Shown here one piece after another: positions 1 through 64,000 of a stretch of 64,000 bases of DNA. Every line of letters starts with the position of its first letter. The first letter of the stretch is position 1. The notes beneath the pieces are model-generated. The model searched no databases, was not told the origin of the DNA, and saw only the letters and a list, made by a program, of their open reading frames with translations. The position numbers and the translations under genes were made by a program. Origin of the DNA: Haladaptatus sp. QDMS2 (lineage in GTDB: Archaea; Halobacteriota; Halobacteria; Halobacteriales; Halococcaceae); the NCBI RefSeq assembly GCF_029338295.1, contig NZ_CP119791.1, positions 2,356,001 to 2,420,000 on the forward strand, written 5' to 3'.

Positions 1-857
1 ACGAGACCATCGACGACCCCGCTGACACTGTCGACGACACGACCGACGTGGTGAACAACACGACGGATGTGGTGGACGACACCACTGACGACGTGACCGA
101 CGTGGTGAACAACACGACGGACGACGTCTCAGACACCATCGAGAACCCGACTGAGACGATAGAAAACGGCGTGGACAACACCACCGACACGGTGAACGAC
201 ACCGTGGACGACCCGGACGGGACGGTCGATGACACGGTCGACAACACCACGGACACGGTGGACGATACGACGGATACGGTGAACGACACGACGGATGGTG
301 CGACTGACACCGTAGACGACACGACAGACGCGGTGAATGAAACCACGAACGACACGACGGACACCGTGGACGAGACGGTGGATGACACGACGGACGCGGT
401 GGACGACACGACCGGTGGAGCGACCAACGATACCACCGACGCCGTAGACGACACCGTGGACGAGACGACTGATGGGGTTGACGACACTGCTGGGACCGTT
501 GACGACACCGTAAACGACACGACGGACACCGTAGACGACACGACCGATACCGTCGAGAACACGACCGACGGGACGACCGACACGGTCGACGATACCGTGG
601 ACGACACCACGGACACGCTGAGCGGGACGACGGAGACCGCGTCGCCGACGGAGACGACAGATTCGGGCGGAGAGACGACAGAGACCCAGGGCGACAGCAC
701 AGACACCGTGGACGAGACGACTGACGGGGTGACGGATACGGTAGACGACACCACCGATGGACTCGTCACCACGACGGAGAACACGACCGAGAGCGACGAC
801 TCGGACGACGGACTGCTGTTGACACTCGGCCAGCAGTCAGACGGGTTGCTCTCGTAG
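1..857 (+). CDS. Thr/Asp-rich repeat protein, 5'-truncated by the window edge
   Basis: The reading frame is open from base 3, so the gene begins upstream; the GTG at 48 is only an internal codon. About 285 codons are visible, almost all variants of a 7-residue TVDDTTD-type unit with occasional 4-residue spacers, built from Thr, Asp, Val and Asn. At least a dozen N-x-T sequons are present (NNTT, NDTT, NETT, ENTT), which fits a heavily N-glycosylated surface or secreted protein. The last 20 residues differ (DDGLLLTLGQQSDGLLS) and lack a PGF-type sorting signal or clear membrane anchor. Function is not recognised; low complexity makes homology unreliable. Export is inferred from composition, because the N-terminus is not visible. 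Confidence 0.75.
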   Translation, partial: ETIDDPADTVDDTTDVVNNTTDVVDDTTDDVTDVVNNTTDDVSDTIENPTETIENGVDNTTDTVNDTVDDPDGTVDDTVDNTTDTVDDTTDTVNDTTDGATDTVDDTTDAVNETTNDTTDTVDETVDDTTDAVDDTTGGATNDTTDAVDDTVDETTDGVDDTAGTVDDTVNDTTDTVDDTTDTVENTTDGTTDTVDDTVDDTTDTLSGTTETASPTETTDSGGETTETQGDSTDTVDETTDGVTDTVDDTTDGLVTTTENTTESDDSDDGLLLTLGQQSDGLLS

Positions 858-871
858 AGTAATCGGGCGGT

Positions 872-1633
872 TCAGTCCGCGGCGGCGTCCGCGTGGCCGC
901 CCGTGTGCATCGCATATTTTCGCGTGATATCGACGAGCGACTTCCGGTAGGCGCTGCTGTCCGGGTCGCGCGCGAGCGTGCGGAACGTTCGTTTGAAGGA
1001 TTCGACGTCCACGTTCGGCGCGTCAGCAGCAGCGACCCCCGCGAGTTCGTACAGCCGGTGACCCGGACCGATGAGGTCGTGGCGTTCTGCGAGGCCGAGC
1101 GCGAAGGCCGCGTTCACGGCCGTGATGTCCGGGTCGGATGCACGCGTGTGGCGGACTGCCCCCGGCATGTCGATGGGACGGTCTGCAACGGCGGTCGCAA
1201 GCCCGGCTTCGAGGAAGGCGAGCAGTTTCGTCGCCGGGGCGATATCGAGGGTGATATCGTCGGCGTAGATGTCCTTCATGTGATTGGCAATCTGGTAGCA
1301 GTGGGTGAGCTTTCGCTGCTCGACCTGCCGCCCGGTGAACGCGAGAATCAGCGCCTCTGCAGTCGATTGAAGGTGCGAGGGATGGCCCTGTTCGTACCGG
1401 TACATGTGGGCGTACTCGTGTAAGACGAGTTCCCGGCCCATCGCGCTCGACGCCGCCTGCCTGGAGATGTTGAGCAGGTGGTGTTCTGCGTAGTGGGCCG
1501 TCCACGTGCGTTCGTCGGGGTCGTCACGGACCGCGACGAGGACTGGCCAGTCGAGGTCGTATTCGGTCTCAAAGAGGTACTGCGCCCCGAGAAACGGGTC
1601 CTGAGGCACGCCTACGGGCACACGGACATCCAT
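872..1633 (-). CDS. HExxH-motif haloarchaeal protein (DUF5781-like)
   Basis: A 253-residue protein if started at the ATG at 1633; a TTG five codons upstream is possible but less likely. It has HEYAH at about residues 72-76 and a downstream glutamate (STAEAL, near residue 93), the spacing expected of a gluzincin-type zinc site. There is no signal peptide or membrane segment, so it is probably cytoplasmic. It resembles a haloarchaeal family of unknown function that I recall as DUF5781. Peptidase activity is inferred from the motif only. It is divergent from aEF-2, with about 264 bp between the starts. Confidence 0.75.
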   Translation of the reverse strand: MDVRVPVGVPQDPFLGAQYLFETEYDLDWPVLVAVRDDPDERTWTAHYAEHHLLNISRQAASSAMGRELVLHEYAHMYRYEQGHPSHLQSTAEALILAFTGRQVEQRKLTHCYQIANHMKDIYADDITLDIAPATKLLAFLEAGLATAVADRPIDMPGAVRHTRASDPDITAVNAAFALGLAERHDLIGPGHRLYELAGVAAADAPNVDVESFKRTFRTLARDPDSSAYRKSLVDITRKYAMHTGGHADAAAD

Positions 1634-1897
1634 GTGTATACCTACCAAACGACACGGCCGGACAAGACTCTTGTGGGGAATGTTGACATACCGAGCGAAA
1701 TCGAGCGGTTCACGCGGGTTTCACGCGGTTTGGCGCTCGTTTCGGGTGTTCGCCGGTCGAAGGGGCGAGTCGAGCCGTTCGAGTCGTAAACGAGCGATTG
1801 GAGCCTCGTAGTGCCGATTTTCTGGAGAGTTGATGTGTCAACGCTGGCTCGCACGAAACACTATCCTTTTGAACCTCCTGCCGGAAGGTTAGCCCAT
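1634..1897. promoter_or_regulatory. Divergent promoter region, HExxH gene / aEF-2
   Basis: No gene is seen in this 264-bp spacer. A T-rich element reading CCTTTTGAAC lies near 1865-1874, about 30 bases before the aEF-2 ATG, and is the best candidate core promoter for that gene. The aEF-2 frame stays open upstream to 1811, but that part is not protein-like for the family. Confidence 0.4.
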
Positions 1898-4084
1898 ATG
1901 GGCCGACGAAAGAAGATTGTCCAGGAATGTGAACGCCTGATGGACAAGCCGGAGCACATCCGGAACATGGCCATCGCGGCGCACATCGACCACGGCAAAA
2001 CAACCCTGACCGACAACCTGCTCGCTGGTGCAGGGATGATCTCCAAGGACCTCGCGGGCAAGCAGCTCGCGATGGACACCGGAGAGGACGAACAGGAACG
2101 TGGGATTACCATCGACGCGGCAAACGTTTCGATGACCCACGAGTGGGAAGACAAGAACCACCTCATCAACCTCATCGACACCCCAGGCCACGTCGACTTC
2201 GGTGGCGACGTGACCCGTGCGATGCGCGCAGTCGACGGTGCGCTCATCGTGGTCGACGCAGTCGAGGGAACGATGCCACAGACCGAGACAGTCGTCCGCC
2301 AGGCACTCCGCGAGGGTGTCAAACCGGCACTGTTCATCAACAAGGTCGACCGCCTCATCAACGAACTGCAGGAAGGCCCACAGGAGATGCAACAGCGTCT
2401 CCAGAAGGTCATCCGCGAGGTCAACGAACTCATCCGTGGGATGGCAGAGGAGAAATACGAGGAAGAAGGCTGGAAGGTCTCCGTCGAGAACGGGACCGTC
2501 GCCTTCGGGTCTGCCCTCTACAACTGGGCAGTCTCCCTCCCATCCATGCAGGAGACCGGCATCGACTTCGGTGACATCATCGACTACAACCAGAACGACA
2601 ACGTCGACGAGCTCAAAGAGCTCTCGCCGCTTTCGGACGTCGTGCTCGACATGGTCGCGGAGCACTTCCCGAACCCAGTCGAAGCACAGCCACGTCGTAT
2701 CCCGACCATCTGGCGCGGTGACCCAGAGAGCGAAATCGCGATTCAGATGCGCGACGTCGACGACGACGGCGAAGTCGTCTTCATGGTCACGGACATCTCC
2801 ATGGACCCACACGCAGGCGAAATCGCATCCGGTCGCCTGTTCTCCGGAACCATCGAGCGCGGTCAGGAGCTCTACGTCTCCGGGACTGCGGGCAAGAACC
2901 GCATCCAGTCCGTCGGCCTCTTCATGGGTGGCGAGCGCGAGGAAGTCGAGCGCGTCCCTGCGGGTAACATCGCAGCCGTGACCGGCCTCCGCGACGCCAT
3001 CGCTGGCTCCACCGTCTCCTCCGTGGAGATGACGCCGTTCGAGTCCATCGAACACATCAGCGAACCCGTCATCACGAAGTCCGTCGAGGCAAAGAGCATG
3101 GACGACCTGCCAAAGCTCATCGAGACGCTCCGTCAGGTCTCCAAAGAGGACCCCACCATCCAGATTACCATTAACGAGGACACCGGCGAGCACCTCATCA
3201 GTGGGCAGGGTGAGCTCCACCTCGAAGTCATCACGCAGCGTATCGAGCGCAACCAGGGCATCCCAGTCACGACTGGTGAGCCAATCGTCGTCTACCGCGA
3301 GAAGCCACGCAAGGCCTCCCAGACGGTCGAGGGCATCTCGCCAAACCGCCACAACCGCTTCTACGTGCGCGTAGAGCCACTCTCGGAAGAGATTGTGGAA
3401 CTCCTCAAGCTCGGCGAGGCATCCATGGACATGCCGGAACTCGAACGCCGCGAGGCGCTCATGGAAGCCGGAATGGACAAGGACACCGCCCAGAACGTCG
3501 AACACATCTACGGGACGAACATCCTCATCGACGACACGAAGGGTATCCAGCACCTGAACGAGACGATGGAACTCGTCATCGAGGGTCTCGAAGAGGCACT
3601 CGACGACGGCCCACTCGCGAAGGAGCCGGTCTCGGGCGCACTGTTCCGCCTCGAAGACGCGAAGCTCCACGAGGACGCCATCCACCGCGGTCCAGCACAG
3701 GTCATCCCGGCGACGCGTGACGCAATCCACCGGTCGCTCATCGCTGGCGAAGTCTCCCTGCTCGAACCGATTCAGAACGTCCGCATCGATGTTCCGACCG
3801 AGCACATGGGTGCGGCATCCGGCGAGATTCAGGGTCGCCGTGGCCGTGTCGACGACATGTACCAGGACGGCGACGTCATGGTCGTCGAAGGCGTCGCCCC
3901 AGTGCAGGAGATGATCGGATTCGCTTCCGACATCCGCTCCGCGACGGAAGGTCGCGCCTCCTGGAACACGGAGAACGCAGGCTTCCAGGACATGGCTGAC
4001 AACCTCCAGCCAGAGACCATCCGCGAAATCCGCGAGCGCAAGGGCATGAAGCTCGAACTGCCCGAGTCGATCAACTACTTCTAG
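1898..4084 (+). CDS. fusA: Translation elongation factor aEF-2
   Basis: A 728-residue GTPase that moves the tRNA-mRNA complex through the ribosome after peptide transfer. The P-loop AHIDHGKTT lies at residues 28-36, followed by DTPGHVDF (G3) and NKVD (G4), then the domain II to V regions of archaeal/eukaryotic EF-2. The diphthamide loop DAIHRGPAQ is intact, with His596 as the expected diphthamide residue. The ATG at 1898 (MGRRKKIV) matches the usual archaeal start and gives normal family length; an open frame runs 29 codons further upstream but looks untranslated. A hairpin and T-rich tract follow the stop. Confidence 0.98.
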
Positions 4085-4087
4085 AGC

Positions 4088-4115
4088 ACACCCACTCAGC
4101 GGGTGTTTCTCTCTC
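4088..4115 (+). terminator. Hairpin plus T-rich tract after aEF-2
   Basis: ACACCC (4088-4093) pairs with GGGTGT (4101-4106) over a 7-base loop, followed by TTCTCTCTATTT. It starts four bases after the aEF-2 stop. Archaeal termination mainly needs the T-rich tract, so the hairpin role is inferred. Confidence 0.5.
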
Positions 4116-4196
4116 TATTTCACCGTTCCCGAGCAGCGCGTTCAGCTTTCTGCGGGCGGAGAAGCTTTGATACAGGTCCACCGCCATTTCTCTGGG

Positions 4197-4670
4197 ATGA
4201 GCGACGACCCACTCGACGCCGTGGACAAGGGCGTCATCTACGCACTCCAGCAGAATGCGAGAGACGCGACGACGCTCGCCGTCGGCGAGCAATTAGACGT
4301 CTCCGCGAGCACGATTCGCAACCGCATCGAACGCCTCGAAGCCTAGGGCGTCATCACCGGCTATCACGCCATGGTGGACTACGAGAAGGCTGGTTTCCCA
4401 CTGCACGTCCTCCTCGTGTGCACGGCGGAGTTAGACGACCGAAACCAACTGGCGCTGGCGGCACTCAAGATACCGGGCGTAGTGAACGTTCGTGAGTTCA
4501 TGGTTGGCGAGGGCAACGTCCGGGTCGAAGCCATCGGCACGTCGAACGACGACATCACGCGCATCGCCCGGGAACTGGCGAGTCTCGGACTGCGCATCTC
4601 TGAGGAGATTCTGCTGCGCGCACAGTACGTCTCACCATTCGAGGCGTTCAACCCGGAATTCGAAGAATAG
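4197..4670 (+). pseudogene. Lrp/AsnC-family regulator interrupted by in-frame TAG
   Basis: Read from the ATG at 4197, the first 49 codons give a typical AsnC winged HTH (LDVSASTIRNRIERLEA). Codon 50 is TAG (4344-4346), and the same frame then continues with GVITGYHAMVDYEK and a full RAM ligand-binding domain to 4670. The two halves sit exactly where one Lrp protein of about 157 residues would run, with no frameshift. At the TAG this family usually has Glu or another polar residue, and GAG to TAG is one base change. Possibilities are a recent nonsense mutation, a sequencing error, suppression, or separate HTH (49 aa) and RAM products, the latter from the ATG at 4371. It is annotated as broken because the stop is unambiguous in this sequence. 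Confidence 0.8.
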
Positions 4671-5044
4671 TGCGAATTTCGCAACGTCTACTGGTTTCTT
4701 TTGTGAAAAAAGTAGCCTAGGAGAGTGCGAATACAGCAATATTTATCAGTCATTCCGGCTATCACTCAATTGCCGGAGTTCGGTGTTCTCAGGGTAGGTC
4801 GCATCGCTCCCGGACAATGTCACACGGGGTTCTATACGAAGTCCGGCATCCGAGTCCCAGTGGGGACAGGGACTCGTTCTCGCACGAGTGGGAGGACTCG
4901 TGCGGGTCGACTTTACGTGGATTCGAACGGCGAGTTGCAACCATCGAGGGACGGCCTCACGTCGAAAGAGACGACAGGACAGAGACCTGCTCACCAGTTG
5001 CGTGTTACATCAGGCTTTTATCGTCGCACGAGTGAGAAAGACGC
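4671..5044 (+). promoter_or_regulatory. Upstream region of the ACT/hom operon with alternating inverted repeats
   Basis: This 374-bp gap has no convincing long gene; open frames here have no recognisable protein character. CGCACGAGT (4881-4889) and ACTCGTGCG (4896-4904) form a perfect 9-bp hairpin with a 6-base loop. An earlier ACTCG (4872-4876) can pair with the CGAGT at 4885-4889 instead, so two structures compete. The same CGCACGAGT recurs at 5025-5033, between a TATA-like CTTTTA (5015-5020) and the ATG at 5045, where a repressor site would sit. A second TATA-like element (ATATTTATC) lies near 4738-4746. The regulatory role is inferred. Confidence 0.45.
5015..5033 (+). promoter_or_regulatory. 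TATA-like box and possible operator half-site before the uORF
   Basis: CTTTTA at 5015-5020 is centred about 27 bases before the ATG at 5045, the archaeal spacing for a leaderless transcript. CGCACGAGT at 5025-5033 repeats one arm of the hairpin at 4881-4904, which suggests a shared protein-binding sequence. Confidence 0.4.
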
Positions 5045-5140
5045 ATGATTCAGGCCTTTCACATCGAACACGGTTCGATGGTCCGCTCTCGCGCGGCTTG
5101 CGCCTCACCGATGGTGTTCGTCGGGTGGTCAGATGAGTGA
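5045..5140 (+). CDS. Possible leaderless 31-residue upstream ORF coupled to the ACT gene
   Basis: An ATG at 5045, 27 bases below a TATA-like box, opens a 31-codon frame that reads MIQAFHIEHG at its start and ends at TGA 5138-5140. It overlaps the first 8 bases of the ACT-domain gene (ATG at 5133) in another frame, the geometry of translational coupling. It contains no run of threonine, methionine or isoleucine codons, so classical attenuation by codon starvation is not evident. It could be a real microprotein, a regulatory uORF, or chance. The gene is unrecognised. Confidence 0.35.
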   Translation: MIQAFHIEHGSMVRSRAACASPMVFVGWSDE

Positions 5141-5681
5141 GCAAGCGACGACCGACGGCGGGCAGTACACACGGGCCTACATCGTGCGGCTCGAACTCAA
5201 CGATGAGCCCGGCGAACTTCTCTCTGCGCTCGGCCCAATCGCCGAGAACGGGGGAAACCTGCTCTCGATCTTTCACGAGCGCGGGTCGATTACCCCTCGT
5301 GGGCGCATCCCGGTCGAGGTAGATTTCGAAGCGACCGAAGAGCGATTCGAGACCATCGTGTCGGAGCTGCGTGCGAACGGCGTGAACGTCACGCAGGCGG
5401 GACCAGAACGCTATGGCGAGGAGATGAACATCGTGCTCATCGGCCACCTCGTCGAGACGGACCTCTCCGACACGCTCTCGCGCTTAGAAGAGTGTACGAG
5501 TGCGTCGGTGGCAGACGTCTCGCTGACCGCGCCCAACGGTACCGACGAGGTGTCCTGTGCCCGGATTCGCCTCGCGACCCAGCGTGGCAAAGCGGAGTAC
5601 GTCCTCGAAGTGGTGCGCGAGATGGCAGCCGAAAAGGAATTAGAGGTCGTCGAACCGCTCCTCGAAGGAGGTGACGCATGA
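5133..5681 (+). CDS. ACT-domain amino-acid-binding regulatory protein
   Basis: A 182-residue protein with an N-terminal ACT domain (VRLELNDEPGELL, about residues 12-90) and a second ACT-like half near NIVLIGHLVETD. ACT domains bind amino acids and control biosynthetic enzymes. The stop overlaps the start of homoserine dehydrogenase by 4 bases, and that enzyme is the short form without its own ACT domain. The likely role, inferred from context, is an allosteric threonine (or related) sensor acting on the enzyme as a separate subunit. There is no signal or membrane segment. Expression may be controlled by the preceding hairpins and uORF. Confidence 0.85.
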   Translation: MSEQATTDGGQYTRAYIVRLELNDEPGELLSALGPIAENGGNLLSIFHERGSITPRGRIPVEVDFEATEERFETIVSELRANGVNVTQAGPERYGEEMNIVLIGHLVETDLSDTLSRLEECTSASVADVSLTAPNGTDEVSCARIRLATQRGKAEYVLEVVREMAAEKELEVVEPLLEGGDA

Positions 5682-6625
5682 AACTCGCCATCCTCGGTGC
5701 GGGCGCTGTCGGGCGCTCGGTGGCCGAATTGGCCGACGAGTACGGCCACACGGTGACGGCCCTCGCAGATTCCCAGAGCGCGGCCATCGACCCCGCTGGC
5801 ATCGACATCGACGGGGCACTCGACCGGAAATCCCGCGGCAAGCAGGTCGGCAACGACGATCCTGATGCGGTGCTCGCGGGTGAGTACGACGTGCTCGTCG
5901 AGGCGACGCCGACGACGCTCGGCGACGCGGAACCCGGCTTCAGCCACCTCCGGGCGGCCCTCGAAGCCGACCGACACGTCGTGCTCGCGAATAAGGGCCC
6001 GGTGGCAGAGCGCTACGCGGACGTGCGCGCCCTCGAACGCGAGAGCGCGGGTGACGTGCTGTTCGAGGCCACCGTCGGTGGCGCGATTCCCGTGCTCTCG
6101 ACGATTGCGGACATGGGACCGCGAAACATCACCGCCGCTCGCGGCGTGCTGAACGGGACGGCGAACTTCATCCTCACGCGCATGGCCGCGGAGGGCCTCG
6201 GCTACGAACACGTCCTCGCAGAGGCCCAGGACCTCGGCGTGGCAGAGGCAGACCCAACCTTCGACGTGGAGGGCACTGACGCGGCACTCAAGTGCGTCAT
6301 CCTCGCGAACGTCCTCGCCCAGGGTGACCGCGAGTTCACGCTCGCGGACGCCGACGTGAAGGGCATCTCCTCGATTCCGCCAAGCGCCCTCGACCTCGCC
6401 GCCGAAGACGGTCAGACGATTCGGCTCATCGGCGAGGTGTCTGGTGAATCCGTGCGCGTGGGCCCGCGGCTGGTTTCCGAGCACGGCGCGCTCGCCGTGG
6501 CCGGCACCCGCAACATCGTCCAGTTCGAGACGAAGCACGCCGGCAGACTGAACATCAGTGGGCGCGGAGCCGGTGGCCCCGAAACGGCGACGGCCATCCT
6601 CGCCGACATCGGCCGACTGCGCTAG
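5678..6625 (+). CDS. hom: Homoserine dehydrogenase
   Basis: A 315-residue cytoplasmic oxidoreductase that reduces aspartate-semialdehyde to homoserine, the branch point to threonine and methionine. The N-terminal Rossmann fold has GAGAVGRSV at residues 7-15. Further on are ANKGPVA, the GGAIPVL segment, and GTANFIL, which belongs to the substrate/nucleotide region. It is shorter than the roughly 430-residue bacterial enzymes because the C-terminal ACT domain is absent; the separate upstream ACT protein, overlapping by ATGA, probably supplies it. The start is the ATG at 5678. Confidence 0.95.
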   Translation: MKLAILGAGAVGRSVAELADEYGHTVTALADSQSAAIDPAGIDIDGALDRKSRGKQVGNDDPDAVLAGEYDVLVEATPTTLGDAEPGFSHLRAALEADRHVVLANKGPVAERYADVRALERESAGDVLFEATVGGAIPVLSTIADMGPRNITAARGVLNGTANFILTRMAAEGLGYEHVLAEAQDLGVAEADPTFDVEGTDAALKCVILANVLAQGDREFTLADADVKGISSIPPSALDLAAEDGQTIRLIGEVSGESVRVGPRLVSEHGALAVAGTRNIVQFETKHAGRLNISGRGAGGPETATAILADIGRLR

Positions 6626-6753
6626 CATCGAAACCGTGCCATGGGTTGGCAAAACGCCCAACGGCGGCGGTGTGACCCGGATAGCGTTCCGAAATTGTTT
6701 TAACCGCAACTCCCAAAAGAACCCGATATAGCGCCTCTGTGCGTGAGATACCA

Positions 6754-8022
6754 ATGAGCGAAGACAAACCGCACCAGAACCTGGCTGTAATCGGCCACGT
6801 TGACCACGGAAAGAGTACGTTGGTCGGGCGACTCCTTTACGAGACAGGGAGCGTTCCCGAGCACGTCATCGAACAGCACCGCGAAGAGGCAGAGTCCAAA
6901 GGCAAGGGTGGCTTCGAGTTCGCCTACGTGATGGACAACCTCGCCGAAGAGCGCGAACGCGGTGTCACCATCGACATCGCCCACCAGGAATTCGACACCG
7001 ACGAATACTACTTCACCATCGTCGACTGTCCTGGTCACCGCGACTTCGTCAAGAACATGATCACCGGCGCGTCCCAGGCAGACAACGCCGTCCTCGTCGT
7101 CGCCGCAGACGACGGTGTCGCGCCCCAGACCCGCGAGCACGTGTTCCTCGCCCGCACCCTCGGCATCAACGAGCTCATCGTCGCCATCAACAAGATGGAC
7201 GTCGTCAACTACGGCGAAGACGAGTACAAGGGTGTTGTCAAGGAAGTCAAGAACCTCCTCAAGCAGGTTCGCTTCAACACGGACGACGCGAGCTTCATCC
7301 CGATCTCCGCGTTCGAGGGTGACAACATCGCAGAGGAGTCCGAGAACACGCCATGGTACGACGGTGAGACCCTGCTCGAAGCACTCAACTCGCTTCCAGC
7401 ACCACAGCCACCGACGGACGCACCACTGCGTCTCCCAATCCAGGACGTCTACACCATCTCCGGCATCGGTACGGTCCCCGTCGGCCGTGTCGAGACCGGC
7501 ACCCTCGACGTCGGCGCGAACGTCTCGTTCCAGCCGTCCGACGTCTCCGGTGAGGTCAAGACCATCGAGATGCACCACCAGGAAGTGCCACAGGCCGAGC
7601 CTGGCGACAACGTCGGGTTCAACGTCCGTGGCATCGGCAAGGACGACATCCGCCGCGGTGACGTCTGTGGTCCTGCAGATGACCCACCGAAGGTCGCAGA
7701 GACCTTCCAGGCGCAGATCGTCGTCATGCAGCACCCATCCGTCATCACGGCTGGCTACACGCCGGTCTTCCACGCCCACACGGCGCAGGTCGCGTGTACC
7801 ATCGAGTCTATCGACCAGAAACTCGACCCAGCCAGTGGCGAGGTCGCAGAGGAGAACCCGGACTTCATCAAGAACGGCGACGCAGCGGTCGTCACCGTTC
7901 GCCCACAGAAGCCACTGAGCATCGAGCCGTCCTCCGAGATTCCGGAGCTCGGTTCCTTCGCAATCCGCGACATGGGACAGACCATCGCGGCCGGCAAGGT
8001 CCTCTCCGTCAACCAGCGGTAA
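6754..8022 (+). CDS. tuf: Translation elongation factor EF-1 alpha (aEF-1A)
   Basis: A 422-residue GTPase that delivers aminoacyl-tRNA to the ribosome. GHVDHGKST begins at about residue 14, with DCPGHRDF (G3) and NKMD (G4), followed by two beta-barrel domains ending GKVLSVNQR. The ATG at 6754 gives the standard haloarchaeal N-terminus [15 protein letters not shown] at 6698-6703 implies a short leader of about 27 bases that contains GTGAGAT near 6743, a weak ribosome-binding match. uS10 follows after 6 bases, the conserved archaeal tuf-rps10 arrangement. Confidence 0.98.
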
Positions 8023-8028
8023 CCTACG

Positions 8029-8337
8029 ATGCAACAAGCACGCGTCCGGCTCGCGGGCACCAGCCCCGTGGACCTCGACAAAATCTGCAGCGACGTCCGC
8101 GAAATCGCGGAGAAGACCGGTGTCAACCTCAGCGGCCCCGTGCCGCTGCCAACGAAGACGCTGGAAGTCCCCACCCGCAAATCGCCTGACGGTGAAGGCA
8201 CGGCGACGTGGGAGCACTGGGAGATGCGCGTCCACAAGCGGCTGATCGACCTGGACGCCGACGAGCGTGCACTCCGTCAGCTGATGCGCATTCAGGTTCC
8301 CAACGACGTCAGTATCGAGATCGTTCTCGAAGACTGA
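8029..8337 (+). CDS. rps10: 30S ribosomal protein S10 (uS10)
   Basis: A 102-residue small-subunit protein beginning [13 protein letters not shown], with the S10 core [14 protein letters not shown] and [12 protein letters not shown]. It is cotranscribed with EF-1 alpha six bases upstream, and length is normal for archaea. tRNA-Ala follows after about 140 bases with its own upstream AT-rich element. Confidence 0.98.
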
Positions 8338-8440
8338 CTCCGCGCACCCGCGCCTTATTTCGAACACGCACAGAGGGACCAGTTTCCCTCCCCCACGTTG
8401 GGATGTGAGCGTGTCACTCACACAGGCAACGGAAAAAACA

Positions 8441-8452
8441 AGGTTCAAATAA
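8441..8452 (+). promoter_or_regulatory. Probable tRNA-Ala promoter
   Basis: TTCAAATAAC lies about 30-38 bases before the first tRNA base, in an otherwise GC-rich spacer. Placement fits an archaeal TATA box for a processed tRNA precursor with a short 5' leader. Confidence 0.45.
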
Positions 8453-8480
8453 CGAACGCGGCTACGTTCATCCGCGCTTC

Positions 8481-8552
8481 GGGCTTGTAGATCAGCGGCA
8501 GATCGCTTCCTTCGCAAGGAAGAGGCCCCGGGTTCAAATCCCGGCAAGTCCA
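8481..8552 (+). tRNA. tRNA-Ala (anticodon CGC)
   Basis: The complete cloverleaf was read by hand. The 7-bp acceptor stem is GGGCTTG/CAAGTCC, D arm GATC/GATC (8490-8504), anticodon stem CTTCC/GGAAG with loop TTCGCAA and anticodon CGC at 8513-8515. The variable region has 5 bases, the T arm is CCGGG-TTCAAAT-CCCGG, and the discriminator is A at 8552. The acceptor has the G3:U70 wobble that marks tRNA-Ala. CCA is not encoded. Its 3' half (T arm and acceptor) is copied several times just downstream. Confidence 0.97.
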
Positions 8553-8987
8553 CTATTACTTTCGCGACACAACACGACTAGCCCAGCGAGTTGCTGTGTC
8601 GCGTAATCATCGTCCGACGAAGCCGGGATTTGAAGCCCTGTGAGTCTCGTTAGCAGAGCGAACGAGACGGCGGCAGAACGTGTTCTGCCGGGAGTCGCAG
8701 CATCCGAACGCAGTGAGGATGACCGTCTCACTCCGGGTTCAAATCTTGAAGCGGCGTTCGCCGCTTCAAAGTTCGCACCTCCGCAGGAGGTGCGCACTCC
8801 CGGCAAGTCCATTTCCTTCGTTTCACTCAGTCAATGGACTTGCCGTACCTCGCAAACGCTTCGCGTTTGCTCACTCCCCGGCAAGTCCAAATTACTTACT
8901 TTGCGACGCCAAATCGACGAGCGTAGCGGCCAGTAGTGGCCAATTGATTAAAGCAAGACACTGCAGTCTAACCCACATACTCGAGCG
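8553..8987. repeat. Mosaic of tRNA-Ala 3'-end fragments and perfect hairpins
   Basis: No protein gene is seen in these 435 bases. Copies of the tRNA-Ala 3' end (TCCCGGCAAGTCCA, 8539-8552 in the gene) recur at 8798-8811 and, with one change, at 8876-8889; CCGGGTTCAAATC recurs at 8733-8745. Inverted partial copies lie at about 8623-8637 and 8833-8845. Between them are perfect hairpins at 8671-8690, 8746-8769, 8774-8794 and 8852-8870. Sequence after the tRNA and after the last copy is similar (ATTACTTT...GCGAC), as if a segment of about 337 bp lies between direct repeats. Origin by repeated insertion at the tRNA end is inferred; no integrase remains. Confidence 0.8.
8801..8845. repeat. 13-bp perfect inverted repeat made from tRNA-Ala acceptor sequence
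   Basis: CGGCAAGTCCATT (8801-8813) and AATGGACTTGCCG (8833-8845) are exact reverse complements around a 19-base spacer. The left arm is the tRNA-Ala acceptor end plus ATT. Confidence 0.9.
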
Positions 8988-9728
8988 ATGGCACTCGTAA
9001 TGTTGGGTTTGGCGTTAGGGCTAGCCGCGGTACACATTTTCGCGAGAAAGCTACGGTTTTTCGATGGAGTCCCCCGCAGCTGGTGGCTCTCTGCTGCCGG
9101 CGGTGTCTCGGTTTCGTACGTCTTCGTCCATTTACTTCCAGAAATCGTCAAGCATCAAACGCGCGTGGAGAACGAGACGTTGGCCGCACTCGGCTTCGAG
9201 CAAGAACTGTTTCTCGTGGGGTTGCTCGGGTTCACCGTTTTTTATGGGCTCGAACGGTGGGCGAGACGAGCGCGCACGCAGGCTATAGAGCATACGATTC
9301 ATCGGAACGTCCACTCACGAACGCCACCTCGCGTGTTCTGGGTCCATATCGGCTCGTTCACCGTGTACAATCTGCTCATTGGCTACTTGCTCTTTCACCG
9401 CGAAGAAACCGGGTTCGTGAATCTCGTGCTGTATTTTATCGCAATGGCGCTTCACCTCGTCGTCAACGACGTTGGCCTCCGAGAACTCCACGAGCGGGCG
9501 TACGACCACATTGGGAAGTGGCTGGTTGCAACTGGCGTCATCGTCGGCGGCGTGATTGGAGCGCTCAGTGCGGTCCCCTCGATTCTCGTGAGTCTCTTGC
9601 TTGCATTTATAGCCGGCGGCGTCATCCTGAACGTGATTAAAGAAGAATTGCCGGACGAACGACAAAGCCGATTCTGGGCGTTCGCCGTCGGTGCTGGGCT
9701 CTATACTGCACTCATGATAGTGGTTTAA
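8988..9728 (+). CDS. ZIP-like multi-pass membrane protein
   Basis: A 246-residue membrane protein with about seven hydrophobic segments beginning at the N-terminus. HLLPE after the second segment, ALHLVVND in the middle, and a glycine-rich helix followed by IKEELPDE near the C-terminus resemble histidine- and glutamate-lined metal-site helices of the ZIP transporter superfamily. A role in divalent metal movement is inferred from these motifs and is not certain; it could be an uncharacterised relative. It starts at the ATG at 8988, just beyond the tRNA repeat mosaic, and has no obvious operon partner. Confidence 0.7.
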   Translation: MALVMLGLALGLAAVHIFARKLRFFDGVPRSWWLSAAGGVSVSYVFVHLLPEIVKHQTRVENETLAALGFEQELFLVGLLGFTVFYGLERWARRARTQAIEHTIHRNVHSRTPPRVFWVHIGSFTVYNLLIGYLLFHREETGFVNLVLYFIAMALHLVVNDVGLRELHERAYDHIGKWLVATGVIVGGVIGALSAVPSILVSLLLAFIAGGVILNVIKEELPDERQSRFWAFAVGAGLYTALMIVV

Positions 9729-10028
9729 AGGGGAGTATCGGATTCGAGATTCGCGCTGGTCGAGTTGTGCAGTGCAGTTATCTCCGCCCGGGACGAGATG
9801 TCGTACGTTTACTCGCGGTTACGATGGACAGAACGACGGTAAATATCAATTAACCACAAATAGCAATCGGGACGATTGTCAAAAGCAGAATCAGTGAGTT
9901 TCGACCCACATTATCCATGTTGCGTGAGGTTTCACACAACCGTCCAGAGTAATAGTCTGTTTATACTGACAGTTAGTGAATAGTTTTCTTCTCTAGTCGC
10001 GTAATTGCACTCTCAGGTGGTAAATACT
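9729..10028 (+). promoter_or_regulatory. Non-coding spacer with promoter for the membrane-protein pair
   Basis: These 300 bases hold no gene that I can support. TTTATA at about 9960-9965 is flanked by short inverted arms (CTGT...ACAG) and would start a leadered transcript near 9990. AGGTGG at 10015-10020 sits 8 bases before the ATG at 10029 and matches the 16S anti-Shine-Dalgarno partly. This separates the downstream pair from the ZIP-like gene. Confidence 0.4.
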
Positions 10029-10871
10029 ATGTCAGCAACAGAACCGTCCGCGATGGAGACTGAAACTTCGACCATGCAGGAAGTAAAGCGGGTCGCGTTT
10101 TACATTTCGGTGCTGGCGACGCTCGCTGCCTTCCTCATCACGACCGGGGAGCTGTTCTTGCTCCTCGGACTCGGGTTCGTCATCGGTGAGGAACTCGGCA
10201 TCCACCAACTACACGTGATGGGCATCGCAATTGGCGTGTTCTTCGCGTTCCTCGGCGTGCTGGTACAACTGTACAAGCCCATACGACGGGTCGCGTCGTT
10301 CCAGGCGGCCGCGATTCTCCTGCTCATCGCCGCCATCATCTTCACCGTGATTCCGAACGAGACGGCAGTCATCCTCTACCCGTTCGTCGGCGCGTTCATC
10401 CTGATGGGCATCCTGCACCCGGCGGGCACGAAGCTCCTCACGGTACGCAACCGGTACAGTCCGGCGGTCCTCGGACTGACGCTGCTCGCGGCGATTCCGC
10501 TGCTCGCGTTCGCTGTCGACCAGTTGACCCTGCAAATGTCCGGTGACGAACACGCGCTCATGGGCCACTACGGCATGATGGCGACGGTTAGCCTGACCAT
10601 CCTCGCCGCGGGCCTGCTTGTGTCGTTCCAGTCGATTGGCTACCGCCTGCTCGGCTGGCTTACCGCGTTCATGACGGCGTACTTCGGGGTGCTCTCAGTG
10701 GCGCTCCAGCCTCAGGCGTCGAACGTCGGCGTCCTCTGGGGCGCGCTCGCCATCGTCTGGGCGATCGCGCTCGTCGTCGCGACCGAAATGACCCTTCGCA
10801 ACCCGGAGTCGGCCTACTTCAACCGCATCCTGGGCGAGCGCGAGGAGACGGTCACGGGCAAGCCTGCCTGA
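10029..10871 (+). CDS. Multi-pass membrane protein, first of a tandem paralogous pair
   Basis: A 280-residue protein from the ATG at 10029 (MSATEPSAME), preferred over an upstream TTG because AGGTGG precedes it at good spacing. A short hydrophilic N-terminus is followed by about eight membrane helices. Conserved motifs shared with the next gene are EELGIHQLHV, LVQLYKP, LHPAG, RYSPAVLGLTL and DEHALMGHY. The C-terminus is a polar tail ending VTGKPA. The function is unrecognised; His- and Glu-containing motifs between helices could bind a ligand or metal. Confidence 0.8.
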   Translation: MSATEPSAMETETSTMQEVKRVAFYISVLATLAAFLITTGELFLLLGLGFVIGEELGIHQLHVMGIAIGVFFAFLGVLVQLYKPIRRVASFQAAAILLLIAAIIFTVIPNETAVILYPFVGAFILMGILHPAGTKLLTVRNRYSPAVLGLTLLAAIPLLAFAVDQLTLQMSGDEHALMGHYGMMATVSLTILAAGLLVSFQSIGYRLLGWLTAFMTAYFGVLSVALQPQASNVGVLWGALAIVWAIALVVATEMTLRNPESAYFNRILGEREETVTGKPA

Positions 10872-10967
10872 GCGACCCCTTTTGTCGTCGAAATAGCCCC
10901 TTATTAGCGACAATCGATTCATTATCATCTCCTCACCGTACGTCTGTACGCCTACAGAGTGATTTCC

Positions 10968-11801
10968 ATGGCAGTTACAGAATCGACATTCGACCAATCG
11001 ACGACCACGACGATGCACCGTGTAAAGCGCGTGGCGTTCTACCTCGTCGTCCTCGTGACGCTCGGCATCTTCGTATTCACCGCAGGCGAGTTGCTACCGT
11101 TCCTCGTTCTCGGGTTCACGATGGGTGCTGAACTCGGTATCCACCAGTTCCACGTGATTGCACTCGCGAGCTTCGTCGCGTTCGTCACCCTCGGCGTCCT
11201 CGTCCAGCTTTACAAGCCCGAGACGAGGGTCGCGACGTACCAAGCGACGTTCCTCGCCATGGCCATCTTGACAGCCCTCTCAGTCTTCACGGGTGACCTG
11301 TTCATCCTGCTGTACTTCGTTCCAGTTGTGCTGATCGGACTCCTGCACCCGGCAGGTCGCCGACTGCTCACAATTGGTGAACGATACAGCCCCGCCATCC
11401 TCGGCCTGACTCTCGTGACCGCAATCCCGCTGTTGGCCTACGCCGGAAACCAGTTCCAGCTGCAGGCAACCGGTGACGAACACGCGCTGTTCGGCCACTA
11501 CATGCCGATGGTCGCTATCGCACTCACGATACTCGCTGCGGGCCTGCTCGTGGCCTTCGAGTCCGTCGGCTTCCGGCTGCTTGCGTGGCTGACCGGCCTG
11601 TTCGCCGTGTACGTCGGATTCGCGTCCATCGTGCTCCCGACGCTCGCATCGAGTGCTGGCACGCTCTGGGGTGCGCTCGCAATCGTCTGGGCCGTCGCCT
11701 TCGTCGCGGCGACCGAACTGAGCGTGCGCGAGTCCGCCTCGTCGTACTTCAGCCGGGTGCGCACCACTCGCGAAGAGAGCGTTCCGGGGAAACCAGTTTG
11801 A
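10968..11801 (+). CDS. Multi-pass membrane protein, second of the tandem pair
   Basis: A 277-residue protein that is clearly a tandem duplicate of the preceding gene: same helix layout and motifs (AELGIHQFHV, LVQLYKPE, LHPAG, DEHALFGHY, and a similar terminus VPGKPV). The ATG at 10968 (MAVTESTFD) is preferred over a GTG three codons upstream. It lies 96 bases after the first copy, with an AT-rich CATTATC near 10920 that could be its own promoter. Function is unknown. It precedes the fructose operon, but no functional link is visible. Confidence 0.8.
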   Translation: MAVTESTFDQSTTTTMHRVKRVAFYLVVLVTLGIFVFTAGELLPFLVLGFTMGAELGIHQFHVIALASFVAFVTLGVLVQLYKPETRVATYQATFLAMAILTALSVFTGDLFILLYFVPVVLIGLLHPAGRRLLTIGERYSPAILGLTLVTAIPLLAYAGNQFQLQATGDEHALFGHYMPMVAIALTILAAGLLVAFESVGFRLLAWLTGLFAVYVGFASIVLPTLASSAGTLWGALAIVWAVAFVAATELSVRESASSYFSRVRTTREESVPGKPV

Positions 11802-11886
11802 GCGCCTCCTGAATCGAGCGGGGAACACTGATTTTTGCGCACAAAAGCACGCAGAAAGTCAACACAAGCAATTAACAAGTGTGCCC

Positions 11887-11913
11887 GTATACACCTAGTC
11901 GAACGACCAACGC
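11887..11913 (+). promoter_or_regulatory. TATA-like element before glpR
   Basis: GTATAC near 11887-11892 is centred about 24 bases before the ATG at 11914, consistent with a leaderless or near-leaderless transcript. I see no clear operator palindrome. Confidence 0.4.
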
Positions 11914-12678
11914 ATGTTACCCGCAGAGCGAAAGCGAAAAATCGTCGAACTGGTCACCGCACGAGACGGGTGTGCCGTAGACGACCTCGCAACGGAACTC
12001 GATTTCTCGAAGGCGACGATTCGTCGCGACCTCCGTCAACTCGAAGACGACGGACTCATCGAACGCTCCCACGGCGGGGCAGTCCCGGTGACTGCCGTAG
12101 GGCGCGAACAGAGTTACGGCCAGCGCGACGTCCAGCGTCTCGAACAGAAAGCGGCCATCGCGGAGGTTGCAGTCGAGCAGATTCGCCCCGGACAGGTCGT
12201 CTTCTTCGACGCGGGGACGACGACGATGCAGGTCGGTAAACGCGCGCCAAAAGACGGATCGTTTCTCGCGGTAACGAATTCACCGCTGCTCGCGATGGAA
12301 CTTACGAGCGACGAGAACGAAGTGAAACTCACGGGTGGAACACTCCGCAGGCGGACTCGTGCACTCGTCGGCCCGAGTGCGACTGGGTTCATGGAACGCA
12401 TGAACTTCGACCTCCTGTTTCTCGGCACGAACGCCATCGACAGCGATGGAGGCCTGAGCACCCCGAACGAGGACGAGGCCCTGGTCAAAGAGGTCATGAT
12501 CGAGCGGGCAGCACGCGTCGTCCTCGTCGCAGATGGGTCGAAAGTCGGAAAGCGGAGCTTCATCGAGTTCGCAGACCTGGAAGGCGTGGACGTGTTCATC
12601 ACCGACCGGTCGCTCACCCGGGCGGAGCAAGAAACGTTCGACGCAGCAGACGTCGCGGTCCTGGAGACTCCCGAATGA
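11914..12678 (+). CDS. glpR: DeoR/GlpR-family transcriptional regulator of sugar metabolism
   Basis: A 254-residue cytoplasmic regulator. The N-terminal DeoR winged HTH (residues 1-55) contains FSKATIRRDLRQLE and ERSHGGAVPV. It is followed by the DeoRC ligand domain with FFDAGTTT near residue 92 and VLVADGSKVGKRSF. In Haloferax the corresponding GlpR represses fructose and glucose catabolic genes, including 1-phosphofructokinase. Here the stop overlaps the kinase start by 4 bases, so both are cotranscribed and the regulator probably senses a phosphorylated sugar. Repression of the whole cluster is inferred. Confidence 0.9.
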   Translation: MLPAERKRKIVELVTARDGCAVDDLATELDFSKATIRRDLRQLEDDGLIERSHGGAVPVTAVGREQSYGQRDVQRLEQKAAIAEVAVEQIRPGQVVFFDAGTTTMQVGKRAPKDGSFLAVTNSPLLAMELTSDENEVKLTGGTLRRRTRALVGPSATGFMERMNFDLLFLGTNAIDSDGGLSTPNEDEALVKEVMIERAARVVLVADGSKVGKRSFIEFADLEGVDVFITDRSLTRAEQETFDAADVAVLETPE

Positions 12679-13586
12679 TTCTCACTGTCACGCTGAACCC
12701 CGCGGTAGACCACACGCTCACCCTCGACCAACCACTCACCCACGGCGCGGTCGCCCGGACCGACGACGCCCAGTACGACGCCGGTGGGAAGGGCATCAAC
12801 GTTTCGAAGTACCTGACCAAGCGGGACGTCGAGACGTATGCGACGGGCCTCATCGGCGGTTTTCTCGGCGAGTTCATCGAGACGCGTCTGGACGAGACGG
12901 GCGTGCATGCGGATTTCGTCGAAATCGCGGGTCGCACGCGGTTGAACACGACACTGCACGCGCCGGATGGCGAGTTCAAGATAAATCAACACGGACCGAC
13001 CGTCGGTCTTGATGCAATCGACCGAATCGTCGAACGCGCCCACGAACACGACCCGGATTCGGTGGTCGTGGCGGGAAGTCTCCCCAAGGGACTCGACGCG
13101 TCTGGCGTAGACCGCATCGCGAGGGCTGGGCCGTGGGAGACCGTCGTCGACGTGGGTGGCGACTTACTCACCGAACTCGACGCGGAGTTCGCACTCTGTA
13201 AACCGAATCGAGAAGAACTCTCGGCGGCGACCGGACTTCCGACGGAGACGCTCGACGAGTGTATCGCGGCGGGAAAAGCGCTACAGCGGCGAGGATACGA
13301 CCGCGTCGCGGCGTCGCTTGGCGGAGACGGTGCGTTGCTCGTCACTCCAGAAACCGTGTTCCACGCGACTGCGCTCGACGTGCGCGTCGTGGATACGGTC
13401 GGTGCAGGAGACGCATTCCTCGCTGGATTACTCTCCGCGTACGCACGCGGGACCGGTGACGAAGGAGCGCTGAAAGAGGGCGTCGCAGTCGCCTCAGAAG
13501 TGGTCACGACGCCCGGCACCACAGTACCGATACTGTCAAACGTACAACTGAACACCGGTCGTGTGACTGTTTCTGTTTGCCAGTGA
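12675..13586 (+). CDS. pfkB: 1-phosphofructokinase (PfkB family)
   Basis: A 303-residue ribokinase-fold enzyme that phosphorylates fructose 1-phosphate, the PTS product, to fructose 1,6-bisphosphate. Motifs are NPAVDHTL at the N-terminus, GGKGINVSKYL (about 38-48), and the C-terminal anion-hole signature DTVGAGDAF with catalytic Asp246. Position between GlpR and the fructose PTS makes the 1-phosphate substrate more likely than fructose 6-phosphate or 2-keto-3-deoxygluconate. It overlaps glpR by ATGA. Confidence 0.92.
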   Translation: MILTVTLNPAVDHTLTLDQPLTHGAVARTDDAQYDAGGKGINVSKYLTKRDVETYATGLIGGFLGEFIETRLDETGVHADFVEIAGRTRLNTTLHAPDGEFKINQHGPTVGLDAIDRIVERAHEHDPDSVVVAGSLPKGLDASGVDRIARAGPWETVVDVGGDLLTELDAEFALCKPNREELSAATGLPTETLDECIAAGKALQRRGYDRVAASLGGDGALLVTPETVFHATALDVRVVDTVGAGDAFLAGLLSAYARGTGDEGALKEGVAVASEVVTTPGTTVPILSNVQLNTGRVTVSVCQ

Positions 13587-13723
13587 TTACGAGTTTTCAG
13601 CGCGTTATCCGTTGGTTTCGAAGAGATTGTGAAAATCGGTAGGAAAATTTTGACAATATCTTGTGCAGAAACAATCAAATCCGAAACATCTTTTGAACAC
13701 TCTCTCTAGGTTCTGGGCAGACC
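13587..13723 (+). promoter_or_regulatory. Intra-cluster spacer with a second promoter for the PTS genes
   Basis: This 137-bp gap is longer than any other in the cluster and is AT-rich. TTTTGAAC at 13691-13698 lies about 30 bases before the IIC start. Upstream, ATTTTGACAATATCTTGTGC (near 13645) holds an imperfect dyad, TTGACAA/TTGTGC. It suggests that the PTS genes can be expressed separately from glpR-pfkB. Confidence 0.4.
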
Positions 13724-14848
13724 ATGTCATCTAGCGATTCGGCAGAAACGGCACTTCGAGCACACGTTACCTCCGTAAAGGAGAACCTGATGACCGGGGT
13801 TTCGTTCATGATTCCGTTCGTCACCATCGGCGGTATCTTCCTCGCGCTCGGTTTCGCCGTCGGCGATACCAGGACTGTGCTCGACAACACTGGCTCACTC
13901 GGCTGGTTCCTCGCACAGATTGGTTCGGCGGGTCTCACGCTCATGGTGCCGGTTCTCGGTGCGTACATCGCGTACGCAATCGCGGATCGTCCGGCGCTCG
14001 CACCCGGATTCGTCCTCTCGTATTTGCTCCAGCAGGGAACGATCGTCACTGAGGCGGGCAAGTTCATCGGTCTCGACGCCGGCGGCCTCGGCGCGGGATA
14101 CCTCGGTGCCCTCGTCGCCGGACTGCTCACCGGATACGTCGCTCGCTTTTTCAAGAACCTGAACGTCCCGCGCGTCCTCGCCCCGATGATGCCGGTGCTC
14201 ATCATCCCTGTCCTCACGACAGCGGTGCTCGCCCCTGTCGTCCTCTTCGGGATTGGCGCACCGGTCGCCATCGCAAACGAGTCTCTCAACACCTTCCTCA
14301 AGAGTTTACAGGGAGGACAGGCGGTCGTCATCGGCCTCATCCTCGGCGGGATGATGGCTTTCGACATGGGCGGCCCCGTAAACAAAGTCGCCTACCTGTT
14401 CTCGGTCGGCCTCATCAGCGAGCAGGTGTATGCACCCATGGCCGCCGTCATGATCGCTGGCATGACACCGCCAATCGGCATGGCGATTTCGAACTACATC
14501 TCTCCAGAGAGGTACGCATCAGAGATGAAGGAAAACGCGAAAAACGGCTTTCTGATGGGCTTTTCGTTCATCACGGAAGGAGCGATTCCCTACGCCGCGG
14601 CCGACCCGCTTCGAGTCATCCCCGCACTCGTGGCTGGGAGCGCTGTCGCGGGTGGCGCTTCGATGTCGCTCGGCGTCACGATGCCCGCCCCGCACGGTGG
14701 CATGTTCGTCGTGTTCCTCTCGAATCAACCGCTCCTGTTCATCGGCTGTGTCCTGCTCGGGTCGCTCGTGACCGCGGGCGTGGCAACCGGCCTCAAGTCA
14801 GCTGTTGGCGAGACTGTCACAGGAACTACGTCGCAAACGTCCGATTGA
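13724..14848 (+). CDS. ptfC: PTS fructose-specific EIIC membrane permease
   Basis: A 374-residue integral membrane protein with about nine helices that moves fructose across the membrane while IIB phosphorylates it. FMIPFVTIGG, GMMAFDMGGPVNK and the segment FITEGAIPYAAADP, which carries the conserved Glu-Gly sugar-binding loop, identify the fructose IIC family. The domain stands alone rather than fused to IIB as in many bacteria. The gene begins the IIC-IIA-HPr-EI-IIB run. Bacterial ancestry of this system in haloarchaea is established for relatives. Confidence 0.95.
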   Translation: MSSSDSAETALRAHVTSVKENLMTGVSFMIPFVTIGGIFLALGFAVGDTRTVLDNTGSLGWFLAQIGSAGLTLMVPVLGAYIAYAIADRPALAPGFVLSYLLQQGTIVTEAGKFIGLDAGGLGAGYLGALVAGLLTGYVARFFKNLNVPRVLAPMMPVLIIPVLTTAVLAPVVLFGIGAPVAIANESLNTFLKSLQGGQAVVIGLILGGMMAFDMGGPVNKVAYLFSVGLISEQVYAPMAAVMIAGMTPPIGMAISNYISPERYASEMKENAKNGFLMGFSFITEGAIPYAAADPLRVIPALVAGSAVAGGASMSLGVTMPAPHGGMFVVFLSNQPLLFIGCVLLGSLVTAGVATGLKSAVGETVTGTTSQTSD

Positions 14849-14884
14849 CTACTCACTCGAACAACTCCACCTTTTGGCTAACCC

Positions 14885-15349
14885 ATGAATCCAGAAACTA
14901 TCGACACCCTGCTCCCGACGACACACATCTCCCTCTCGGGAGCCCCGACCGAGAAACGCGCGTGTATCGAATACCTCCTCGACCTGTCAGTCGATGGCGG
15001 TCGCGTTTCAAACCGAGAAAAAGCCCTCGCTGCACTACTCGAACGCGAACAGCAGACGACGACCGGCGTCGGCATGGGAATCGGCATTCCCCACGCGAAG
15101 ACCGACGCCGTGGACGAGCCGCTCGTCGCCTTCACCCGCGTCGAAGACGGTATCGACTTCGGCGCGATGGACGACGAACCGGCTCACCTCATCTTCATGA
15201 TTCTCGTCCCGGCCGCTGGTAGCGATGACCACCTCGAGATACTGAGTTCGCTCTCCCGTGCGCTCATGCACGAGGATGTCCGCGAGTCGTTGTACGAGGC
15301 GGAAACAGAGCAGGACGTTCGCGACACCTTAGCGGAGGCGGTCGCCTGA
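14885..15349 (+). CDS. ptfA: PTS fructose-specific EIIA
   Basis: A 154-residue soluble phosphocarrier of the mannitol/fructose IIA family. GIGIPHAKTDAVDEP contains the active His70, which receives phosphate from HPr and passes it to the IIB cysteine. Conserved VAFTRVEDGIDF follows. It is 36 bases after IIC, and its TGA shares one base with the HPr ATG (TGATG), so translation is coupled. Confidence 0.95.
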   Translation: MNPETIDTLLPTTHISLSGAPTEKRACIEYLLDLSVDGGRVSNREKALAALLEREQQTTTGVGMGIGIPHAKTDAVDEPLVAFTRVEDGIDFGAMDDEPAHLIFMILVPAAGSDDHLEILSSLSRALMHEDVRESLYEAETEQDVRDTLAEAVA

Positions 15350-15612
15350 TGGAGCGCACCGTGACCGTCGTCCCAGAGGACGGCCTCCACGCTCGCCCCG
15401 CCGCTAACTTCGTCGAGACCGCGGGCGAGTACGACGCCGAAATCACCATCGCCCCCGTCTCCGGCGACGCGGTAAACGCCGGGAGCATGCTCGCCGTGAC
15501 GAGCCTCGGAGTCGCCGCGGGCGACGACGTGGTCATCGCCGCGGACGGGCCGGACGCCAAAGCGGCTCTCGACGCACTCGAAGTGATTCTCACGACATCA
15601 GAAGGTGATTGA
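15349..15612 (+). CDS. ptsH: PTS phosphocarrier protein HPr
   Basis: An 87-residue HPr. The phosphorylated His14 lies in GLHARPA, and a serine in NAGSMLAV occupies the region of bacterial Ser46. It carries phosphate from EI to IIA. There is no HPr kinase gene in view, so serine regulation is unsupported. It overlaps the IIA stop and is followed within 2 bases by the preferred EI start. Confidence 0.96.
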   Translation: MERTVTVVPEDGLHARPAANFVETAGEYDAEITIAPVSGDAVNAGSMLAVTSLGVAAGDDVVIAADGPDAKAALDALEVILTTSEGD

Positions 15613-15614
15613 TA

Positions 15615-17297
15615 GTGGCTCGAACGGCCATCGGAACCGGCGCAACCCCGCTCACAGACGTGGGTACCGCCCGCTGGTACCGGCCCGAGGCTGACCTGCC
15701 CGACGACGAGTCGGCCGGGACTCCCACAGAGGAACAGGCCCGATTCGACGCTGCCGTCGAAACGGCCCGTGAGGAACTCGAAGCAGAGCGCGAGCGCACT
15801 CGCGAACTGATCGGTGAGGAGGAAGCCGGCGTGTTCGACGCCCACATCCAGTTCCTCGCCGACCCGCAAATCGAAGACAGCGTCATAGACGCTATCGAAG
15901 ACGGCCTCGCCGCGGGAACAGCCGTCGAGGAGGCATTCGCCGACCCCATCTCGCAGTTCGAAGCGATGGACGGCATGATGGCAGAACGGGCGGACGACCT
16001 CCGCGACGTGCGCGACCGCCTCCTGCGCATCCTCGCCGACGGTGAACGAATCGACCTGTCGGCCCTGCCGGCGGGAACTGTCCTGCTCGCAGAGCGCCTT
16101 ACACCGAGCGACACCGCTCAACTCGACCCCGCCCGAATCGCCGGGTTCGCAACGGTCGAGGGAGGACGGACCTCACACGCGGCGATTTTCGCCCGGTCGC
16201 TCGGCATCCCCGCCGTCGTCGGCGTCGGGTCGGAACTCGACGCCATCGAAGCGGGAACCGAAGTCGTCGTGGATGGGGACGCAGGCGAGGTCGTCGCCGA
16301 ACCGGATTCGGCACGCAAAGCCCGTACAACGGACGAACGCACCGTCGGGGTGCGGAACGAACCAGTCGAAACTGCGGACGAATTCCCCATCGAAGTCGCC
16401 GCAAACGTGGGTACGCCCGCGGAAATCGAATCCGCCGTGGAGCACGGCGCGGATGGAATCGGCCTGTTTCGAACCGAATTCCTCTTTCTCAACCGCGAGG
16501 CTCCGCCCGACGAGGACGAGCAGTACGAGACGCTAGTGGAGACGCTTTCTGCGTTCCCCGACGGCCGCGTCGTCGTCCGCACCCTCGACGTGGGCGGCGA
16601 CAAACCGATTCCGTATCTCGACCAGCCAGCCGAAGCGAATCCGTTCCTCGGCGAGCGCGGCATCCGCCGGTCGCTCGACGTGGACGAGTCGCTGTTTCGC
16701 ACGCAGATGCGGGCGCTCCTTCGCGCCGCCGCGAGCGAGCACGGCGACGGACTTTCGGTGATGTTTCCCCTCGTCTCGACTATCGAAGAACTGGACCGGG
16801 CGCTCGAAACGGTCGAAGACGTGGCCGCGCAACTCGAGGCAGAAGGCGAAGCCTGGGCGCGACCCGAACTCGGCGTGATGATAGAGACGCCGAGTGCGGT
16901 GTTCGTGGCTCCGGAACTCGCCGCCCGCGTGGACTTCTTCAGCATCGGGACGAACGACCTCACCCAGTACGTGATGGCGACCTCCCGCGAGAACGACCGT
17001 ATCGCCCACCTCCACGACCCGTGCCACCCGGCCGTCCTTCGGGCCATCGACCGAATCGTCTCGGTGGGCCACGACCACGACTGCTGGGTCGGAATGTGCG
17101 GCGAGATGGCGGGAGACCCCGCCGTGCTCGAACTTCTCGTCGGCCTCGGCTTAGACGAACTCAGCATGAGCGCCATCACCATCCCCGATGTGAAAGCCGC
17201 GATTACCGAGACGATTCGAGACGACGCGAGGACACTCGCCAGCGACGCGCTGGCCGCAACGACTTTCGATGACGTACAGAAACACCTCAATCCATGA
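15615..17297 (+). CDS. ptsI: PTS enzyme I (phosphoenolpyruvate-protein phosphotransferase)
   Basis: A 560-residue enzyme that takes phosphate from PEP and gives it to HPr. GGRTSHAAIFARS has the active His188, and the PEP-binding barrel has GIGLFRTEFLF, MFPLVST, SIGTNDLTQY and CGEMAGDP with its conserved cysteine. The GTG at 15615 is preferred; a TTG at 15609 would overlap the HPr stop. The length is normal for EI. The stop overlaps the IIB start by 4 bases. Confidence 0.96.
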   Translation: MARTAIGTGATPLTDVGTARWYRPEADLPDDESAGTPTEEQARFDAAVETAREELEAERERTRELIGEEEAGVFDAHIQFLADPQIEDSVIDAIEDGLAAGTAVEEAFADPISQFEAMDGMMAERADDLRDVRDRLLRILADGERIDLSALPAGTVLLAERLTPSDTAQLDPARIAGFATVEGGRTSHAAIFARSLGIPAVVGVGSELDAIEAGTEVVVDGDAGEVVAEPDSARKARTTDERTVGVRNEPVETADEFPIEVAANVGTPAEIESAVEHGADGIGLFRTEFLFLNREAPPDEDEQYETLVETLSAFPDGRVVVRTLDVGGDKPIPYLDQPAEANPFLGERGIRRSLDVDESLFRTQMRALLRAAASEHGDGLSVMFPLVSTIEELDRALETVEDVAAQLEAEGEAWARPELGVMIETPSAVFVAPELAARVDFFSIGTNDLTQYVMATSRENDRIAHLHDPCHPAVLRAIDRIVSVGHDHDCWVGMCGEMAGDPAVLELLVGLGLDELSMSAITIPDVKAAITETIRDDARTLASDALAATTFDDVQKHLNP

Positions 17298-17731
17298 AAT
17301 TCGTCGCAGTCACAGCCTGCCCAACCGGCATCGCACACAGTCAGATGGCAGCAGAGAACTTAGAACAGCACGCCCCGAAGAAGGGCCACGAAATCAAGGT
17401 CGAAGTCAACGGGGCGATGGGCACCGAGAACGAACTCTCGGCGGATGACATCGCCAGCGCTGACGCAGTCATCGTCGCCGCCGACACGAAGGTACAGACC
17501 GACCGCTTCGAGGGCAAACCACTCGTCAAGGGGACGGTCAAAGACGCCGTCAACGACCCCGAAGCACTCATCGACGAAGCCGCGTCGGTGGCCGGCGACG
17601 CAACCGCAGAAGCTGCACCCGAGACGGAGACGGACGTGACCTCCACCGAGACTGAGTTGGCCGCAGACCAGTCGAGTACCGACGAGGACGACGGCGGCCT
17701 GTTCGGTAAGGTCAAAAAGCGATTTACCTGA
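17294..17731 (+). CDS. ptfB: PTS fructose-specific EIIB with acidic linker and basic-hydrophobic tail
   Basis: A 145-residue protein. The first 105 residues form a fructose IIB domain with active Cys9 in ACPTGIAHS, which accepts phosphate from IIA and phosphorylates fructose at position 1 during transport. It continues with about 30 acidic Thr/Glu/Asp-rich residues and ends GLFGKVKKRFT, a short basic amphipathic segment. Since IIB is not fused to IIC here, the tail could hold it at the membrane; this is inference. It is last in the PTS run. Confidence 0.93.
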   Translation: MKFVAVTACPTGIAHSQMAAENLEQHAPKKGHEIKVEVNGAMGTENELSADDIASADAVIVAADTKVQTDRFEGKPLVKGTVKDAVNDPEALIDEAASVAGDATAEAAPETETDVTSTETELAADQSSTDEDDGGLFGKVKKRFT

Positions 17732-17909
17732 GAACGTCCGACCCATTTTTCGCGGTTTACCGTGACGCCGACACGTCGCTGAGTAGCGCCAAGGCGCTCG
17801 TGTCTGTTTGCTCGACCGGGCGATTAGTCAAGACAGATACCTGTCCAGAATCCATGACAGGAATTTATACCGAATGACCATGTGAGTAATTCACAGTTAG
17901 GCACCGGCC
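17732..17909 (+). promoter_or_regulatory. Promoter region of the HTH-10 regulator with an inverted repeat
   Basis: CCTGTC (17840-17845) and GACAGG (17856-17861) form a perfect 6-bp inverted repeat directly upstream of TTTATA (17863-17868), at the place of a BRE/activator or repressor site. Transcription would begin near 17893 and the gene starts at 17910. The first part of the spacer is the 3' end region of the PTS run and contains CGCCAAGGCG. Confidence 0.45.
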
Positions 17910-18611
17910 ATGATTGACCTCACGCTCGAAATGAAGCAGTACGATTGTCCGTTCATCGACACCACAGACGACCTCCCGGTGTCGTTTACCGCGATGCAGT
18001 GGGATTTCGACAATCGCTCCCAGCAACTGGAGACGCGGATGCTCGTCGAAGCACCGAGTCGCTCCGCGCTGGACGACGGCCTCCACGCGCTCGCAGACCA
18101 CAGGCACATGCACGACCTCGAACTGCTCTCGAAGCGCGAGGACAGAGCGCAGGTGAAAACCGCTATCGGCGAGACCCACGCCATGGCGACGGTGCGCGAG
18201 TTCGACGGCTACATCACCGGGCCGTTTCACATCGAGGGAGGGTCCGAAACGTGGCACGTGGGCGTAGACGACGGTGGTCTCGCCGACGACTTGCTCGCCG
18301 AACTGGAACACCACAACGATTTCGGCGTCGAGGCCCGCCGAACCTACGAACTGAGCGAACTGTTCGACCTGTTGCGAAACGCCGGTCCGGCCATCTCCCT
18401 ACTCGAAAGCTGTCGGAATCTCTCGACGGTCGAGCGCGACACTCTCACGACGGCGGTCGAATCCGGCTACTTCAACAGTCCCCGGGACGCGAACCTCGCG
18501 TCGCTCGCAGACGAGTTCGACATCTCGAAAACCGCCGTCTCGAAGAACCTGCGACGGAGCCAGCAGAAGCTGCTGGAGAACGTCATCGCGGTGATGGCTG
18601 ACCTCGAGTGA
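17910..18611 (+). CDS. HTH-10 (bacterio-opsin activator type) transcriptional regulator
   Basis: A 233-residue regulator of the haloarchaeal Bat/HTH-10 class. The last 60 residues hold the HTH (GYFNSPRDANLASLADEFD then ISKTAVSKNLRR); the N-terminal 160 residues form the variable sensor-like domain with no PAS or GAF signature visible. These proteins often control a neighbouring operon, and the ABC importer starts 132 bases downstream on the same strand, so importer regulation is a reasonable inference. Confidence 0.88.
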   Translation: MIDLTLEMKQYDCPFIDTTDDLPVSFTAMQWDFDNRSQQLETRMLVEAPSRSALDDGLHALADHRHMHDLELLSKREDRAQVKTAIGETHAMATVREFDGYITGPFHIEGGSETWHVGVDDGGLADDLLAELEHHNDFGVEARRTYELSELFDLLRNAGPAISLLESCRNLSTVERDTLTTAVESGYFNSPRDANLASLADEFDISKTAVSKNLRRSQQKLLENVIAVMADLE

Positions 18612-18743
18612 GCCGGACGTTTACATATTAACCCGCTGCTATTTCGCAGTTTGTGAGGAAAATTGGTGTGTGACAGCAGTCGGCATGCGAGACGAAGTCG
18701 GTTGTCGATGGACGCAGCCTCTGCACGCGACAGACACACAGCC

Positions 18744-20072
18744 ATGACTCACGAGATTTCTCCAGACGACGGAATGGACCGACGAACGATGCTCAAAGCC
18801 GTCGGCGGGACGGCGCTCGCCGCGGCCCTCGCCGGGTGTAGTTCGCTCATCGGTGCGGGCACGAACGAAAACGACACGGGTGGCACGCAGAACGTGCCGG
18901 ACGAACCGATTCAGGCCGGCCTCCAGACGTTCACCGAGGGGCCGGCGTCCGTTCTCGGCCTGCAAGCCCAGTACGGCGCGGAACTCGCCATCTCCCGCAT
19001 CAATGAGGCAGGCGGCGTCGCGGGTCGCGAAATCGAACTCGACGTGAAACACGAGGCAGACGCCTACGTCGAGAACTACAAGCAGTTCGTCTCCGAGGGC
19101 AAAGACGTCACCTTCGGCCCAATCTCCTCGGGTGGCCATGCCGCGCTCGCCCCGGAAGTCGAGGCACAGGGTGTCGTGAACGTCGCCACCGACGGGACGG
19201 TGACCACCCTCTACGAGGAAACGGTTCCGGACCCGACCTACTCGTTTCGCTTCCAGAACTACGACGTGATGGAGTGCGTCTCCGCCGCCCGCGAGACGGT
19301 CAACCGCCTCGGCGCGGAGAACGTGAACACCGTCGCGGGCATCAACCCGAACTACGCGTTCGGGAAAGACGAGTGGAAGGTGTACACGACCGCGCTCAAG
19401 AAACTGACCGACGTCGAAATCGTCCACGAAGGCTTCCCCGACCTGCTCGCAGACGACATGTCCACCCACATCACCGAGGTCAACAACGAGCAGCCGGACG
19501 TGACCTTCTCCAGTCAGTGGGGTGGCGACGTGGTGACCCTGATGAACCAAGCCGCCGCGAACAACATGTTCGAGAACACCCAACTCGTCGGCACGGTGCT
19601 CTACTCCGCCGTGAACGACCTGAGCCAGGACGTCGTCGAACAGGCCCAGGCGTTCTCCGGCTCGCGCAACTACTACTGGGGTGAACCGGAGCCATCTCGC
19701 TGGAGTCCCGGCCAGCAGCTGCTCGACGACGCTCGCAACCAGTGGGACATCGTCCCGAGCGGGCACTTCATGAGTGGCTACGGTGCAGTAACCGCATGGG
19801 CAACCGCCACCCAGAAGGCGGTCGATATGCTCGGCGGGTGGCCAAGCCAGGAACAAATCGCCATGTCGCTCGAAGGACACGGCTTCTTCACGCCCGCCGG
19901 CTACCACGTCATGAGCGAGCGACACCAGGGTCTCTCGACTTCTTACTACGGCGAGATGGAGTGGTCCGGTGACGTTGGTGCGCCGATTCTCACCGGCGTC
20001 AACTCCTACACGCCACAGGAAGTGTCGCCACCCCCGGGAACGACCGCTATCGACTGGATCGGGAGCTGGTGA
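18744..20072 (+). CDS. ABC transporter substrate-binding lipoprotein, branched-chain amino acid type
   Basis: A 442-residue exported binding protein. The N-terminus has a twin-arginine signal (DRRTMLKAVG) and lipobox LAGC, so it should be a Tat-exported lipoprotein anchored outside the membrane. The mature part is a periplasmic-binding-protein fold of the LivK/AmiC class (AELAISRINEAGGVAGREIE; ISSGGHAALAPE). The ligand is not readable; such proteins bind amino acids, amides, urea or organic acids. The ATG at 18744 is preferred, with MDRR at 18774 possible. It begins a five-gene importer operon. Confidence 0.92.
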   Translation: MTHEISPDDGMDRRTMLKAVGGTALAAALAGCSSLIGAGTNENDTGGTQNVPDEPIQAGLQTFTEGPASVLGLQAQYGAELAISRINEAGGVAGREIELDVKHEADAYVENYKQFVSEGKDVTFGPISSGGHAALAPEVEAQGVVNVATDGTVTTLYEETVPDPTYSFRFQNYDVMECVSAARETVNRLGAENVNTVAGINPNYAFGKDEWKVYTTALKKLTDVEIVHEGFPDLLADDMSTHITEVNNEQPDVTFSSQWGGDVVTLMNQAAANNMFENTQLVGTVLYSAVNDLSQDVVEQAQAFSGSRNYYWGEPEPSRWSPGQQLLDDARNQWDIVPSGHFMSGYGAVTAWATATQKAVDMLGGWPSQEQIAMSLEGHGFFTPAGYHVMSERHQGLSTSYYGEMEWSGDVGAPILTGVNSYTPQEVSPPPGTTAIDWIGSW

Positions 20073-20100
20073 GCACGCCCATGAAACCTACTCGAAATCC

Positions 20101-21042
20101 ATGAGCGTCCTCACCAACTTCATCACGCACACGCTCCACGGCATCCAGTACGGGTTCATCCTGTTTCTCATCGCCTCGGGGTTGACCATCATCCTCGGCA
20201 TCCTGGACGTGCTGAACCTCGCCCACGGCGAGCTGTACGCCCTCGGCGCGTACGTCGCCGCGAGCGTCGTCGGCTACGTCGTGGGTCTCGTCCCGCCACC
20301 GACCGACCCAGCCTCGCAGGCCATGTTCGTCGCCGTCGTCCTCGGCGGGGCCGTCCTCACCGCCGCCCTCGTCGTGCCCGTCGGCGCGGCCATCGAGGCG
20401 GTGCTGTTGCGCCCCATCTACGACCGCGACGAGGTGTACCAGTTGGTCCTCACGTTCGCGCTGCTCCTCATCATCAAGGACGCAATCAAGTTCGGCTGGG
20501 GCCCGCAACCCGTCCGCCTCCAGAGCGTCTTCAGTGGCATCAACAGCATCCCCGCCGCCTCGCTCGTCGGGTTGAACTATCCGACCTACAACCTCGTCAT
20601 CATCGTGGTCGGGGCGATTACTGTCGTGGGTCTGTTCTACTTTTTCAACCGGACGAAAACGGGGCGCATCATCCGCGCGACGGCCATCAACCGCGAGATG
20701 GCGACGGCAATCGGCGTGAGCACCGACCGCACCTTCACGCTCGTATTCGCCGTGGGCGCGTTCTTCGCCGGCTTCGCCGGGGCGATGGCGCTGCCGCCGA
20801 CGAACGCGACGTTGGAGATGGGTGCGAACCCGCTCGTTCTCTCGTTCGTCGTCATCGTGATTGGCGGGCTTGGCAGCCTCCGGGGCGCGTTCGTCGCCGC
20901 GCTCGTCGTCGGAATTCTGAGTCGGTGGGCGACGTGGCAGTACCCGCCCGCCGAACTCGCCGCCCCCTTCGCCATCATGGCGCTCATCTTGCTCGTAAAG
21001 CCCGACGGCCTATTCGGAACGTGGGGTGAAATCGATGGGTAG
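20101..21042 (+). CDS. ABC transporter permease, LivH type
   Basis: A 313-residue inner permease with about eight helices and the LivH hallmark LNLAHGELYALGAY near the N-terminus, ending with IGGLGSLRGAF and KPDGLFG. The ATG at 20101 starts the family-like sequence; the open frame upstream overlaps the binding-protein gene and is not used. The stop overlaps the next permease start by 8 bases. Confidence 0.94.
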   Translation: MSVLTNFITHTLHGIQYGFILFLIASGLTIILGILDVLNLAHGELYALGAYVAASVVGYVVGLVPPPTDPASQAMFVAVVLGGAVLTAALVVPVGAAIEAVLLRPIYDRDEVYQLVLTFALLLIIKDAIKFGWGPQPVRLQSVFSGINSIPAASLVGLNYPTYNLVIIVVGAITVVGLFYFFNRTKTGRIIRATAINREMATAIGVSTDRTFTLVFAVGAFFAGFAGAMALPPTNATLEMGANPLVLSFVVIVIGGLGSLRGAFVAALVVGILSRWATWQYPPAELAAPFAIMALILLVKPDGLFGTWGEIDG

Positions 21043-22198
21043 CCGCCTTCCCGGTCTCGTCACCCGCGACGGCGAGCGCAAAGTGCGGGTGATGCGTGGA
21101 CTCGAACTCACGCTCCGACAAACTGCACTCGCGCTTGTTGGCCTGCTCGTCCTGTTCGCGTTGCCGGACATCGCGCGGCTCTCGCCGTCGATTCAACTCA
21201 GCGTCCTCCATCAGGGAATCGTGTTCGGCCTCGCCGCAGTAGGCCTCAACTTGCTCGTCCGGCACACGCAACTCGTCTCGTTCGGGCACGCCGCCTTCTT
21301 CGGGACGGGTGCGTACACCACGGCGGTGCTCGCCGCGAAGTACGACGTGACTGAATTCGCCCTCTTGTTGCTCGCGAGTATGCTGCTCGCGACGCTCATG
21401 GCGATGCTCATCGGCTTCCTCTCGCTTCGCCACACCGGGCTCTACTTCTCCCTGCTGACGCTCGCCTTCGGCCAACTCCTCTACGCGCTCGTTCAGGGGC
21501 AGTCGTTCTTCGGGTCGAGCGACGGCCTGCCCGTCCGCCCGGGGCCGAACATGCGCCCCGACGTCTTCGGGTTAGGGCTGCCGCCGGACGCTTACAGCGT
21601 GTTGCTGTTCTACCTCACCGTCATCCTCTCAGTCCTCGGATTGCTGGTGATGTGGCGCATCATCCACTCGCCGTTCGGAGCCGCACTCGACGCCATCGGG
21701 CAGGACCGGACCCGCGCGAAGTTCATCGGGATTCCAGTCCGCCGCTACGTCTGGCTCGCGTTCGTCATCTCCGCCGTCTACGGCGGGATGGCCGGCGCGC
21801 TCTACGCGATGGTCCAACAGCACGTCCGTCCGGGGCCAGTGCTCTACTTCCTGCGCTCTGGTGACATCCTGTTCATGGCCATTCTCGGCGGGTATCAGAC
21901 CCTGCTTGGCCCACTCGTGGGTGGCATCGTCCTCGTCCTCCTCCAAGACGTGGGCCGTGACCTGACGAACTACTTCGACGCGCTGACCGGCCTCGTCCTG
22001 CTGGCGCTCGTCTTTGGTTTCCCGCAGGGCATCGTCGGGTCGCTCAAGCAGGGCGGGCGCGTCCGCGAGGCCGCCGCGAGTTTCAAAGACGACCCCGCAG
22101 TCGTCGGGTCGTGGCTCTCGTCGTTCGCAGAATCGCTCGTCACCGCCGCGAGTCGGTCGGTGCAGAACGTGAAAGTCCTCGTCTTCGGGGTGAAGTGA
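21035..22198 (+). CDS. ABC transporter permease, LivM type
   Basis: A 387-residue permease with about ten helices; VSFGHAAFFGTGAYTTA is the LivM signature and IHSPFGAALDAIGQD the coupling-helix region. It pairs with the LivH-type subunit to form the channel. The ATG at 21035 (MGSRLPG) overlaps the upstream stop; a GTG three codons earlier is possible. The extended basic C-terminus (about 60 residues after the last helix) is longer than usual. Confidence 0.93.
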   Translation: MGSRLPGLVTRDGERKVRVMRGLELTLRQTALALVGLLVLFALPDIARLSPSIQLSVLHQGIVFGLAAVGLNLLVRHTQLVSFGHAAFFGTGAYTTAVLAAKYDVTEFALLLLASMLLATLMAMLIGFLSLRHTGLYFSLLTLAFGQLLYALVQGQSFFGSSDGLPVRPGPNMRPDVFGLGLPPDAYSVLLFYLTVILSVLGLLVMWRIIHSPFGAALDAIGQDRTRAKFIGIPVRRYVWLAFVISAVYGGMAGALYAMVQQHVRPGPVLYFLRSGDILFMAILGGYQTLLGPLVGGIVLVLLQDVGRDLTNYFDALTGLVLLALVFGFPQGIVGSLKQGGRVREAAASFKDDPAVVGSWLSSFAESLVTAASRSVQNVKVLVFGVK

Positions 22199-22199
22199 G

Positions 22200-22949
22200 A
22201 TGTTAGAAGCCAAACGCTTGAGAAAGCAGTTCGGAAGTCTGGTCGCGACGAACGACGTGTCGGTCGAATTTGGCCGTCACGACGGTGAAATCGTCTTCAT
22301 CGTCGGGCCGAACGGCGCGGGCAAGACGACGCTCGTGAACCTGCTGACCGGCCTGCTCGAACCGGATGCCGGCAGCGTCGTCATGGACGGCGAGGACGTG
22401 ACGGAGATGGCTCCCGAAGAGCGCGTCCACGCCGGCCTCGTCCGTAGTTTCCAGGTCGTCCAGGTGTTCGACGAGATGACCGTCCGTGAAAACGTGCGCA
22501 CCGCCGTCCTCTCGAAGGAGAAAAAGCTGATGAGCCTGTTCAGCTATCGCGACGAACACGAGGAGGTAGAGCAGAAGGTCGACGACCTCCTCACCAAGTT
22601 CGGCCTCGACGAACAGGCCGACTCGGTCGCAGAGGAGTTGCCCCACGGGACGCGCAAACTCCTCGACGTGTGCATGTCGTTCGGTCTCGAACCGGACTAC
22701 CTGCTGCTCGACGAACCGACCGCGGGCGTCTCCACGAAAGAAAAGGAGTACGTCATCGACACCATCGCGAGCGTCTCGAAGGAAGAGGGCGTGACCACGG
22801 TCACAATCGAACACGACATGGACATCGTGAAAGGCTACGCAGACCGCGTCGTGGCGCTCCATCAGGGAGCGATTCACGGCGAGGGCGACCCATCGATTCT
22901 CGAAACTGACGCCGAACTTCGCCGCCTCCTGATGGGGGTGGAAGAATGA
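22200..22949 (+). CDS. ABC transporter ATP-binding protein, LivG type
   Basis: A 249-residue ATPase with Walker A GPNGAGKTT (about residues 38-46), a Q-loop segment SFQVVQVF, Walker B YLLLDEPTAG and the switch histidine in IEHDMD. The signature region reads ELPHGTRKLLDV, the degenerate LivG form of the ABC motif. One base separates it from the permease stop, and its own stop overlaps the LivF-type start. Confidence 0.94.
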   Translation: MLEAKRLRKQFGSLVATNDVSVEFGRHDGEIVFIVGPNGAGKTTLVNLLTGLLEPDAGSVVMDGEDVTEMAPEERVHAGLVRSFQVVQVFDEMTVRENVRTAVLSKEKKLMSLFSYRDEHEEVEQKVDDLLTKFGLDEQADSVAEELPHGTRKLLDVCMSFGLEPDYLLLDEPTAGVSTKEKEYVIDTIASVSKEEGVTTVTIEHDMDIVKGYADRVVALHQGAIHGEGDPSILETDAELRRLLMGVEE

Positions 22950-23680
22950 GCGACCCGCTCCTCACAGTCGAGAAATTGAACGCCGAAGTCGAGGGATTCC
23001 AGGTGACCCACGACGTGTCCTTCGAGGTAAACCGGGGCGAAGCAGTGGGCCTCGTTGGCCGCAACGGCGCAGGCAAGACCTCTACGTTCCGAGCCATCAT
23101 GGGCCTGACCCCCATCCAACGCGGGTCGGTCCGATTCGCGGGCGAGGAACTCACCGCGATGCGTCCAGAACTCATCCCAAAGCGCGGCATTGGCTACCAG
23201 CCAGAAGACCGCAAACTGTTCACCGGGATGACGGTGGACGAGAACCTCCGTCTGCCCATCTGGACCGCCGGGAAGGCGCGCGGTATCGACGACGAGGACG
23301 CCGTCGTCCGCGACGTCTACGAGGTGCTCCCGGAACTCGAAGAACGGTCGAACGCGAACGTCGAGAACCTCTCGGGCGGACAGGCGAAGATGGCGGCCAT
23401 CGGTCGCGCGCTCGCGCTCAAGCCAGACCTACTCATCTTAGACGAGCCACTCGAAGGCCTCGCTCCCGTGGTCGTCGAGAACCTGAAAAAACACATCAGA
23501 GCCATCAACGAGCAGGGCATCGCCGTGCTCATCGCCGAGTCGAACGTGACCCACGTCCCCGAAATCGTAGACCGCATCGTCGTCGTCGAACGCGGCGAAG
23601 TGGTCGATTCGGGCGACCCCCACGAACTGAAAAAGAAGCCGGCGATTCAGGAACTGATGCAGGGCAGCGGCCAGGAGTAG
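22946..23680 (+). CDS. ABC transporter ATP-binding protein, LivF type
   Basis: A 244-residue ATPase with Walker A GRNGAGKTS, the LivF-typical GYQPEDRKLF, signature LSGGQAKM, Walker B LLILDEPLEG and IAESNV at the switch region. It dimerises with the LivG-type protein to power the importer. TAG at 23678-23680 is followed with no spacer by the stop of the convergent acyl-CoA synthetase. Confidence 0.94.
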   Translation: MSDPLLTVEKLNAEVEGFQVTHDVSFEVNRGEAVGLVGRNGAGKTSTFRAIMGLTPIQRGSVRFAGEELTAMRPELIPKRGIGYQPEDRKLFTGMTVDENLRLPIWTAGKARGIDDEDAVVRDVYEVLPELEERSNANVENLSGGQAKMAAIGRALALKPDLLILDEPLEGLAPVVVENLKKHIRAINEQGIAVLIAESNVTHVPEIVDRIVVVERGEVVDSGDPHELKKKPAIQELMQGSGQE

Positions 23681-25321
23681 TCAGTTCGCGAGTTCCCGTT
23701 CGCGCAGTTCTTTTCGCTGAATCTTCCCGGTCGTCGTCTGTGGCAGTGTCTCGACGAACTCGATTTCGCGTGGATACTCGTACTTCGCGAGGTTCTCTTT
23801 GACGAGGTTCTGAATCTCGACTTCGAGCGCCTCGCGCTTCTCGACGTCCGATTTCACCTGCACGAACGCTTTGATAACCTCCCCTCGGCGCTCGTCCGGG
23901 ACGCCGACGACGCCGACCTGTTCGACGTCGGGGTGTTCGAGAATCGCGCTCTCGACTTCGCCCGGGCCGACACGGTAGCCACTCGTCGTGATGAGGTCGT
24001 CGTCGCGCGACTTGAACCAGATGTAGCCCTCGTCGTCGCGCGTCGCGAGGTCGCCGGTGAGGTGCCACGGGCCGACGCGGGAGGCCGCCGTCTTCTCAGG
24101 GTCGTTCCAGTACTCTTTGAACAAGACGGGGTTGCCTTCTCGCCTGACCGCGATTTCGCCGACATCTCCCACGGCGCACTCCTCGCCCGTCTCTGGGTCC
24201 ACAATGGCCACGTCGTGACCGGGAACCGGCTTGCCCATGCTGCCGGGCAGGGCGTCGAACCACTGACGGCAGTTGGTGACGAGCAGGTTGGCTTCGGTCT
24301 GCCCGTAGAGTTCGTTCACGGCGACGCCGTCGAGTTCGTCTGCGGCCCAGTCGAGGATTTCCGGCGTGAGCGGTTCGCCCCCCGAGCAGATGGCGTGCAG
24401 GGAGAGGTCGTACTTCTCGGTCGGCGACTCGACGTCCATCAGCATCCGGATGGCCGTCGGGGGGAGGAACGTGTCGGTGACGCCAAACTCCTCCATGAGC
24501 GAGAAGGCCGTCGCCGAATCGAATTTACCCATCGGGTAGCCGACGACGGGGCGGCCGTAGTGCCACGCCGGGAAGACGAGGTCGCCGAGTGCGCCAATCC
24601 ACGCCCAGTCTGCGGGCGTCCAGCAGACGGCGTCCTGCACGTCGTGTTCGAAGTACATTCGAAACGCCGGGCAGTGGCCCACCCAGACGCCGTGACCGTG
24701 GAGCGCGCCCTTTGGTGGCCCGGTCGAGCCGCTCGTGTAGATGATGATAGCGGGCGTGTCTGCGTTTGTCTCTACGATGTCGAACGTGTCCGGTTGGCCC
24801 GCGAGCACCTCCTGAAACGAGGTTTCGACGCTCCCGTCTCCGCCGTCGACTTCGACGACGTGCTGGAGGTCAGGACACTCGTCACGAACTGCCCTCACCA
24901 CGTCCGTCACGCTCTCGTCTCCGACGACGACCGTCGCCTCGCTGTCGCGCAGGCGATAGCCCACCGCGTCCGGGCCGAACAGTTTCGACAGCGGCAGCGA
25001 GATTGCTCCGAGTTTCCAGCACGCGAGGTGGGTGAGCAGGTTCGCCGGTTTCTGCGGGACGAGGACGGCCACGCGGTCGCCGCGCTCGACGCCGAGGTCT
25101 GCGAGGCCGTTTGCGAGTTGGTTCGACAGGCGGTCGAGTTCGTGGAAGGTGTACGCCTCGCGTCGTCCGTCGGGATACGCCTGATAGAGGGCAATCTGGC
25201 CCGGGTCGGCGTGTTTTCGGACGAGGTCGTAAGCAAGGTTGTAGCTCTTCGGGATGTCCCACTCGAACTGGTCGCGGGCTGCGTCGTAGCTATCCCCCGG
25301 AATCGTGACGTGCCATGGCAT
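23681..25321 (-). CDS. Acyl-CoA synthetase (AMP-forming, ANL superfamily)
   Basis: A 546-residue ligase that activates a carboxylic acid to its CoA thioester through an acyl-adenylate. The P-loop IIIYTSGSTGPPKG, YGQTEAN, the hinge HLTGDLATRD and the C-terminal catalytic lysine in TTGKIQRKE are intact. The sequence is closest in feel to the acetyl/benzoate/medium-chain group, and the substrate cannot be fixed. It is convergent with the ABC operon with no gap, which suggests, but does not prove, that it activates the imported acid. Confidence 0.93.
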   Translation of the reverse strand: MPWHVTIPGDSYDAARDQFEWDIPKSYNLAYDLVRKHADPGQIALYQAYPDGRREAYTFHELDRLSNQLANGLADLGVERGDRVAVLVPQKPANLLTHLACWKLGAISLPLSKLFGPDAVGYRLRDSEATVVVGDESVTDVVRAVRDECPDLQHVVEVDGGDGSVETSFQEVLAGQPDTFDIVETNADTPAIIIYTSGSTGPPKGALHGHGVWVGHCPAFRMYFEHDVQDAVCWTPADWAWIGALGDLVFPAWHYGRPVVGYPMGKFDSATAFSLMEEFGVTDTFLPPTAIRMLMDVESPTEKYDLSLHAICSGGEPLTPEILDWAADELDGVAVNELYGQTEANLLVTNCRQWFDALPGSMGKPVPGHDVAIVDPETGEECAVGDVGEIAVRREGNPVLFKEYWNDPEKTAASRVGPWHLTGDLATRDDEGYIWFKSRDDDLITTSGYRVGPGEVESAILEHPDVEQVGVVGVPDERRGEVIKAFVQVKSDVEKREALEVEIQNLVKENLAKYEYPREIEFVETLPQTTTGKIQRKELRERELAN

Positions 25322-25373
25322 GGCAAAAATTACGCGGGCTGCTGACTACAATCCGCGGGTTGATATGTGAATT

Positions 25374-26678
25374 TTATTCGTCGTCTACCGCGTCGTCCTC
25401 GTCGTCGTCGGAGACGACTTTGAGCCCGCGGCTGTTGACCGCGTAGGGGTCGAGGCCGACTTCTTCTAAGAACTGCTTATACTGGCGCTCGCAGGTTTCT
25501 GCGGCCTTCTGTCGTTCGGAGGCGCGGTCACAGAGTTCGACGAGGTTCTCTGGCACGTCGTTCTGGTAGACGATCCAGTGGTTGATGAGGTCAGAGAGGC
25601 GGCGAATCGGGCTCGTGAAGTGGCCGTAAATCTCGAAGTTGAGCGCGTGGTGGCCCCCGAACGGGTCGTTCATGTACTTCGCGCGTGGCATCACCTTCAT
25701 CACGGCCCACTGAATCTTGTTGAGTTGGCGACCCGGCGCGTTCTCGATAGTCGCGTTCACGGCCTTGCGCGGGTCGTCCCACGTGCTGCCGGGAATCTTC
25801 ACGCCGTCTAAGTCCTGAATCTCCTGCAGTGCCTTGTCCCACTCGTCGGGCGTTGGCTGTGGGTGAACGCGGTACATCGCCTCGACGCCGCGACCCCACA
25901 TGAGTTCGTGCGTGACGGCCTTGTTCGCCTTCAGCATGCACTCCTCGATGATGGTGTGGGCGCGGTCGCGGCTCGGGTTGAGCACGAGCGACCCATCTTC
26001 CTTGCGCTGTTCGTGGAGCTGGTTCGCCAGTTCGAAGACGAGCGAAATCTCGTCGTGGAGGGCCGCGTCCTCGTCTTCCAGTCGCTTTTCTGCCTGTGAG
26101 TAGGTCAGGCGCTCGTCGGACTCGATGACGGACTTGTAGATGTCGATGGACTCGTAGGAGAGCGTCTCCTTGCTGATGTGCATCTCGACGGTGTGGGCGA
26201 GGCGCTCCTCGTTTGGCACGAGCGAGCAGACGGTCTCTGCGAGCATCGGCGGGAGCATGTGGATGGTGTAGGCGGGCAGATAGACCGTGTTGCCGCGCTT
26301 TACCGCCTCGTCCCACATCTTCGATTCTGGGTGGACGTAGTGGGTCACGTCGGCGATGTGAACCCACAGCGTGTACTCCTCTTCTGACTCTTCGATGCTG
26401 ATGGCGTCGTCGAAGTCCTGGGCGTCCACGGGGTCGATAGTCCAGGTCTGCATGTCCCGGAGGTCAGCGCGGTTGTCGACTTCCGCGTGGATTTCTTCTT
26501 GCACGTCGGTGGTGCGTTCTTCTGCTTCGGCCATGACTTCCTCGGGGAAGGCATCGCGAATCTCGAACTTCTCGAAGAGTTCCTCGCGTTTGTTCGCGAG
26601 GTGGCGGGCGAGGTCCTCGTCGATTTCGACGGGGCCCTGGCCCTCGGCCGTCCCGGCGTAGGCCTGTTCGTCAGTCAT
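25374..26678 (-). CDS. RNB-domain exoribonuclease (RNase II/R family)
   Basis: A 434-residue 3'-5' exoribonuclease consisting essentially of the RNB domain. The Asp cluster DPVDAQDFDDAIS (residues 82-94) forms the two-metal active site. Further landmarks are LPPMLAETVCSL and FTSPIRRLSDLINH. It is much shorter than RNase R because the cold-shock and C-terminal S1 domains are absent; only a short N-terminal helical part and an acidic tail flank RNB. The ATG at 26678 (MTDEQAYAG) is chosen; the upstream open frame is basic and out of character. Confidence 0.93.
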   Translation of the reverse strand: MTDEQAYAGTAEGQGPVEIDEDLARHLANKREELFEKFEIRDAFPEEVMAEAEERTTDVQEEIHAEVDNRADLRDMQTWTIDPVDAQDFDDAISIEESEEEYTLWVHIADVTHYVHPESKMWDEAVKRGNTVYLPAYTIHMLPPMLAETVCSLVPNEERLAHTVEMHISKETLSYESIDIYKSVIESDERLTYSQAEKRLEDEDAALHDEISLVFELANQLHEQRKEDGSLVLNPSRDRAHTIIEECMLKANKAVTHELMWGRGVEAMYRVHPQPTPDEWDKALQEIQDLDGVKIPGSTWDDPRKAVNATIENAPGRQLNKIQWAVMKVMPRAKYMNDPFGGHHALNFEIYGHFTSPIRRLSDLINHWIVYQNDVPENLVELCDRASERQKAAETCERQYKQFLEEVGLDPYAVNSRGLKVVSDDDEDDAVDDE

Positions 26679-26728
26679 GTGCTGGGCTACGCGTGTCGAA
26701 CTGAAAGGCGTATCGACCCGAAAATCAG

Positions 26729-27025
26729 CTATCGCTCGCCGAGCGATTCGTAGCGGTCGCGAACGGTGGTCGCGTATCGCGCGAGAAATTCGTCCTGAGA
26801 GACTTCGCCTGCGCCACACTCCTCTAACAGGTCTTCGAGCCCGGCTCGTGGCTGGTGGCAGAGGTCGGTGTCACACTCCTTACAGAGGTGTTCGAACTGC
26901 TTTCCTTCACGCTCCCAGCGGTTGCCGAGTTTGTCGTACTCGCGTGCCTCTTTCCTGAGGACGGTGCTTCCGCAGGCAGTGCAGGTGACCACCGTGCTGG
27001 CCCGGGACTTCCGGGGACCCCACAT
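26729..27025 (-). CDS. Small zinc-finger protein
   Basis: A 98-residue protein with CTAC near the N-terminus and CKEC in the middle, plus a further Cys/His pair (DLCHQ), forming one zinc-ribbon-like site. The remainder is a helical charged C-terminus. Haloarchaeal small zinc finger proteins of this type are common and usually uncharacterised. It lies 50 bases upstream of the RNB gene on the same strand and could be cotranscribed with it. Confidence 0.75.
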   Translation of the reverse strand: MWGPRKSRASTVVTCTACGSTVLRKEAREYDKLGNRWEREGKQFEHLCKECDTDLCHQPRAGLEDLLEECGAGEVSQDEFLARYATTVRDRYESLGER

Positions 27026-27150
27026 GACCGGGGCTTAGACTCGGTTGTAATTAACTGTATTGGCTGGCACAATTCTGGTCGCACTGGCGGCGTCTCGCGG
27101 GGCGCAAAAGAGTCTGTAAGAGTTAATGCCCGGCGGTGACAGGTTCAGGT

Positions 27151-27630
27151 ATGGAAGTCAAATCTCGCCACCACCTCCGGAGTGACGAGGTAACGAAGAT
27201 TAAACAGGCACTCTCCGCCGAACTCGGCGTGGACCTGGACGCAGATAGTTTCGAACTCGTCGAGTTCAAGGACTCCGCGTTCGACCTCATTCTCGTCGAC
27301 GGCGACGCGACGGTTGGCCGTCTCGACGGTCGACCGTTTCTCACGGTCCGTGGCGCGAACGATTTCCCACCGGAGCGTAACGTCGTCACCGTGGACGCGG
27401 GAGCCGTCTCCTTCGTCTCGGACGGCGCGGACGTGATGCGACCGGGCATCGTCGAAGCCGACGAGACCATCGACGAAGGCGACATCGTCGCAATTGCAGA
27501 GGAAACCCACGGAAAGGTGCTCGCCATCGGCAAAGCTCTCACCGACGGTGCCGACATGGTCGGCGACTCCGGAAAAGTCGTGAAGTCCATCCACTTCGTT
27601 GGCGACGAACTCTACAACTTCACCGCGTAA
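27151..27630 (+). CDS. PUA-domain RNA-binding protein
   Basis: A 159-residue protein whose C-terminal PUA domain (about residues 75-155: VSFVSDGADVMRPGI, KVLAIGKAL) is preceded by a pre-PUA domain, the arrangement of archaeal relatives of MCT-1/Tma20. Such proteins are linked to translation and the small ribosomal subunit in eukaryotes; the archaeal role is inferred. The ATG at 27151 (MEVKSRHHL) fits the family start. A TTAATG-containing AT-rich patch at about 27122 could be its promoter. Confidence 0.85.
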   Translation: MEVKSRHHLRSDEVTKIKQALSAELGVDLDADSFELVEFKDSAFDLILVDGDATVGRLDGRPFLTVRGANDFPPERNVVTVDAGAVSFVSDGADVMRPGIVEADETIDEGDIVAIAEETHGKVLAIGKALTDGADMVGDSGKVVKSIHFVGDELYNFTA

Positions 27631-27645
27631 AAAAGGGGATTCGAG

Positions 27646-28824
27646 TTAGTTGTCAGAGGAGTCGAGACCGAGCGCCGCGGCCACGTCGAGCAGGCCGGAC
27701 CCGGACTCGTTCGCGGCGAGGCCGATGTCTTCTGCTGAATTTTGCAGCGTCGAACGAGCCTGTGAGTTCGAACTCCCGTTCGCCATGAGCTGTGCGCCGG
27801 CACCGGCGACGTGCGGCGTCGCCATCGACGTTCCCGAGAACGTGTCGTAGCCGCCGATGACCGACGAGTAGATGTCCGTGCCGGGGGCGGCAATTTCGAC
27901 TTCTGGTCCCTGCGAGGAGAAACTCGAGAAACCATCCGAGGAGTTCGTCGAGGAAACGGCCATGACCGTCGAGTAGGCGGCCGGGTAGCCGACACAGTCG
28001 GTACACGGGCCGCTGTTGCCTGCCGCACCGACGAGGAAGACGCCGTTGTCCACGGCGTACTGACAGGCGTCTTTGAGCGTCTGTGCGCCACTGCTCGCCC
28101 CGAGGCTCATCGAACCGACGTCGTAGCCCTGGTCTGCGGTCCACTCGATACCGGCGGCCACGTCGGAGAGGGAGCCGCTTCCGCGCTTGTCGAGCACCTT
28201 GACCGCGTGGAGCGTCGCGTCGGGTGCGACGCCGACGACGCCCTCTGCGTTGTCGATACCGGCGGCGATGCCGGCACAGTGGGTGCCGTGGTCGTTGTCG
28301 TCGTCCCAGTCGTAGGCGTAGTTGCCCTTTGCTTTCGTGAACGCCCTCCCGGTGCCGAGATTCGCGGCGAGGTCGGGGTGGTCAGAGTCGATGCCGGTGT
28401 CGATGATGGCGAGGTCGGCGCCGCTCCCGGTTTCGCCATTTGCGTGAGCGACGTCCGCGTCCGTGCGGTCTACGCCCCACGGCAACGTCTGCGCCTGGGT
28501 CGTGACCCCGTCGCCCGGCTTGCCGCCGATGGCGTACATCGTGATGTCCGCTTCGACGTAGCGGACGTCGTCGCGCTTGCGGAGTTGTTCGACCGCTTTG
28601 TCCGAAAAGCGCCCGGCGACCGCCTGCCCAATCGAGCCGAAGTCGAGGGTTCTGCTGACGGAGTCCGCCCGGTTTCGTGCTTCTTCACTCGCACCTGGCG
28701 AACTCGTTCCGACGATACGACGAGGAGCCCGGTTCGCCGCAGCCGTGCCAACGAACATCGTCCCGACGGCACCGACAGCCGACGTTTTGAGCAAATTTCT
28801 TCGAGTTAAATTTACATCTGACAT
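27646..28824 (-). CDS. Tat-exported subtilisin-like serine protease (halolysin type)
   Basis: A 392-residue secreted protease. A twin-arginine signal (LTRRNLLKTSAVG) is followed by an I9-type propeptide (about 35-110) and a subtilase domain with catalytic Asp142 (IDTGIDSDH), His179 (DHGTHCAG), oxyanion Asn270 (AAGN) and Ser333 (GTSMATPHVAG). Cysteines in CTDC may form a disulfide. It ends soon after the catalytic domain and lacks the long C-terminal extension found in several halolysins. Its start is divergent from sepF. Confidence 0.95.
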   Translation of the reverse strand: MSDVNLTRRNLLKTSAVGAVGTMFVGTAAANRAPRRIVGTSSPGASEEARNRADSVSRTLDFGSIGQAVAGRFSDKAVEQLRKRDDVRYVEADITMYAIGGKPGDGVTTQAQTLPWGVDRTDADVAHANGETGSGADLAIIDTGIDSDHPDLAANLGTGRAFTKAKGNYAYDWDDDNDHGTHCAGIAAGIDNAEGVVGVAPDATLHAVKVLDKRGSGSLSDVAAGIEWTADQGYDVGSMSLGASSGAQTLKDACQYAVDNGVFLVGAAGNSGPCTDCVGYPAAYSTVMAVSSTNSSDGFSSFSSQGPEVEIAAPGTDIYSSVIGGYDTFSGTSMATPHVAGAGAQLMANGSSNSQARSTLQNSAEDIGLAANESGSGLLDVAAALGLDSSDN

Positions 28825-28979
28825 AGATGTAACCTAAACTTTCGTTATAGTTATTTAAAACTTGGCTTATGTTCGCATGGACCACGTAGGTACTACCGTG
28901 GGTGTGAGTGACTCTGAGAGGCGGGAAACGAACTCCGTCTGACGTAAAGCCTATACTCGAAGGAACCGGTTTGTGTTCT
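28825..28979. promoter_or_regulatory. Divergent promoters for the subtilase and sepF
   Basis: CTATAC at 28951-28956 is 26 bases before the sepF ATG at 28980, implying a leaderless sepF transcript. On the other strand the region just above 28824 is very AT-rich (TTATAGTTATTTAAAA near 28846-28861) and supplies the protease promoter. Confidence 0.5.
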
Positions 28980-29339
28980 ATGGGACTTATGAGCAAGCTC
29001 CTGGGTGAACGTGGGTCTCGCAAGACCGACGACTACCTGGAGCTGAACATCGACGACTTCGAGGCGGCGGCTGGCGACGCCAAGATGCGCGTCCACATCG
29101 CGAAAATCGGGAACCAACAGGACGTCATTGCCATCAAGGACGCCATCTATGACGGCGACCTGGTCATCGCGGACATCACCCGACACGCGACCGAGGACCG
29201 CACAATGCAGCGCATCAGCGACGAACTCCAGCAGGTCGCCCAGGAGGTCGGTGGCGATATCGTCCAAAAGGACGACGACCAGCTCATTCTCACCCCGACG
29301 GGCGTCTCAATCAGCCGCCAGAAGCTCGGCGGCCGCTAG
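28980..29339 (+). CDS. sepF: Cell-division protein SepF (FtsZ membrane anchor)
   Basis: A 119-residue protein. The N-terminus MGLMSKLLG is a short amphipathic membrane-targeting segment, followed by a linker and the SepF core (VHIAKIGNQQDVIAIKDAIY; ITRHATEDRTMQRISDEL). Archaeal SepF tethers FtsZ filaments to the membrane at the division site, as shown in Haloferax and Methanobrevibacter. The ATG at 28980 is favoured by the TATA spacing; MSKLLG at 28989 is the alternative. No ftsZ is nearby. Confidence 0.93.
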   Translation: MGLMSKLLGERGSRKTDDYLELNIDDFEAAAGDAKMRVHIAKIGNQQDVIAIKDAIYDGDLVIADITRHATEDRTMQRISDELQQVAQEVGGDIVQKDDDQLILTPTGVSISRQKLGGR

Positions 29340-29539
29340 GCTCGCGGTCATTTTTCAGACGCACAAAAAAGTGCCCGGTCGGAATTCCCATGACAGACAG
29401 CGCCCTCAGTCCCCGAACCGGTACGCGGGTCTGACTCCCACCAGCCGAGTACCGTGTCTGAGAGCTATTATGTCAATACGTAACACACGACGATAAATCT
29501 AGGTATTTTCTCAGTACTATCCTGAAAAGCGAACGGAGG
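29340..29539. other. 200-bp spacer, no gene seen
   Basis: TTTTT at 29351-29355 and AAAAAA at 29366-29371 flank the end of sepF. Short frames such as the 14-codon ATG at 29390 have no support. The AT-rich stretch 29470-29520 sits downstream of both flanking genes, which end here. Confidence 0.5.
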
Positions 29540-29923
29540 TTAGAAGTCGGGGGAGTCGTCTTCGACTTCGCGTTTCATGGACTCGCGGCGGCTCTTTGCG
29601 TCGCGTCCCGTGGCTTCGAGCAGGAAGTTGTTTTTCGCGCTCACGGCGTCTGCGGCGTGGTCTGCGAGCCCCTTGTCGAGGATTTCCTTCGCGTCGTGCT
29701 CTTCGAAGTGAACCGCGAGTTTGTCTTTCTTGCCGCTGTACTTGACCGCACCAGCGACGATGCGCTTGAACACCGGATTCTTCGGCTCGCCGACGACGAG
29801 GAGGTCGCTCCCTTTGAAGTCCTCCGTCCCCGTGATGGGACCAAAGTAGTCTTCGACGGTCGCTTTCATGTCGGGGATTCGCTCCTCCAGCGTCTCACCG
29901 CGGCGCATCTTGTACTCCTTCAT
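29540..29923 (-). CDS. Conserved haloarchaeal protein (DUF5611-like)
   Basis: A 127-residue soluble alpha/beta protein with MKEYKMRRGETL at the start, a core VVGEPKNPVFKRIVAGAVKY and a charged C-terminus. I associate it with a small haloarchaeal family (DUF5611) of unknown role; the lysine-rich, folded core is unusual for a halophile. It lies 25 bases downstream of the zinc-ribbon gene on the same strand, so the two probably share a transcript. Confidence 0.7.
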   Translation of the reverse strand: MKEYKMRRGETLEERIPDMKATVEDYFGPITGTEDFKGSDLLVVGEPKNPVFKRIVAGAVKYSGKKDKLAVHFEEHDAKEILDKGLADHAADAVSAKNNFLLEATGRDAKSRRESMKREVEDDSPDF

Positions 29924-29948
29924 AGACAGGTGTTTGCGTAGCCAGGTT

Positions 29949-30722
29949 TTACTCTTTTCGCGTCGCGACCCGGTCTAAGTAGCCCTGCTTACACGACGGA
30001 CAGATGTCGCCCTCGCGCAGGGGTGATTCACGAACCGGCGTGTCGAAACCACACTTCGGACACTGGAACACGCCCTCGCCGGGAGCGATTGCTCCCGCAT
30101 CGGTCGTCTCCTCGACTTCTGGTTCGTCTGCCTCGTCTGCGCCGTTCTGTATCCAACTCGTATCTTTCGGGTCCTCGCGTGCCGGTTCGTCCGGCCACGC
30201 GCCGGGTTCGCGCTCCGGTTCGTCCGGTTCGTCGGTGAGGATGACGCCGTCGTCGGTCTCTGCGTCGAGTTCGTCGAACGTCGATTCGGTTTCGATGTCT
30301 TCGAGGTCCGGGCTCGTGTCGTGCCCCACGCCGGCGTCCTCGTGGTCGTCGATGATTTCTACGTCCTCCTCGCTCGGGTCGGCGGGCGGTTCGACGGCAT
30401 CCGCCTCGGAAGCGTTCGTCTCGTCTTCGTGGTCGAACGCCGACGCGTCCTCGTGGTCGAACCCGTCTTCGGCTGCGTCCTCGTCAGCGAGGTCGTCCGT
30501 GACGATAACGTCCGGTTCGTCGGGAACTGGCTCCGGTTCGCCCGCGGGCGATTCGGCCGACGTAATCTCCTTTGCCTCGGAGCGAACCTGCGTCCCACCG
30601 CAGCGTTCGCACACTTCGATCTCGCGCACCGTGACGACGACTTCACTCCCTCGTTCCTCTCGCTCCCGCTCTACCTCCAGTTCGCCGTAGCGGTGACCGA
30701 GAAGCGAACACTTGAGACTCAT
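29949..30722 (-). CDS. Two-ended zinc-ribbon protein with long acidic linker
   Basis: A 257-residue protein from the ATG at 30722 (MSLKCSLLGHRYGE); MHLP four codons earlier is also possible. An N-terminal module holds CxxC-type CERCGG, and a C-terminal zinc ribbon holds CPKCGFDT and CPSCKQGYL. About 150 residues of Asp/Glu-rich low-complexity sequence join them. This matches a haloarchaeal family I recall as DUF7093. Function is unknown; two zinc modules on a flexible acidic tether suggest a protein or nucleic-acid adaptor. Confidence 0.8.
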   Translation of the reverse strand: MSLKCSLLGHRYGELEVEREREERGSEVVVTVREIEVCERCGGTQVRSEAKEITSAESPAGEPEPVPDEPDVIVTDDLADEDAAEDGFDHEDASAFDHEDETNASEADAVEPPADPSEEDVEIIDDHEDAGVGHDTSPDLEDIETESTFDELDAETDDGVILTDEPDEPEREPGAWPDEPAREDPKDTSWIQNGADEADEPEVEETTDAGAIAPGEGVFQCPKCGFDTPVRESPLREGDICPSCKQGYLDRVATRKE

Positions 30723-30860
30723 TGGCAAATGCATCCCCACGTGCGAGTATAAGAGTACTGTTTCCCGGACTGTCCGGCGAGAAAACTGGCAGACGGCCAC
30801 CACCACGGACGGGCCACGAGAGGGGACAAGGGTAAGATGCATCCCGACATACAGTGGGGT

Positions 30861-31157
30861 ATGAGGGCAAAGCGTGAGTATCGGAACCGCGACGCGACAG
30901 AGGTTGCGGTGCTCGACGCCTTGGTCGACCGAAAGGGAGAGGGCATGACCGTCTTCGAGCTCAGAGCACACGCGGACATCTCCATCGACGAACTCGAAGA
31001 CGCGCTCGCCAACCTGAAAGAAGCAGGCCTCATCGAGGTGACCGACGAGGGGGCGCGAACCGTCATCCTGCCGGACGATAAGGTCGTCCCTGAACCGGGC
31101 GAAGCCGAGCTGAAACCGTCGCTCATCGACAGAATCATCGAGAAATTCTCGCCGTAG
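30861..31157 (+). CDS. Small winged-helix protein (DUF6432-like)
   Basis: A 98-residue protein. Residues 10-70 form a winged HTH with the pattern DALVDRKGEGMTVFELRAH and EDALANLKEAGLIEV. The rest is a short C-terminal helix (LIDRIIEKFSP). MRAKREYRN at 30861 is chosen as the start from family character; an ATG at 30837 would add 8 residues. A DNA-binding role is inferred. It precedes the YgfZ-like gene by 39 bases on the same strand. Confidence 0.78.
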   Translation: MRAKREYRNRDATEVAVLDALVDRKGEGMTVFELRAHADISIDELEDALANLKEAGLIEVTDEGARTVILPDDKVVPEPGEAELKPSLIDRIIEKFSP

Positions 31158-31196
31158 AGGGCGAAGTTTATTCCCGGGCAGGAAATACCACCAGCC

Positions 31197-32273
31197 ATGA
31201 CCGTCCTCGAGGGGTTCCACGAAGACCACGGCGCAACGTTCACAGAGCGCGGCGGCCGTCGCGTCGTCGGCAACTATGGACGGCCCGCCCAGGCTCACAA
31301 AGCCGTCCGAAACGTCGTCGGCGTCATCGAGATGGGCTACGGGGTCGTCCTCGTCGAAGGCGCAGACCGCGTCGAGTTCGTCGACAACGCAATTTCGAAC
31401 ACCGTCCCGACCGAGGACGGTCAGGGGGTTTACGCCCTTCTGCTCGACCCACAGGGTCGCGTCGAACTGGACATGTACGTCTACAACGCTGGCGAGCGCC
31501 TGTTGCTGTTCACGCCGCCGGACGAGGCCGCTCCGCTTGCCGAAGACTGGCGCGGGAAGACCTTCATTCAGGACGTGGATATCACCGTCGCCACCGACGA
31601 CTTCGCCGTGTTCGGCGTCCACGGGCCGAAGGCCACGGAAAAAGTAGCCAGTGTCCTCACCGGCCCGGGCGCACCCGAGGGAGCGCTCTCATTCGACCGC
31701 GGGTCGATGGGCGACGCTGGCGTCACCGTCATCGCGACCGACGCGCTAACTGGCGAGGAAGGCTACGAAGTCGTCTGTGCGGCGGACAAGGCTGAGGAAG
31801 TCCTCGACGCTCTGCTCTACTTCGGCATGGCGGCGACCCCCTTCGGCTACGACACGTGGGACTCACTCACCCTCGAAGCCGGAACGCCACTGTTCGAGAC
31901 CGAACTCGAAGGGCGGATTCCGAACGTCGCCGGCATTCGCAACGCACTGAACTTCGACAAGGGCTGTTTCGTCGGCCAGGAAGTCGTCTCCAGAGTCGAG
32001 AATCGTGGCCAGCCAAGCCGACGACTCGTGGGACTCGTCTGCGAAGAAGTTCCCGAAGCAGGCGCAACCGTCACCGCAAACGGCGACGAGGTGGGTGAGG
32101 TGACGCGCGCCGTCCAGAGTCCCTCGCGCGACGAGCCAATCGCGCTCGCCTACGTCGAATACGGACTGGACGCAACCGACGTGACTGTCGGCAACACAAC
32201 CGGCAGCATTGAACCGCTCCCCTTCGTCGAGGGGAGCCAGCAATCCGGGCGACTGCCGACGTATCCGAACTGA
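31197..32273 (+). CDS. YgfZ/GcvT-fold folate-binding protein
   Basis: A 358-residue protein of the GcvT/YgfZ fold. The motif DKGCFVGQE near residue 255 is the KGC(Y/F)xGQE signature of YgfZ/IBA57, which assists iron-sulfur cluster assembly or repair with tetrahydrofolate. True glycine-cleavage T proteins lack this cysteine motif, so YgfZ-like function is preferred although such genes are often labelled gcvT. The start MTVLEGFHEDHGA is supported by the fold's N-terminus. No other glycine-cleavage genes are present. Confidence 0.88.
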   Translation: MTVLEGFHEDHGATFTERGGRRVVGNYGRPAQAHKAVRNVVGVIEMGYGVVLVEGADRVEFVDNAISNTVPTEDGQGVYALLLDPQGRVELDMYVYNAGERLLLFTPPDEAAPLAEDWRGKTFIQDVDITVATDDFAVFGVHGPKATEKVASVLTGPGAPEGALSFDRGSMGDAGVTVIATDALTGEEGYEVVCAADKAEEVLDALLYFGMAATPFGYDTWDSLTLEAGTPLFETELEGRIPNVAGIRNALNFDKGCFVGQEVVSRVENRGQPSRRLVGLVCEEVPEAGATVTANGDEVGEVTRAVQSPSRDEPIALAYVEYGLDATDVTVGNTTGSIEPLPFVEGSQQSGRLPTYPN

Positions 32274-32279
32274 AAACAG

Positions 32280-33371
32280 CTATTTTCGCGACAGCAACGC
32301 CTTCAACTGCTCGCGCGAGGCGAGGGTCGTCGGCTTGTCCATGTGGACGCCAATTTCGCCTGCGAGCGTGGTGAGTCCGGTCGTCTGAACGGGTTTCGGC
32401 AGCGAGTACGCCTTGCGAATCCACGCACCGAGTCGAATCTCCGTCCGGAGGTCCTCGCGCCACGCCCGCTCGTAATCGCCGAGCGTTCCCGGGTCGTCCG
32501 GATTCACGGTTTCAGCGGCGTGGTCTGCAGCGGTCATGCCGTAGACGATGCCGCCGCCGGTGAACGGTTTGGTCTGCGCGGCGGCGTCGCCAATCAACAG
32601 ACTTCGACAGCCCGTCACGCGTTTTGGCGGGCCAATCGGAATCATGCCCGCACAGAAGTGGGAGGTTTCCACGTCGTAGCCGGAGACGAACTCGTCGAAC
32701 AGTTCGCGGGCGGTCGGTGAAGAGCCGGGCGGCGCGGCGAGGCCGTATTCGACACCCGCCTCGCCACGTGGGATTCGCCACGCGAAGAACGTCGGCGCAG
32801 TCAGGTGGACGTCCACGTATTCGCCGGGGTCGTCCTCCTCGGAAAAGGCGAGAACGCCCTGAAGTTTCTCCTGTGGTTCGGGGAGGCCACACTCGCGGCG
32901 CACCCGCGAGACGGGGCCGTCACACCCGACCACAATCTTCCCCGCAAACGTCTCCATGCCGTCTGGCGTTTGCGCAACGACCTCGACGCGGTCGCGACGC
33001 TCCGTAACCTCGGTAACGCTGTGGTCTTCGCGCAGGTCCACCCCCGCTGCGACGGCCGCGTCGGCGAGCACTTCGTCGAGTCCTACGCGGTCGATGACGT
33101 TCGAGATAACGTCGCGTTTGTAGAAGAGGTGCGAGTCGCTCCCCGGGCCGTCAGTGTGAAAACGCGCACCGGAGATTTCGTTCTGGAGGAGCTTTTCTTT
33201 CGTCCCTTCGGGAGTGAATTCCCAGAGGTCGGTGCTGACGTGCCCCGAGCAGGCGAGCGGTTTGCCCACTGTCCCGCGTTCGAGCACGAGCACGTCGTGT
33301 CCGTCCTCGGCGGTTCGCCGGGCGAATCGCGACCCGGCCGGTCCCGCACCGACGACGACGAAATCGTACAT
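32280..33371 (-). CDS. Geranylgeranyl-reductase-family FAD oxidoreductase
   Basis: A 363-residue flavoprotein with N-terminal VVGAGPAGSRFA (FAD Rossmann fold), LACSGHVS (the conserved Cys-Ser-Gly segment of the family) and the second FAD motif LIGDAAAQTKPFTGGGI. Members saturate isoprenoid chains of archaeal lipids or menaquinone. The exact substrate cannot be told; haloarchaea carry several paralogs. It is convergent with the YgfZ-like gene with a 6-base gap. AGTATATA near 33402-33410 lies upstream of the start. Confidence 0.9.
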   Translation of the reverse strand: MYDFVVVGAGPAGSRFARRTAEDGHDVLVLERGTVGKPLACSGHVSTDLWEFTPEGTKEKLLQNEISGARFHTDGPGSDSHLFYKRDVISNVIDRVGLDEVLADAAVAAGVDLREDHSVTEVTERRDRVEVVAQTPDGMETFAGKIVVGCDGPVSRVRRECGLPEPQEKLQGVLAFSEEDDPGEYVDVHLTAPTFFAWRIPRGEAGVEYGLAAPPGSSPTARELFDEFVSGYDVETSHFCAGMIPIGPPKRVTGCRSLLIGDAAAQTKPFTGGGIVYGMTAADHAAETVNPDDPGTLGDYERAWREDLRTEIRLGAWIRKAYSLPKPVQTTGLTTLAGEIGVHMDKPTTLASREQLKALLSRK

Positions 33372-33543
33372 TGGCTTCGCCTATTCTATCCGTCAGTATA
33401 TACTTCCCGGCCTGTGGCCGCCGCGTGCGAGGATTTATCAGTGAAGCCGCGGCCAGCACGGCCCATGCACTGAGAACCGCCACGGAGTCGCCGCGGCTGT
33501 CCGGCATCCGACTTCGTGGAGCCGATACGCCGGCTGTTTGCCC

Positions 33544-34542
33544 TTATTCGACGACCGCAAAGCCGCGTGGCGTCATCCGCTCGTAGCGGTCTTTCCACGG
33601 TATCGAGAGTGTCGTCCACGACCGACCCATGTCCCCAGAGCGAGCGATACCGTGGTTCGAGAAGGCGTAGACGACGCCCGGTTCGCCGACCGTCGCTAGC
33701 TCCGCCCGAACTAACCCGTCACCTTCGTCGAGGTCGCCACCACACCGCTCCCACGGGCCGCCAGTCTCGCGTCGATAGACGTAGGACTCGGCCGACGAAG
33801 GGTTGTGCGCCGCGTACGCTCCGCTTGCAGCGGAGAGAACCACCGTGTCCGGGTCGCCCGGGTCTGGTGCGACGCTCCAGCAGTAGCGGTGATTCAACCC
33901 CTCCTGGGGGTGCGACCACGACCGCCCGCCGTCACGCGACTCCGCGTAGCCGTCGCCAGCCGCCGCGTAGACCTGGCCCGGCGCGTCCGGGTGGACGGCC
34001 AGCGAGTGATTGTCGAACCGCGACCCGGAGGGTCGTTCGTGCCACGATTCGCCGCCGTCCTCGGAGTAGACGAAGGCTCCGGCCTCGATGCCGACGTAGA
34101 GACGGTCGGGGTCTTCGGGGTCCACCTCGATCCACCGAACGTGATGGGTGTGCGGCCGCGGCGGGAAGTACCACTCGTCCGCCGAAGGCAGGTCGGTGAG
34201 CGGCGAGAGCGCGGTCCACGAGTCGCCGCCATCAGTGGAGCGATAGACCGCGCTCGGTTCCGTGCCGACGTAGACGGTATCCGGGTCGTGCGGACTCACG
34301 CGTGCTGACATCACGGCTCCCTCGATGACATCCTCACCGACCGATTCCCAGGTGTCGCCAGCGTCGAGACTCCGCTGGAGGCCGGACTCGAACGTTCCGA
34401 CGAAGATGCGCTTCGGTTCGGCCGGCGAGACGGCCACGCATTCGAGCGAATGACCGTCGAGTCGCTCGGTTGCCTGCCAGTCCCCACCCCGGCCGGTCGC
34501 GACCACGAGCACCTCGCGAAGCGGTGCGTAAATTGAGGTCAT
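33544..34542 (-). CDS. BNR/sialidase-like beta-propeller protein
   Basis: A 332-residue protein with five or six Asp-box repeats of the form S-x-D-x-G-x-[ST]-W (SLDAGDTWES, STDGGDSWTA, SEDGGESWHE, SRDGGRSWSH, SGDMGRSWTT). These indicate a six- or seven-bladed beta-propeller. No signal peptide is seen. Catalytic sialidase residues cannot be recognised, so an enzymatic role is not claimed; relatives are often called exo-alpha-sialidase or glycosyl hydrolase by fold only. It is flanked by the reductase and uvrA on the same strand. Confidence 0.85.
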   Translation of the reverse strand: MTSIYAPLREVLVVATGRGGDWQATERLDGHSLECVAVSPAEPKRIFVGTFESGLQRSLDAGDTWESVGEDVIEGAVMSARVSPHDPDTVYVGTEPSAVYRSTDGGDSWTALSPLTDLPSADEWYFPPRPHTHHVRWIEVDPEDPDRLYVGIEAGAFVYSEDGGESWHERPSGSRFDNHSLAVHPDAPGQVYAAAGDGYAESRDGGRSWSHPQEGLNHRYCWSVAPDPGDPDTVVLSAASGAYAAHNPSSAESYVYRRETGGPWERCGGDLDEGDGLVRAELATVGEPGVVYAFSNHGIARSGDMGRSWTTLSIPWKDRYERMTPRGFAVVE

Positions 34543-34584
34543 ACCGAGAGATACGCTCGCCCGACGGAAAGAGGTAGTGCGTCG

Positions 34585-37533
34585 TTAGTCGTCGGTCGTT
34601 ATCGCCGGAGCCACACGGTCCGCACGCGGCCCGTCGAGGTCGATTTCCGGGAGCAGGTCGCGCAGATAAAGGCCGGTATAGGAGTCGTCGTCGCGGGCGA
34701 CTTCCTCGGGCGTACCCGCTGCGACGATTTGGCCGCCGTTCTCACCACCCTCCGGTCCGAGGTCGATGATGTGGTCTGCGTTCTTCACGAGGTCGAGTTC
34801 GTGTTCGACGACGACCACGGTGTTGCCGTTGTCCACGAGCCGCTGGAGCACGTCGATGAGCTTGCGCTCGTCCTCCGAGTGCAGACCTGTCGTTGGCTCG
34901 TCGAGCAGGTAGAGCGTCTCACCAGTCTGTTTCTTACCGAGTTCTTCTGCGAGTTTCACGCGCTGGGCTTCACCACCAGAGAGCGTCGTAGACGGTTGGC
35001 CGAGGCGCATATAGTCGAGGCCGACGTCGGAGAGCAACTGCAGGCGGCGCTTGATGCGTGTGTCTGCTTCGAAGAACGCGAGGGCTTCCTCGATGCTCAT
35101 ATCGAGAACGTCCGCGATGTTCTTGCCTTTGTACGTCACGTCAAGCGTCTCATTGTTGTAGCGGTCGCCGCCACACTCCTCACACGGGACGTACACGTCA
35201 GAGAGGAAGTTCATCTCGATTTTGACGGTTCCCTGCCCGCCACACTCCTCACAGCGCCCGCCCTTCACGTTGAACGAGAAGCGCCCCTTCTCGTAACCAC
35301 GCTGACGGGCGAGTTTCGTCTTCGCGAACAGCTCGCGGATGTAGTCGAAGACGCCCGTGTACGTCGCCGGGTTCGACCGCGGCGTGCGGCCGATTGGACT
35401 CTGGTCGATGAGGCGCACCGTCTCGATCTGGTCGAGACCCTCGATGGCGTCGTGTTCGCCGGGGTCGACGCTCGTGTTGTTGTTCATCGTCCGCGCGAGA
35501 CTCTTGTAGAGAATCTCGTGCATGAGTGTCGATTTCCCCGACCCGGAGACACCCGTAACTGCGGTGAAACAGCCGAGCGGGATGTCAACGTCGAGGCTCT
35601 GTAAGTTGTGCTGGCGGGCGCCCTTGATGGTGAGTTTGCCGTCGGATTCTCGTCGGTCCGTCGGCACGCGGATGGCTTTGCGCCCGGAGAGGTACTCGGC
35701 GGTGATGGTGTCGGCCTCGAGTATCTCGTCGTACGAGCCCTGAAAGACGACTTCGCCGCCGCGTTTGCCGGGGCCAGGCCCCATGTCGATGATGTTGTCC
35801 GCCCGGCGCATCGTCTCCTCGTCGTGTTCGACGACGAGCAACGTGTTGCCGATATCTCTGAGTTCACAGAGCGTGTTGAGCAGGCGGTCGTTGTCGCGCT
35901 GATGGAGGCCGATGGACGGTTCGTCGAGCACGTAGAGGACGCCGACCAGTCCGGACCCGATCTGTGTGGCGAGGCGAATCCGCTGGCTCTCGCCGCCCGA
36001 CAGGGTTGCGGCCTCCCGGTCGAGCGTGAGGTATTCGAGACCAACTTCGCACATGAAGCCGAGGCGGGCGCGAATCTCCTTGAGAATCTCCGTCGCGATG
36101 GTTCGCTCGCGGTCGGTAAGGTTCTCTTCGAGTCCCTCGAAGTAGGTGAGCGCGTCGCCGATGCTCATGCGGTTCACCTCTGGAAGGGACGTACCATCCA
36201 CGAGGACAGCGCGAGATTCGGGCTTCAGGCGCGACCCGTTACACGCCGGGCACGTCGTGACCGACATGAACTTCTCGATGTGCTCGCGGGCGCGCTTGCT
36301 GTCGGTTTCGACGTGGCGTCGTTCGAGGTTCGGGATGACGCCCTCGAACGGCTGTTTCTTCCGGCGGACGCCGTTTTTCGTCTGCCACTCGAACAGCACC
36401 TCTTCGCGCGTCCCGTAGAGAAAGCCCTCCTGTACCTCGGTGTCCAGCTCTTCGAACGGTGTGGTGAGCGAGACGTCGTAGTGCTCGGCCATCGAGTCGA
36501 GCTGGCGGCGGTAGTAGGTCCGGTTGTAGCTCCACGGTTCGAAGACGTGCTTGAGCGGCTGGCTCGGGTCCTGAATGACGAGGTCTTCGTCGATTTCCTT
36601 CGTCTCGCCGAGGCCGGAACACTCTGGACACGCCCCGTACGGGCTGTTGAACGAGAAACTGCGCGTCTCCACTTCACTCAGGTCGATACCACAGTGGGTG
36701 CACGCGAGGTCCTCTGAGAACTCGACGACGAGTCGGCCATCTTTCTCAGCGTTCGCGCCGAGCGACCCGGTCGAGCGCGTCTCGGAGCCGAGTTTGACGC
36801 CGTTCGGCGGGTTTGGCAGGACGACCTTGACGATGCCGTCGGTCTCGCGGAGTGCGGTTTCAACGCTGTCGGTGATGCGAGAACGGGCTTTCTCCGCGAT
36901 TTTCACGCGGTCGACGACGACGTCGATGGTGTGTCGGAAGTTCTCGTCAAGCGTCGGTTTCTCCACGGTGAGGTCGTACTCCTCGCCGTCGACTTCGACG
37001 CGCGAGTAGCCGTCACTCACGAGATCAGAAAAGAGGTCTACGAACGCACCTTTCTGGTCGCGCACGACGGGTGCGGCGATTTTCGCCTTCGTGCCGTCGG
37101 GCAGTTCGAGGATGCGACGCACCATGTTCTGGGCGCTCTGTTCGCCCACCTCGCGGCCACACTCGGGACAGTGTGGAATGCCGACGCGGGCGTACAGCAG
37201 GCGCAGGTAGTCGTGGAGTTCGGTCACCGTCCCGACGGTCGACCGCGGGTTGTTCGCCCCGTTTTTCTGGTCGATAGAGATGGCTGGCGAGAGCCCTTCG
37301 ACGCTCTCGACCTGTGGTTTGTCCATCTGTCCGAGGAAGTTGCGGGCGTAGGCACTCAGACTCTCGATGTAGCGGCGCTGGCCTTCTGCGTAAATCGTGT
37401 CGAAGGCGAGCGACGATTTCCCCGACCCCGAAAGTCCCGTAACGACGGTGAACGTCTCGCGCGGGACGCGAACGTCGAGGTCTTTCAGATTGTGCTCTTT
37501 GGCCCCCCTAACCTCGATGTAGTCCTTGCTCAT
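34585..37533 (-). CDS. uvrA: Excinuclease ABC subunit A
   Basis: A 982-residue damage-recognition ATPase of bacterial-type nucleotide excision repair. It has two ABC ATPase modules: Walker [10 protein letters not shown] at residues 33-41 and GVSGSGKST near 662; signatures [12 protein letters not shown] and [12 protein letters not shown]; Walker [11 protein letters not shown] and [10 protein letters not shown]. Zinc-binding pairs include CPEC, CTHC...CPEC and CEEC...CEEC. Length is slightly above bacterial UvrA, with an acidic C-terminus. uvrB and uvrC are not in view. Confidence 0.98.
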
Positions 37534-37573
37534 CTACGCCTGCGTATGGACGCTGGCCGTGAAACGCTGTCGG

Positions 37574-38662
37574 TTAGGACGTGGTTTGCGCGGCCGAAGG
37601 AAGCAGCCAATTTGCCGGCTCGAACACGTTCACCGGCAGCGGTTTTGTCGAGTGCACGTAGAGGGTGTACTCGGGTCCGCCGACCACCAGTCTGCGGAGT
37701 CGGCTCTCGTCGCGTTTGAAGCCAAATTCGGCGAGAACTGCCTCGGGCAGCAAGCCGTCTGGAACCTGAAGGAGGGTCGCGTCAGCGTGCTCCTCGCAGA
37801 GGTGGAGAAGGATACGTCGGAGGCCGATAGTCCGGTCCGCGTCGCCTTCGAGTGGTGCCACCTCTGCGAGGGTGACGACACGCTTGTCGCCGACCATCTT
37901 GATTCGCGTGACGACGGAGGCGAGCGGCACGCCGTAGCGGGTTGCCGTGTAGGTGGTCCACTCGTCCTGTGGGTTGCCAAACCGCCACGCGAGGAAGCGT
38001 TCGTCGCGTCGGAGGTGGAGACGTGACGGTGTCACTCGGCGCGAGAGCACCACGAGGTCGTCGATGAACACACCATCGGCCTGTTCGATGGCGAGTTTTT
38101 CACCAAGGGTGACGCGCCGGTCGCGGCGGCGGCGGAGGAATCGAGCGAGCGCCGTCGTGACCGTGGCGATTGGTCCGAGCGGTCGGACGAACGCGCCCGG
38201 GTCCTGGATTCGGGAGTGCGTTTTCGTGGGTGCGACCCGGATCCAGCCCCAGTGGTCGAAGATGGGGGCGGCCGCGTCGTTGAGGAACGAAAAGAGCACG
38301 TCGTGCGTCGCCTCGCCGTGTGAAATTGTCTCCTTCGCGAGTTTCGAGTAGATGCCCGTCCCCCGGTAGTCCGGATGGATGATAGCATCGACAAGCATCG
38401 CCCCAGCGAGCGATTCGATGCCGTGGGCGAGCGGGAACGACAGGTAGCCCTGCATTCCGATGACCGTTCCATCGACCTCGGCGACGAGCAGTGAGAAGTC
38501 GTCGGCGAAGGGATTGTCGAGATACTTCCAGTCGAACCAGTCGGGCGTTGCAGGCGCGGAGAGACTTTCTTCTACGAGTGCGCAGATGGCGTCACGGTCG
38601 CCGTCTGTAGACAGGCGAATGGTGACACCGTTTACATACGCCGTGTGTGTGACGAGTGCCAT
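37574..38662 (-). CDS. GNAT-family N-acetyltransferase
   Basis: A 362-residue protein from the ATG at 38662 (MALVTHTAYVNG); an open frame of 8 more codons lies upstream. The N-terminal half is a GNAT domain with DAIIHPDYRGTGIYSKLA as the acetyl-CoA-binding motif A. The C-terminal half (about 190-362) is an additional domain of unknown role, as in larger two-domain GNAT proteins. The acceptor substrate is unknown. It lies 40 bases from uvrA on the same strand. An inverted repeat CTCTGT/ACAGAG (38674-38699) lies just upstream. Confidence 0.85.
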   Translation of the reverse strand: MALVTHTAYVNGVTIRLSTDGDRDAICALVEESLSAPATPDWFDWKYLDNPFADDFSLLVAEVDGTVIGMQGYLSFPLAHGIESLAGAMLVDAIIHPDYRGTGIYSKLAKETISHGEATHDVLFSFLNDAAAPIFDHWGWIRVAPTKTHSRIQDPGAFVRPLGPIATVTTALARFLRRRRDRRVTLGEKLAIEQADGVFIDDLVVLSRRVTPSRLHLRRDERFLAWRFGNPQDEWTTYTATRYGVPLASVVTRIKMVGDKRVVTLAEVAPLEGDADRTIGLRRILLHLCEEHADATLLQVPDGLLPEAVLAEFGFKRDESRLRRLVVGGPEYTLYVHSTKPLPVNVFEPANWLLPSAAQTTS

Positions 38663-38901
38663 ACCTGTCACGTCTCTGTGATTCACTATTGTTACAGAGT
38701 TTCAACAGCCGCGCCGAGACGGGAAGTGGGCTGCTAACTGCGAAGGCGGTTGGAAACTGGCCGGGCGGCAGTTGGAGGAGGGTCGCCGACGTGTCGTGCG
38801 AAAGGAGTGGCTACTGAGTGGGGAGAAAATGCTTCGTCCGCGAAAAAACACTCGCTCATCTGTGGCCCTAGATTTAACCGGTGACGTGAGAACCCGTTTG
38901 T

Positions 38902-39351
38902 ATGGCACTGGATACCATGTTGCTCGCGGTTGGCCCCCGCGATGCGAACAGTGTGGGCCGACTCGCAGAGACCGTAATCGATGTCGCAAAGCCGACCGGT
39001 GCAACCGTCGTCCTCGGGCATGTATTCACCGAAGAGGAGTTCGACTCGGTTCTCGAACGGCTCGACTTTTCTGTGGAAAACCGCGCCGAACCGGGCGAAG
39101 TTGCGCGACGGCACACGACGATTCGAGAGCTCACAGACCACTTCGACGAGGCGGGCGTCGAGTACGAAATCGAGGGATCGGTCGGAAACCACGGCGACGC
39201 CATCGTCGACCTCGCGGAGGGGGTCGATGCAGACCGAGTCGTCATCGGCGGGCGAAAGCGATCGCCGACTGGCAAGGCCGTGTTCGGTTCGACCGCCCAG
39301 GAAGTGCTGTTCGCCGCGCCGTGTCCGGTGACGTACGTCAGGCGGGACTGA
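38902..39351 (+). CDS. Universal stress protein (UspA family)
   Basis: A 149-residue cytoplasmic protein with the Usp fold. The ATP-binding C-terminal motif [19 protein letters not shown] is intact (G-2x-G-9x-G-S/T pattern), suggesting an ATP-binding subclass. TTTAA at 38873-38877, centred 27 bases before the ATG, indicates a leaderless transcript. Expression under stress is inferred from the family. Confidence 0.92.
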
Positions 39352-39400
39352 CCGACCGGGCAAATCTCCTTAACAGTTGCCGGCCAATGTCTACGGTGAG

Positions 39401-40081
39401 ATGCATCACGAAATCGGCCACCGCCCGTCGTTCGCCTTCGTAACCATCCACTTAGATGCAGGAGAGGCAATCGTCACCGAAGCGGGTTCGATGGTCAGCT
39501 ACACAGACGGCGTCGAAATCAAGACCGCAGCAAACGGCGGCCTGCTCGGGTCGCTCAAACGGTCCGTGCTCGGCGGCGAGAGTTTCTTCATGAACACGTT
39601 CACCGCGACCACGGACGGCCACGTCACGCTCGCTCCGCCACTGCCGGGTGACGTGGTGAACCACGACATCGAAGACGAGACGCTCTACGTCCAGTCGGGG
39701 TCGTTCCTCGCGGCCGACCCGAGCATCGAAATCGACACCAAATTCGGCGGCGGCCGGACGTTCTTCGGCGGCGAAGGACTGTTCTTGCTCAAACTCACGG
39801 GGACCGGCGAGACGTTCCTGTCGAGTTACGGCGCGATTCAGGAAGTCGACCTCGAACCCGGCGAGAAGTACATCGTCGATACGGGACACGTCGTCGCCTT
39901 CGAGGAGACGACAGAGTTCACGGTCAACAAAGTCGGCGGTCTCAAGTCCACCCTTCTGAGCGGCGAAGGCCTCGTCGTCACCTTCACCGGCCCGGGCCGC
40001 ATCTGGATGCAAACCCGGAGCGAGGACGCCTTCCTCTCGTGGCTCATCCCGCAGTTACCGACGAGAAACAGCAGCAACTGA
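39401..40081 (+). CDS. TIGR00266/AIM24-family protein
   Basis: A 226-residue soluble beta-rich protein starting MHHEIGHRPSFAF. The family core is visible in EAGSMVSYTDGVEIKT, SFFMNTFTA, GEGLFLLKLTG and VDTGHVVAFEE. The role of the family in prokaryotes is not established (the mitochondrial AIM24 affects inner-membrane organisation). It is 50 bases after the stress-protein gene on the same strand and could be cotranscribed. The C-terminus MQTRSEDAFLSWL is conserved in the family. Confidence 0.88.
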   Translation: MHHEIGHRPSFAFVTIHLDAGEAIVTEAGSMVSYTDGVEIKTAANGGLLGSLKRSVLGGESFFMNTFTATTDGHVTLAPPLPGDVVNHDIEDETLYVQSGSFLAADPSIEIDTKFGGGRTFFGGEGLFLLKLTGTGETFLSSYGAIQEVDLEPGEKYIVDTGHVVAFEETTEFTVNKVGGLKSTLLSGEGLVVTFTGPGRIWMQTRSEDAFLSWLIPQLPTRNSSN

Positions 40082-40135
40082 GCCGTCCACGTACCTGACC
40101 AAAAACATCATACGTACAACGTGTTTAGGTGAGAC

Positions 40136-41629
40136 ATGCGCCGCAGACAGGTCCTCAAAGCCGCAGCCGCAGGCGCCGCCCTCCCCGCATTCGGCCGCTC
40201 GGTTTCCGCCCAAGCGGCGGACGAATCGTACACCCCGCTGGGGACGCTTGACCTCGCTCGAGCGAAAGAAGTCGTCGTCAGTGCCGACGGCGAAACCGCC
40301 TTCCTCGCCCTGACCGACGGGTTCGCCACCGTAGACGTGAGCGACCCCGCCAATCCGGCCGTGCTCACAGAAAAGCGCGGACTGCTCGGCGACGTGGACG
40401 GCGGCCCCCTCCGAAACATCTACGACGTGAAAGTAGACGGCGACACGCTGCTCGTCGCCGGCCCGGCGAACCCGACCGCCGAGGAAAACATCAACGCGTT
40501 CATCCTCTACGACGTGTCGGACCCGGCGAATCCCTCCCGCCGCGCCGTCCACGAGACCGACTTCTTCCATCACAACGTCTTCGTCGAAGGTGAGTACGCC
40601 TACTTCGGCGACAACGAGCACGCCCAGGACGTGGAGAATCGGCGAAACGAACTCGTCGTCTTCGACATCAGCGGCGAGCCGGAGGAAGTGGGTCGCTGGT
40701 CCGTCGTGGACGCGGAAGAAGGCTGGGCAGACGTCGGCGTCGGCGTGTGGACGCTCCACGACCTCTACGTTCAGGACAGCATCGCCTATCTCGTATTCTG
40801 GGATGCCGGCACGTGGATGGTCGACGTGAGCGACCCGGCGAACCCGGAGTCACTCGGAAGCGTCCGGTCCCCCGACCCCGAAGAACTGTCGCAGCTCACG
40901 AACGACCAGCTCAACCAGATGATTTTCGAGCCCCCGGGTAACGACCACTACGTCACCGTCAACGACGACGCGACGGTGATGGGCGTCGGCGGCGAGTCCT
41001 GGGACGTGGACACGAGCGACGACTCCGGTGGTCCGAGCGGCATCGAACTGTTCGACATCTCGGATATGGCGAACCCAGAGCCCCTCGCGATGCTCGAACC
41101 GCCCGAAGTCGACGACGCCTCGTTCCAGGGGACGTGGACGACGTCCCACAACTTCGACATCGTGGGCGACCGCCTCTACTCCTCGTGGTATCAGGGCGGC
41201 GTGAAGATTCACGACATCTCGGACCCGGCGAATCCCGAGGAACTGGCGTGGTGGCGCGAACCGACGCAGACGAGTTTCTGGACCGCCCAACTCGCGGTTC
41301 CCGGAGAGTTCTTCGTCGCCACGAGCCACGAGAACCCCGCCGTCAGTAACGGTGCCAGCGGAGCGGCCCTGTACACGTTCCCCGACCGGGCGGGCGAACA
41401 GGAGAACCCGCCGTCGCTTACGGGGACGCCGACGCGGACGGCGACTACCGCACCGACGCAAACGACGAGCACGCAGACCACGACGGCAGCACCGACGACG
41501 ACGGCCACGAGCACGCCCGAACCGACCACGACGGAGACGACTGGGCCCGGCTTCGGCGTGCCTGCGGCGGTCGCTGGTGTCGGCCTCGGGGCGTGGCGGT
41601 ATCTGCATCGCGAGCGAAACGAAGATTAA
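40136..41629 (+). CDS. Exported LVIVD-repeat surface protein with Thr-rich stalk
   Basis: A 497-residue protein. The N-terminus has an RRQVLKAAAAG twin-arginine signal. The mature part contains repeated (V/F)D(V/I)SDPANP units of the LVIVD beta-propeller class. It continues with about 40 Thr/Pro/Ala residues, a likely O-glycosylated stalk, and ends PGFGVPAAVAGVGLGAWRYL then RERNED, resembling a PGF-CTERM anchor processed by archaeosortase A. A cell-surface location is well supported; ligand or enzyme activity is not evident. Its TAA overlaps the stop of the convergent FAU-1 gene. Confidence 0.88.
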   Translation: MRRRQVLKAAAAGAALPAFGRSVSAQAADESYTPLGTLDLARAKEVVVSADGETAFLALTDGFATVDVSDPANPAVLTEKRGLLGDVDGGPLRNIYDVKVDGDTLLVAGPANPTAEENINAFILYDVSDPANPSRRAVHETDFFHHNVFVEGEYAYFGDNEHAQDVENRRNELVVFDISGEPEEVGRWSVVDAEEGWADVGVGVWTLHDLYVQDSIAYLVFWDAGTWMVDVSDPANPESLGSVRSPDPEELSQLTNDQLNQMIFEPPGNDHYVTVNDDATVMGVGGESWDVDTSDDSGGPSGIELFDISDMANPEPLAMLEPPEVDDASFQGTWTTSHNFDIVGDRLYSSWYQGGVKIHDISDPANPEELAWWREPTQTSFWTAQLAVPGEFFVATSHENPAVSNGASGAALYTFPDRAGEQENPPSLTGTPTRTATTAPTQTTSTQTTTAAPTTTATSTPEPTTTETTGPGFGVPAAVAGVGLGAWRYLHRERNED

Positions 41630-43005
41630 AGCGCCTTTTCGAGCGCGCTCGCCACGCGGCGAGCCTTTTCTGCGAGTTCTGGAGAGATGTTCCCGAGGGC
41701 TACTGCAGCGTCCAGTTCGTCGTCGTCGACGCGCTCGACCGTGCCGTCTGCGTGCTTGATGACGTCGACGTGGAGGTCCACGTAGCGGACGGTGTCGGGG
41801 AAGATTTCGACTGGCGTGCAGACGTTGACGTACGTCCCCCGTCGGTCGCCGTCCTGACTGCGGTACACCGTCGGATACCACCACTTGCCCTCGGTGAACT
41901 TCGTCACCGCCACGTCGCCGGCGCGGCGGGGAACCTCGAGTGCGTCGTAGTTACCGCCGGGCGACATCTTGCGGGTGACCGTGATGCGCTGGTTATCGAC
42001 TTCGCGGTCGGTCACTTCGCCCGACCCGAGGGTGATGAGTCGCCCGTCTGGTTTCCCGTGGCCGATGGCGACAGTGTCGCCGGCCATCGGTCCAAACTGC
42101 CGGGTGACCGCGGCGAAGGGGAACTCGCCCTGTGGGTCGCAGATATCCTCGACGAAATCGACCGCGGCGCTGGCCCGGCGGTCTGCGGCCTTGATGCGGT
42201 GGTGGCCGGGCATCGTCGTGGTGACCGCCCGGCGGTGGTCGTCGAGGGCGAATCGTGAGTCGCGACCAAACCAGACCCAGCGCGTCGCCTCGCCGTCGTG
42301 GAGCGCGAGGGGTGCCTCGTCGGTCGGGTCGGGGGCGTCGGCGAGTGACCCTTCGATGGCGTCAGCCTGCGCGACTGCCGCCGAAAGCGCGTCGTCGAGC
42401 GCGTCGAGACTGGCGTCGTCTGCGTCCCGACCCCAACTCACGTACCAGCCCTCGGGCGGGTCGGTCGGAAGGAGGTCGCCGAGGGCCATCGGCCGGGTGC
42501 CGGAGGGTTCGGGACCGCGGACGAGCGTCGCGAGACCGCCCATCACGCGGATTCGTGTGTCTACGACGGGTCGGTCGCCGCTCCACGGTGCGGCGGGGTC
42601 GCGAACCTGCACCCGAAGGGCGTCGTTTTCTGAAACCCGGTCGTCAACCTTCGAGTAGGGGAGAAACCCTTCGGCCGCTCCAAGGTCGACGACCGCACCG
42701 CTGCCGAGCGTTTCCGTCACGACGACGTTGCAGACCGCGCCGCGCGGGGCCGGGTCGGCCCACGAGAACGTGTCGATACCCACGGCGAGCAGGTCGTGGA
42801 GTTCGCCGACTGCCTCGTCGGTTCCGACGACGCCGACGCCCTGCCGGTCTGCCGTGGTTTCGACGGTGGCGTCGTACTCCGCGTCTTCGAACGCCTCGTC
42901 GAAGCGGTTACGGATTGGTTCTGAGGCGAGCACGACGTCGTGGCCGGCATCGTGAAGCAGGTGCGTGACCGCCGTCGTGTAGATGCCCCGGACGCGGACG
43001 TTCAT
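41626..43005 (-). CDS. FAU-1 family RNase E/G-like RNA-binding protein
   Basis: A 459-residue protein from the ATG at 43005 (MNVRVRGIYTTAV). An N-terminal RNase E/G-like part with an S1-type segment (GAVVDLGAAEGFLPYSKV) is followed by a DUF402 domain at the C-terminus (WWYPTVYRSQ, PVEIFPDTVRYVDLHVDVI). FAU-1 proteins bind A/U-rich RNA and have reported endonuclease activity towards rRNA precursors. The upstream small gene overlaps the start by ATGA, so translation is coupled. Confidence 0.9.
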   Translation of the reverse strand: MNVRVRGIYTTAVTHLLHDAGHDVVLASEPIRNRFDEAFEDAEYDATVETTADRQGVGVVGTDEAVGELHDLLAVGIDTFSWADPAPRGAVCNVVVTETLGSGAVVDLGAAEGFLPYSKVDDRVSENDALRVQVRDPAAPWSGDRPVVDTRIRVMGGLATLVRGPEPSGTRPMALGDLLPTDPPEGWYVSWGRDADDASLDALDDALSAAVAQADAIEGSLADAPDPTDEAPLALHDGEATRWVWFGRDSRFALDDHRRAVTTTMPGHHRIKAADRRASAAVDFVEDICDPQGEFPFAAVTRQFGPMAGDTVAIGHGKPDGRLITLGSGEVTDREVDNQRITVTRKMSPGGNYDALEVPRRAGDVAVTKFTEGKWWYPTVYRSQDGDRRGTYVNVCTPVEIFPDTVRYVDLHVDVIKHADGTVERVDDDELDAAVALGNISPELAEKARRVASALEKAL

Positions 43006-43376
43006 AGCGCGTCTCTGCTCGCAGCGAAGCGGACGCGGTCGTGGACGGTCGCGCCGAGGTTCAGTTCGACCACGTCGTCGCCGAGGACCCGCCCGCCTTC
43101 GATTGGGACGCCCCACGAGTCGAACCGGAGGTAGCCGCGGATGTCCGCCCCATGGGTGAACAGGTCGCAGTACGAGACGGTGTGTTCGGGAAACTCGGCT
43201 TTGCTGTGGGCGAGGTCCATGTCGGAGTAGACGGTGTCGTGGTCCTCGAAGAAGGCATGAAGGCGGTCGGCGTCCGCCTGCGTCGCCTCGACGACCGCTC
43301 GCGAGACGGCTTTCAGTTCGTCGAGCGAGAGGCCAGCGTCACGAAGCGCCTTCTGCGTTCGCTGGTCGAAGTGCAT
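43002..43376 (-). CDS. Small unrecognised protein translationally coupled to FAU-1
   Basis: A 124-residue acidic soluble protein starting MHFDQRTQKALRDAG. The first 50 residues are helical (LSLDELKAVSRAVVEAT); the rest looks beta-rich (GYLRFDSWGVPIEGGRVLG). I do not recognise a named family. The 4-base overlap with the FAU-1 start and the short intervening distance imply a joint role, perhaps RNA processing; this is inference from position only. Confidence 0.75.
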   Translation of the reverse strand: MHFDQRTQKALRDAGLSLDELKAVSRAVVEATQADADRLHAFFEDHDTVYSDMDLAHSKAEFPEHTVSYCDLFTHGADIRGYLRFDSWGVPIEGGRVLGDDVVELNLGATVHDRVRFAASRDAL

Positions 43377-43421
43377 GGGCGTCGGTTGGGACGGCGGGAT
43401 TGAAAATAGCGCGGTCTGTCC

Positions 43422-43556
43422 TCAGTCGTCTGCGGGTGCCGCGGACGGGGCGGCTGAGTCTTGGGCTGCGGTTGCTTCGTCCTCGCTGTTCGACCGTCGG
43501 TCGGTTGTCGGCGGTGCGGTGTAGAGTAAGCCACGACTCGTGCTGTACCGTGTCAT
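43422..43556 (-). CDS. Candidate 44-residue small protein
   Basis: The frame begins ATG at 43556 (MTRYSTSRGLLYTAPPTT) and ends TGA at 43422; its second half is Ala/Asp/Ser-rich and disordered. GTTTTATC on the same strand (43583-43590) lies about 30 bases above the ATG, the position of a TATA box for a nearly leaderless gene. It sits in an otherwise empty gap between the FAU-1 partner and the PrsW gene. No family is recognised. The promoter is the main support. Confidence 0.45.
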   Translation of the reverse strand: MTRYSTSRGLLYTAPPTTDRRSNSEDEATAAQDSAAPSAAPADD

Positions 43557-43671
43557 GACCTACCAGTGGGCGCGAAACCCTTGATAAAACTACTCCTGAT
43601 ACTGTATTAGGTAGCTGAATCAGTGCTAGGACGGCAGAACAATTAGGGTCGGGGCTGCCTTACGAAGTGAC

Positions 43672-44706
43672 ATGACGCGAAGACGAGACCCAGTGCAGGC
43701 GCGCGCAGACGGGTCACACGACCTCTACGACGTGGCAACGTGGGAGGCACGCTCTCGCCTCGACCGAATCTCTGTCCGACTGCATCGGTGGCTCAACCTC
43801 ACGCTCAGGGCCGTCGTCATCCTCGCCGCCGTCCTCATTTTCGTCTCGCAGTTCGCCCTCGGCGGCTTCGGCGCGGTAACCGACCCGACCGTGACCGCGC
43901 TGGTCGTGCTCTCCGCGCTCCCGGCGCTCGGCCTCGCGTGGTACGTCCACCGCGAAGACGCCACCTCCGGCGAACCGCTCGAACTTCTGGTCGCCACGTT
44001 CATCCTCGGCGTGCTGTTCGCCGGATTCGCCGGCATCCTGAACACCGTCGTCGGGTCGAGCGTCCAGGCAATCGGCTCCGGGTTCGGAACCGCCCCGCTC
44101 ATCGGCCTCATTCTCATGTTCTATCTCGTCGTCGGGCCGGTCGAGGAGGTCGTAAAGTGGCTCGCCATCAGGCTCTACGCCTACCGCTCTGACAGATTCG
44201 ACGCGGTCATCGACGGCGCGGTGTACGGGGCCGTCGCAGGTCTCGGCTTCGCGACCATCGAGAACGCCCTCTACATCACCCAGAACCTGAATGCGGTGAT
44301 GCTCGGCAGCGGCAACATCGTCGGCGCTGGCTCCGGCATCACGGCGGTTCGCGCCCTCGCCGGGCCGGGCCACGTCATCTATTCTGCGTTCGCCGGCTAC
44401 TACCTCGGCCTCGCGAAGTTCAACCCCGAGAATCGCGGTCCCATCGTCGTGAAGGGCCTGCTCATCGCCGCCGTCATCCACGGCACCTACAATACGCTCG
44501 TCTCCACCGTCCCAGACATCGTCGTCGCGCTGGTTCCGGGAATTTCGCCGTTCACCGTCTTCCTCGGGTTCGTCATCGTCTTCGACGGCATCTTCGGCTA
44601 CATCCTGCTGCGGAAGATTCGCCGCTACAGCCGCACCTACAAGGAACTTCACCACGGCAAGGACGCGAGCGAATTCGAAGTCGCGAAAACGGAGTACGAC
44701 GCCTAA
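43672..44706 (+). CDS. PrsW-family intramembrane metalloprotease
   Basis: A 344-residue membrane protein with about eight helices. Family motifs are GPVEEVVKW (Glu158-Glu159), the ATIENALYI helix, GHVIYSAFAGYYLG and IHGTYN, whose Glu/His residues would bind the catalytic metal in the membrane. PrsW in Bacillus cleaves an anti-sigma factor; archaea lack that system, so the substrate here is unknown. It is probably also annotated as an unknown CPBP/PrsW relative. Its stop overlaps the riboflavin synthase stop in a shared CTAA. Confidence 0.9.
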   Translation: MTRRRDPVQARADGSHDLYDVATWEARSRLDRISVRLHRWLNLTLRAVVILAAVLIFVSQFALGGFGAVTDPTVTALVVLSALPALGLAWYVHREDATSGEPLELLVATFILGVLFAGFAGILNTVVGSSVQAIGSGFGTAPLIGLILMFYLVVGPVEEVVKWLAIRLYAYRSDRFDAVIDGAVYGAVAGLGFATIENALYITQNLNAVMLGSGNIVGAGSGITAVRALAGPGHVIYSAFAGYYLGLAKFNPENRGPIVVKGLLIAAVIHGTYNTLVSTVPDIVVALVPGISPFTVFLGFVIVFDGIFGYILLRKIRRYSRTYKELHHGKDASEFEVAKTEYDA

Positions 44707-45278
44707 AGCAGCTGTTCTACGTACTTCGCGATGACGTCCACTTCGAGGTGGACGCGGTCGCCAACTTCCTTTTCAGAGAGGTTCGTCAGGTCGTAGGTCG
44801 TCGGGATGATGGCCACGGTAAAGGCGTCTTCCTGTCGGGCTGCGACCGTGAGCGAGATGCCATCGACGGTAATCGACCCCTTCTCGACGACGTATTTCGC
44901 CGATTCTGCGGGTAGTTCGATTTCGAACTCCCAGTCCTCGCCGAGTTGCTCGATGCGGCGAATTTCTGCCGTGCCATCGACGTGTCCCTGCACGATGTGG
45001 CCGTCGAACCGACCGTCCGCGGGCATCGCGCGTTCTACGTTGACCATGTCGCCTTCCTCGACCGCGTCGAAGGCGGTGCGCGAGATGGTCTCCTGCAGCA
45101 AGAAGACGGAGAACCACCCGTCGCCGTGTTCCTCGACGGTGAGACACGCGCCGTTTACGCTGATGGACTGCCCGTGGGTGAGGTCGGTGAAGGGGACGCC
45201 GAGTTTCAGCCGCCGGCCACCCTCGGTGTCGGTGACCGCGAGCACGTCGCCCGTGGTTTCGACGATTCCGGTGAACAT
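44703..45278 (-). CDS. ribE: Riboflavin synthase (bacterial-type, two lumazine-binding domains)
   Basis: A 191-residue enzyme that dismutates two molecules of 6,7-dimethyl-8-ribityllumazine to riboflavin. MFTGIVETTGDVL is the universal start, and the two tandem barrels each carry a lumazine-binding motif (SISVNGACLTV; DGHIVQGHVDG followed by SITVDGISLTV). This is the trimeric bacterial-type enzyme rather than the pentameric archaeal RibC, as known in haloarchaea. It ends in a 4-base overlap with prsW. Confidence 0.95.
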   Translation of the reverse strand: MFTGIVETTGDVLAVTDTEGGRRLKLGVPFTDLTHGQSISVNGACLTVEEHGDGWFSVFLLQETISRTAFDAVEEGDMVNVERAMPADGRFDGHIVQGHVDGTAEIRRIEQLGEDWEFEIELPAESAKYVVEKGSITVDGISLTVAARQEDAFTVAIIPTTYDLTNLSEKEVGDRVHLEVDVIAKYVEQLL

Positions 45279-45362
45279 GCCGAGAGGTAAGCAGGGCGCA
45301 GAAAAGAATCCCCCGCCTCGAAAGCCGTGGTGTTTTTGCTCGCGGACGCGGACTCTCGATTA

Positions 45363-45605
45363 ATGGGAAAGGGCATCATCGGTACCATCCAGTTGGCCAT
45401 CGCGCTCGCGTTCGCCATCCCTGTGGGCCTGCTCGGCCTTGACATGCTTTCGCGGGGCGAGACGCTCATCGGCGCTGGCTTCATCGGCCTCGCCGTGCTG
45501 ATGATTGCGATAGAGGAGTACATCACCACCCCCGGAGACCTGCCGGGCATGGCCGCAAAGAAGGTGGCCGGCGTGGTGATAAAAGAGAAAGACGAAGAGG
45601 AGTAG
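45363..45605 (+). CDS. Small two-helix membrane protein
   Basis: An 80-residue protein from the ATG at 45363 (MGKGIIGTIQLA). Two membrane helices (residues 6-27 and 33-50) are followed by a short loop and a charged tail KEKDEEE. It resembles a conserved haloarchaeal small membrane protein of unknown role (possibly DUF7533). Its TAG abuts the stop of the convergent helicase gene with no spacer. Confidence 0.78.
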   Translation: MGKGIIGTIQLAIALAFAIPVGLLGLDMLSRGETLIGAGFIGLAVLMIAIEEYITTPGDLPGMAAKKVAGVVIKEKDEEE

Positions 45606-47465
45606 TCAGTCGGCGGAGATGGGTTCGACGGCTTCTGCGAGCAGTTCGTCGAGCGGTTTGTCCACCGGACGGTTGTGTAACAACACGTCGATGGGGAGCG
45701 TCGGCGCGCCGTCCACGAGATTCTCCATCATCACGAGGCGTTCGCGGGCACGACTCATCCCGACGTAGAAGACGCGACGTTCGTTGTCGGTCATCATCGG
45801 AATCGGACTCGTGCGCTTCGTGAACTCCACGTCGGGCGAAAGCGAGGGGTCCTGTTCGATGAGCGCCGCCATCTGTTCGACCACCTTTTCGGTGAGGTCG
45901 GTGGCGACGAACACGTGGTCTGCTTCACGACCCTTCGCCGAGTGGATGGTGCCGATGCGGACTTTGTCGCGGTCCAGGTGCTGGTACTCGCCGCTGAAGT
46001 AGGCTTTGAGCGAGCGTTTCTGGAAGGAGGTAACCTTCCGAAGCATGTCCGCGGCCGATTCGGGGGCCGGGACGAACGGCGCGAACTGACGGATGAAGTC
46101 GGGGTCGAATTCGAGGTTCGTGAGGTCGTCTTCCTCGTGTTCTTCTTTTGCTTCCTCGATGGCCTCGAACAGCGCTTCGCGGTCGTTGGTCCCGAACGCG
46201 GAGTCCGCGAGCATGTTCGCGAGACGGCGTGCCTGCAGTCCGTCTACGTTCTCGCCCTCGGCGATGGCTTCGACCGCGGTGACGTACTGGTAGAGGCGGT
46301 CGGTCCACATCCGCTGGTCGGTGAGCACGCGGAACGGGATGCCCTCGCCGATGAACTCGTCCATGAACTGGAACATCTGGTAGCGGGCGCGAAACAGCAC
46401 CATGATGGTTCCCTCCTCGTCGGCCACCGTCCGACGGAGTTCGCGCACGAGGTCCAGCATCGACGGCGAATGCATCGCTTCGACGATGCCGCCCTCCTTG
46501 CGGGGCTTGAGCTTCTTCTCCTGGCGCTCCTCGATGTGTCGAATCTCGTGTTGGACGACGTTCAGAATCTTCGACGGAAGGCGGTAGGAGTTCGGAAGAA
46601 TCACGTCCTCGCCACCTTCGTTGAGCAGGAGTTTCGGGTCCGCACCCTGCCACGCATAGACGACCTGGTCGTCGTCACCGGCGATGAGGACGTGTTTCAT
46701 GTGCTTTTTCCACTCCTCGTACACGGCGTACTGGAGCGTGGTGATGTCCTGGAACTCGTCGATGACGAGGTAATCGACGCTCGGCAGGAGCGAGCGCTGG
46801 TGGACGCGTTCGAGCATGTCGGCGAAGCCGACCTTGTCGTTTTTGCCCTTGTAGGACTGCCACGCCCGGATGGCCTCCGGGATGTCGATGCGCTTGTCGT
46901 CGGAGGGCCACGTCGGCGTGTACTTGTTGCCCTCCTGTGCGTTCGGGTCGATTTCCGGTGGCAGGCGAACCTTCTCTACGTTCCACTGGAAGGGCACGTC
47001 GTACCAGTCGGCCACGTCCCGGCGGGTGCGCTGGAGCCACTGGCTCGTGGCGATAATCTTGTTTCCGATGGTGGTCGAACGGGCGGTGCGGCGGCGCGAA
47101 CTCGAATATTCGTCTTCGAATTCGAGGCCGTACTCTTCGCAGAACTCCTTTTTGTCCTTCTCGCCGACCACGTCCTTGCGCGAGAGGTCGAGCAGTTCGT
47201 ACGCTTTCGCGTGCATGGTCGAGACGTTCCCCTGCAACGAGCGGGGGCTCACGTCGAGGCGTTCTGCGAGGCGTTCGCGGATTTCTGCGGCAGCAGCGCG
47301 GGTGTAAGAGACGACGAGGACGTCGTTTATCTCGACACCGTCGCGATTGAGGATGTCTTCGACTTCGTCGAGAAGCGCCGTCGTCTTCCCGCTCCCCGGC
47401 CCTCCGAACAATCGAGTGACCGTGGGTTCGGCGTCAGTCATTGTCCAATTGGTAGAGTCGGTCAT
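45606..47465 (-). CDS. UvrD/Rep-family superfamily 1 DNA helicase
   Basis: A 619-residue ATP-dependent helicase. Motif I GGPGSGKTT (residues 21-29), motif II VIDEFQDIT, motif III GDDDQVVYAWQGAD, the Arg of VLFRARYQM, motif V IGTIHSAKGREADHV and motif VI YVGMSRARERLV are intact. It is related to UvrD/PcrA, though shorter. The ATG at 47465 is used; TTTTAA-type sequence at 47481-47489 is only about 20 bases away, so the internal ATG at 47441 (MTDAEPTV) remains possible. A role in repair or replication restart is inferred. Confidence 0.93.
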   Translation of the reverse strand: MTDSTNWTMTDAEPTVTRLFGGPGSGKTTALLDEVEDILNRDGVEINDVLVVSYTRAAAAEIRERLAERLDVSPRSLQGNVSTMHAKAYELLDLSRKDVVGEKDKKEFCEEYGLEFEDEYSSSRRRTARSTTIGNKIIATSQWLQRTRRDVADWYDVPFQWNVEKVRLPPEIDPNAQEGNKYTPTWPSDDKRIDIPEAIRAWQSYKGKNDKVGFADMLERVHQRSLLPSVDYLVIDEFQDITTLQYAVYEEWKKHMKHVLIAGDDDQVVYAWQGADPKLLLNEGGEDVILPNSYRLPSKILNVVQHEIRHIEERQEKKLKPRKEGGIVEAMHSPSMLDLVRELRRTVADEEGTIMVLFRARYQMFQFMDEFIGEGIPFRVLTDQRMWTDRLYQYVTAVEAIAEGENVDGLQARRLANMLADSAFGTNDREALFEAIEEAKEEHEEDDLTNLEFDPDFIRQFAPFVPAPESAADMLRKVTSFQKRSLKAYFSGEYQHLDRDKVRIGTIHSAKGREADHVFVATDLTEKVVEQMAALIEQDPSLSPDVEFTKRTSPIPMMTDNERRVFYVGMSRARERLVMMENLVDGAPTLPIDVLLHNRPVDKPLDELLAEAVEPISAD

Positions 47466-47506
47466 GGATAAACCTCAGGGTTAAAATTTGCGGGGTTCAG
47501 GGGTGG

Positions 47507-47665
47507 TCAGGAGCTGCGCGGCGAGCGTGCATCGCGGACGGCAGCACCTTCTCGAATCTTGTCGGTACAGCGGGGGCAGACGCGGGGGTCGTCGATTCCA
47601 GTCGGGGTGAACACACGAGCGTAAGCGTCGGTGACGAAGGAACCGCAGTTCTGGCATTCGGGCAT
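47507..47665 (-). CDS. 52-residue zinc-finger microprotein (DUF7563-like)
   Basis: Read directly from the DNA: MPECQNCGSFVTDAYARV at the start, then CPRCTDKIREG, giving four cysteines in CxxC pairs as one zinc ribbon, and a short basic Ser/Arg tail. The match is to a widespread haloarchaeal microprotein family. ATAATTT-type sequence at 47686-47693 (minus strand) is about 25 bases above the ATG, supporting a leaderless transcript. Function is unknown. It lies 41 bases upstream of the helicase start. Confidence 0.85.
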   Translation of the reverse strand: MPECQNCGSFVTDAYARVFTPTGIDDPRVCPRCTDKIREGAAVRDARSPRSS

Positions 47666-47769
47666 ATTTCCTACCTAATGTTGTGGAAATTATGTATTAT
47701 ATCTCTATCCCCGGCGTACTCTGCCTCTATTTAACGGGCCGCAAAAATTGACGAATGTGGAGAGCGGCG

Positions 47770-47949
47770 TTATACCGTTCGCGGGGTCCATCCGCAGACC
47801 GAACACTCTGTCGCGTCTGTATCGTGAAGCCCCATACACTCTGGGCACTGGAGTTTGTTATAGTTCTGCTGCCAACCGACGGAAGCAGTTTCGTGGCCAC
47901 GTTGCGACAGGAACTCGTCGAATACGGTATCGTTCGGTGCTGAGGCCAT
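47770..47949 (-). CDS. HVO_0416-family zinc-finger microprotein
   Basis: A 59-residue protein read from the DNA: MASAPNDTVFDEFLSQRG, a middle VGWQQNYNKLQCPEC and ending CSVCGWTPRTV. Two CxxC pairs form a zinc ribbon. The N-terminal DEFLSxRGH pattern and the tryptophan-containing middle match the family I know as HVO_0416 zinc-finger proteins. Function is unknown. A perfect inverted repeat lies 4 bases upstream of the start. Confidence 0.88.
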   Translation of the reverse strand: MASAPNDTVFDEFLSQRGHETASVGWQQNYNKLQCPECMGLHDTDATECSVCGWTPRTV

Positions 47950-47952
47950 ACA

Positions 47953-47967
47953 TGGTATGCTATACCA
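47953..47967. promoter_or_regulatory. Inverted repeat TGGTAT-N3-ATACCA upstream of the zinc-finger microprotein
   Basis: TGGTAT (47953-47958) and ATACCA (47962-47967) are exact reverse complements around 3 bases. They lie directly before the ATG at 47949, where a repressor could block transcription initiation or the start codon. Confidence 0.5.
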
Positions 47968-48075
47968 CGACAGTACTTAGTGTTTCTGGCACCCGTAGTT
48001 AAGCAATTGACAGGACAAAAGCTGACTATTTGTCATCAAATGGGCAGTAAAATGGAAAGAAGATAACTTTTCGAC

Positions 48076-49575
48076 TCAGTCGAGGGCGTACAGGTCGCTG
48101 TACTTTTTCGTCGTATAGTCGATGAAGTAGTCCGCCGTGTACGCCTCGCCAGTCGCTTCCTTCACCAGTTCGGGCGTCGTGTAGCGTTTGCCGTGGTCAT
48201 GGACGTTCGTGTTGAGCCACTCGTGGAGCGCATCGAACGACCCCTCCCGGGCCCGGTCGTAAACATCCGGGATGGCGTCTTCGACCCTCGAAAAGAGCTG
48301 CGCCGAAAGGACGGATCCAAGCGAGTACGTCGGGAAGTACCCGAAGCTGCCATGACTCCAGTGGATGTCCTGCAGACAGCCCTGTGCGTCCGTCTCGGGG
48401 CGAATGCCGAGGTACTCCTCCATCTTGTCGTTCCAGACCTGTGGAACCTCGGAGACCTCGATGTCGCCATGGATGAGCGCCTGCTCAATTTCGAACCGGA
48501 GGACGATGTGCATGTGGTAGGTGAGTTCGTCCGCCTCGACGCGGATGAAGTTGTCATCGTAAACCCGGTTGACCGCGCGGTAGGCGTCGTCCGTGCTCAC
48601 GTCGCCGACCTGCGGGAAGCGGTCTTTGAACGACGGCAGGAATCGCTCCCAGAAGGCCCGCGACCGACCGATGTGGTTCTCCCAGAGACGCGACTGGGAC
48701 TCGTGGACGGTCAGGTCGCGCGCCTCACCGAGGGGCGACCCGTAGGCATCCTGTGGCAGACCAAGGGTGTACTGGGCGTGGCCGAACTCGTGGATGGTCG
48801 CGGTGAGCGCGTCGATTGGGTCGTGTTCCTGGAAGCGCGTCGTGATGCGCGAGTCGAACTGCGTCCCGGTCGAGAAGGGGTGACTGGAGGAATCGAGGCG
48901 GCCGCGCTCCCAGTCGTAACCCAACAGCGAGAGTGCGTCGCGACAGAGTTCGTTCTGGACGCCCGTGTCGAAGGTTCCCTGGAAGGGGCGGGGGGCTTCG
49001 ACCCCACTCGCGGCGATGTCTTCGATGAGGGGAACGAGGTTGTCTCGGAGCCGGGTGAGGACGCGGTCTGCGGTGTCGAGTTCGATGTAGGGTTCGTAGT
49101 CGGCAAAGAGGACGGCGTAGGGGTCTGCGTCCGGGTCGATGTGGGCGGCGTATTCACGTTTCAGTTCGACCATGCGTTGGAGCGTCGGCGCGAACGACCC
49201 GAAGTCGTCTCTGTCCTTTGCCTTCTCCCAGACGGGGAGTGCCTCGGAGGTGGCGCTCGAAATCTCTTCGACGAGCGACGTCGGAACGCGGGTGGCCCGC
49301 TCGTACTGGCGGCGGATTTCGCGGACGGCAGCGGCCTGTTCGCCGGAGACGTTACCGTCGAGCGAGGAGAGTAGGTTGCCGATTTCGTCCGCCGTGAGTA
49401 GTTCGTGGCTCGTCGCAGAGAGCGCAGAGAGTTGGCGAGAACGCGCACCGGTGCCGCCTGGCGGCATCATGACCTGCTGGTCCCACGAGAGCAGGTGGCT
49501 CGCGTATTCGAGGTTCGAGATTCGACCGTACTTCGAGAGAAGGGTGTCGTATGCGTCGGGTGTGTCCGATGCCAT
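48076..49575 (-). CDS. Carboxypeptidase M32 (Taq metallocarboxypeptidase family)
   Basis: A 499-residue cytoplasmic zinc carboxypeptidase. HEFGHAQYTLGL near residues 260-271 provides the HExxH zinc site with the downstream Glu ligand expected in this family; DxRITTRF-type sequence and the WENHIGRSR segment are other M32 landmarks. It removes C-terminal residues from peptides in turnover. The ATG at 49575 (MASDTPDAYD) fits the family; the open frame extends 13 codons upstream. It ends in AT-rich DNA at 48003-48075 with no gene. Confidence 0.94.
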   Translation of the reverse strand: MASDTPDAYDTLLSKYGRISNLEYASHLLSWDQQVMMPPGGTGARSRQLSALSATSHELLTADEIGNLLSSLDGNVSGEQAAAVREIRRQYERATRVPTSLVEEISSATSEALPVWEKAKDRDDFGSFAPTLQRMVELKREYAAHIDPDADPYAVLFADYEPYIELDTADRVLTRLRDNLVPLIEDIAASGVEAPRPFQGTFDTGVQNELCRDALSLLGYDWERGRLDSSSHPFSTGTQFDSRITTRFQEHDPIDALTATIHEFGHAQYTLGLPQDAYGSPLGEARDLTVHESQSRLWENHIGRSRAFWERFLPSFKDRFPQVGDVSTDDAYRAVNRVYDDNFIRVEADELTYHMHIVLRFEIEQALIHGDIEVSEVPQVWNDKMEEYLGIRPETDAQGCLQDIHWSHGSFGYFPTYSLGSVLSAQLFSRVEDAIPDVYDRAREGSFDALHEWLNTNVHDHGKRYTTPELVKEATGEAYTADYFIDYTTKKYSDLYALD

Positions 49576-49626
49576 AGATTCACAAGGAACCGGCACACGT
49601 ATCAATCCTCTCACACGGTCGCTGGC

Positions 49627-50694
49627 TCAAAGCGTCTCTGCGACTTCGCGGTAGATGGCCTCGCAGACGGCGAGCGTGTCGATGGAAACGCTCTCGTCTT
49701 TCGTGTGGGCTTCGCCCTGCTCCGCCGCGCCGCAGATGACGCAGGTCGTCCCGGCCTGCGCCAGCCACCCGGCGTCTGTGGCGTGGGGCTTCGTGACCTG
49801 TTCTGGGCTGACGTCCTGTGCGTTCTCGGCCGCCCGGAGCACGAGGTCCGCGAAGTCGGCGTCGTCGCAGGCCATCGGCGGGAGGTCCTGGTCGACCGCC
49901 CACGACACGCCCTCGATTGTTTCGACCCGTTCGAGCGGGGCGTAGCCGCCGGGAACCGTCCGCTCGTCTACCGTCACAGTACACGAAGCGGGGATGACGT
50001 TCCAGCCACTCCCGCCCTCAATTTCCGTAACCGCGACGCTCCCGGTCATGGCGTGGCCAAGCACCTCGGCGGTCGGAAAGTCGAGGTCACGGACGACGTT
50101 CACGGCGTCGCAAGCGCGATAGATTGCGTTCTCGCCTGACTCGACTTCGCTCGCGTGGGCCGCCGTGCCTTCGGCGGAAATCGTACTCCCGCGACGTCCC
50201 TTGTGGGCGACGGCCACGTCGGTGACGCCCACCGCCGAGTAGCCAGTCGAGCCTTCCCCGACGATGGCGAAATCGGGGGCGAAACCGTCGTCGATGGCGG
50301 CGCGTGCGCCGGTTCCGCCGACCTCTTCGCCGACGAACGACGCAAAGATGAGTTCACAGGAGGGGTCGGCGTCGCGGAAGGCGACCATGGCGGCGGCGAC
50401 GGCCCCTTTCATGTCGGCGGCTCCCCGACCGTAGATGCGCCCGTCGCGGGTATCGACGACGTACTCGCCGGCTTCGACCTGCGAGTCGTCTGGCGCGACC
50501 ACGTCGTGATGGCCGACGAGGGCGAGCGACCGGTCGCCGTCGCCTTTGCGAGCGATGACGTTGCCCGTATCGTCGCGCGTCACGTCGCCGTCCGTGTTCT
50601 CGCGAAGCCACTCTTCGATGATGTCTCCGACAGCCGTTTCGTCCTCGTGGCTCGGAATCGAGACGAGGTCTCGGGTGAGGTCTGCGACGGTCAT
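49627..50694 (-). CDS. M20-family metallopeptidase/deacylase
   Basis: A 355-residue co-catalytic zinc hydrolase of the ArgE/DapE/CPG2 class. Metal-binding motifs are VGHHDVVAP, GRGAADMKG and FVGEEVGG, with the dimerisation domain in the middle third. Substrate could be N-succinyl-diaminopimelate, N-acetylornithine or a dipeptide; with no lysine or arginine genes nearby the substrate is unresolved. The ATG at 50694 (MTVADLTRDLV) is chosen over a start 8 codons upstream. It lies 51 bases upstream of the M32 gene, so both may form a peptide-turnover operon. Confidence 0.9.
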   Translation of the reverse strand: MTVADLTRDLVSIPSHEDETAVGDIIEEWLRENTDGDVTRDDTGNVIARKGDGDRSLALVGHHDVVAPDDSQVEAGEYVVDTRDGRIYGRGAADMKGAVAAAMVAFRDADPSCELIFASFVGEEVGGTGARAAIDDGFAPDFAIVGEGSTGYSAVGVTDVAVAHKGRRGSTISAEGTAAHASEVESGENAIYRACDAVNVVRDLDFPTAEVLGHAMTGSVAVTEIEGGSGWNVIPASCTVTVDERTVPGGYAPLERVETIEGVSWAVDQDLPPMACDDADFADLVLRAAENAQDVSPEQVTKPHATDAGWLAQAGTTCVICGAAEQGEAHTKDESVSIDTLAVCEAIYREVAETL

Positions 50695-50799
50695 TGGCGT
50701 GCCTTCGGGGCGAATCACCTTACGCTTCGGGAGTGGAGAGTCCCCTCACCTGGGTGACTGTTGAACAGTCTTATCAGGCCTCGCGGGCGTACAAGGGGT

Positions 50800-52647
50800 A
50801 TGAATGTCGTACCGGATACGAGTGTGGTCATCGACCACCGCGTGTCCGAACGAGTCGAAAGCGGCGAATTCGCTGGCGCGACCGTTTACGTTCCGGAAGC
50901 AGTCGTTGCAGAGCTGGAGTCGCGGGCCAACGACGGCCACGAGAGTGGCTGGGAAGGCCTCGGCGAACTCCAGAAGCTCGCAGCACTCGCCGACGACGGC
51001 GAGATTACCGTCGAGTACGTCGGCCGCCGGCCGAGTTCCAACGAGCGCGGGCGAGCGAAACAAGGTGAAATCGACGCGCTGATTCGCGACCTCGCCTCGG
51101 AACACGACGCCACGTTCGTAACGAGCGACGTCGTCCAAAGCGAAGTTGCGAAGGCGAAAGGCCTCGACGTCATCTACCTGGAGCCGACCATCCGGCAGGT
51201 CGGCACTCTCGAAATCGAGGAGTTCTTCGACGACCAGACGATGTCCGTCCACCTCAAGGTGGGCGTCCGTCCGATGGCGAAACGCGGCTCCGTCGGCGAG
51301 ATGGCCTTCGAGAAGATTCGCGAAGACGTGCTCACCGAGAGCGAACTCCGCGAGATTGCCGTCGAAATCGAACACGGTGCCGAGGACGACGAGGAAGGCT
51401 TCGTCGAACTTTCCGAACCCGGCATGACCATCGTGCAGTTTCGCGACTACCGCATCGCCATCGCCTCGCCGCCGTTTTCCGACGCACTCGAAATCACGGC
51501 CGTTCGGCCAATCGTCAAGACCTCGATGGCAGACTACGAGGGCGCAGACACCATCAAAGAGCGCCTCCTCGAACGCCAGCGCGGCGTGCTCATCTCCGGG
51601 TCCCCCGGCGCCGGGAAGTCCACCTTCGGCCAGGCCGTCGCCGAGTTCCTGAACGACGCCGGATTCTCCGTCAAGACGATGGAGAAACCCCGCGACTTGC
51701 AGGTCGGCCCCGAGATTACCCAGTACACGGAACTCGCCGGGTCGATGGAGAAGACCGCAGACTCCCTGCTGATGGTCCGGCCTGACTACACCATCTACGA
51801 CGAGGTGCGAAAGACGAGCGACTTCTCCGTGTTCGCAGACATGCGCCTCGCCGGTGTCGGGATGGTCGGCGTCGTCCACGCGACCCGCGCTATCGACGCC
51901 CTCCAGCGCCTCATCGGACGGGTCGAACTCGGCTTGATTCCGCAGGTCGCAGACACCGTCGTCTACATCGAGGCCGGACAAATCGCCAAAATCTACGACG
52001 TGACGACCGAGGTCAAGGTCCCCGAGGGCCTCATGGAAGAGGACCTCGCCCGTCCCGTCATCATGATTCGCGACTACGAGACCGGCCAGCCCGAGTACGA
52101 AATTTACACCTTCAACCGGCAGGTCGTCACCGTCCCCGTCGGCGCGACCGGCAGCCGCGACAAGGGCGTGAACAAACTCGCGAAGAAGGAAATCGAACGC
52201 GAGATTCGCTCCATCGCCCGCGGCCACGTGGACGTCGAAATCAAGAGCCAATCGAGCGCCGTCGTGTACGTCGAGGACAAGGACATCTCCTACGTCATCG
52301 GCAAGGGCGGCGGCCGGATTCAGGACGTCGAAGAACGCCTCGGCATGAGCATCGACGTGCGAACCCTGGACGAACGTCCCGAGGAACGCAAAGAGTCGAA
52401 ACCGGTGAAGGGGTCGAAATCGTCGGGTGAGGTCGTGACACCAGAGATTTCCTCACGCCACGTCGTCATCTCCATCGGCACCGACCGCGCCGGTAAGACC
52501 GTCGAAGTGCAGGCTGACGGCGAGTACCTGTTCACCGCCACCGTCTCGCGGGGTGGCGACATTCAGGTTTCCCGCGGCAGCGCGATTGCAGAAGAGTTAG
52601 AGCGTGCTATCGACCACGGCAAGCAGATTTCGGTCATCTCGTCCTAG
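50800..52647 (+). CDS. PIN-domain / secretion-type ATPase / KH fusion protein
   Basis: A 615-residue protein. Residues 1-140 form a PINc nuclease domain with Asp6 (VPDTSVVID) and conserved acidic positions near TSDVVQSEV. Residues 250-480 are a VirB11/PilT-like ATPase with Walker A SGSPGAGKST near 264-275. A KH RNA-binding domain follows with GXXG-type IGKGGGRI near 500. The architecture is conserved in archaea and suggests an RNA-directed nuclease driven by ATP. TTATC at 50771-50775 is 27 bases upstream, indicating a leaderless start. The biological role is not established. Confidence 0.93.
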   Translation: MNVVPDTSVVIDHRVSERVESGEFAGATVYVPEAVVAELESRANDGHESGWEGLGELQKLAALADDGEITVEYVGRRPSSNERGRAKQGEIDALIRDLASEHDATFVTSDVVQSEVAKAKGLDVIYLEPTIRQVGTLEIEEFFDDQTMSVHLKVGVRPMAKRGSVGEMAFEKIREDVLTESELREIAVEIEHGAEDDEEGFVELSEPGMTIVQFRDYRIAIASPPFSDALEITAVRPIVKTSMADYEGADTIKERLLERQRGVLISGSPGAGKSTFGQAVAEFLNDAGFSVKTMEKPRDLQVGPEITQYTELAGSMEKTADSLLMVRPDYTIYDEVRKTSDFSVFADMRLAGVGMVGVVHATRAIDALQRLIGRVELGLIPQVADTVVYIEAGQIAKIYDVTTEVKVPEGLMEEDLARPVIMIRDYETGQPEYEIYTFNRQVVTVPVGATGSRDKGVNKLAKKEIEREIRSIARGHVDVEIKSQSSAVVYVEDKDISYVIGKGGGRIQDVEERLGMSIDVRTLDERPEERKESKPVKGSKSSGEVVTPEISSRHVVISIGTDRAGKTVEVQADGEYLFTATVSRGGDIQVSRGSAIAEELERAIDHGKQISVISS

Positions 52648-52800
52648 GCCGATTCTGTCGGTTTCCGAACGCGTTTTCACCCGGTTCGTGTCGCTTCGAC
52701 CACAACGTTCAGCATCGTCGTTCGCGAGCAACTGGGACGTGACGAACTGAGCCGTCGCTCAAAACGGGGAGAGAGAAAAAAGCCGGGTGCCTCGTTATGT
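52648..52800. other. 153-bp spacer, no gene seen
   Basis: Between two convergent genes. It contains a purine-rich stretch (GGGGAGAGAGAAAAAAG, 52765-52781) but no clear hairpin or frame that I can support. Confidence 0.5.
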
Positions 52801-53079
52801 TCAGTCGTCGCAGACGGCAGGGTCCGCGCCGCCGTCTGCCGCCATCAGCTCAGCCGGAATCTCGTAGAGGTTCTGTCGGGCGTCTGCAAAGTAGACGTCC
52901 TCGCTCACCGCGCCAATCTCTTCGAGGCGTTCGAGGGCGTATCGAACGGTGCGCGCGGAGAGCATCGACTCTTGTACGATTCCTTTCTGCGTGAGCGGCC
53001 CGTTGTACTCGAGCACTTTGAACACCAGTTTCGCGCTCGGTGGAAGGTCGGAGAGTCCCTCCCCATTAGTTTCAGCCAT
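52801..53079 (-). CDS. MarR/TrmB-like winged-helix protein
   Basis: A 92-residue protein from the ATG at 53079 (MAETNGEGLSD). The whole length is a winged HTH: PPSAKLVFKVLEYNG, TQKGIVQES, SARTVRYALERLEEIG. The acidic tail ends PAVCDD. Such stand-alone wHTH proteins are common in haloarchaea and may act as transcription factors; targets are unknown. Its start faces the EMC6-like gene, with 88 bases between, so the promoter regions overlap. Confidence 0.82.
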   Translation of the reverse strand: MAETNGEGLSDLPPSAKLVFKVLEYNGPLTQKGIVQESMLSARTVRYALERLEEIGAVSEDVYFADARQNLYEIPAELMAADGGADPAVCDD

Positions 53080-53167
53080 TACTGTAAATGACTGTGGCGC
53101 TGGAAGCATAAAGATTGAGGGCACGCGAACGAACGGCTTTTTACGTTCCATAGCCCAACACACCCGT

Positions 53168-53467
53168 ATGGCAACCGAAACGCTCGACCGCCGTAAGGCC
53201 CATATGCGCGGGGTTACGGTCACGTCAATCTCGGCCCTCGCGGGGGTCGCCGGTGCGGTCGTCTCCGCGATGGTAGCGACGGGCCCCCAGGACACCACGG
53301 CGGTGTTCGCCCTCGTTGGTGCGATACTGGTGCAGCTGCCGCTGTTGCGCCTGCTCGGCATCGACGTACAGGACTTCTCGACGAAGGACTACCTGTACGT
53401 GGGCTTCATGACCTTCTCGCTCTGGTTCGTTTCCTGGACGCTCTTGCTGCAGGGTAGCGTCTTCTAA
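53168..53467 (+). CDS. EMC6-like membrane protein
   Basis: A 99-residue protein with three membrane helices (about residues 17-37, 44-62 and 76-95) after a basic N-terminus. KDYLYVGFMTFSLWFVSW matches the archaeal EMC6-like family, related to a subunit of the eukaryotic membrane-protein insertase EMC. It ends 2 bases before ABCE1, so the two are cotranscribed. The ATG at 53168 (MATETLDRR) fits the family. A role in membrane-protein insertion is inferred. Confidence 0.85.
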   Translation: MATETLDRRKAHMRGVTVTSISALAGVAGAVVSAMVATGPQDTTAVFALVGAILVQLPLLRLLGIDVQDFSTKDYLYVGFMTFSLWFVSWTLLLQGSVF

Positions 53468-53469
53468 AC

Positions 53470-55284
53470 ATGGCCGAAGACAGCATCGCCGTCGTCGATT
53501 TAGACCGGTGTTCGCCCGACCGCTGTAACTACGAATGTGCGAACTACTGCCCACCGAACCGGACGGGCAAAGAGTGCATCACACAGCGCGGTGAGGACAC
53601 CGTTCAGGGCAAACCCGACCAGATTCGCATCTCCGAAGAGATCTGTCTCGGCGAGACCTGTGGCATCTGCGTCAACAAGTGTCCGTTCGACGCCATCGAA
53701 ATCATCAACCTCCCACAGGAGCTCAATCAGGAGCCGACCCACCGCTACGGCGAGAATGCATTCGCGCTGTACGGCCTGCCGGTTCCGGAGGAGGGACGCG
53801 TCACGGGCATCCTCGGACCGAACGGTATCGGTAAATCGACCGCCGTGAAGATTCTCTCCGGCGAAATCGAACCGAACCTCGGCGACTACGGCAACGCCCC
53901 CGGCTGGGACGCCGTCATCGACGAGTACCGTGGGACCGAACTCCAGGACTTCCTCGAAGCCCTGCAGGACGGCGACCTCACGGTGGCCCGCAAGCCCCAG
54001 TACGTAGACCAGATTCCGAAGACGTTCGACGGCAACACCCGCGAACTGCTCGAACGAACCGACGAACGCGGCGTGCTCGACCAACTGGTCGACCGCCTCT
54101 CGATTCGCCCGGTGATGGACCAAGATATCGACTCCATCTCCGGCGGCGAACTCCAGCGCGTGGCCCTCGCGGCGACGCTCGCCCGGGACGCCGACTTCTA
54201 CTTCCTCGACGAAATCACGCCGTATCTGGACATCGGCCAGCGCATGACCGCGGCGCGACTCGTCCGCGAACTCGCAGAGGAGGAAAACCGTTCGATGCTC
54301 GTGGTCGAACACGACCTCGCGATTCTCGACATGCTCGCAGACACCCTCCACATCGCCTACGGTGAACCCGGGGCGTTCGGTGTCATCACGAGCAACAAGT
54401 CCACTCGGAATGGCATCAACGAGTACCTCCAAGGCTACCTGAACAACGAGAACATGCGGATTCGCCCGAACGCCATCAAGTTCGAAGAACACGCCCCTCG
54501 CGAGACGGCGAAGGGCGACCTGCTCGTCGAGTACCCGAACCTCAAGAAGTCCTACGGCGACGGCGAGTTCAGCCTCGAAGTCGAGGCGGGCAGCATCTAC
54601 AAGAGCGAAGTGCTCGGCATCGTCGGGCCAAACGGGATTGGGAAGTCCACGCTCGCGAAGATTCTCACGGGCGACCTCCAGCCAGACGAGGGCGAACTCG
54701 ACTGGCGGCTGGACATCTCCTACAAGCCACAGTACATCGAAATCGACCAGCCGATGCGCGTCGACGTGTTCCTCTCCTCGATTACCGACGACTTCGGCTC
54801 GTCGTACTGGCAGACGGAGGTCGCCGGACCGCTCCAACTCGACCGCATCATGGAGCAGAACCTCACCGACCTCTCCGGCGGTGAGCGCCAGCGTGTCGCC
54901 ATCGCCGCCTGTCTGTCGAAGGACGCAGACCTCTACCTGCTCGACGAACCGTCTGCTCACCTCGACGTCGAGCAGCGCGTTCGGGCAACGACGGCGATTC
55001 GCCGCTACGCCGAGAACCACGACGCGACGGTCATGGTCATCGACCACGACATCTACATGATCGACCTGCTCGCAGACCGCCTGATGGTGTTCGACGGTGA
55101 ACCCGCGGTCCACGGGCACGCCGCCCCGCCGATGGAGATGCGCGAGGGGATGAACGAGTTCCTCTCGAATCTCAACATCACCTTCCGGCGCGACGAGCGC
55201 GTCGGCCGTCCACGCATCAACAAACTCGACAGCCAACTCGACCGCGAACAGAAAAAAGCAGGCGAGTACTACTACGCGCCCTGA
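53470..55284 (+). CDS. ABCE1/RLI ribosome-recycling ATPase
   Basis: A 604-residue cytoplasmic ATPase that splits ribosomes after termination with aRF1/aPelota. The N-terminus carries two 4Fe-4S sites (RCNYECANYCPP; CLGETCGICVNKC). Two ABC domains follow, with Walker A GPNGIGKST at 116-124 and 387-395, signatures ISGGELQRVALA and LSGGERQRVAIA, and Walker B FYFLDEITPYL and LYLLDEPSAHL. Length is normal. It is downstream of an EMC6-like gene by 2 bases. Confidence 0.98.
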   Translation: MAEDSIAVVDLDRCSPDRCNYECANYCPPNRTGKECITQRGEDTVQGKPDQIRISEEICLGETCGICVNKCPFDAIEIINLPQELNQEPTHRYGENAFALYGLPVPEEGRVTGILGPNGIGKSTAVKILSGEIEPNLGDYGNAPGWDAVIDEYRGTELQDFLEALQDGDLTVARKPQYVDQIPKTFDGNTRELLERTDERGVLDQLVDRLSIRPVMDQDIDSISGGELQRVALAATLARDADFYFLDEITPYLDIGQRMTAARLVRELAEEENRSMLVVEHDLAILDMLADTLHIAYGEPGAFGVITSNKSTRNGINEYLQGYLNNENMRIRPNAIKFEEHAPRETAKGDLLVEYPNLKKSYGDGEFSLEVEAGSIYKSEVLGIVGPNGIGKSTLAKILTGDLQPDEGELDWRLDISYKPQYIEIDQPMRVDVFLSSITDDFGSSYWQTEVAGPLQLDRIMEQNLTDLSGGERQRVAIAACLSKDADLYLLDEPSAHLDVEQRVRATTAIRRYAENHDATVMVIDHDIYMIDLLADRLMVFDGEPAVHGHAAPPMEMREGMNEFLSNLNITFRRDERVGRPRINKLDSQLDREQKKAGEYYYAP

Positions 55285-55463
55285 ACCTGCGGACTCGTTT
55301 TTCGCCAGTGGTCGATGATGAGCATGCCAACCCTGACGAGGGTGTAGAGCGCAACGGTCGCGGTTGCGGCTTGGAGGACGAGCCAGAAGCCGAGGATGCC
55401 GCCGATGATGGCTCCCTCGCGGATGGCCCAGCGTGCGCTTGACCGGGCAGATTGTTCAGACAT
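55272..55463 (-). CDS. Small membrane protein antisense-overlapping the ABCE1 end
   Basis: A 63-residue protein from the ATG at 55463 (MSEQSARSSARWA) with two hydrophobic helices (about 18-36 and 38-52) and a basic tail. The stop lies 13 bases inside the 3' end of the ABCE1 gene on the other strand. No named family is recognised, although similar 60-residue haloarchaeal membrane proteins exist. Coding is supported by clean helix pattern and a plausible start. Confidence 0.65.
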   Translation of the reverse strand: MSEQSARSSARWAIREGAIIGGILGFWLVLQAATATVALYTLVRVGMLIIDHWRKTSPQVQGA

Positions 55464-55518
55464 TACAAAGGTCAGGACTTCTCGCAAGGAGATAACCGTC
55501 TCGAAAATGTATGCTACG

Positions 55519-56040
55519 TTACAGTACTTGCCGATTACACGTTCCACAGAGGTTCTGCTCTTTCAAGTCAACCTCGCGCACGGTGGGTGAGAAGTTCATC
55601 ACACACCGGCTGTTGTCGCAGTGTTCGAGGCCGAGTGTGTGGCCGATTTCGTGGACGACCTCCTTGCGGACGCGGTCTGCGAACACGTCCTCGGAGGAGC
55701 GATTCGAGAACCCGCCGTCGGAGGAGGTTCGGAGGCGGTAGGTCGAGATGACGCTGCCGTTGCCCGAGAGGTAGGCGAGTCCGAAGACGTAGTTTCGCCG
55801 ACGGTAGTAGAGGTCCTGGGCGGTGATGGCGATGTTTTTGTCCCCCGACCCCACCCGGCTGGCGAGTTCGATGAAGTCCTCTGCCCGGTATTGGTTGCGA
55901 CTCGAATCGAACGCATCGTCTGGGATGTCGAGTGCGTCGTGGAGGGTGACGTCACAGCCGTAGACTGCCCGAAGTCCGGCCGACGCTTCCCGTTTTACCA
56001 GCGCCGGCACCTCGCCCACCGGCACGATGTCGACGTGCAT
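55519..56040 (-). CDS. amzA: Archaemetzincin zinc protease
   Basis: A 173-residue metzincin. HEIGHTLGLEHC followed by CVMNF and the C-terminal CGTC give the archaemetzincin motif, HExxHxxGxxH with a second zinc site made of cysteines. The Met of CVMNF is the metzincin turn. It is probably a cytoplasmic aminopeptidase-like protease; natural substrates are unknown. The ATG at 56040 (MHVDIVPVGEV) matches the family. Its start is divergent from the UPF0146 gene with 39 bases between. Confidence 0.95.
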   Translation of the reverse strand: MHVDIVPVGEVPALVKREASAGLRAVYGCDVTLHDALDIPDDAFDSSRNQYRAEDFIELASRVGSGDKNIAITAQDLYYRRRNYVFGLAYLSGNGSVISTYRLRTSSDGGFSNRSSEDVFADRVRKEVVHEIGHTLGLEHCDNSRCVMNFSPTVREVDLKEQNLCGTCNRQVL

Positions 56041-56079
56041 GGCAACACATTTGTCTGCGTCAATGATAAACACACCGAC

Positions 56080-56487
56080 GTGGACAACTCCACCGAGGCA
56101 CTCGTCTCTCGATTAGCGCGGTACGACCGGTTGGTCGAGGTGGGCATCGGCCGGCGGACCGACGTCGCCGCGGGCCTCGTCGCCGCGGGCAAGGACGTGA
56201 CAGCGGTCGATATCTACGACGTGCCAGTTCCAGACGGCGTGACGTTCGTGATAGACGACGTCACCGACCCAGGCCTCGGTGTGTACGACCTCGCCGACTG
56301 CATCTATGCGCTCAATTGCCCACCGGATTTGCAGGGTGCAGTTGCGGACATCGCCCGCCGCGTGGGCGCTGAGTTCTACTTCACGACGCTCGGGACGGAC
56401 CCCGCGGTCATCCCCGCGACGCCCGAGATGCTGCCGGACGACACCCTGTTTCACGCACTCGAACGCGGACGAACCCGTTATCACTGA
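56080..56487 (+). CDS. UPF0146 family protein
   Basis: A 135-residue protein read from the GTG at 56080 (VDNSTEALVSRLARYD). A Rossmann-like pattern VEVGIGRRTDVAAGL at residues 18-32 resembles an S-adenosylmethionine-binding motif I, followed by VTAVDIYDV and FVIDDVTDP. UPF0146 is conserved in archaea without known function; a methyltransferase-like fold is visible, but catalysis is not shown. The next gene begins 18 bases after. Confidence 0.82.
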   Translation: MDNSTEALVSRLARYDRLVEVGIGRRTDVAAGLVAAGKDVTAVDIYDVPVPDGVTFVIDDVTDPGLGVYDLADCIYALNCPPDLQGAVADIARRVGAEFYFTTLGTDPAVIPATPEMLPDDTLFHALERGRTRYH

Positions 56488-56505
56488 CCGCCCAAACTGT
56501 GAGAT

Positions 56506-57366
56506 ATGCGCGTAGACACGGTCGTCCTCGACATCGACGGCGTGCTCGTCGACGTGGCCGACTCCTACCGGAGAGCCATCATAGAGAGCGTCGAGTCGGT
56601 GTATGGCGACACAATCGAGAAGGCCGACATCCAACTGTTCAAGGACGCGGGCGGGTTCAACAACGACTGGCAACTCACCTACGCGGCGGCGCTCTACATC
56701 CTCGCCCGCCGCGAAGGAATCGACCTCACGCTCGAAGAATTTACAGACGCCATCCACCGCGAGGGCGGTGGCCTTGGCGCGGCGAAGCAAGTCGTTCGCG
56801 CACTCCTCGACGAACCCGACGCTGTGTTCGACGAGTGGGAGCCAGAACGCCTCCACGACGTGTTCCAGCATCTCTACCTCGGAAGTGACCTGTACGAGGA
56901 ACTCGAAGGTCAGGAGCCGACGATGGAGACCCGCGGGTTTATCCACGACGAACCGGTGATTCTCGAAGCAGAGACCATCGACCGCCTGACCGAGCGATTC
57001 GACGTGGCCGTCCTCACCGGGCGACCCGAGGGCGAGGCGAAGATTGCCTTAGACCGCGTGGGACTGGACGTCCCAGACGACCTGCGCTGGACGATGGACG
57101 ACTGGGAGGAGGGCAAGCCCGACCCACGCGCCCTCATCCGGTTGGCCGACCGGACGCGGGCGGCCCACGTCGCCTTCGTCGGCGACACCTTAGACGACGT
57201 GAAGACCGCCCTGAATGCAGATCGCGGCGACGGCGCACGGGTGTACTACGGCATCGGCGTGCTGACCGGCGGCTTGACCGGCGATTCGGGCCGCAAGAAG
57301 TTCGCCGACGTGGGCGCGGCGGCAGTGCTCGAATCGGTCAACGACGTGGCCGACTTGCTGGACTAG
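56506..57366 (+). CDS. HAD-superfamily phosphatase (TIGR01548 type)
   Basis: A 286-residue HAD hydrolase. Motif I is LDIDGVLVD with nucleophile Asp9 and acid/base Asp11, motif [12 protein letters not shown], and motif [15 protein letters not shown] large helical cap (residues 18-150) lies between I and II. The TIGR01548 group is mainly archaeal and cyanobacterial with unknown substrate; sugar or small-molecule phosphates are likely. It starts 18 bases after UPF0146. Confidence 0.9.
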
Positions 57367-57418
57367 CAATCACCGCCTCTCTCCAAACGTTTAATCGCCC
57401 ATCACCCGAGGGTCACGT

Positions 57419-58087
57419 ATGCGAATCGCACTCCTCGGCGGCACCGGCGATATCGGCGAAGGACTGGCCCTGCGGTGGGCGTACGACACGAACCACGAGG
57501 TCGTCATCGGGTCGCGCGACCCAGAACGCGCTCGTGGGAAAGCAGAAGAGTACATGACCGAACTCGACAGCCGTGGCCGCGACGTGAAGGTGACGGGCTT
57601 CACCAACGAGATGGCCGCAGACCGCGCCGACGTAGTCGTCCTCGCGGTTCCGGCCTACCACCTCGTGGACACCATCGAATCGGTCGCAGACGGGTTAGAC
57701 GAGAACACCGTCATCGTCAGCCCCGCCGTGGGCATGAAACGCGACGACAGCGGCTTTCACTACAACGCACCGAGCGCGGGGAGCGTGACCCAACTCGCCG
57801 TAAACGCGGCCCCCGAGGGCACGCCCGTCGTCGGTGCATTCCACAACCTTCCGGCGGCTCGTCTCGCAAATCTCGACGCCGACCTCGACATCGACACGCT
57901 TCTCGTCGGCGACGACGCGGACGCGAAAGAGACGGTTCGAATGCTCGCGGCGGGTATCAAGGGCCTGCGGCCGCTCGACGCGGGCGGCCTCGGAGCTGCC
58001 GCGGAAGTCGAGAGCGTGACGCCGTTGCTCATCAACGTCGCGATGAACAACGACGACATGCACGACCTCGGCGTCACGTTCCACTAA
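57419..58087 (+). CDS. npdG: F420H2:NADP+ oxidoreductase
   Basis: A 222-residue enzyme that transfers hydride between reduced coenzyme F420 and NADP. The NADP-binding Rossmann motif GGTGDIGEG is at residues 7-15. VVLAVPAYHLVDTI, SPAVGMKRDD and ENLPAA-like HNLPAARL complete the family profile. F420 use is established in haloarchaea. TTTAAT at 57388-57393, 28 bases before the ATG, indicates a leaderless transcript. Confidence 0.93.
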   Translation: MRIALLGGTGDIGEGLALRWAYDTNHEVVIGSRDPERARGKAEEYMTELDSRGRDVKVTGFTNEMAADRADVVVLAVPAYHLVDTIESVADGLDENTVIVSPAVGMKRDDSGFHYNAPSAGSVTQLAVNAAPEGTPVVGAFHNLPAARLANLDADLDIDTLLVGDDADAKETVRMLAAGIKGLRPLDAGGLGAAAEVESVTPLLINVAMNNDDMHDLGVTFH

Positions 58088-58120
58088 TCGGGGGTGAAAA
58101 CGGAGAAAAACGGGTCGCGC

Positions 58121-58387
58121 TTACGCGCTCGCTTTTTCGAGGGCCGCTTCGATGTCCTCGCGCTGGGTGACACCGACGAAGCGTTCGACGACGCCGTCGT
58201 CGTTCTCGATGATGAGTGTCGGGAGCGAGCGAACCTGGTACTCGTTTGCGATGTCCTGTTCTTCGTCTACGTTCACCTTCTCGAAGCTGACGTCGCCCCA
58301 GTCCTCCTCGAGTTCGTCGAGGATTGGGTCCTGCGTCTTGCACGGGCCACACCAGTCTGCGTAGAAATCCTTCAGCGTGACGGTCAT
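58121..58387 (-). CDS. Thioredoxin-family protein
   Basis: An 88-residue compact thioredoxin with the active site DWCGPCK (Cys13 and Cys16) and the cis-proline region RSLPTLI. It lacks the first beta-strand and helix of E. coli thioredoxin, as is usual in short archaeal versions. It would reduce disulfides in cytoplasmic proteins. The stop lies 33 bases from the npdG stop. Confidence 0.93.
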
Positions 58388-58503
58388 GGATATGTCTGCT
58401 CAATGCTTACTCAGCCTCGCGCATAAGGGTTTCCACTACGGGCATTTCCGGTGCACAGACGGCTGTCGAAACGTTTAGGGTACTCCTTGCGAGTAGTGAC
58501 TGT

Positions 58504-58662
58504 ATGAGCAAAGGCCAGAATTCCGGCGGTCTCATGTCAAGCGCCGGTCTCGTGCGCTATTTCGACGCAGAGGACCGCAACGCCATCCGCCTCGACCCGA
58601 AGACGGTCGTCGCCTTCGGCATCTTCTTTGGCATCCTGATTCAGGTGCTGAACGCACTGTAG
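58504..58662 (+). CDS. secG: Preprotein translocase subunit Sec61beta (SecG)
   Basis: A 52-residue protein read directly from the [23 protein letters not shown] at the N-terminus, then a single C-terminal membrane helix ([20 protein letters not shown]). This is the archaeal Sec61beta pattern, a tail-anchored partner of SecY and SecE. AACGTTTAG near 58469-58477 lies about 29 bases upstream. pdxT follows after 55 bases on the same strand. Confidence 0.93.
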
Positions 58663-58717
58663 CGCGCCCCGACGCAGAAACCGGGTCTTTTTCGCCGTCT
58701 CTTTCCTACCGTCAGTT

Positions 58718-59305
58718 ATGAGTCTGAAAGCCGGCGTCATCGCCGTTCAGGGTGACGTAAGCGAGCACGCGGAGGCCATCGAAAAGGCCGCCGAGTCGCT
58801 CGGCGAGCGCGTCACCGCAGTCGAGATTCGCAAATCTGGCATCGTCCCCGACTGCGACATGCTCCTCCTCCCCGGCGGCGAATCGACCGCCATCTCCCGA
58901 TTGCTCGAAAAGGAGGGCATCGACGAGGAAATCAAAGCCCACGTCGCGGCCGGAAAGCCGATTCTCGCGACCTGTGCGGGCCTCATCGTCGCGTCCGAGG
59001 ATGCCCACGACGAGCGCGTCCAGACCCTCGACATCATCGACGTGACCGTCGAGCGCAACGCCTTCGGCCGACAGAAAGACAGTTTCGAGGCCCCCCTCGA
59101 CGTGACTGGTCTCGACGAACCGTTCCCGGCCGTATTCATCCGCGCGCCGCTCATCGGCGAGGTCGGCGACGACGTGGAAGTGCTCGCCGAATGGGACGGG
59201 CGCCCCGTCGCCATCAAGGACGGAAACGTCATCGCGACCTCGTTCCACCCCGAACTGACCGCTGACGCCCGCATCCACCGCCTCGCCTTTTTCGACCGGC
59301 AGTGA
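58718..59305 (+). CDS. pdxT: Pyridoxal 5'-phosphate synthase glutaminase subunit
   Basis: A 195-residue class I glutaminase that supplies ammonia to PdxS for vitamin B6 synthesis. LLPGGESTA, the nucleophile Cys in ATCAGLIV (about residue 88), and the catalytic His/Glu in TSFHPEL are present. pdxS is not in the window. The start MSLKAGVIAVQGDV is the family N-terminus. Confidence 0.96.
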   Translation: MSLKAGVIAVQGDVSEHAEAIEKAAESLGERVTAVEIRKSGIVPDCDMLLLPGGESTAISRLLEKEGIDEEIKAHVAAGKPILATCAGLIVASEDAHDERVQTLDIIDVTVERNAFGRQKDSFEAPLDVTGLDEPFPAVFIRAPLIGEVGDDVEVLAEWDGRPVAIKDGNVIATSFHPELTADARIHRLAFFDRQ

Positions 59306-59339
59306 CACCCTTTTTACTCGTCCCCCCATGGGGATGGGT

Positions 59340-59786
59340 ATGAACGCCAGTATCGAGGCCGTCCGGGTCGCCAACACGCCCGACGGCCCCGTGCCCGTGG
59401 TCTTACTCGCCGTGGAGGACGAGACGGACGTCCTCCCCATCTTCATCGGGTTCGAGGAAGCCGCGAGCATCGCCCGCGGCATGGACGCCATCGACATCGG
59501 ACGCCCCCTCACCCACGACCTGATGTTGGACCTCGTAGAGGAACTCGGCGGCCGCATCGACCACGTCGAAATTAGCACGCTCGAAGACGAAACTTACATC
59601 GCAGACCTCTATCTGAACACGCCCCGCGAGACGACCGTCATCGACGCCCGTCCGAGCGACACCCTCGCCCTCGTCTCCCGCACGAACGCCCCAATCCACA
59701 TCTCTGAGGACGTGTTCGAAGACGGTCGTCGCCCGCTCGAAGACTTCGACGAACTCAGAGACATCCGGGAGGTCGGGCAACTGTGA
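59340..59786 (+). CDS. Bifunctional nuclease family protein (DUF151)
   Basis: A 148-residue protein of the BFN/DUF151 family, with RVANTPDGPVPVVLL, LPIFIGFEEAASIARG and RPSDTLALVSR as conserved segments. Plant and bacterial relatives have nuclease activity; the archaeal role is unknown. The ATG at 59340 fits a TTTTTA element near 59311-59316, 26 bases upstream; the ATG at 59328 is less likely. The stop overlaps the hisE GTG. Confidence 0.88.
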   Translation: MNASIEAVRVANTPDGPVPVVLLAVEDETDVLPIFIGFEEAASIARGMDAIDIGRPLTHDLMLDLVEELGGRIDHVEISTLEDETYIADLYLNTPRETTVIDARPSDTLALVSRTNAPIHISEDVFEDGRRPLEDFDELRDIREVGQL

Positions 59787-60070
59787 GCGACGACGTCATC
59801 GACGAGCTGTTCGCCCTCATCGAATCGCGAAAGGAAGAGCTTCCGGAAGGCTCCTACACGACGTCGCTGTTCACCCACGAGAAGGGCGAGAACGCGGTCC
59901 TCGAAAAGCTGGGCGAAGAGGTGACCGAACTCATCCTCGCCGCCAAGGACGACGACCACGACGAACTGGCTCACGAAGCAGCAGACATCGTCTACCACAT
60001 GCTCGTCCTCCTCTCGATGAAAGACATGGACGTCGCGGACCTGCGGGCCGAACTCAACGCTCGACGCTAA
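59783..60070 (+). CDS. hisE: Phosphoribosyl-ATP pyrophosphatase
   Basis: A 95-residue all-alpha NTP pyrophosphatase that performs the second step of histidine biosynthesis. The MazG-like metal site EKLGEEVTELILAAK and EAADIVYHMLVLL are intact. It starts with GTG at 59783, overlapping the DUF151 stop by 4 bases. No other his gene is near, so it sits outside a histidine operon. Confidence 0.95.
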   Translation: MSDDVIDELFALIESRKEELPEGSYTTSLFTHEKGENAVLEKLGEEVTELILAAKDDDHDELAHEAADIVYHMLVLLSMKDMDVADLRAELNARR

Positions 60071-60250
60071 CCTTTTTACCGGAAGCCGGGACCAGCCCCG
60101 GTATGTCCTGACCCACCGCCGCGACGGGGTTGCAGTCGCACGGTTCGACCCGTCGCGCGTTCGCAGAACCGTCTATTCGCCAACCCACAGCGTCACACAC
60201 CTGAGACGGCAACGAACGGGCTTTTATGTCCCCATTGCATAGCGAGGGAC
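60071..60250 (+). ncRNA. Structured spacer, candidate small RNA or leader
   Basis: No protein gene is seen in these 180 bases. CCGGG (60086-60090) can pair with CCCGG (60097-60101). CGCGACGGG (60120-60128) is an exact 9-bp match to CCCGTCGCG (60149-60157). CCTTTTTACC at 60071-60080 could be a TATA element for this RNA or the terminator of hisE. A transcript from it would start near 60100 and include the larger hairpin. It is not a tRNA: no acceptor or T arm can be closed. The RNA identity is speculative. Confidence 0.3.
60222..60227 (+). promoter_or_regulatory. TATA box of the NOG1-like gene
   Basis: TTTTAT is centred 26 bases before the ATG at 60251, so the transcript is probably leaderless. 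Confidence 0.55.
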
Positions 60251-61204
60251 ATGATTTTCGAGGACCTTCCGACCACACCCCGGTCGGACGAACTCATCGA
60301 TAAAGCCTTCTCGCGGGCAGCGCGAGCGGGCCGCGCCAAGAAGGGCCTCGACGCCCAGCAGTCGATGCTGATGACGGCCGCCAACATCCTCTCTGACAAT
60401 CTCCAGAACGTCGGCACGTCGTGGCCCGACTTCGACGAAGTCGACCCCTTCTACTACGAACTCGCAGACGCGCTCGTCGACGTAGACGAGCTTCGAAAGA
60501 GCCTCTCCGAGGTGATGTGGGCCGGTCGCAAGTGCGCCGACATCCGCCAAGAGTACCAGCGCCGCGTCAGTGGCGACGTCGACACCGCCCGGAAGGTGCG
60601 AAAACAGGCGTTCGCCCGCCTCGCAGACGTCACCGAGGAGGTCGACGACGACCTGAAACGCCTGAACGAGGCGCGCGACATCCTCCGTAAACTGCCGGAC
60701 ATTCGCCCGGAGGAGCCGACCATCGTCGTCGCCGGCTACCCGAACGTCGGCAAATCGTCGTTCGTGAACGCCGTCACGAACGCGCGCAACGCGACGGCGA
60801 CCTACCCATTCACGACGACGCAGGTCCACGTCGGCCACATCGAGCGTGACCGCATCCGCTATCAAATCGTGGACACCCCGGGCCTGCTCGACCGCCCAGC
60901 AGACGAGCGAAACGACATCGAAGCCCAGGCCGTGAGCGCACTGGAACACCTCGCCGACGTCGTTCTCGTCTTCGTGGACGCGAGCGAGTCGTGTGGTTAC
61001 CCGCTCGCCGACCAACTCGCCCTCCGCGACGCACTCCGCGAGCAGTTCACCGAACAGCCCGTCATCACCGTCGCCAACAAAATCGACCGCTCTGACGACG
61101 TCGAAGCCGACTGCTACATGAGCGTCACCGAAAGCGAAGGCATCGAAGAGACGCTCGACGCCGCCGTCGAAGCAATCGGCTACGAACACGACTTCACCGT
61201 CTAA
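60251..61204 (+). CDS. NOG1-family GTPase
   Basis: A 317-residue GTPase. An N-terminal helical NOG1 domain (1-155) is followed by the G domain with AGYPNVGKSS (G1, near residue 160), DTPGLLDRP (G3) and NKIDRS (G4). Eukaryotic NOG1 acts in 60S ribosome assembly, and a 50S assembly role is expected here. The long C-terminal extension of eukaryotic NOG1 is absent. The stop overlaps that of the SIMPL gene in a shared CTAA. Confidence 0.95.
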   Translation: MIFEDLPTTPRSDELIDKAFSRAARAGRAKKGLDAQQSMLMTAANILSDNLQNVGTSWPDFDEVDPFYYELADALVDVDELRKSLSEVMWAGRKCADIRQEYQRRVSGDVDTARKVRKQAFARLADVTEEVDDDLKRLNEARDILRKLPDIRPEEPTIVVAGYPNVGKSSFVNAVTNARNATATYPFTTTQVHVGHIERDRIRYQIVDTPGLLDRPADERNDIEAQAVSALEHLADVVLVFVDASESCGYPLADQLALRDALREQFTEQPVITVANKIDRSDDVEADCYMSVTESEGIEETLDAAVEAIGYEHDFTV

Positions 61205-61908
61205 CCGGTCGCGTTGTAAACCACCTGGACCTGTGCGGTGATCATAACCGGACCCGGTTCGATACTCGTCGAACCATCTCCGCCGCGTTCGAACGCGGGG
61301 AAGAAGCTCTGTTCTACGGTTTCGACGGAGTGAACGTCCACGATAGTTAGCGCCCCAGCGTCAGCGAGCGTCTCGCCTTGCTCCCGAGCGTTTTCCATGG
61401 CAGCGGAAAGCGCGGCTGCCCGCACCTCGCGCTCCCGGTCGTCCGAGAGTGTAAACTGAACATTCTGGACGTCCGTCGCACCGTTTTGGATAGCGACGTC
61501 GATAATTTCACCCACAGAATCGACGTCAGTGAGCGTAATCCGGAACAGGTGCGTCGCACGGAACCCTCGCACATCGGTTTCGTCGCTCTGTGGATCCTCT
61601 CCGATGAAGAACGCCGTCGTTTGAATTTGGTCGTCTGTAACGCCGGCATCACGGAGTGCAGCCCGCATCGACGACACGTTCGTCGCGACGCGGTTTCGCG
61701 CGGCATCTGCCGATTGTGCGACAGCGGTCACGCCGATGGTAAGCACCGCTTCGTCGGGTTCGCCGCTCGCCGTACCGGTGGCGGTAACCTGAATCGTTCG
61801 TGGTCCGACACCGTCTGCTGACCCTGGAGTATTGATACTACCCAGACAGCCAGCGAGAACGACGAATGCGGCGAGGACAAGTGCTCGCGTCATGAATCGC
61901 GACTCCAT
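61201..61908 (-). CDS. SIMPL-domain (DUF541) lipoprotein
   Basis: A 235-residue exported protein. The N-terminus has a hydrophobic signal and lipobox LAGC, placing it on the outer face of the membrane. The rest is a SIMPL/DUF541 domain (TIQVTATGTASGEPDEA; AAALSAAMENAREQGETLA). Relatives are linked to oxidative stress and signalling; the archaeal role is unknown. ATG at 61908 or MTRALV at 61893 can serve as start. It follows the DUF389 gene by 40 bases on the same strand. Confidence 0.88.
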   Translation of the reverse strand: MESRFMTRALVLAAFVVLAGCLGSINTPGSADGVGPRTIQVTATGTASGEPDEAVLTIGVTAVAQSADAARNRVATNVSSMRAALRDAGVTDDQIQTTAFFIGEDPQSDETDVRGFRATHLFRITLTDVDSVGEIIDVAIQNGATDVQNVQFTLSDDREREVRAAALSAAMENAREQGETLADAGALTIVDVHSVETVEQSFFPAFERGGDGSTSIEPGPVMITAQVQVVYNATG

Positions 61909-61948
61909 AGCGTGACTACGGCTTGATTGGAGAAAGCGCGAGCGTCTA

Positions 61949-63241
61949 TCAGGCAGATTGGAGTTCGACGAATCGAACCTGCAAATCGACGTCGTATCCG
62001 AAATTCTCTGTGATAGCCGCATCGAGTTCAGCCGCGAGCGGCGGCTTCTCCACGTCCGGCGGTAAACCCACCGTGACGACGACTTCGGAGGGAGAGCGTG
62101 TGAGTGCGCTTTCGGTGAATTCTACCTCCACGTCCAACAGGGTCACCTCGTCGTACGCCGGTCGGTCGAGCGTGGTCTCGATTTGGGTCTGGATGTTCTC
62201 TTCTGCGTTGGCACTCGAGAACGACGCGAGCGTTACGCCCCCGAGGAAAAGCGAGAGTACGAGGATGGCGGCGATGAGGACGCCAGCCCGCTTGAGCGTT
62301 CGCGACCGCGCGGAGTCGAGTTTGAACCAGCGGTCGGGACGGTAGCCGGTGTACCAGAGCGTCGTGATTGCGGCGAGATTGATAGAGAGGGCGTTGACGA
62401 GCGCGAGCACTCCCGAACCGAGTACGACCATCGGGAGTCCCCAGGCGATACCGATGCCTACGGCAGCCGCCGGCGGGACGAGCGCCACGGCAATCATGAC
62501 GCCGACGAGCGAGGCAGAGACGCCGGCAGAGAGGCTGAACGCGCCGGCAACGCCAGCACCGAGAGCGACCATCAGCGAGAGGAAGTCAGGTGAGAGTCGC
62601 TCTCTCACCTGCGCGATTTCGGTTGGGTCGATGCCCGGAGGAATCAAGTGAATCGTCTTGACGAGCCACGAAAAGAGCGCCGCTGCAGCGATCGCAGCCG
62701 CAAAGCCGATGAGCTGGAGCTTGACGCCCCGGAGGAACAGGTCACGGTCGTCGATGACCGTGCCGACGCTCGCCGCCATCGCCGGACCGATGAGCGGCGC
62801 GATGACCATCGACCCGACGACGACGGCCGGCGAGTCGAGGAGGAGCCCTGCCGTGGCGATGACGCCGCTCACGACCGTCATGGTGAGGTAGGTCACCATC
62901 GACGGGGCGAGGTTCGTCGCCGTCGTCACCAACTCTTCGCGGGCGATTCGTTCGTCGCTTTGGTCGCTCTCGTCGTACTTCTCCTGTAATGCCTCGAAGC
63001 GCCGCGAGATGACGGTCTCTGCGTCGATGACGACAGTGTAGGCTTCGTCTTCGACGCCGACCTCGCGGAGGCGTCCGAGTACGTGTTCGACGGCGTTCGT
63101 CGGGAGCGGGAACGACACGACGCCCGTAAACTCGCGTCCGCTCGTCTCGTCGGTGAGGACGTAGTCGATGCCCTCGTCGTCTAAGGTATCGAGAATCGCC
63201 TCCCGTTTGCCCGCTGGAATGGTAACCTGTACGAGTCGCAC
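61949..63241 (-). CDS. DUF389 / TIGR00341 membrane protein
   Basis: A 430-residue protein with a cytoplasmic N-terminal regulatory part ([13 protein letters not shown]; about 1-110), about six membrane helices with [17 protein letters not shown], then a C-terminal soluble domain with an alpha/beta pattern (about 350-430). TIGR00341 is a widespread archaeal and bacterial family of unknown function, possibly a channel or transporter. The SIMPL lipoprotein lies next on the same strand. Confidence 0.9.
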
Positions 63242-63310
63242 ACCGGAACCGATGCAGGCGGGCGAAAAATAACCCGCGGTGGTTTTGAGGGCGGAGCGAA
63301 AAGGAAGGGT

Positions 63311-63931
63311 ATGTTCGAAAATCGCCCCGACCGCGACACGGAAATCGTACTCGTCGGGCGGTCAAACGTCGGCAAATCCACGCTCATGCGCCTGCTCACC
63401 GGCCACAAGAAGTTCAACACGGGCAAGAAACCCGGCGTTACCCGCCAGCCGAACCACTTCGACTGGGCACCAGAGAGCTTCATGCTAACCGACCTCCCCG
63501 GGTTCGGGTTCATGTCCGGCGTCGAGGAGGACCACCGTGAGGCAATCAAGACCAACATCGTCCAGTACATCGAGGAGTACGCCGACAACATCACGCTCGG
63601 CATCCTCGTGGTCGACGGCAAGAGCGTCATCGACATCATCGACCGTCACACGACGGAGGATTCCATTCCCCACGACGTGGAGATGTTCTACTTCCTCCAG
63701 GAACTCGACATTCCCGTCATCGTCGCGGTCAACAAGATGGACAAGGTGGACGACAAAGACGAACGGCTCAACGACCTCTGTGATCGCCTCGGCCTCGCCC
63801 CGCCGTGGCAGCAGTGGCAGGACGTCATCTGCCCCATCATCGCCAAACGCGGCACCATCGACACGCTGAATGAGGCGATTCGAGAGCACTTGCACGCTGA
63901 GAAACGGGACGATTTGCTCAAATTCTTCTAG
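63311..63931 (+). CDS. engB: EngB-family GTP-binding protein
   Basis: A 206-residue TRAFAC GTPase with G1 GRSNVGKST (about 17-25), LPGFGF (G3) and NKMDK (G4). Bacterial EngB/YihA acts in 50S ribosomal subunit assembly; the same is inferred here. ATG at 63311 gives [17 protein letters not shown] hairpin follows the stop at 63951-63967. Confidence 0.93.
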
Positions 63932-63950
63932 AGCAACTTTTTACGCTTCG

Positions 63951-63967
63951 GGTGCGCTTCGCGCACC
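63951..63967. repeat. Perfect hairpin GGTGCGC-TTC-GCGCACC
   Basis: Seven-bp perfect inverted repeat with TTC loop, 19 bases after engB. It resembles the CGC-TTC-GCG core hairpin at 8852-8870 near tRNA-Ala. It could end the engB transcript or be a dispersed repeat. Confidence 0.7.
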
Positions 63968-64000
63968 GCTCAGCGCAAAAACTTTCATGAAAAAGGCCGG

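What the first reader, a model, noticed from the sequence alone, without database searches (positions are those of the whole stretch)
8528..8925. tRNA-Ala 3'-end fragments scattered in both orientations, interleaved with perfect hairpins
The 13-base T-arm piece CCGGGTTCAAATC of the tRNA (8528-8540) recurs at 8733-8745, and the following TCCCGGCAAGTCCA recurs at 8798-8811. Exactly 52 bases carrying two perfect hairpins (8746-8769, 8774-8794) separate the two halves. A further acceptor copy at 8876-8889 follows another perfect hairpin (8852-8870). Inverted pieces occur at 8623-8637 and 8833-8845. This looks like hairpin elements inserted repeatedly into copies of one tRNA end, not like a simple att site. 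It could be a small tRNA-derived mobile element or the decayed record of several integrations.
Basis: partly seen in the sequence, partly recalled or inferred. Interest (0 to 1): 0.7.

Follow-up and report, generated by a model that had tools for sequence, protein, structure and literature searches.

The report
tRNA-tail-copying hairpin repeats in haloarchaea
Behind this tRNA gene, and behind about half of the tRNA genes in this salt-loving archaeon, sit short hairpin-forming DNA units that each end in a copy of the tail of whichever tRNA they follow; the family is widespread in haloarchaea, I found no published description of it, and it looks like a gene-less mobile element that uses tRNA ends as landing sites.

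Summary
The fragments and hairpins are real and far beyond chance. They are one example of a repeat family found across Halobacteria. A unit is about 100-130 nt: a hairpin (H1) after the tRNA; an inverted copy (I) of the T-arm start (nt 52-62); a conserved core AGTCGCAG-hairpin-GACCGTCT; and a direct copy (D) of the tRNA's last 22 nt (nt 52-73). Units stand alone or in tandem. I and D match the local tRNA (18 amino acids seen), while the core is shared. In the window's own genome 22 of 44 tRNA genes carry own-tail copies within 600 nt downstream (1 upstream); in a second genome 28 of 42. The strict core pattern occurs in 98 of 293 genomes of the order, with 0 control hits. Stems co-vary (98-99% paired, 46-48% when shuffled). 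A second module (B) splits D copies between T-arm and acceptor, which explains the 52-base split. Congeners differ by presence and absence of units. Best reading: a non-coding hairpin element that inserts at tRNA 3' ends and duplicates the landing site, probably moved in trans by a tRNA-directed recombinase. Insertion is inferred, the enzyme is unidentified, and an RNA role is not excluded.

The parts
8481..8552 (+). tRNA-Ala(CGC), the host tRNA; nt 52-73 = 8531-8552 are the copied segment (D1)
   Evidence: ARAGORN, Rfam RF00005; copied segment defined over 160 copies
8553..8607 (+). H1: hairpin directly after the tRNA (arms 8560-8574 / 8592-8606)
   Evidence: counterpart hairpin of at least 6 pairs in 77 of 109 units
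8626..8636 (+). I: inverted copy of the T-arm start (GGATTTGAAGC), 5' arm of the main hairpin
8647..8696 (+). Two extra hairpins inside the core, bounded by GAGTC repeats (8642-8646, 8692-8696)
   Evidence: read from sequence against the core consensus; also in congener G002
8693..8728 (+). Conserved core AGTCGCAG - tip hairpin (8701-8721) - GACCGTCT
8736..8745 (+). D2, first part: T-arm copy GGTTCAAATC, 3' arm of the main hairpin
8746..8797 (+). B module (two hairpins, 52 nt) splitting the D2 copy
   Evidence: inserts of 51-58 nt at the same point in other loci
8798..8811 (+). D2, second part: acceptor copy
8812..8889 (+). Complete B unit (78 nt): loop, inverted acceptor 8833-8845, hairpin 8852-8870, direct acceptor copy 8876-8889
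   Evidence: absent at the orthologous place in G002
8890..8945 (+). H1-like remnant after the last copy
   Evidence: 8877-8928 is similar (81%) to a tRNA end plus H1 of congener G001; extent by eye

Best explanation
A haloarchaea-wide family of small, protein-less, hairpin-forming repeat units occupies the 3' ends of tRNA genes. A unit is H1 hairpin - linker - I - core - D, where D is a copy of the tRNA's last 22 nt and I is the inverse of D's first 11 nt, so that I-core-D folds into one long imperfect hairpin. Most likely a unit is gained as a DNA insertion at the tRNA 3' end that duplicates the landing segment, so the tRNA stays intact and further insertions can land on the tRNA or on a D copy, which builds tandem arrays. 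B modules do the same with the last 13-15 nt. Shown: anatomy, match of both arms to the host tRNA, tandem arrays, presence and absence between congeners, similar cores behind different tRNAs, conservation of the folded structure. Inferred: the direction (insertion rather than loss), target duplication as the source of D, movement in trans by a tRNA-directed (probably tyrosine) recombinase, and recognition of the folded hairpin.
For: Copies lie downstream, not upstream: 22 of 44 and 28 of 42 tRNAs against 1 and 1. D copies have sharp boundaries at nt 52/53 and 73 (94-100% inside, 26% one base upstream). The acceptor half of D equals the own tRNA in 91 of 141 units, against 7 of about 2,600 comparisons with other tRNA species. 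Nearest core lies behind another isoacceptor for 100 of 141 units, and one 39-nt core is identical behind tRNA-Ser and tRNA-Asp in two genera. Units are present or absent at the same tRNA in congeners, and two tRNA-Ala loci of G002 share 140 nt at 96%. Copy number and module order vary in Halorubrum. Folded structure maintained. Copy sizes of 22 and about 14 nt match haloarchaeal att cores (PMC3119063; PMC8371274). Tyrosine integrases present in all four genomes tested.
Against: No insertion event was observed; one genome per species was available, and gain was not polarised against loss. Plain target duplication explains D but not why I also matches the local tRNA. Gene conversion between the tRNA and D could also keep them alike. 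No recombinase was found linked to the units. Orthologous units persist in Halorubrum with paired changes, which suggests a maintained function rather than only selfish spread.
Confidence: 0.55

Rival explanations
1. The unit works as RNA: a structured trailer or small RNA co-transcribed with the tRNA, affecting termination, processing or stability, whose tail mimics the tRNA (compare the tyrT/RtT repeats of E. coli). Both arms follow the tRNA because they must pair with each other or with it.
For: Always downstream on the tRNA strand. Strong covariation. I-arm changes that leave a G.T pair on the tRNA strand outnumber those that leave A.C, 47 to 10, counted from the table; base composition may contribute. 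Paired changes between orthologous units.
Against: Many tRNAs, even in the same genome, have no copy, so it is not generally required. Variable-stem wobble pairs are rarer than mismatches (1 versus 5 of 274). No Rfam family matches. It does not by itself explain the sharp 22-nt copy or the presence-absence pattern.
Confidence: 0.2
2. No dedicated mover: tandem duplication, gene conversion and template switching at palindromes create and homogenise the pieces. Direct copies expand by slippage, and imperfect hairpins are corrected by template switching.
For: Template switching is known to homogenise inverted-repeat arms (PMC7202029, PMC8604942, abstracts) and would keep I in step with D. Tandem arrays are common. 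The G002 Ala loci could be gene conversion.
Against: Does not explain a conserved core behind tRNAs of 17 amino acids in many genera, the fixed copy boundaries, or the near absence of the core away from tRNA ends.
Confidence: 0.15
3. Ordinary remnants of integrated viruses and plasmids: repeated integration at the tRNA with loss of the middle, as the first reader suggested as one option.
For: A 22-nt tRNA-Ala duplication marks one Haloquadratum prophage and a 43-nt tRNA-His duplication another island (PMC3119063). Archaeal integrases favour tRNA 3' ends (PMC8371274). Partial tRNA copies with units behind them occur (L183, L225, L229), and L038 has an integrase-like frame upstream (read).
Against: D-to-D distances are short (median 144 nt) with a conserved core and covarying stems. 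In L183, L225 and L229 the unit lies beyond the partial tRNA copy, as if it was there before the integration.
Confidence: 0.06

Closest known systems
Attachment sites of tRNA-directed archaeal tyrosine integrases (SNJ2, Haloquadratum prophages)
   Same: Copy of a tRNA 3' end as direct repeat, intact tRNA kept; sizes of 14 nt (SNJ2) and 22 nt match the B and D copies
   Different: The repeats here enclose about 100 nt of conserved hairpins and no gene, occur at about half of the tRNAs of a genome, and include inverted copies
Integron cassette arrays and attC sites
   Same: Tandem modules; imperfect hairpin with inverted ends (..GAAC / GTTC..), internal loops, conserved mismatch and variable tip (PMC2727003)
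   Different: No cassette genes, no IntI over the cut-off, landing site is a tRNA, arms match the local tRNA; recombination not shown
Casposons
   Same: Insertion at tRNA 3' ends with target duplication (PMC6977970)
   Different: Casposons carry genes and terminal inverted repeats; their 14-bp duplication includes only the last 4 bp of the tRNA; no Cas1 in the own genome or its two congeners
REP elements and haloarchaeal MITEs, PATEs and SMRs
   Same: Short, numerous, gene-less, palindromic (PMC3733652; PMC3119063)
   Different: Those are dispersed; the core here is almost confined to tRNA 3' ends and its arms copy the tRNA
tyrT repeats / RtT RNA of Escherichia coli (own knowledge; no paper found)
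   Same: Tandem repeats behind a tRNA gene, each with a copy of the tRNA 3' end
   Different: One locus, no conserved core shared among tRNAs; no RtT match in the window region

Membership tests
Tyrosine-integrase att site pair | tRNA 3' end as direct repeat with the tRNA kept whole | tested here: met
Tyrosine-integrase att site pair | Mobile element with an integrase gene between the repeats | tested here: not met
Integron cassette array | Imperfect foldable hairpin with AAC...GTT ends and variable tip | tested here: inconclusive
   Layout similar, but the R-box consensus is only partly matched and 35 of 141 have G at the position before the last C of I
Integron cassette array | Integron integrase IntI | tested here: not met
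   No match over the cut-off in 5 unit-bearing genomes
Integron cassette array | Recombination of a folded single strand | not testable with these tools
   Needs an assay
Casposon | Cas1-type casposase in the genome | tested here: not met
   No Cas1 in G000, G001, G002
Casposon | Terminal inverted repeats and about 14-bp target duplication | tested here: not met
   Main copy is 22 nt within the tRNA; I and D are not ends of the inserted segment
REP / RAYT system | Palindrome dispersed between genes | tested here: not met
   87 of 88 haloarchaeal stretches tied to a tRNA end
REP / RAYT system | RAYT transposase and GTAG tag | not tested
   No search made for RAYT genes; the consensus core shows CGTC, not GTAG
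RtT RNA | Match to the Rfam family | tested here: not met
   Not among matches up to E = 1
RtT RNA | Transcript released from the repeats | not testable with these tools
   No expression data

The most novel reading that the evidence does not exclude
An archaeal, gene-less counterpart of integron or CRISPR-type arrays: folded single-strand DNA hairpins are captured at tRNA T-arms by a tRNA-directed recombinase, each capture rewriting both arms from the target tRNA so that any tRNA can serve as landing site, and arrays grow from the tRNA end.
Probability: 0.2. Interest if true: 0.93.

Novelty: categorically new. Interest (0 to 1): 0.82.

Why it matters
Half of the tRNA genes of a genome being followed by structured units that copy the tail of whichever tRNA they follow is a genome-wide trait of a well-studied archaeal class, and I found no description of it in the papers searched. 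If the units are mobile, they are gene-less elements that can use essential genes as targets by restoring them, at almost any tRNA. If they act as RNA, they are a new kind of tRNA trailer. Either way they complicate tRNA annotation and att-site detection, because D copies look like prophage attR sites. The question is directly testable in culturable haloarchaea. 'Categorically new' rests on the arms matching the local tRNA in both orientations; if the units prove to be att remnants or RtT-like RNAs the rating falls to a new variant of a known kind.

Tried and rejected
Decayed integrations as main reading: disfavoured (short fixed unit, conserved core, units beyond partial tRNA copies). Retro-copy of mature tRNA (SINE-like): the common continuations of the copies are not CCA. 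Coding explanation: open frames overlap 8534-8936, but unit lengths vary without regard to frame. Cas1 as resident enzyme: none in the own genome. Integron proper: no IntI. Known RNA family: none besides the tRNA itself reached its gathering score. Viruses: six viral-contig matches, none closer than 900 nt behind a tRNA. RNA versus DNA from pair types: not decisive; H1 stems have about 4% G.T, whole-unit RNA folds 2.9% on the tRNA strand and 8.1% on the other. T-runs do not separate tRNAs with units (30 of 109) from tRNAs without (19 of 104). Literature searches found nothing on such repeats; the library lacks most subscription journals.

Full report
WHAT IS IN THE WINDOW. tRNA-Ala(CGC) at 8481-8552 stands behind genes for elongation factor 1-alpha and ribosomal protein S10. 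The 340 nt after it consist largely of hairpins and pieces of the tRNA's tail and fold far better than shuffled sequence (z -9.0 as RNA, -9.6 as DNA).

HOW THE PIECES FIT. Comparison with other loci shows an ordered unit: hairpin H1 directly after the tRNA (8553-8607); a linker; I, the inverse of the T-arm start (8626-8636); a core AGTCGCAG - hairpin - GACCGTCT (8693-8728); and D, a copy of tRNA nt 52-73 (from 8736). In the window the core carries two extra hairpins between GAGTC repeats (8647-8696). The D copy is split after ten bases by a 52-nt B module (8746-8797) and resumes at 8798. A complete B unit of 78 nt follows (8812-8889) with an inverted and a direct acceptor copy. Of 35 interrupted copies elsewhere, 20 have their acceptor half within 200 nt, and inserts of 51-58 nt are the commonest long ones.

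THE FAMILY. A search of 60 relatives with the region hit other tRNA-Ala loci and, unexpectedly, B-type sequence next to tRNA ends of other genera. The strict pattern GGRTTYGAANCCN{2,8}AGTCGCAG occurs in 98 of 293 genomes of the order (42 of 87 genera) and never in the reversed control. In 29 of 30 loci inspected it lies behind a tRNA on the same strand, within about 200 nt. Of the 88, 79 lie behind a tRNA found by ARAGORN. I tied eight more to a tRNA end by eye: two behind a tRNA cut by the locus edge (L180, L279), five behind a partial tRNA copy (clear in L183, L225, L229; only an acceptor-like piece in L192 and L214) and one inside tRNA-Asp (L241). The last, L281, looks coding. None of the 32 bacterial matches lies behind a tRNA.

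GENOME-WIDE SURVEY. Taking every tRNA of two genomes, an own-tail copy of at least 12 nt lies within 600 nt downstream for 22 of 44 (own genome) and 28 of 42 (G142). Upstream it is 1 and 1, and with foreign tRNA ends the mean is 3.6 and 5.7. The own genome often uses a second core type (CAGGGAGC - tip - GCGACCG), so the strict pattern undercounts.

THE ARMS FOLLOW THE LOCAL tRNA, THE CORE DOES NOT. In 141 distinct units behind tRNAs of 17 amino acids, the acceptor half of D is identical to the own tRNA in 91, against 7 of about 2,600 comparisons with other tRNA species; 35 of the rest are split or shifted copies. Glutamine tRNAs add an eighteenth amino acid. Over 160 copies the match is 94-100% for nt 52-73 and drops to 26% one base upstream; this set was chosen for similarity over those 22 nt, so the informative part is the sharp edge. 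I mirrors local T-arm variants: C opposite G57 in 42 of 42, T opposite A57 in 93 of 99, and the unusual T-arms of Gly, Asn, Tyr and Pro tRNAs in G142 are each largely mirrored. Units were admitted with at most 3 mismatches in I and in the first half of D, which inflates those matches but not the acceptor half. The core's nearest relative sits behind a different isoacceptor for 100 of 141 units (same isoacceptor 41, about 8 expected), so cores are partly inherited in place and partly spread among tRNAs. One 39-nt core is identical behind tRNA-Ser and tRNA-Asp in two genera; it is short and of a common type, so this is supportive, not proof.

STRUCTURE IS MAINTAINED. The two innermost pairs of the variable stem are paired in 98-99% of units against 46-48% after shuffling, using A-T, G-C and C-G freely; the T.T mismatch between fixed pairs was part of the selection pattern on one side and invariant on the other. 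Related units share ancestry, so shuffles overstate significance, but paired changes also appear between orthologous units of Halorubrum tRNA-Ser(TGA). The folded strand therefore seems to matter, as RNA or as single-stranded DNA. In the variable stem wobble pairs are rarer than mismatches (1 versus 5 of 274) and GNA triloops are common, which leans to DNA; the I arm leans the other way and H1 stems show about 4% G.T, so this is not settled.

GAIN AND LOSS. Among three congeners tRNA-Ala(CGC) has units in G000 and G002 but not G001, and tRNA-Ala(GGC) in G001 and G002 but not G000; the 78-nt B unit at 8812-8889 is absent from that place in G002. In G002 the two tRNA-Ala loci share 140 nt at 96%, while G000 and G002 share about 90% at the same locus, so sequence has moved between loci within G002, by transposition or gene conversion. 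In Halorubrum, copy number behind tRNA-Leu(TAA) varies from 1 to 3, and similar blocks occur in different order behind tRNA-Gly(TCC). In L183, L225 and L229 the unit lies beyond a partial tRNA copy, as expected if a larger element integrated later.

MECHANISM. The simplest account of D is a landing-site duplication at the tRNA 3' end: the copy equals the target, the tRNA stays whole, and each copy is a new landing site. Copy sizes of 22 and about 14 nt match two att-core sizes known from haloarchaea: 22 nt in a Haloquadratum prophage (PMC3119063) and 14 nt for SNJ2 (PMC8371274). That points to tyrosine integrases acting in trans; ten integrase matches exist in the own genome. The I-core-D fold resembles an integron attC site (PMC2727003) in layout, not in enzyme: no IntI over the cut-off. 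Casposons also insert at tRNA 3' ends, but with a 14-bp duplication that includes only 4 bp of the tRNA (PMC6977970), and no Cas1 is present in the own genome. Target duplication alone does not explain why I matches too; either the insertion copies the target twice, or selection or template-switch correction keeps I in step. This is the weakest point of the explanation.

LIMITS. The two surveyed genomes were not random: G142 was chosen for its many core matches.

VERDICT. Observation confirmed and enlarged: a haloarchaeal family of tRNA-tail-copying hairpin units, apparently undescribed. Anatomy and distribution are firm; insertion by target duplication is likely; the enzyme and any host function are open.

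Noticed in passing
L241 (MAG QS_4_69_31), reverse strand about 280-430: A unit sits inside a tRNA-Asp gene, between ..CGCGGG and GGTTCAAATCC.., which would interrupt the tRNA. Could be a deletion product or an assembly fault; not checked for a second, intact tRNA-Asp.
   Followed up: no
L183 about 3700-3960, L225, L229: Units behind partial tRNA copies that look like attR sites of larger integrated elements.
   Followed up: partly
L064, L066, L120, L273 (D copies): A recurrent variant of the copied T-loop, GGTTCACAATCC, with one extra base; its meaning is unknown.
   Followed up: no
window 8642-8696: A stretch with two perfect hairpins inside the core, bounded by GAGTC direct repeats, shared with G002: hairpins within hairpins.
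   Followed up: partly
L048, reverse strand behind tRNA-Asn; also L085: After the D copy a run of perfect hairpins is separated by short GACGGCG / ACGGCCCG spacers that resemble pieces of the tRNA end.
   Followed up: no
window 8988-11801: Three predicted membrane-protein-like frames (8988-9728, 10005-10871, 10959-11801) without any Pfam match, the last two alike.
   Followed up: no
window 11914-14848: DeoR-type regulator, pfkB-type sugar kinase and PTS EIIC genes in a row: probably a fructose uptake operon.
   Followed up: no
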